From positions 1 to 14,264 of the forward strand of contig JAEOTL010000383.1 in NCBI GenBank assembly GCA_016839845.1: a stretch of 14,264 nt of DNA, read 5' to 3'. A program made the position numbers and the translations under genes. This DNA is from Promethearchaeota archaeon (GTDB taxonomy: Archaea; Asgardarchaeota; Lokiarchaeia; Sigynarchaeales; SOKP01). Below are positions 1 to 14,264 of the stretch, piece by piece (the first letter of the stretch is position 1; every line of letters begins with the position of its first letter). Under the pieces are notes generated by a model, which saw only the letters and a program-made list of their open reading frames with translations, did not search any database and was not told the origin of the DNA.

Positions 1-145
1 TACTTGGGGATAATGCATTAAAAACACTCATTCGAAGGATTTTTTCTCCCACTGGGGTAAGTCCAATCTTTAGTCCAATATCATAGAACTTTGAGATAAA
101 AAAATCGTATACTTGTCTATATTGTCTTGAATGATAATCCGTCAT
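1..145 (-). CDS. Probable class I SAM methyltransferase, N-terminal fragment cut by the window edge
   Basis: Reading leftward from an ATG at 145, 48 codons stay open to the window edge, and an in-frame TAA lies directly before the ATG, so the start is well fixed. The visible protein begins MTDYHSRQYRQVYDFF and continues with SKFYDIGLKIGLTPVGEKI. A paired 'YD' followed by a short helix and a Gly-Glu/Arg stretch resembles the N-terminal helices of UbiE-like methyltransferases that precede the SAM-binding motif. That motif lies outside the window, so the enzyme call is inference. A TATA-like stretch (minus strand TTTATATT, roughly 166-175) sits about 25-30 bp upstream, in a region shared with the divergent gene at 237. 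Function beyond 'probable methyltransferase' cannot be given. Confidence 0.6.
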   Translation of the reverse strand, partial: MTDYHSRQYRQVYDFFISKFYDIGLKIGLTPVGEKILRMSVFNALSPS

Positions 146-236
146 TTAATACAATCTACAGATTATAATATAAATTTTTAATAAGATTAAATGGATATAG
201 AATTTAAATAAGACTTTTTCAAAATGTGAAAAAAAA

Positions 237-992
237 TTGAGTGAAGAAAAGTCAATCCCAGAAACACGGAAACAAAACAAACTTGTTGGTCCTGGATTAG
301 GGTTAGTTATAATGGGTGCCTCCTACCTTGTTTGGTGGCTAATATTCATTGAATATGCAATAATGGATCCCCGATGGACACATAATATTGCATATGCTCT
401 GATTATTTTAAATGTAGGATTTGCATGGTATCATAAAACTCCATTATCAAGAATCATAGCAATGGTTCAATCCTTCATGTTACCAATAACAGGAAGCGGA
501 TCGTTTAATACTGTAATATGCACAATTATAATTTCGATATTGCTTGGTATTTGGATTATTATTGTATTATTAGAAAAGATGAAAGGAAAAAATTTCATTG
601 AGGAGAAATTAAGTCGAAGGGGATGGAATTGGTACTGTACTCATACTATGATAATTGCATGGCTCTTAATTGCTCATATGGGCTTAATGTTCTTTATCGT
701 GAGATTACCATTTGAAGCTCAGTTATATGGATTTGGTGAATACACGGGGTATCTTATGCATCTACCTCCTGAAGGTTATGAACTCGCGACTTGGGCGTAT
801 GATATTGGATTGTTTATCTTAATATCAGTGATCTTATGGGAACAGTTTAAAATGGGTTATAATCTAAAGAACAATGCTTGGCCGAGAACTAGTTTCTGGG
901 TTGTTCTCATCATAATGGCTGCTTCTCTTGGTGCTTTAGCAATCCAGAGTGTTACCGTAGGTATGGATTGGGTAGTAACTATCTATGGCTAG
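237..992 (+). CDS. Six-helix integral membrane protein, unrecognised family
   Basis: The protein has 251 residues and is very hydrophobic. Membrane segments are visible at roughly 20-42, 49-66, 95-114, 135-156, 186-203 and 220-242. The N-terminus is polar and charged (SEEKSIPETRKQNK), and a conserved-looking loop, RRGWNWYCTHT, precedes helix 4. I do not recognise the family; it has no obvious transporter or enzyme motif. The frame opens at a TTG at 237. There is no in-frame ATG until residue 26, inside the first helix, and a GTGA at 226-229 lies seven bases before the TTG, so a TTG start is likely. A run of eight T follows the TAG stop almost at once, which suggests separate transcription from the radical SAM gene at 1068. 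It diverges from the probable methyltransferase at 145. Confidence 0.75.
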   Translation: MSEEKSIPETRKQNKLVGPGLGLVIMGASYLVWWLIFIEYAIMDPRWTHNIAYALIILNVGFAWYHKTPLSRIIAMVQSFMLPITGSGSFNTVICTIIISILLGIWIIIVLLEKMKGKNFIEEKLSRRGWNWYCTHTMIIAWLLIAHMGLMFFIVRLPFEAQLYGFGEYTGYLMHLPPEGYELATWAYDIGLFILISVILWEQFKMGYNLKNNAWPRTSFWVVLIIMAASLGALAIQSVTVGMDWVVTIYG

Positions 993-993
993 A

Positions 994-1001
994 TTTTTTT
1001 T
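994..1001 (+). terminator. T-run terminator after the membrane protein
   Basis: Eight consecutive T start one base after the TAG at 990-992. No stem precedes them. Archaeal RNA polymerase commonly stops at such T-tracts, so this probably separates the membrane protein transcript from the radical SAM cluster. Confidence 0.45.
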
Positions 1002-1067
1002 ATTATCTCAAGATTTAATAATTTCACAAAATTTATTTCGAATAATCAAGATTATAGAGAATAAAAT

Positions 1068-2156
1068 ATGAATAGAGAAGATGTTCCATTATCACATGCG
1101 GGGATGGCTTCAGAAATCGAGCTTCAAGAGCAATACTATAACGAAGGCAAAATCTTTATCCTTCAGATTGAGTCTACTTTAAAGTGTCCACAGTTATGTG
1201 ATTACTGTTATGCTGGAAGCACACCTGATAGTCCACATGGTATGGCTTCTGAAAAGATTAAAGAATTGTTAGATACATCATCTAAACTAGGGATTCGCAT
1301 GATAGACTGGTTAGGAGGAGATCCTCTAGTCAGAAAGGATTGGTATGAACTATGCAAATATACATCTAGTTTAGGTTTAATTAATAATATTTGGACCAGT
1401 GGTATCCCACTGGCAAATCCCGAGATAGCAAAGAAAGCCGTAGAAGTAACTGAAGGAGGATTTATCTCGACACATCTAGATACATTTAATGCAGAGTTAT
1501 ATGGTATATTGCATGGGGGAGAAGGGTGTGATGGAAATCCGAGAAATATAGAGCTAATTCTTAACGGAATTAAAAATGTACTATCTGAAGGGAAAGATCC
1601 GGGTGCAATGGTTAATTGTATTACTTACACATCCCCTCTAGCAGAGGGAGATGCAAAGGGTATGATTTCTTATTTTCAAGAAGAATTTGGAATCAAAACT
1701 TGTCTAACATTATTTAATCCGGTCATTCATCGTAATGCTAACGCCTCTTGGGAACCCAGCATTACCCAAATTGAAGACGCATTTTCACATCGAGATACGG
1801 TAAATTATCCTGACGATCCTTCATGTGGTCCGATGGATGTATCAAAATTTTATTGTGGAACCGTAGTTTGTATAACAAGTGATGGTTGGTTAACTCCTTG
1901 CTCAGTTATTCGAACAGAAGAATTTGGTAATGTGAATGATGAGAAACTTGAAGTATTGATTGAAAGAACTAAAAGAAGACTTCTCCTCTTAGACTTTAGA
2001 GATCCTTCTAACCTTCCCGGAAATTGTGGGAAATGTTCTAATAATTCGTTCTGTTTTGGATGTAGAAGCAGTGCCTACTACTATGAAGGAGATATATTAG
2101 CTGCTGATCCAAAATGCTATCAATTCAGTCCTAATACTCAAAAAGAACAAGATTAA
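1068..2156 (+). CDS. Radical SAM/SPASM domain protein
   Basis: This 362-residue enzyme should cleave S-adenosylmethionine with a [4Fe-4S] cluster to start radical chemistry on an unknown substrate. The radical SAM cluster motif CxxxCxxC is C40, C44, C47 in CPQLCDYCYA, and the SAM-contacting GGDP (family GGEP) is at 83-86. The C-terminal third is a SPASM/twitch region for auxiliary clusters: C263-x9-G273-x4-C278, then C320-x2-C323-x5-C329-x2-C332, and C350. The final spacing is x2 where the SPASM consensus is usually x3. SPASM enzymes modify peptides, proteins or small molecules. No N-terminal RRE-like peptide-binding domain is apparent, and no precursor peptide lies in the adjacent gaps. It is the first gene of a four-gene plus-strand cluster; the methyltransferase follows after 36 bp. 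No strong Shine-Dalgarno site precedes the ATG, and an A/T-rich TATA-like stretch lies about 30-40 bp upstream. Confidence 0.93.
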   Translation: MNREDVPLSHAGMASEIELQEQYYNEGKIFILQIESTLKCPQLCDYCYAGSTPDSPHGMASEKIKELLDTSSKLGIRMIDWLGGDPLVRKDWYELCKYTSSLGLINNIWTSGIPLANPEIAKKAVEVTEGGFISTHLDTFNAELYGILHGGEGCDGNPRNIELILNGIKNVLSEGKDPGAMVNCITYTSPLAEGDAKGMISYFQEEFGIKTCLTLFNPVIHRNANASWEPSITQIEDAFSHRDTVNYPDDPSCGPMDVSKFYCGTVVCITSDGWLTPCSVIRTEEFGNVNDEKLEVLIERTKRRLLLLDFRDPSNLPGNCGKCSNNSFCFGCRSSAYYYEGDILAADPKCYQFSPNTQKEQD

Positions 2157-2192
2157 TATTAAAAAGGGAATTAAAAATTAAAAGTAAATAGT

Positions 2193-2996
2193 ATGAATAG
2201 AAAAACGTATAAGTTCTCGGTTTGGGATGTAAGTGAAGTATATGCCGGTCCTGGGGGTAAACTCTGGGAGTTCTTAATGGGTGAACAAATCCATGTGGGG
2301 GGTGCAGATCAAACTGATGTGTTGGCGAAAAAAGTTGGACTTGATAAAAAGAAAGACATATATCTTTTAGATATATGTTCTGCGTTAGGTGGTCCCGCAA
2401 GACATTTAGCAGAAAATTATGGAACTAAAGTTATTGGATTAGATATAACTCCTGAAATGGTACAAGAAGCTAAAAAACGAACAGAAGGAAAATCCTATGC
2501 AGATAAAATTGAATATAGGATAGGTTCAGCCTTAGACATACCCGCACAAGCAAACACTTTCGATGTTGTTTGGGGTCAAGATGCTTGGTGCTATATAAGA
2601 GATAAACTAAGACTTTTGGAAGAAATTAATAGGGTATTGAAACCAGGGGGTATTTTAGGCTTTACCGATTGGATTTGGGGATCTAGTGTAGCACCCGAGG
2701 GCAAAGCAGATTATTTAATGGAGTTTATGGTATTCCCCGATTTAGAAACACTTGATGGGTATGAGAATCTTATTAAGAGCTTAGGGATGGCCGTTGAGGA
2801 AAAAGAAGATTTAGGTGAGGATTTTGCCAAACATATGGATCTCTATGTTTCGATACTTCAAAAAAATAAAGAAAATATTATTGAAGGATTTGGAATAGAT
2901 TTATATAATGAAGCAGAAAAGGGAGTGCTGGCTTGGCAGAACGCAGCTCATAATAGATGGGTAAGTAGGGGTTCATGGATCGCGAAAAAACCTTAA
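2193..2996 (+). CDS. SAM-dependent methyltransferase, sarcosine/dimethylglycine methyltransferase-like
   Basis: This is a 267-residue class I methyltransferase. The N-terminal part (WEFLMGEQIHVGG, 25-37) and WGQDAWCYIRDK (127-138) resemble glycine/sarcosine/dimethylglycine N-methyltransferases and related UbiE-type enzymes. SAM motif I is at 58-67 but reads LLDICSALGG rather than the usual LDLGCGxGG. The acidic residue of motif II is D84 (GLDIT), and LKPGG is at 149-153. Only two cysteines, C62 and C133, are present, so it lacks the conserved cysteine set of ArsM arsenite methyltransferases. It lies 36 bp after the radical SAM gene and 45 bp before the CofC-like transferase, so it probably methylates an intermediate or product of that pathway. 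The substrate is unknown, and an amine is only a guess from family resemblance. Confidence 0.9.
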   Translation: MNRKTYKFSVWDVSEVYAGPGGKLWEFLMGEQIHVGGADQTDVLAKKVGLDKKKDIYLLDICSALGGPARHLAENYGTKVIGLDITPEMVQEAKKRTEGKSYADKIEYRIGSALDIPAQANTFDVVWGQDAWCYIRDKLRLLEEINRVLKPGGILGFTDWIWGSSVAPEGKADYLMEFMVFPDLETLDGYENLIKSLGMAVEEKEDLGEDFAKHMDLYVSILQKNKENIIEGFGIDLYNEAEKGVLAWQNAAHNRWVSRGSWIAKKP

Positions 2997-3041
2997 ATTA
3001 TACAAAAAATATCAATAGATTAAAAATTTTAAACTTCTACT

Positions 3042-3836
3042 ATGGATTCTGCAATACTTATTTTTGCAAAAGTACCAATAACAGGTAAGGTAAAAACCCG
3101 GTTAACCCAGAATTCATGTTTAACAGATTCTGATTGCGCCAAAATTGCTGAAGCCATGCTTAAAGACACGATTAACTTAGCTTCTCAGACAGATGCGGAT
3201 AAAATCCAAATAGGATATTATCCTGAAGAGGAATTACATAAATTAAACGAGATAATTAACTGTGTGAGAACTCAAGGTTTTTTAAATAAACCCGTGGAGT
3301 TACTCCTTCAAACTGGATCAAATTTCGACCAACGGTTTGGATCAGTTGTACGGGAATCTTTTAAAAAGACGGTTTCATCATTTATCGGCTTAGGTGCTGA
3401 TTTACCGTTTTTAGATTACGAGATAATTAACACAGCTTTAGACCTCTTAACTCAAAAAAAGGGTGAGAATCCGGTAGTAATTGGTCCCTCTAGCGGGGGT
3501 GGTATATATCTCGTTGGTTTAACTAATGATTTTAATCCCAAATGGTTTTCTAGCTATCAGTTATTCCGGAGTGGAGTAGAATTATCTAGGTTTACAAACT
3601 TTTGTAGGAAGATGGAACTCCCTTTAATAACCCTTCCCCCCTATGGAGATATAGATCTTGAAGAGGATTTTATTTCTCTAATTTCCTATATTACTGCGCT
3701 AAAAAACTCAGAAAAAACTATCGGGTTTTACTTTCCTTATTATACTGATAAAATTATTGAGGAATTAAAACTTTACATAATTGAGGAACAAGACCAAACC
3801 CGTAGAAGAAAACTTGCGAAGAAAGGGGATAATTAA
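3042..3836 (+). CDS. TIGR04282-type (DUF2064, CofC-like) glycosyl/nucleotidyltransferase
   Basis: This 264-residue protein has a Rossmann-like CofC/GT-A fold. Hallmarks are FAKVPITGKVKTRL at 8-21 (the family's nucleotide-binding start), LQTGSNFDQRF at 89-99, GADLP at 118-122, GPSSGGGIYLVGL at 148-160, and DIDLEEDF at 203-210. The family is known as 'rSAM/selenodomain-associated transferase 1' because it travels with radical SAM enzymes. Relatives act on sugar or phospho-acid groups with nucleotide donors. One oddity is that the usual DGGYYL of this family reads GGGIYL here, so the conserved Asp is replaced by Gly152. The charged tail after about residue 225 extends past the usual core. The gene is 5 bp upstream of the GT2 gene, so the two are probably co-translated and work in sequence. 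Confidence 0.9.
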   Translation: MDSAILIFAKVPITGKVKTRLTQNSCLTDSDCAKIAEAMLKDTINLASQTDADKIQIGYYPEEELHKLNEIINCVRTQGFLNKPVELLLQTGSNFDQRFGSVVRESFKKTVSSFIGLGADLPFLDYEIINTALDLLTQKKGENPVVIGPSSGGGIYLVGLTNDFNPKWFSSYQLFRSGVELSRFTNFCRKMELPLITLPPYGDIDLEEDFISLISYITALKNSEKTIGFYFPYYTDKIIEELKLYIIEEQDQTRRRKLAKKGDN

Positions 3837-3841
3837 TAATC

Positions 3842-4615
3842 ATGCTGGTAACTGTAATTATAATTACCTTGAATGAAGCTGATAATATTGAAAAAACAAT
3901 CAGACAAGCTCGCTTAGCTGCTCAATTTCCCTCAGGAAAAACAGTTCCATTTGAAATAATTGTAAGTGATGGTGGATCTAAGGATGGTACTCTTGAGATC
4001 GCGCGAAATCTTGCGGATAGGGTGATCACTGGAACCAGAGGAAGGTATTTACAATTAAATAGAGGAGCAGCAGAGGCACGGGGGGATGTTTTGGTATTCC
4101 TACATGCCGATACACTTTTACCTGAAGGTGCTATTATCCGAATTCTTTCTAAATTAAGAGATCCCGATGTCATTGGAGGAGGTTTTAAAAAATATTGGGA
4201 TTGGAGTAATAATGTTCAATTATCTTCACTTGTAAAATTTGCAGCCTACTGGTGGCAAGGATTGGATAGTTGGCTTGTGAGATTGCTAAGAACGTTTCCA
4301 GGAGATAATGCTGTTTTTGTTCGTAGATCCATTTTCGAAAAAATTAAAGGATTTCGTCCCATGTGGATTTGTGAGGATTTTGATTTTTCGTATCGATTGA
4401 TAAAATACGGAAAGAAAAAATTTGTATATATTCGTTCAGCTGTGCTTACCTCAACAAGGCGATTTGAAAAATACGGATTTTTTAATGTGGTTTTCACATG
4501 GATGCGAATTTTTTGGTTTTGGCGTTTAGGAATGTCCCAGAAGCATTTGAGAGATAGATTTCTTCAATACAAAACTATCCCCGAAAAAGGGAATAAGACC
4601 TACTTAAGATTTTGA
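3842..4615 (+). CDS. TIGR04283-type GT2 family glycosyltransferase
   Basis: This 257-residue GT-A glycosyltransferase is of the type called 'rSAM/selenodomain-associated transferase 2', related to the mycofactocin glycosyltransferase MftF. Visible motifs are VIIITLNEADNI (5-16), SDGGSKDGT (42-50, nucleotide-sugar binding), RGRYLQLNRGA (66-76), FLHADT (86-91, with the metal-binding HAD), PGDNAVFVRR (153-162), the acidic CEDFD (177-181, catalytic base region) and TSTRRFEKYG (203-212). The C-terminal aromatic stretch at 213-230 probably sits on or in the membrane. It should transfer a sugar from a nucleotide donor onto the pathway product. It ends in TGA at 4613-4615, the only TGA stop among the complete genes here. 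It is the last gene of the cluster, convergent with the gene ending at 4668. The short gap between them holds only a weak T5 at 4639-4643. Confidence 0.92.
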   Translation: MLVTVIIITLNEADNIEKTIRQARLAAQFPSGKTVPFEIIVSDGGSKDGTLEIARNLADRVITGTRGRYLQLNRGAAEARGDVLVFLHADTLLPEGAIIRILSKLRDPDVIGGGFKKYWDWSNNVQLSSLVKFAAYWWQGLDSWLVRLLRTFPGDNAVFVRRSIFEKIKGFRPMWICEDFDFSYRLIKYGKKKFVYIRSAVLTSTRRFEKYGFFNVVFTWMRIFWFWRLGMSQKHLRDRFLQYKTIPEKGNKTYLRF

Positions 4616-4667
4616 GCCCAAAAGAAGAATTTAGATTATTTTTGGAGCGTTATAATTTATTAATTTG

Positions 4668-7600
4668 TTAGACTTTAGAACTGATAACTAATCCTTTCAC
4701 AATCAACGATTCAAGAGCCTCTATTACTAAATCTTTATTTTTTTCGTGAATTACTTTTACTGAGTCTTGCAAATTAAAATCGTCTCTACCTTTAGTCATA
4801 GACATTATCACATTGAGGAGACGCATTTCCAAATTGTTTAATTCTTCATTCTTTTTTATACGGTTAATTTCTTTAATACTATTTACTTTGAAACTTTCTC
4901 TATAATATAGTTGAAAAAATTCTTCCAAAAGGAGGGGGATGACTCTATTAAACTTTGCTAAATCACCGTCCCAATTTTTAAATTGACCGGGAAATCTTTC
5001 GTCTAAAGCTGTTAGAAATTTAGCGGTTTGATTCCTAAATCTTTCAGAAGCCTTCTCCTTTAATATGAATACCATTCGGATTTCTTTGTAATCACATATA
5101 AAAAAATTAAAATGTTTGAAATCAAGATCCATTACATTATCTATTCCTTTTATATTCCCTTCTTTAACGGCAAATTCTTCTGTTACATCTCCCTCAACTA
5201 TTTGGTCACTTATCAAAGTAATTGCTTGTACAAATCCAGAAAGTATTTTGTCATGAAATTTTTGTTGGGAAAAATAACTTTTTGAGAATATTTCTAAGCC
5301 GCTTACCTCACTCGATATTAACAGTGCTTCAATGTTCATTATATCCTTGTACCGCTGAGTTTTTGCTAAAAGTTCTAATTGCTGTTTTCTTTTTTTAGGT
5401 AAATACACGTAAGATCTATAACTTATTATTCCTAATGCGGCTATAATACCTAAAAGGCTGAAAAAAATAACCCAAATTATATTCCCTAGTCCTGTTCCCG
5501 GTTCTTCCAAGATTGTAATTATGAAAGAATATCCAGTTGTAGCATAAATTGATTCTATTTTAGATATTGTTAATGTCAGTTTATGATTTCCTTTAATATT
5601 TTGAGGAAGTCTTAATTCTAATTCATACATTCCATTATTGGCATACTCAAAATATCCGATACCAAATTCCCACTCATAGAAAACAGTGGCATCTTCAATA
5701 GATTTGTGAGTGTCTGGCTCTGTTAAATTAATTTTTATAGTAATCTTCTCTCCAATATAGGCTTCTATAGAATCTTGAAAACCAATAGTACCCACAATCA
5801 TATTAACGGGAGTAATCGTTATGGTTATGGTTTTGTAAACAGTTTCAAATCCTGGTTTTTCTAATTTTATCAATGCGGTGTAAGTATTTATGGAAAGATT
5901 AACTGTATATAAGCGTACAGTAAATCCGTAGGTGTTGGGAAATACATCATATAGATTCAACCAGCTAACACTGCAATTAGCTCCATGAATTAAAAGTCCC
6001 GATCCCTCAACAGTATAGTTAACCTCAATATTCACGAATTTATTTATTGCGACAGTTTCCGCTGATCTATTGACACTCACTACTGCTTGTATTGGATGGA
6101 TGGTGATAGTTATAAATCTCATAGCATCACCGTAATTAGTTTTATTTGCGAATATTGAAATACTAAAAGTCCGAATAATTCCTTCAGTTGGTAAATCCCA
6201 TGTTGAAAAATTTAAAGAATACGTGCCATTATTATGATCGGAGACTGAATAAGGATTTTTCCAATTAGTGCTTAGATTAGCTGGCCAAATTAGCGAACCT
6301 GAAATCGCTCCCGTAACATTTACCTGACAACTAATATAATCATTTCCATTACCGTCAATTACTGTCTCTGGGACCTCTAAGGCTAACGGTTGGGCTAAAA
6401 TTTTTAAATGTATTAAATCTATGGATGTTTGATTCTTATAATATTTTTTTGATGCATTAAAGGATAAATAATAATCTCCTAATCCTAACCCAGATGTATC
6501 CAAATCAAGAAAATAAGTTCCTGATCCAATATACACCATATTTCCAAATCGTCCAAAAGTTGTATTATATGTTACTGTGGCAAAAGCAATTGAAGTATTC
6601 AAATCATAATCTGAATAATTTACTTTAATAATACATGGATCGCCAGCAATCTTCTCTATATATTCATCAATAGCTGCTAAATTGCTATCATGCCACACTT
6701 CAAACTCAAATTCTTTGATCCCTACCTTATCCCTCTTCAAATGTTTAAACTTGTTATTTGTCCATTCGATCATCACTTGGTACGTCCCAACAGGCATATT
6801 AGCTCCTGCGGTATATTCACCAAACTCGATAAAGCGTGACACGCTAGCTTTGCTTTGATTGAGAAATAAGGTTCCGTTTGGATAATTAATAATCAAGTTT
6901 ATCTCTGTATTAGTAAGATCAACTGTCTCGTTTAAAGTCATGTTTATCTTGAATTCGTCGTTGGTAAAAATTCTGAATTCGGTGTCATAATCTGTTCCGT
7001 TCCAAACCGTACTGTTTGCTTTAACAACATAATTCCAACTTTCCGCTTTCAATGTCCATATTCCCGCTACAATAACACTTTCCGGGATTATAACTTTAGT
7101 TGAGCCTATTTCAGTTCCGGTGCAACCATCGTTGATATGATTGACACCATAGCCATCTAAAATTTGGGTAACTTCCCAGTCATCCGGTTTTTCAATTTCG
7201 ACCCAGTGATTTGAATATAAGGTATCTCCGTAGGGTATTTCAATAAGAAATTCGGTCTCCCAGAAAATTTTATCATCATTTTGTGAATAAATACTTCCAG
7301 GTTTACCGTAAATACCTCCAACTGTAGAATTAAACAATTTGGAAGCATTTGAAGTTATTGTTATATTTCGTAGAGAAATATCTCCTGTAACATTAATAGC
7401 AGTGACGAATTTATATTGCTTTGTTTCAGTGCTACTCCGTTCCTTATCAATGGAGACACTTCCCTTTCCATAAGTGTTGTTTACATATGGATAATACGTG
7501 TTAAATTCTTCGTCCTTTGTTTTTAAAACGTATTCTTGGTTAACATTTGTCCAAGTTTTAAATTCTACACCATAGAGATCAAGTTTTTGTTCTTCATCCG

Positions 7601-8387
7601 GAGTCGTGATTCCCGTATATTGTGACACATTGTGACACACCATCCCCGCTCTTAATGTAACCTTTCCAGGTAATAGTTGTCCTTCATCCAAGGGATAATA
7701 TGACATAGAGATACTATCCCTAGTTTTGAAAGGCAGGCTTCCTAACTTAAAAGTTTGATTTTTTTCGACACCATTGTTAATAACCCCAAGATAAACACTA
7801 AAATTGTTGGACGTACCTTTACTGTCAAAATAAAAATCAAGGGAAAAAGTAGCTAATCTACTCGCTGTGAAAGGCTCGTTAATTGTAAAATTTTCCTCCC
7901 AATACCCATAATCATAGAGATTATAATCTTTATCTTTTTTAGCAGTTAACTTAAATGCGTTATCTTTAGACTCATTTTTAAACACATCAATAATTCTATT
8001 AGATTTGAATAACCATGGAGGACAGGGGTCACCCCCAGCATGATCGAAGGGTCCATTTACAGATTGTTCTTGATATTGAGTTACATCATTGTATTCAAGG
8101 TTAACGTTCTCTGCGGTCCAATTTCCAATTAAAGTAAAACTTGAAGTATGATTTAAAGCCAATGGATACTCAACTTTGGTAAGTGTCGCGTGATGAGTAA
8201 CATTTAATGGTCTCGCATTCGGTTCTTCCCCCAAAGACAATAAGGGTTTGGCTTCATTCCTATCGAACGAATAATTCGATAATTTTAAGTTATTTGATAA
8301 ACTCAAGAAAAACACAATGGATAAAACAACTAATATACAACCGACAGAAAAATATCTTGATCTCTCACTCTTTTTCAATAACAGCAC
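4668..8387 (-). CDS. Giant surface protein: Ig-like ectodomain, transmembrane helix, cytoplasmic longin-like domain
   Basis: The protein has 1239 residues. An N-terminal hydrophobic helix (about 12-31) acts as signal or anchor. About 930 extracellular residues follow, rich in beta strand and with some 30 N-x-S/T sequons. From about 560 to 960 there are about four Ig-like repeats of roughly 100 residues, each with a 'G-x-Y-x-L' strand and an 'I-x-I' end (GTYFLDL 623-629, GTYSLNF 721-727, GMYELEL 919-925). A second helix spans about 968-991, followed by basic residues (YLPKKRKQQ), placing the rest in the cytoplasm. Residues about 1015-1165 (ALLISSEVSGLEIFSKSYFS, ILSGFVQAI) resemble the longin/roadblock-like domain widespread in Asgard proteins. 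Residues about 1180-1239 look like a helical or winged-helix module. Adhesion or sensing linked to small-GTPase machinery is inference. The frame opens at GTG 8387; that GTG may instead be the ribosome site for a TTG at 8378. Confidence 0.85.
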   Translation of the reverse strand: MLLLKKSERSRYFSVGCILVVLSIVFFLSLSNNLKLSNYSFDRNEAKPLLSLGEEPNARPLNVTHHATLTKVEYPLALNHTSSFTLIGNWTAENVNLEYNDVTQYQEQSVNGPFDHAGGDPCPPWLFKSNRIIDVFKNESKDNAFKLTAKKDKDYNLYDYGYWEENFTINEPFTASRLATFSLDFYFDSKGTSNNFSVYLGVINNGVEKNQTFKLGSLPFKTRDSISMSYYPLDEGQLLPGKVTLRAGMVCHNVSQYTGITTPDEEQKLDLYGVEFKTWTNVNQEYVLKTKDEEFNTYYPYVNNTYGKGSVSIDKERSSTETKQYKFVTAINVTGDISLRNITITSNASKLFNSTVGGIYGKPGSIYSQNDDKIFWETEFLIEIPYGDTLYSNHWVEIEKPDDWEVTQILDGYGVNHINDGCTGTEIGSTKVIIPESVIVAGIWTLKAESWNYVVKANSTVWNGTDYDTEFRIFTNDEFKINMTLNETVDLTNTEINLIINYPNGTLFLNQSKASVSRFIEFGEYTAGANMPVGTYQVMIEWTNNKFKHLKRDKVGIKEFEFEVWHDSNLAAIDEYIEKIAGDPCIIKVNYSDYDLNTSIAFATVTYNTTFGRFGNMVYIGSGTYFLDLDTSGLGLGDYYLSFNASKKYYKNQTSIDLIHLKILAQPLALEVPETVIDGNGNDYISCQVNVTGAISGSLIWPANLSTNWKNPYSVSDHNNGTYSLNFSTWDLPTEGIIRTFSISIFANKTNYGDAMRFITITIHPIQAVVSVNRSAETVAINKFVNIEVNYTVEGSGLLIHGANCSVSWLNLYDVFPNTYGFTVRLYTVNLSINTYTALIKLEKPGFETVYKTITITITPVNMIVGTIGFQDSIEAYIGEKITIKINLTEPDTHKSIEDATVFYEWEFGIGYFEYANNGMYELELRLPQNIKGNHKLTLTISKIESIYATTGYSFIITILEEPGTGLGNIIWVIFFSLLGIIAALGIISYRSYVYLPKKRKQQLELLAKTQRYKDIMNIEALLISSEVSGLEIFSKSYFSQQKFHDKILSGFVQAITLISDQIVEGDVTEEFAVKEGNIKGIDNVMDLDFKHFNFFICDYKEIRMVFILKEKASERFRNQTAKFLTALDERFPGQFKNWDGDLAKFNRVIPLLLEEFFQLYYRESFKVNSIKEINRIKKNEELNNLEMRLLNVIMSMTKGRDDFNLQDSVKVIHEKNKDLVIEALESLIVKGLVISSKV

Positions 8388-8549
8388 CTAACCCTAAAAT
8401 AATAATATTTGTTTGAAGTTAAAAAACTATGATAGATCTTAAATTTAATTAAATACTTAATGAATATCTGGATTAATAAATCCACTTTCGTGTCAAATTT
8501 TATGATGCATTATTTCAATTTTAAGTTTGTGGATCTCTTGTGTTTTAGT

Positions 8550-8611
8550 AATCATGAAGATAAAGAACTTTATTTTGAAGCGTAGATTCATGATTGATAT
8601 TCAAGTATCAA
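8550..8611. promoter_or_regulatory. Cluster of three inverted repeats upstream of the TfoX-domain gene
   Basis: Within 62 bp there are three inverted repeats: AATCATGAA at 8550-8558 with TTCATGATT at 8587-8595 (9 bp, perfect); nested inside it, ATAAAG-AA-CTTTAT at 8560-8573; and TTGATA at 8594-8599 with TATCAA at 8606-8611. They end six bases before a TATA-like box. The position between divergent genes fits an operator region for a dimeric regulator. AT-rich DNA produces some palindromes by chance, so this is a candidate only. Confidence 0.35.
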
Positions 8612-8616
8612 GGTTG

Positions 8617-8625
8617 TATATAAAT
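8617..8625 (+). promoter_or_regulatory. TATA box candidate for the TfoX-domain gene
   Basis: TATATAAAT is the best archaeal TATA match in the intergenic region. With the usual distance of about 25 bp, transcription would begin near 8645-8648. This sits awkwardly with translation from TTG 8639 and better with the ATG at 8657, so either the start or the promoter call needs adjustment. Confidence 0.4.
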
Positions 8626-8638
8626 AAAGTGAAAAAAA

Positions 8639-8971
8639 TTGGTTTATAACGAGCATATGGATTTAAAAGTAAGTAGTTTAGTATCAAAGTGGCAGAATCT
8701 CTCAAAAAAGAAAATGTTTGGGGGAACGGGCTATCTTGTAAACGGAAATATGGTTGCAGGGATTCACAAGGATTATTATATATTTAGGTTGGGAGAAGAA
8801 AATGCTATAGCTGCCATGAAACTACCAAAAATCAAAGCCTTTGATATAACAGGAAGACCTATGAAAGGTTGGGTTATGGTGGAAGAAGGAACATTTTCTG
8901 ACGAGGATGCATTAAAAATATGGTTAAAAAAAGCAAAGGATTTTGTAGATACCTTACCACCGAAAAAGTAG
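8639..8971 (+). CDS. TfoX N-terminal domain protein
   Basis: This 110-residue single-domain protein belongs to the TfoX_N family. The signature KKKMFGGTGYLVNGNMVAG spans 23-41, followed by TGRPMKGWVMV at 71-81 and a C-terminal DTLPPKK typical of the family. It lacks the C-terminal TfoX domain, so it is not the full competence regulator Sxy/TfoX; stand-alone N-domains are common and their role is unknown. The family usually begins with M-x-Y-(D/N)-E about 25 residues before MFGG. That matches MVYNE from the TTG at 8639, which is preceded by GTGA at 8629-8632. The alternative is ATG 8657, residue 7. It is convergent with the phosphoesterase gene at 9072-9932. I infer an independent transcription unit. 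Confidence 0.85.
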   Translation: MVYNEHMDLKVSSLVSKWQNLSKKKMFGGTGYLVNGNMVAGIHKDYYIFRLGEENAIAAMKLPKIKAFDITGRPMKGWVMVEEGTFSDEDALKIWLKKAKDFVDTLPPKK

Positions 8972-8994
8972 ATTAATTAAAACTATAATAAAAT

Positions 8995-9003
8995 AAAAAA
9001 AAA
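8995..9003 (-). terminator. T-run terminator of the metallophosphoesterase gene
   Basis: Nine A on the plus strand are nine T in the minus-strand transcript, about 70 bp past the phosphoesterase stop codon. No stem is visible. This is a plausible archaeal T-tract terminator in the convergent gap 8972-9071. Confidence 0.4.
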
Positions 9004-9071
9004 TTGCCATTAACATATTTTTATGCCTCTAAAGGATCCTATAGATTCATCTTAGTATAAAGGTAAGATTA

Positions 9072-9932
9072 TTACGCTCTAGTAATAATTTTCCGTTCTA
9101 TATTCATTGTTTCTAATTCAATTAAAACGTAAATTAAGGAATCTTGGTCTTGACGGAATTGACCAGGTTGAATGCATATTGTTTCACCCAATTTTGAAAA
9201 CCATATACCGGAGACATCAGGAGATTCATGAATATGACCATGAAGTGATAATTTTGGATGGTTTTTCTTGAGAAATTCATATTCCGCTGTTGATCCCACC
9301 CTTCGACCATCAAAAACTACATCGAGTTCTAAATTAGCGGGAGGATTATGGAAAATATAAATAGTATTACTCATATCGGAAGGTTTTACGAGATTGTTAA
9401 TCTCATCTTCAATTGTAGGGAGTGTTTCTGCATATGAAAACCAATCATCAAGTCTCTTGAATCCATCTGGTATAGACAGGTATTGTTTCCCGATTTGCTT
9501 AGGAAATTCAAAATCTTCAGTATCTTTACGGGCCCTATCCTTTAACCCAAACGGCAAATCAGAAACCCAATTCATTCCGATAAATTCATACTTACTACTT
9601 TCAACCGAGAACTTCTTTTGAGCCATATTAACTACATAAGAATACTTATCACACGTTTGTTGAAATAGAACATCAAATATCCTTAAATCATCATTTCCTA
9701 ATAATCCCAAATAATAGATTCCCATCGATTCAAACTTCGAAAAATAGTCATCAAGAAATCCAGTAATAAACTTATCTTGATGCAATAAATTACCTTTAAA
9801 AGGGAGCATATCACCGCCATTAATTACCACATCTGGCTTTAATTTGGTAGCTATATTGAGGACTTCCGTGTGCTTCCACTCGATCCCGTGAATATCAGTT
9901 ACATACAATATTTTCATAGCAAGTTTAAGCAT
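9072..9932 (-). CDS. Calcineurin-like metallophosphoesterase
   Basis: This 286-residue soluble protein has the two-metal phosphoesterase motifs in order: D13-x-H15 (YVTDIHG), GGD at 39-41, GNDD at 79-82, H195 in IFHNPP, and GHIH at 232-235 (LHGHIHESP). The third motif is usually GNH(D/E); here D81 replaces the His that often acts as proton donor, as seen in some other stand-alone phosphoesterases. The substrate cannot be told from sequence; phosphodiesters such as nucleotides or nucleic acid ends are typical. The frame opens at ATG 9932, but the natural family start is MKILYVTDIHG at residue 6 (ATG 9917). A TATA-like minus-strand stretch near 9949-9958 would place transcription start around 9928, which also favours the inner ATG. 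A hairpin terminator separates it from the upstream DUF6512-like gene. Confidence 0.9.
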   Translation of the reverse strand: MLKLAMKILYVTDIHGIEWKHTEVLNIATKLKPDVVINGGDMLPFKGNLLHQDKFITGFLDDYFSKFESMGIYYLGLLGNDDLRIFDVLFQQTCDKYSYVVNMAQKKFSVESSKYEFIGMNWVSDLPFGLKDRARKDTEDFEFPKQIGKQYLSIPDGFKRLDDWFSYAETLPTIEDEINNLVKPSDMSNTIYIFHNPPANLELDVVFDGRRVGSTAEYEFLKKNHPKLSLHGHIHESPDVSGIWFSKLGETICIQPGQFRQDQDSLIYVLIELETMNIERKIITRA

Positions 9933-9980
9933 CTATTAATAAAAAGATCAATTATTTAATGTCTAATCTAATGTTAAAAT

Positions 9981-10015
9981 AAAAAAAATGTTTTGCCAAA
10001 GTCAAAATGACTTTG
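9981..10015 (-). terminator. Hairpin plus T-run terminator of the methyltransferase/DUF6512 operon
   Basis: A perfect 8-bp inverted repeat, CAAAGTCA (9997-10004) and TGACTTTG (10008-10015) with a 3-base loop, is followed on the minus strand by GGCAAAACA and then eight T (9981-9988). It lies 49 bp past the stop codon at 10064 and before the phosphoesterase start. The form is like a bacterial intrinsic terminator, though the T-run is offset from the stem. Confidence 0.55.
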
Positions 10016-10063
10016 AAAAAAATAAATTGATGAGATTATTATTGATACAATCCAAATAAACTT

Positions 10064-10633
10064 CTAATGCACGTGTTTTACAATTCCATACAATCCTGTT
10101 TCAGAATCTTGGAAAATGGGTAATAAGGGAGGAAAATATGTAAACAACATATAAACTATTCCCAGAGAAATAAAGGATATTATTGCTATCCAGGAAATTC
10201 GCTTAGATATTTGACGAAATCCCATGATTTTATAACTAAGAATCTGCCCGATCAGTATGAATATATAGAAACTGATTATATCTATTGCTAATAACTCTAT
10301 TCCAAAGATCGTCGTATAGGAATAGAAGAACAAGACCGTCATTACTGGTACCAAGAACGCTACCCCAGTTTTCGCAATAATTATATTATTTGCCTTATCC
10401 TTGATATATCTATATTCTATTAATGAATATAAGATCAGTGGCCAATATGATAATTTTAGATGCTCCCATACACTCTCATTTACTGCAGCAATTACCCCAA
10501 CAGGTGCCCAATATCCCGTCCATTCAAATACAAAATGCAGTAAGGAACCCATAAGAAAAATAAAATGCCCCCCTACTATCTGCCATTTCAATAGTGTATT
10601 TTTCATTTTATCTTTAACCTTATTTTTTTCCAT
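10064..10633 (-). CDS. DUF6512-like integral membrane protein
   Basis: This 189-residue membrane protein has about five helices, near 17-36, 62-77, 84-105, 112-134 and 146-166. The signature NESVWEHLKL at 52-61, after an LLHFVFEWTG segment (31-40), and the ending FPPLLPIFQDSETGLYGI (167-184) agree with what I remember of the DUF6512 family. The function of that family is unknown. The start codon lies 14 bp inside the end of the upstream methyltransferase gene, so the two are translationally coupled and probably act together. The stop is TAG, followed by a hairpin terminator. An upstream Lys-rich N-terminus fits a cytoplasmic start. The family name is from memory and not from a database search. 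Confidence 0.8.
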   Translation of the reverse strand: MEKNKVKDKMKNTLLKWQIVGGHFIFLMGSLLHFVFEWTGYWAPVGVIAAVNESVWEHLKLSYWPLILYSLIEYRYIKDKANNIIIAKTGVAFLVPVMTVLFFYSYTTIFGIELLAIDIISFYIFILIGQILSYKIMGFRQISKRISWIAIISFISLGIVYMLFTYFPPLLPIFQDSETGLYGIVKHVH

Positions 10634-11219
10634 AAATCCAATATTGGTGTTCTCCTCCTCTCTCTAAAACTCCTTGAAATATTATGGAAAATCCAGCATC
10701 CTTCACGAGACTTAAAGTCTTTTTAGGACTATTGTTGCTCCAAAACATTGGTACTCCGAAAAAATTACTTCTTCCTTCAGATTCGGACACACCTGAATTA
10801 ATCATTAAAATTCCTCCAGGCTTCAAAAGTTCATAAGCTTTTTTGAATATACGGAAATGGTCTCCCTTTGGGACATGAAATAAGGCATAAACACTTATAA
10901 TTCCATCAAATGAGTTTTCATCAAATTTTAAATCGTTCATATCCATTTTGATGAATTTTCCATCCGTAACATTCTTACGAGCTAAATTTAGCATTGTATC
11001 CGATAAATCTATTCCTGTTACTTTTATTCCCCTTTCTGTTAAGAATTTTGCTGTTGGAATACCTGCACCACACCCTAATTCTAAAACATGAGCATTTTGG
11101 GGGAGTAGAGACGCAAATTTTTCTAATTCGCTATCGAACTTACTTAAGTTCCTATGGCTATAATAATCTTCAGCAATTTTATTATATCCTTGCTCCACTA
11201 ATTTACTAATCTCATTCAT
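10620..11219 (-). CDS. Class I SAM-dependent methyltransferase
   Basis: This 199-residue protein has the Methyltransf_11/25 type of fold. SAM motif I is VLELGCGAG at 45-53, the ribose-binding acid is D71 (VTGIDLS), a motif III-like KMDMNDL is at 91-97, FHVPKGDH is at 114-121, and LLKPGG is at 131-136. The N-terminal GYNKIAEDYYSHR (11-23) is the usual lead-in helix of small-molecule methyltransferases. The substrate is unknown. The last 14 bp overlap the DUF6512-like gene, so the pair forms an operon. An 8-bp inverted repeat lies three bases upstream of the ATG and may be an operator. It differs from the cluster methyltransferase at 2193 in length and motif I, so it is not a recent duplicate. 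Confidence 0.92.
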   Translation of the reverse strand: MNEISKLVEQGYNKIAEDYYSHRNLSKFDSELEKFASLLPQNAHVLELGCGAGIPTAKFLTERGIKVTGIDLSDTMLNLARKNVTDGKFIKMDMNDLKFDENSFDGIISVYALFHVPKGDHFRIFKKAYELLKPGGILMINSGVSESEGRSNFFGVPMFWSNNSPKKTLSLVKDAGFSIIFQGVLERGGEHQYWIYGKK

Positions 11220-11222
11220 ATT

Positions 11223-11243
11223 ATATCTAAAATAATTAGATAT
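11223..11243. promoter_or_regulatory. Inverted repeat immediately upstream of the methyltransferase start
   Basis: ATATCTAA (11223-11230) and TTAGATAT (11236-11243) form a perfect 8-bp inverted repeat around a 5-base spacer, three bases before the ATG at 11219. A TATA-like minus-strand stretch near 11260-11270 would put the transcription start inside this repeat. That is the usual place for an archaeal repressor operator. The call is speculative because the DNA is AT-rich. Confidence 0.35.
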
Positions 11244-11329
11244 TAAGTAAGCACGGATAATATTTTATTATTAGACCAAATTCGATCGATTATATTTCTT
11301 AATCCTATAGAAAAAGGGATCTATAATTT

Positions 11330-11794
11330 TTAACAAGAAATATCTTTAACCTGTCCATAATTATCGATTCTATTATATTTTTTTTTATTCGATTGGAAAT
11401 GTACCCTAACCTGAGAATTTTCGAGTGCTGGTGTTTCCTCTATAATTTTTTTATCTCCGTATCTGATAACCTCCAGAACGAGTGGTAAATGATGACAAAA
11501 GATTCTATCTCGTAAGGAAGCCCAACCAAAACAAAAACCTCCACTAACATGCATATAGAGGTGTAACTCGTAGTGATTGTTCGTTTTGATCCACTCGGCT
11601 AATACCTCATCTCTCATAAATCGAGTGTAAAGCCCTGAGATTTGCTCATAATCGTAATCTGATCCTATTGTAAGAAAAAGCTCTCCAGTTGAATCAGAAT
11701 GAGTTAATGTGTATTTTCGGGGTAATTCTAATTTGCCTTTAGCCGCTGAATCTTTATAGACAACATGTAATTTCTCAGGATTTAAATTAGACAT
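11330..11794 (-). CDS. STAY-GREEN (SGR) family protein, putative Mg-dechelatase homologue
   Basis: This 154-residue protein aligns end to end with the STAY-GREEN core. Plant SGR removes Mg from chlorophyll a, and some bacterial homologues show the same activity in vitro. Family signatures are LPRKYTLTHSDSTGEL (24-39), RDEVLAEW (61-68), LHLYMHVSGG (77-86), IFCHHLPLVLEVIRYGD (97-113), and VHFQSNKKKYNRIDNYG (130-146). H32, D34 and D62 are intact; from memory, residues at these positions are important in a bacterial SGR, which should be confirmed by alignment. It has no transit or signal peptide, so it is cytosolic. No chlorophyll genes are nearby, so its substrate here may be another metallated tetrapyrrole; this is inference. 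It is a single-gene unit with a TATA candidate at 11859-11867, 110 bp upstream of the next minus-strand gene. Confidence 0.9.
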   Translation of the reverse strand: MSNLNPEKLHVVYKDSAAKGKLELPRKYTLTHSDSTGELFLTIGSDYDYEQISGLYTRFMRDEVLAEWIKTNNHYELHLYMHVSGGFCFGWASLRDRIFCHHLPLVLEVIRYGDKKIIEETPALENSQVRVHFQSNKKKYNRIDNYGQVKDISC

Positions 11795-11858
11795 TTTTAC
11801 GAATTAATTAGTTGGAGAATGAGTTTAAACCATTTTCTTATGATTTATTAAAATTTCC

Positions 11859-11867
11859 TATATAAAT
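11859..11867 (-). promoter_or_regulatory. TATA box candidate for the SGR gene
   Basis: The minus strand reads ATTTATATA here. Start of transcription would fall near 11837, giving a leader of about 40 bases before the ATG at 11794. This is judged by eye from consensus and spacing only. Confidence 0.4.
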
Positions 11868-12044
11868 CCTTATTAAGATAATTTTAAGATTTTTTGTCTT
11901 TGATTTTTTTTCCTGTAGATTATGGTTTTTAAATTATAACTTTATCTGAATCCTCTTCAATTAAAAGTGTTAAAAGCTGAGATTAATTTTGATTTATTAA
12001 TCAGAAATGAAATTGTGTTTTACCTTAATTTTAAATTCTCTAGG

Positions 12045-12053
12045 CTATAAATA
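12045..12053 (+). promoter_or_regulatory. TATA box candidate for the MFS gene
   Basis: CTATAAATA is a good archaeal TATA match. Transcription would start near 12075, about 30 bases before the ATG at 12106. A promoter placed here supports the longer gene that includes the in-frame TGA, not a gene beginning at 12334. Confidence 0.45.
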
Positions 12054-12105
12054 GTCAATTATTTATTATCTGAAGTCTTATTATTGTAATTTCACCATAT
12101 TTAAT

Positions 12106-13362
12106 ATGTTAAAAGTTAAATCTAATTATCAAAATTTAACTCCTCTATGGATAGCCGTTTTCGTTGACATCCTTGGCTTCAGTATCATTCTTCCGTTTCT
12201 ACCCTTTTTCATTGTAGAATTCAATAGTTCTCCAGTAATAATTTGATTTCTTTTAAGTTCTAATGCTATTTTTGGGTTTTTCTTTGGACCAATTCTAGGT
12301 AAATTAAGCGATAACTATGGTAGGAAACCCGTAATGCTGGTATCATTGGCAGGTACGTTCGTAGGGTTTGTCATTTTGGTAGTTTCCAACAATATAATAC
12401 TACTATTTATTGCTAGAATCGTTGATGGTATTTTTAGTGGTCAATTTTCAATAGCCAAAGCTATTATCGGAGATATCGTACCTCCAAAAGAACGTCCAAA
12501 ACAGATGACAAATATTGGAATAACTTTTGGTTTAGCATTTTTGATAGGTCCGGCAATAGGTGGATTTTTATCTCCTTTCGGAATCGTTTGGCCTGCTATT
12601 CTCGCATCCATTTTAACAGGATTCTCTACTGTTTACACTGCAATCTATTTAAAAGAGAGTTTACCTAAAAAAGTAAATCCTAATTTACCAGCTAATCTTT
12701 CATTAACTCCTAATTTAGTTACTAAATCTACTCCTCTCTGGAAAAAAAATAAAACGATAACACTCGTCATTCAATATAGTTTTATTGCAATCACCGGAGG
12801 CATTATTCAAACAACCTTTAGTGTTTTTGCGGGTATTAGACTTGGTTTAAGCTCATTAGCAGTAGGAATTTTATTGTCGCTTTTAGGTGTATATCAAATC
12901 ATTCTTAGACTTTTAGTATTCAATAGACTAAGAAAATCGATTGGAGACCCAATTACTGCTCTCTTAGGATTAGGCACTTATATCCTTACATATTTATTCT
13001 TTGGAATAACGACTCAAGTCTGGGAATTAGTAATTTTATTGTTTTTTCTCAGTTTTGCGGGATCATTATCACAAGGTATAATAACAGGGTTTATAAGTCG
13101 TTCCGTAGACAGTCAAAACCAAGGAAAAATAATGGGAATTACAACTGCTATTGATAACTTAGCTCAAATTATTGGACCAATTGTTGGAGGAATTCTATTA
13201 AGTTTTACTGGAAACTTTCCTTATGCAATGGCTCTAAGTTTATTAAGTGTGATTCCGTTTCTTATAGGATTTCGGGTGTTAAAATTCGGTTATGATAATA
13301 GAGAAAAAACTAAGACCGACAGAATAGCTGAAGAAGTTATGGAGAGTGGAATAATTTCATAA
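12106..13362 (+). pseudogene. MFS transporter gene interrupted by one in-frame TGA at codon 47
   Basis: From ATG 12106 the frame encodes a typical 12-helix major facilitator of 418 codons, drug/H+ antiporter-like. TM1 reads LWIAVFVDILGFSIILPFLP (14-33). After TGA 12244-12246, TM2 continues as FLLSSNAIFGFFFGPILG, then motif A GKLSDNYGRKPVM at 65-77. The rest is open for 372 codons, with motifs such as FIARIVDGIFSG and IGPAIGGFLSPFG. The TGA sits where relatives usually have Gly or Trp, one base change from GGA or TGG. A product starting at the next ATG (12334, residue 77) would lack TM1, TM2 and motif A and is unlikely to work. Possibilities are a recent nonsense mutation, a sequencing error, or readthrough/recoding. 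The substrate is unknown. A TATA candidate at 12045 and T-runs after the stop bracket the full-length gene. Confidence 0.8.
12244..12246 (+). other. In-frame TGA inside the MFS gene
   Basis: It is codon 47 counted from ATG 12106, in the frame that is otherwise open from 12106 to 13362. It falls at the start of TM2 between PVII and FLLSS. TGA is used as a normal stop at 4613-4615 in this window, which argues against a genome-wide reassignment, though this is a single case. Confidence 0.9.
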
Positions 13363-13380
13363 TTTTTTCCTAATTTTTTT
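13363..13380 (+). terminator. Paired T-run terminator after the MFS gene
   Basis: Six T (13363-13368) and seven T (13374-13380) follow the TAA directly with no stem, a form typical of archaeal termination. The remaining gap to 13593 is AT-rich and shows nothing else I can name. I see no clear SECIS-like hairpin in it. Confidence 0.45.
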
Positions 13381-13593
13381 CTTATAATTTACACAGCCAA
13401 GAATAATCCGTAATAGTAATATACTTTTCATTTTTTCCTTTAACAATTTCATAAATAATTCTATAAAAATCAAAAGTATTCTCCAAACTCATCCCTCAAA
13501 TAAATCCAATAAATTTCATAAAAATATATACCCTTTTACTCTTTTTCAAATCTTTTATCTAGGAATATTTCTCACAAAGACTTGAGTATATTA

Positions 13594-14142
13594 CTAAGAT
13601 TCAAATTCTTTTCTTTTTATTATGGAAGCAATACCAAAAATTGAATTCCAAATAATAACAGAAAACAATAAAGTCCATTTTATAAGCGCAAATATTGAAT
13701 GAAAGATTGCCCAATAATTAGGAAATCCCACCGGATCCGTTAACATTGAGAGAATGAATATATTTTCAATAGCATCGCACAAAGCGGCAATAATCGCTGC
13801 AATCCCCATGACATATCCAATATTTCGAATCATTGAATTAGGTTCAAATCTTCGTGCAACCAAAAGTGATAAACTGAACAGAATCAGCCCATAACCTAAC
13901 ATGAAAATATAATCCAATGATGGTGCGATACGGTATAATTCAATATTTGTCGTAGCGTAATAAGTCTTCATCAAATCCCCACTAAAACTTAGTTGACTGC
14001 TGAATAAATCTGCGGGGTATCCTGATAGATTTGAATAATATTGCATAACAGGAATAACAGCAAAACATAAAACTAACCCAAGTATCAAAAGAATTTTTAA
14101 ACTTTTAGAAGAAGGCCACTGTGAGAATTTTGTAAGAACCAT
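13594..14142 (-). CDS. Small four-helix membrane protein, unknown function
   Basis: This 182-residue protein has hydrophobic helices at roughly 15-36, 77-96, 106-125 and 148-173. A polar loop of about 40 residues follows helix 1 and is probably outside the cell. Notable polar residues at the end of helix 3, CDAIENIFIL (122-131), and a lysine in helix 4, FALIKWTLLF (151-160), recur in a loosely defined group of small bacterial and archaeal membrane proteins. I cannot assign a family name or function. It begins at ATG 14142 and ends in TAG. It is convergent with the MFS gene and appears to be a single-gene unit. A TATA candidate lies at 14181-14188. Confidence 0.75.
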   Translation of the reverse strand: MVLTKFSQWPSSKSLKILLILGLVLCFAVIPVMQYYSNLSGYPADLFSSQLSFSGDLMKTYYATTNIELYRIAPSLDYIFMLGYGLILFSLSLLVARRFEPNSMIRNIGYVMGIAAIIAALCDAIENIFILSMLTDPVGFPNYWAIFHSIFALIKWTLLFSVIIWNSIFGIASIIKRKEFES

Positions 14143-14180
14143 ATTTAATACTAATCTTATTCATTAAAAATGTTGTAGCT

Positions 14181-14188
14181 TATAAAAT
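14181..14188 (-). promoter_or_regulatory. TATA box candidate for the four-helix membrane protein
   Basis: The minus strand reads ATTTTATA, about 40 bp upstream of ATG 14142. Transcription would start near 14158 and give a leader of about 16 bases. This is based on consensus and spacing only. Confidence 0.4.
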
Positions 14189-14264
14189 CCAAATTGGGTG
14201 ATTTATAATTATAAATGAGTTATTTTAAGTTAGAAATAATTTTTTTCTAATTTAGCAATTAGAA

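Follow-up and report, generated by a model that had tools for sequence, protein, structure and literature searches.

A candidate five-gene cassette of Asgard archaea and methanogens joining a SPASM radical SAM enzyme, a methyltransferase and TIGR04282/TIGR04283-like transferases

Related systems

Arsenosugar biosynthesis clusters comprise the methyltransferase ArsM, which requires more than one cysteine residue, the radical SAM enzyme ArsS, and transferases of the TIGR04282 and TIGR04283 families. The locus described here is similar in pairing a single SAM methyltransferase with a single radical SAM enzyme (rSAM) and in adding two transferases that resemble those two families, but it is archaeal, its rSAM is not ArsS, its methyltransferase (MT) is not ArsM, and it includes an extra membrane protein. 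Mycofactocin biosynthesis likewise associates a SPASM rSAM (MftC) with a GT2 glycosyltransferase (MftF), as does the present cassette. GMGT synthase and other archaeal rSAM lipid enzymes share with the locus the use of an rSAM in a lipid pathway; GMGT synthase (PDB code, 7tol) is a 24-bit match to the rSAM, a score that shows no specific sequence relation.

Gene content and layout

The window, a 14,264-nucleotide stretch of contig JAEOTL010000383.1, is of Lokiarchaeia-type origin, in agreement with the Asgard host proposed in the preliminary description. The four consecutive reading frames reported there were recovered on the same strand with the same intervals, but the extent of the cluster had to be revised, since an upstream membrane protein, here called mem, also belongs to the cassette and had been missed (Table 1). 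Along the order mem, rSAM, MT, TIGR04282-like and TIGR04283-like, the intergenic gaps measure 75, 36, 45, and 5 bp.

Table 1. Genes of the cassette in the window
Gene	Coordinates	Strand	Length (aa)	Description	Source
mem	237..992	+	251	polytopic membrane protein, no Pfam/NCBIfam family	
rSAM	1068..2156	+	362	rSAM/SPASM enzyme	Pfam/NCBIfam
MT	2193..2996	+	267	class I SAM methyltransferase, phosphoethanolamine N-methyltransferase fold	Pfam/NCBIfam
TIGR04282-like	3042..3836	+	264	DUF2064, CofC-like nucleotidyltransferase-fold enzyme	Pfam/NCBIfam
TIGR04283-like	3842..4615	+	257	GT2 glycosyltransferase	Pfam/NCBIfam

The radical SAM enzyme

The rSAM comprises Radical_SAM and SPASM domains (TIGR04085, 29.0 bits; cut-off 27), with the motif C40xxxC44xxC47 in the core and SPASM cysteines at positions 263, 278, 320, 323, 329, 332, and 350. 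The core cysteines are present in 53 of 55 aligned rows, fragments being among the rows, and the SPASM cysteines in all 55. Its best profile matches are SPASM enzymes of the AhbD, NirJ and PqqE type, yet the scores lie far under the cut-offs of 381-500 bits (AhbD, 83.8 of 500; NirJ2, 81.9; PqqE, 66.1 of 381), which sets it apart from AhbD, AhbC, NirJ and PqqE; the enzyme of Methanosphaerula palustris behaves similarly, with a top equivalog score of 92.1 of 500 bits (NirJ2). The same genomes also encode AhbD-like radical SAM proteins, from which the cassette enzyme is distinct. The ArsS model TIGR04167 gives 28.8 bits against a cut-off of 300. The earlier view that this enzyme is not ArsS-like thus holds, and the enzyme fits no characterized rSAM equivalog, its score staying below the NCBIfam equivalog cut-off in every match listed.

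The methyltransferase

The MT matches Methyltransf_11/25 and, as its best NCBIfam model, the sarcosine/dimethylglycine methyltransferase NF041675, at 86.9 bits of the required 550, below the threshold of that equivalog; the original family match stands, but the closest structures are phosphoethanolamine N-methyltransferases (PMTs), whose fold the enzyme shares. PfPMT binds its phosphobase through Y160, R179, Y181, and K247. Sequence alignment with the Plasmodium vivax PMT places W160, F178, F181, and W248 of the MT at the phosphate-binding positions, all invariant in 44 of 44 sequences, the equivalence of W248 being extrapolated just beyond the end of the printed alignment; in these residues the MT differs from true PMTs. 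In addition, the position of PMT His132 (PfPMT, HcPMT2) is Tyr134 in the MT, whereas D130 aligns with PMT D128. The MT also carries the motif WGQD-[AS]-WCY. C133, which adjoins the aligned active site, is the sole invariant cysteine among 44 relatives and the arsenite methyltransferase model scores 50.2 bits of 263, in line with the earlier view that the ArsM cysteines are lacking.

The transferases and the membrane protein

The two transferases of the window fall under their family cut-offs, with 102.2 bits for TIGR04282 (cut-off 134) and 170.4 bits for TIGR04283 (cut-off 182). The same slots in M. palustris score 183 bits and 174.7 bits, the latter slightly under 182, and one Asgard genome encodes both as a single fused protein, at 187 and 219 bits, above the respective cut-offs of 134 and 182. 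Conserved residues comprise K18/R20/L21, D120, D203, and D205 in the TIGR04282-like enzyme, and H88-x-D90, G154-D155, and E178-D179 in the GT2. The former stays below the equivalog cut-off of CofC, the 2-phospho-L-lactate guanylyltransferase (TIGR03552, 30.8 of 105 bits). In mem, alignment of 12 relatives discloses invariant D44, R46, W47, H49, N50, E113, H136, H147, R156, P177, E179, and E182; at least 120 homologues exist, and those bearing names are all called 'hypothetical protein'.

Distribution across lineages

Gene order and adjacency are common to Asgard archaea and methanogens, which argues against a chance assembly and bears out the proposal of a single conserved cluster. The rSAM and MT genes, found in the same genomes, so that this check leaves the earlier proposal standing, are the sole invariant part of the cassette. 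An rSAM relative at E<=1e-40 occurs in 26 Asgard genomes, seven of which have no MT match; six of the seven hold only a distant rSAM type, and one also holds a cassette-type fragment. The host is Asgard, but the distribution is not Asgard-specific, the cassette extending to Methanomicrobiales-type genomes (22 of the 199 genomes of the order) and to peat methanogens. Homologues of the rSAM, as gene matches only, carry the names Methanoperedens, ANME-2, and Thermoplasmata.

A TIGR04282 gene accompanies rSAM and MT in 12/12 Lokiarchaeal loci, 3/3 peat methanogens, 22/22 Methanomicrobiales-type loci (one weak), and the 5/5 Hodarchaeal loci whose contigs reach that far; in Hodarchaea 4.3-6.9 kb separate it from the MT gene, and the genes around it may form an ordinary glycosylation cluster. 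TIGR04283 exceeds its cut-off in 25 of 49 genomes, at the cassette in 21 of the 25, and in all 22 Methanomicrobiales-type loci the gene lies just upstream in divergent orientation. Six of seven Hodarchaeal genomes have no TIGR04283 match and the seventh has one far from the cassette; an AglJ-like polyprenyl-phosphate glycosyltransferase may take its place in this lineage. In peat methanogens, neither TIGR04283 nor mem lies beside the core where the contig permits looking, the best TIGR04283 matches being weak and away from the cassette; in two of them an unrelated-looking 353-aa GT2 follows the core. Finally, mem immediately precedes rSAM at 10 of 12 Lokiarchaeal loci, the contig ending at that point in the other two, but at only 4 of 22 Methanomicrobiales-type loci.

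Proposed pathway and alternatives

With the order conserved, rSAM and MT co-occurring, the Fe-S, SAM-binding, and GT-A-type motifs intact and the transferases fused in one genome, we give about an even chance to the reading that the five genes serve one undescribed pathway, as follows: (i) the SPASM rSAM would abstract hydrogen from, or carry out 5'-deoxyadenosyl chemistry on, a small substrate resembling a sugar, an amino sugar or a nucleoside; (ii) the PMT-like MT would methylate an amine-type nucleophile, with D130 and an aromatic box (W132, W160, F178, F181, W248) holding it in place of the phosphate site of true PMTs, as suggested by the sequence alignment and the known roles of PMT residues; (iii) the TIGR04282 enzyme would convert the modified unit into a nucleotide derivative, by analogy with CofC and 2-phospholactate; (iv) the GT2 (TIGR04283, or the AglJ-like enzyme in Hodarchaea) would move the unit onto a lipid or polyprenyl carrier; and (v) mem would act on the lipid-linked product at the membrane. 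Against this reading stand the seven Asgard genomes lacking an MT match, the scarcity of mem in Methanomicrobiales-type loci, the missing TIGR04283 and mem at the peat methanogen core, the distant Hodarchaeal TIGR04282 gene, and the scores of the window's transferases. The cassette probably builds a methylated unit and joins it to a molecule of the membrane or surface; a methylated, glycosylated small molecule, as first proposed, may be the product, but the Hodarchaeal neighbourhood favours instead a polyprenyl, lipid or glycan as the acceptor.

That two independent functions lie side by side, with rSAM and MT serving a cofactor or metabolite and the TIGR04282/TIGR04283 enzymes forming a glycolipid module of their own, seems rather unlikely. 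The invariance of rSAM and MT only, the remote Hodarchaeal TIGR04282 gene, the missing or distant TIGR04283 of that lineage and the lack of a good TIGR04283 in peat methanogens all favour such a split, but it is at odds with the TIGR04282 gene accompanying the pair in all four groups and with the divergently oriented TIGR04283 gene just upstream in the Methanomicrobiales-type loci. Still less probable is a detoxification module for arsenosugars or other metalloid sugars built from non-orthologous enzymes, in which the MT would methylate arsenic (or selenium or antimony), the rSAM would add a 5'-deoxyadenosyl group as ArsS does, and the transferases would complete the sugar. Its logic of one MT, one rSAM and two transferases like those of arsenosugar clusters is the same, and the weak similarities of MT and rSAM to the arsenic models, the invariant C133, the patchy distribution and a TsuA/YedE-like sulfur/selenium transporter close to the Hodarchaeal version are consistent with it. 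Nevertheless, ArsS (TIGR04167, E<=1e-20) was found in none of 49 genomes, 47 of them with the cassette, while the Synechococcus elongatus control was detected; the MT is nearest to N-methyltransferases, with an Asp aligned to PMT D128, and has fewer invariant cysteines than ArsM needs; and no arsenic gene is named among the annotated neighbours, which are part of all neighbours.

Two further explanations appear very improbable. Phospholipids of Methanomicrobiales carry N-methylated aminopentanetetrol (APT) head groups, whose synthesis would suit a PMT-like N-methyltransferase, lipid-type transferases and the occurrence in Methanomicrobiales-type genomes; however, APT is presented as a property of the whole order (PMC2686161), whereas the cassette occurs in a small fraction of its genomes and in Asgard archaea too. 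A variant of mycofactocin or RiPP maturation with an overlooked short precursor peptide would account for the SPASM rSAM, for a GT2 somewhat similar to MftF, and for a pair of genes encoding PmbA/TldD-type peptidases, which are known to take part in peptide maturation, located ~3.6 kb beyond the rSAM gene at one Hodarchaeal locus (L015). Against it, the models MftC (TIGR03962) and MftF (TIGR03965) reach 43.8 of 265 and 33.7 of 280 bits, and a precursor gene would hardly fit into the short gaps within the operon.

Significance

The cassette connects an rSAM clade and an MT that, by sequence, match no NCBIfam equivalog and are present in Lokiarchaeia, Hodarchaea and methanogens with two transferase families that are widely annotated yet orphan. 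As a bolder and unlikely extension of the single-pathway reading, it could be a non-arsenic archaeal counterpart of arsenosugar lipid synthesis, in which a unit methylated on nitrogen (or another heteroatom) would be joined to a 5'-deoxyadenosyl-derived ribose by a new SPASM rSAM, activated by TIGR04282 and placed on membrane lipids by TIGR04283 or the AglJ-like enzyme; if so, the two families would be a general module for activating and transferring unusual 5-substituted ribosyl units, arsenosugars being one case. Since M. palustris, a cultured methanogen, carries all five genes, the product can be sought without Asgard cultures; should it be a membrane constituent, it would add a new one, common to Asgard archaea and methanogens, to the lipid or glycan markers of archaea.

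The cassette and its surroundings

The four consecutive genes proposed in the preliminary description as a cluster for a methylated, glycosylated small molecule were recovered at the same positions, with the same intergenic gaps of 36, 45, and 5 bp, and profile searches identify their products as a Radical_SAM/SPASM protein, a methyltransferase of class I, and two transferases resembling TIGR04282 and TIGR04283. A fifth gene, absent from that cluster, encodes a 251-residue membrane protein (mem) immediately upstream of the radical SAM gene, separated by 75 bp. The transferases in the window score below the NCBIfam cut-offs (102/134 bits for the TIGR04282-like and 170/182 bits for the TIGR04283-like enzyme); their assignment is taken to hold at the family level, since relatives in the same slots exceed these cut-offs. 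Further downstream, this Lokiarchaeia-type genome encodes a Staygreen protein; the plant family is connected with chlorophyll breakdown.

Features of the window and of two homologous loci
Feature	Locus	Positions	Strand	Remarks
mem	window	237-992	+	polytopic membrane protein
Radical SAM/SPASM enzyme	window	1068-2156	+
Class I SAM methyltransferase	window	2193-2996	+
TIGR04282-like transferase	window	3042-3836	+	CofC-like nucleotidyltransferase fold
TIGR04283-like transferase	window	3842-4615	+	GT2
1239-aa ORF	window	4668-8387	-	extended Asn/Thr-rich region, a single hydrophobic segment, and a charged terminus; looks, by eye, like a surface protein
DUF6512 membrane protein	window	10064-10633	-	start overlaps end of small methyltransferase gene
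Small methyltransferase	window	10620-11219		end overlaps start of DUF6512 gene
Staygreen protein	window	11330-11794	-	PF12638, E 1.4e-49
228-aa protein	L001	8373-9059
Radical SAM fragment	L103	around 9017-9715		query residues about 119-357

The radical SAM enzyme

The CxxxCxxC core is preserved in 53 of 55 rows and the SPASM cysteines in all 55. Within the best 25 of 40 matching NCBIfam families, the highest scores are those of AhbD (83.8/500 bits), NirJ2 (81.9/500), TIGR04053 (79.4/395), and PqqE (66.1/381). The ArsS model reaches 28.8/300 bits, in agreement with the earlier view that the enzyme is not ArsS-like, and that of mycofactocin MftC 43.8/265 bits.

Two trees were computed, from relatives and from further radical SAM sequences in their genomes, without characterised reference enzymes. 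In the maximum-likelihood tree of 53 relatives, the 44 cassette rows form one clade (100/98), with the three peat methanogen rows nested in the Asgard part (97/97), a placement suggesting transfer between the two groups. On addition of 26 other radical SAM rows, the cassette rows together with cousins that lack the methyltransferase stand apart from all others (100/99), though no single branch divides off the cassette rows by themselves.

Gene order across lineages

A contig scan gave 17 loci besides the window, comprising (i) 11 from Lokiarchaeota/Lokiarchaeia MAGs (identity 69-88%, with a top value of 83% among full-length matches, as the match at 88% is a fragment); (ii) three from 'Methanomicrobia/Euryarchaeota' MAGs labelled peat or fen (67-68%); (iii) one from Hodarchaeum (51%); and (iv) two from further methanogen-type MAGs (41-42%), including L017, labelled Methanomicrobiaceae. 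The nearest protein-database relative, Promethearchaeota by name, shows 98% identity. These matches place the origin of the window in an archaeon of Lokiarchaeia type. The methyltransferase gene adjoins the radical SAM gene in 17/17.

The Loki loci (window, L001-L010, and L014) keep the four enzyme genes consecutive in 12/12, contig ends truncating the radical SAM gene of L014 and the TIGR04283-like gene of L006, and mem lies upstream in all 10 whose contig reaches that far. Directly 5' of mem, some of them (L001 and equivalents, 4 loci) encode a 228-residue protein ending in a QueG/reductive-dehalogenase-like two-cluster ferredoxin, a possible electron donor to the radical SAM enzyme.

The 22 Methanomicrobiales-type loci, from the order of L017 (genome G008), are arranged as a divergent TIGR04283-like gene, mem (4/22 only), radical SAM, methyltransferase, and TIGR04282-like gene; the TIGR04283-like gene occurs in 22/22 and the TIGR04282-like gene in 21/22 at E<=1e-5, the remaining locus, L017, giving 2e-4. 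Methanosphaerula palustris has the cassette: from the second residue onward, its mem (P0358) matches exactly that of L086, a locus with all five genes side by side. Two genomes from the phylum of G008 (G702 and G731) carry mem-radical SAM-methyltransferase-TIGR04282 as far as the contig edge, with a TIGR04283-like gene at the beginning of another contig, and in the Asgard genome G362 a single 438-residue TIGR04282-TIGR04283 fusion protein adjoins mem. The peat methanogens (L011-L013 and L144) retain radical SAM, methyltransferase, and TIGR04282, with neither mem nor a good TIGR04283 match beside this core (the L013 contig is too short for the latter); in L011 and L144 another GT2 of 353 residues comes next.

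The Hodarchaeal loci (L015 and L088-L092) hold a TsuA-like transporter (201/400 bits), an AglJ-like GT2, TIGR04282, a membrane GT2, methyltransferase, and radical SAM genes, in addition to a weakly GT87-like protein below the Pfam cut-off and a DoxX-like protein on the opposite strand. TIGR04282 is found in 5/5 with contigs reaching that far, 4.3-6.9 kb from the methyltransferase gene. The AglJ/PpgS-like glycosyltransferase scores 100/325 and 60/370 bits; together with the surrounding genes, it indicates a polyprenyl-phosphate or lipid as the putative acceptor.

Distribution

Among 227 genomes of the Asgard phylum, the radical SAM enzyme occurs in 26 at E<=1e-40 and in 19 at E<=1e-100, a limit chosen once the match list was known; the co-occurrence anticipated for Asgard genomes is borne out for the methyltransferase (E<=1e-25), present in the same 19 and none besides. 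The remaining seven carry a distant radical SAM type without the methyltransferase. One of them, G253, also has a cassette-type radical SAM fragment (L103) that shares neighbours with the G255 cassette locus; since a genome search found no methyltransferase match, this is likely a cassette remnant, in keeping with joint loss. In L095 (and with F40-family genes in L094, L096, and L098), distant relatives of the radical SAM enzyme adjoin another radical SAM gene (YydG-like, 69/300 bits, in L095) and lie near a SufS-like desulfurase, forming another uncharacterised pair.

In the order of G008 (199 genomes), 22 encode the radical SAM enzyme and the same 22 the methyltransferase (45-49% identity); a second, more distant methyltransferase (34-38%) occurs in two of these and four other genomes of the order. 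A second subfamily of the cassette methyltransferase in L151-L156 (Methanomicrobiales-type) displays a WGEDAWCY motif in most members and may not bind SAM, because the motif-I Asp is lost; it adjoins a 4-alpha-glucanotransferase gene and, in some, also a Pro_dh-like gene. Sampling 392 genomes from the phylum of G008 gave 15 with the radical SAM enzyme (E<=1e-50). The cassette is therefore patchy and accessory. Further radical SAM homologues, compared by name and not by gene neighbours, are assigned to Methanoperedens, ANME-2, and Thermoplasmata; a single 'Zixibacteria' entry may reflect a binning error.

The transferases and the proposed product

Relatives of the TIGR04282-like enzyme keep K18, R20, L21 (39/40), D120, P122, G153-G154, Y156-L157, D203, and D205 (40/40), as expected for a putatively active nucleotidyltransferase-fold enzyme, and those of the TIGR04283-like enzyme keep H88, D90, D155, E178, and D179 in 34/34. 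TIGR04283 matches (E<=1e-15) occur in 40 of 49 genomes searched. The best match belongs to the cassette in 33 of these, adjoins mem or opens a contig in three (G362, G702, and G731), and lies away from the cassette in four (G255, G004, G005, and G455); none was found at this threshold in the other nine, six of them from Hodarchaea, one from a peat methanogen, and two the genomes without the methyltransferase. ArsS was found in 0/49. Both transferase families, named for arsenosugar biosynthesis, therefore work here with a different, non-ArsS radical SAM enzyme.

Searches of open-licence PMC turned up no paper on the cassette. Gene content, order, co-occurrence, motifs, and fold were established here, and every chemical step is inferred; most likely, the cassette would make one methylated, radical-modified unit, which would be activated and then transferred to a membrane-bound acceptor.
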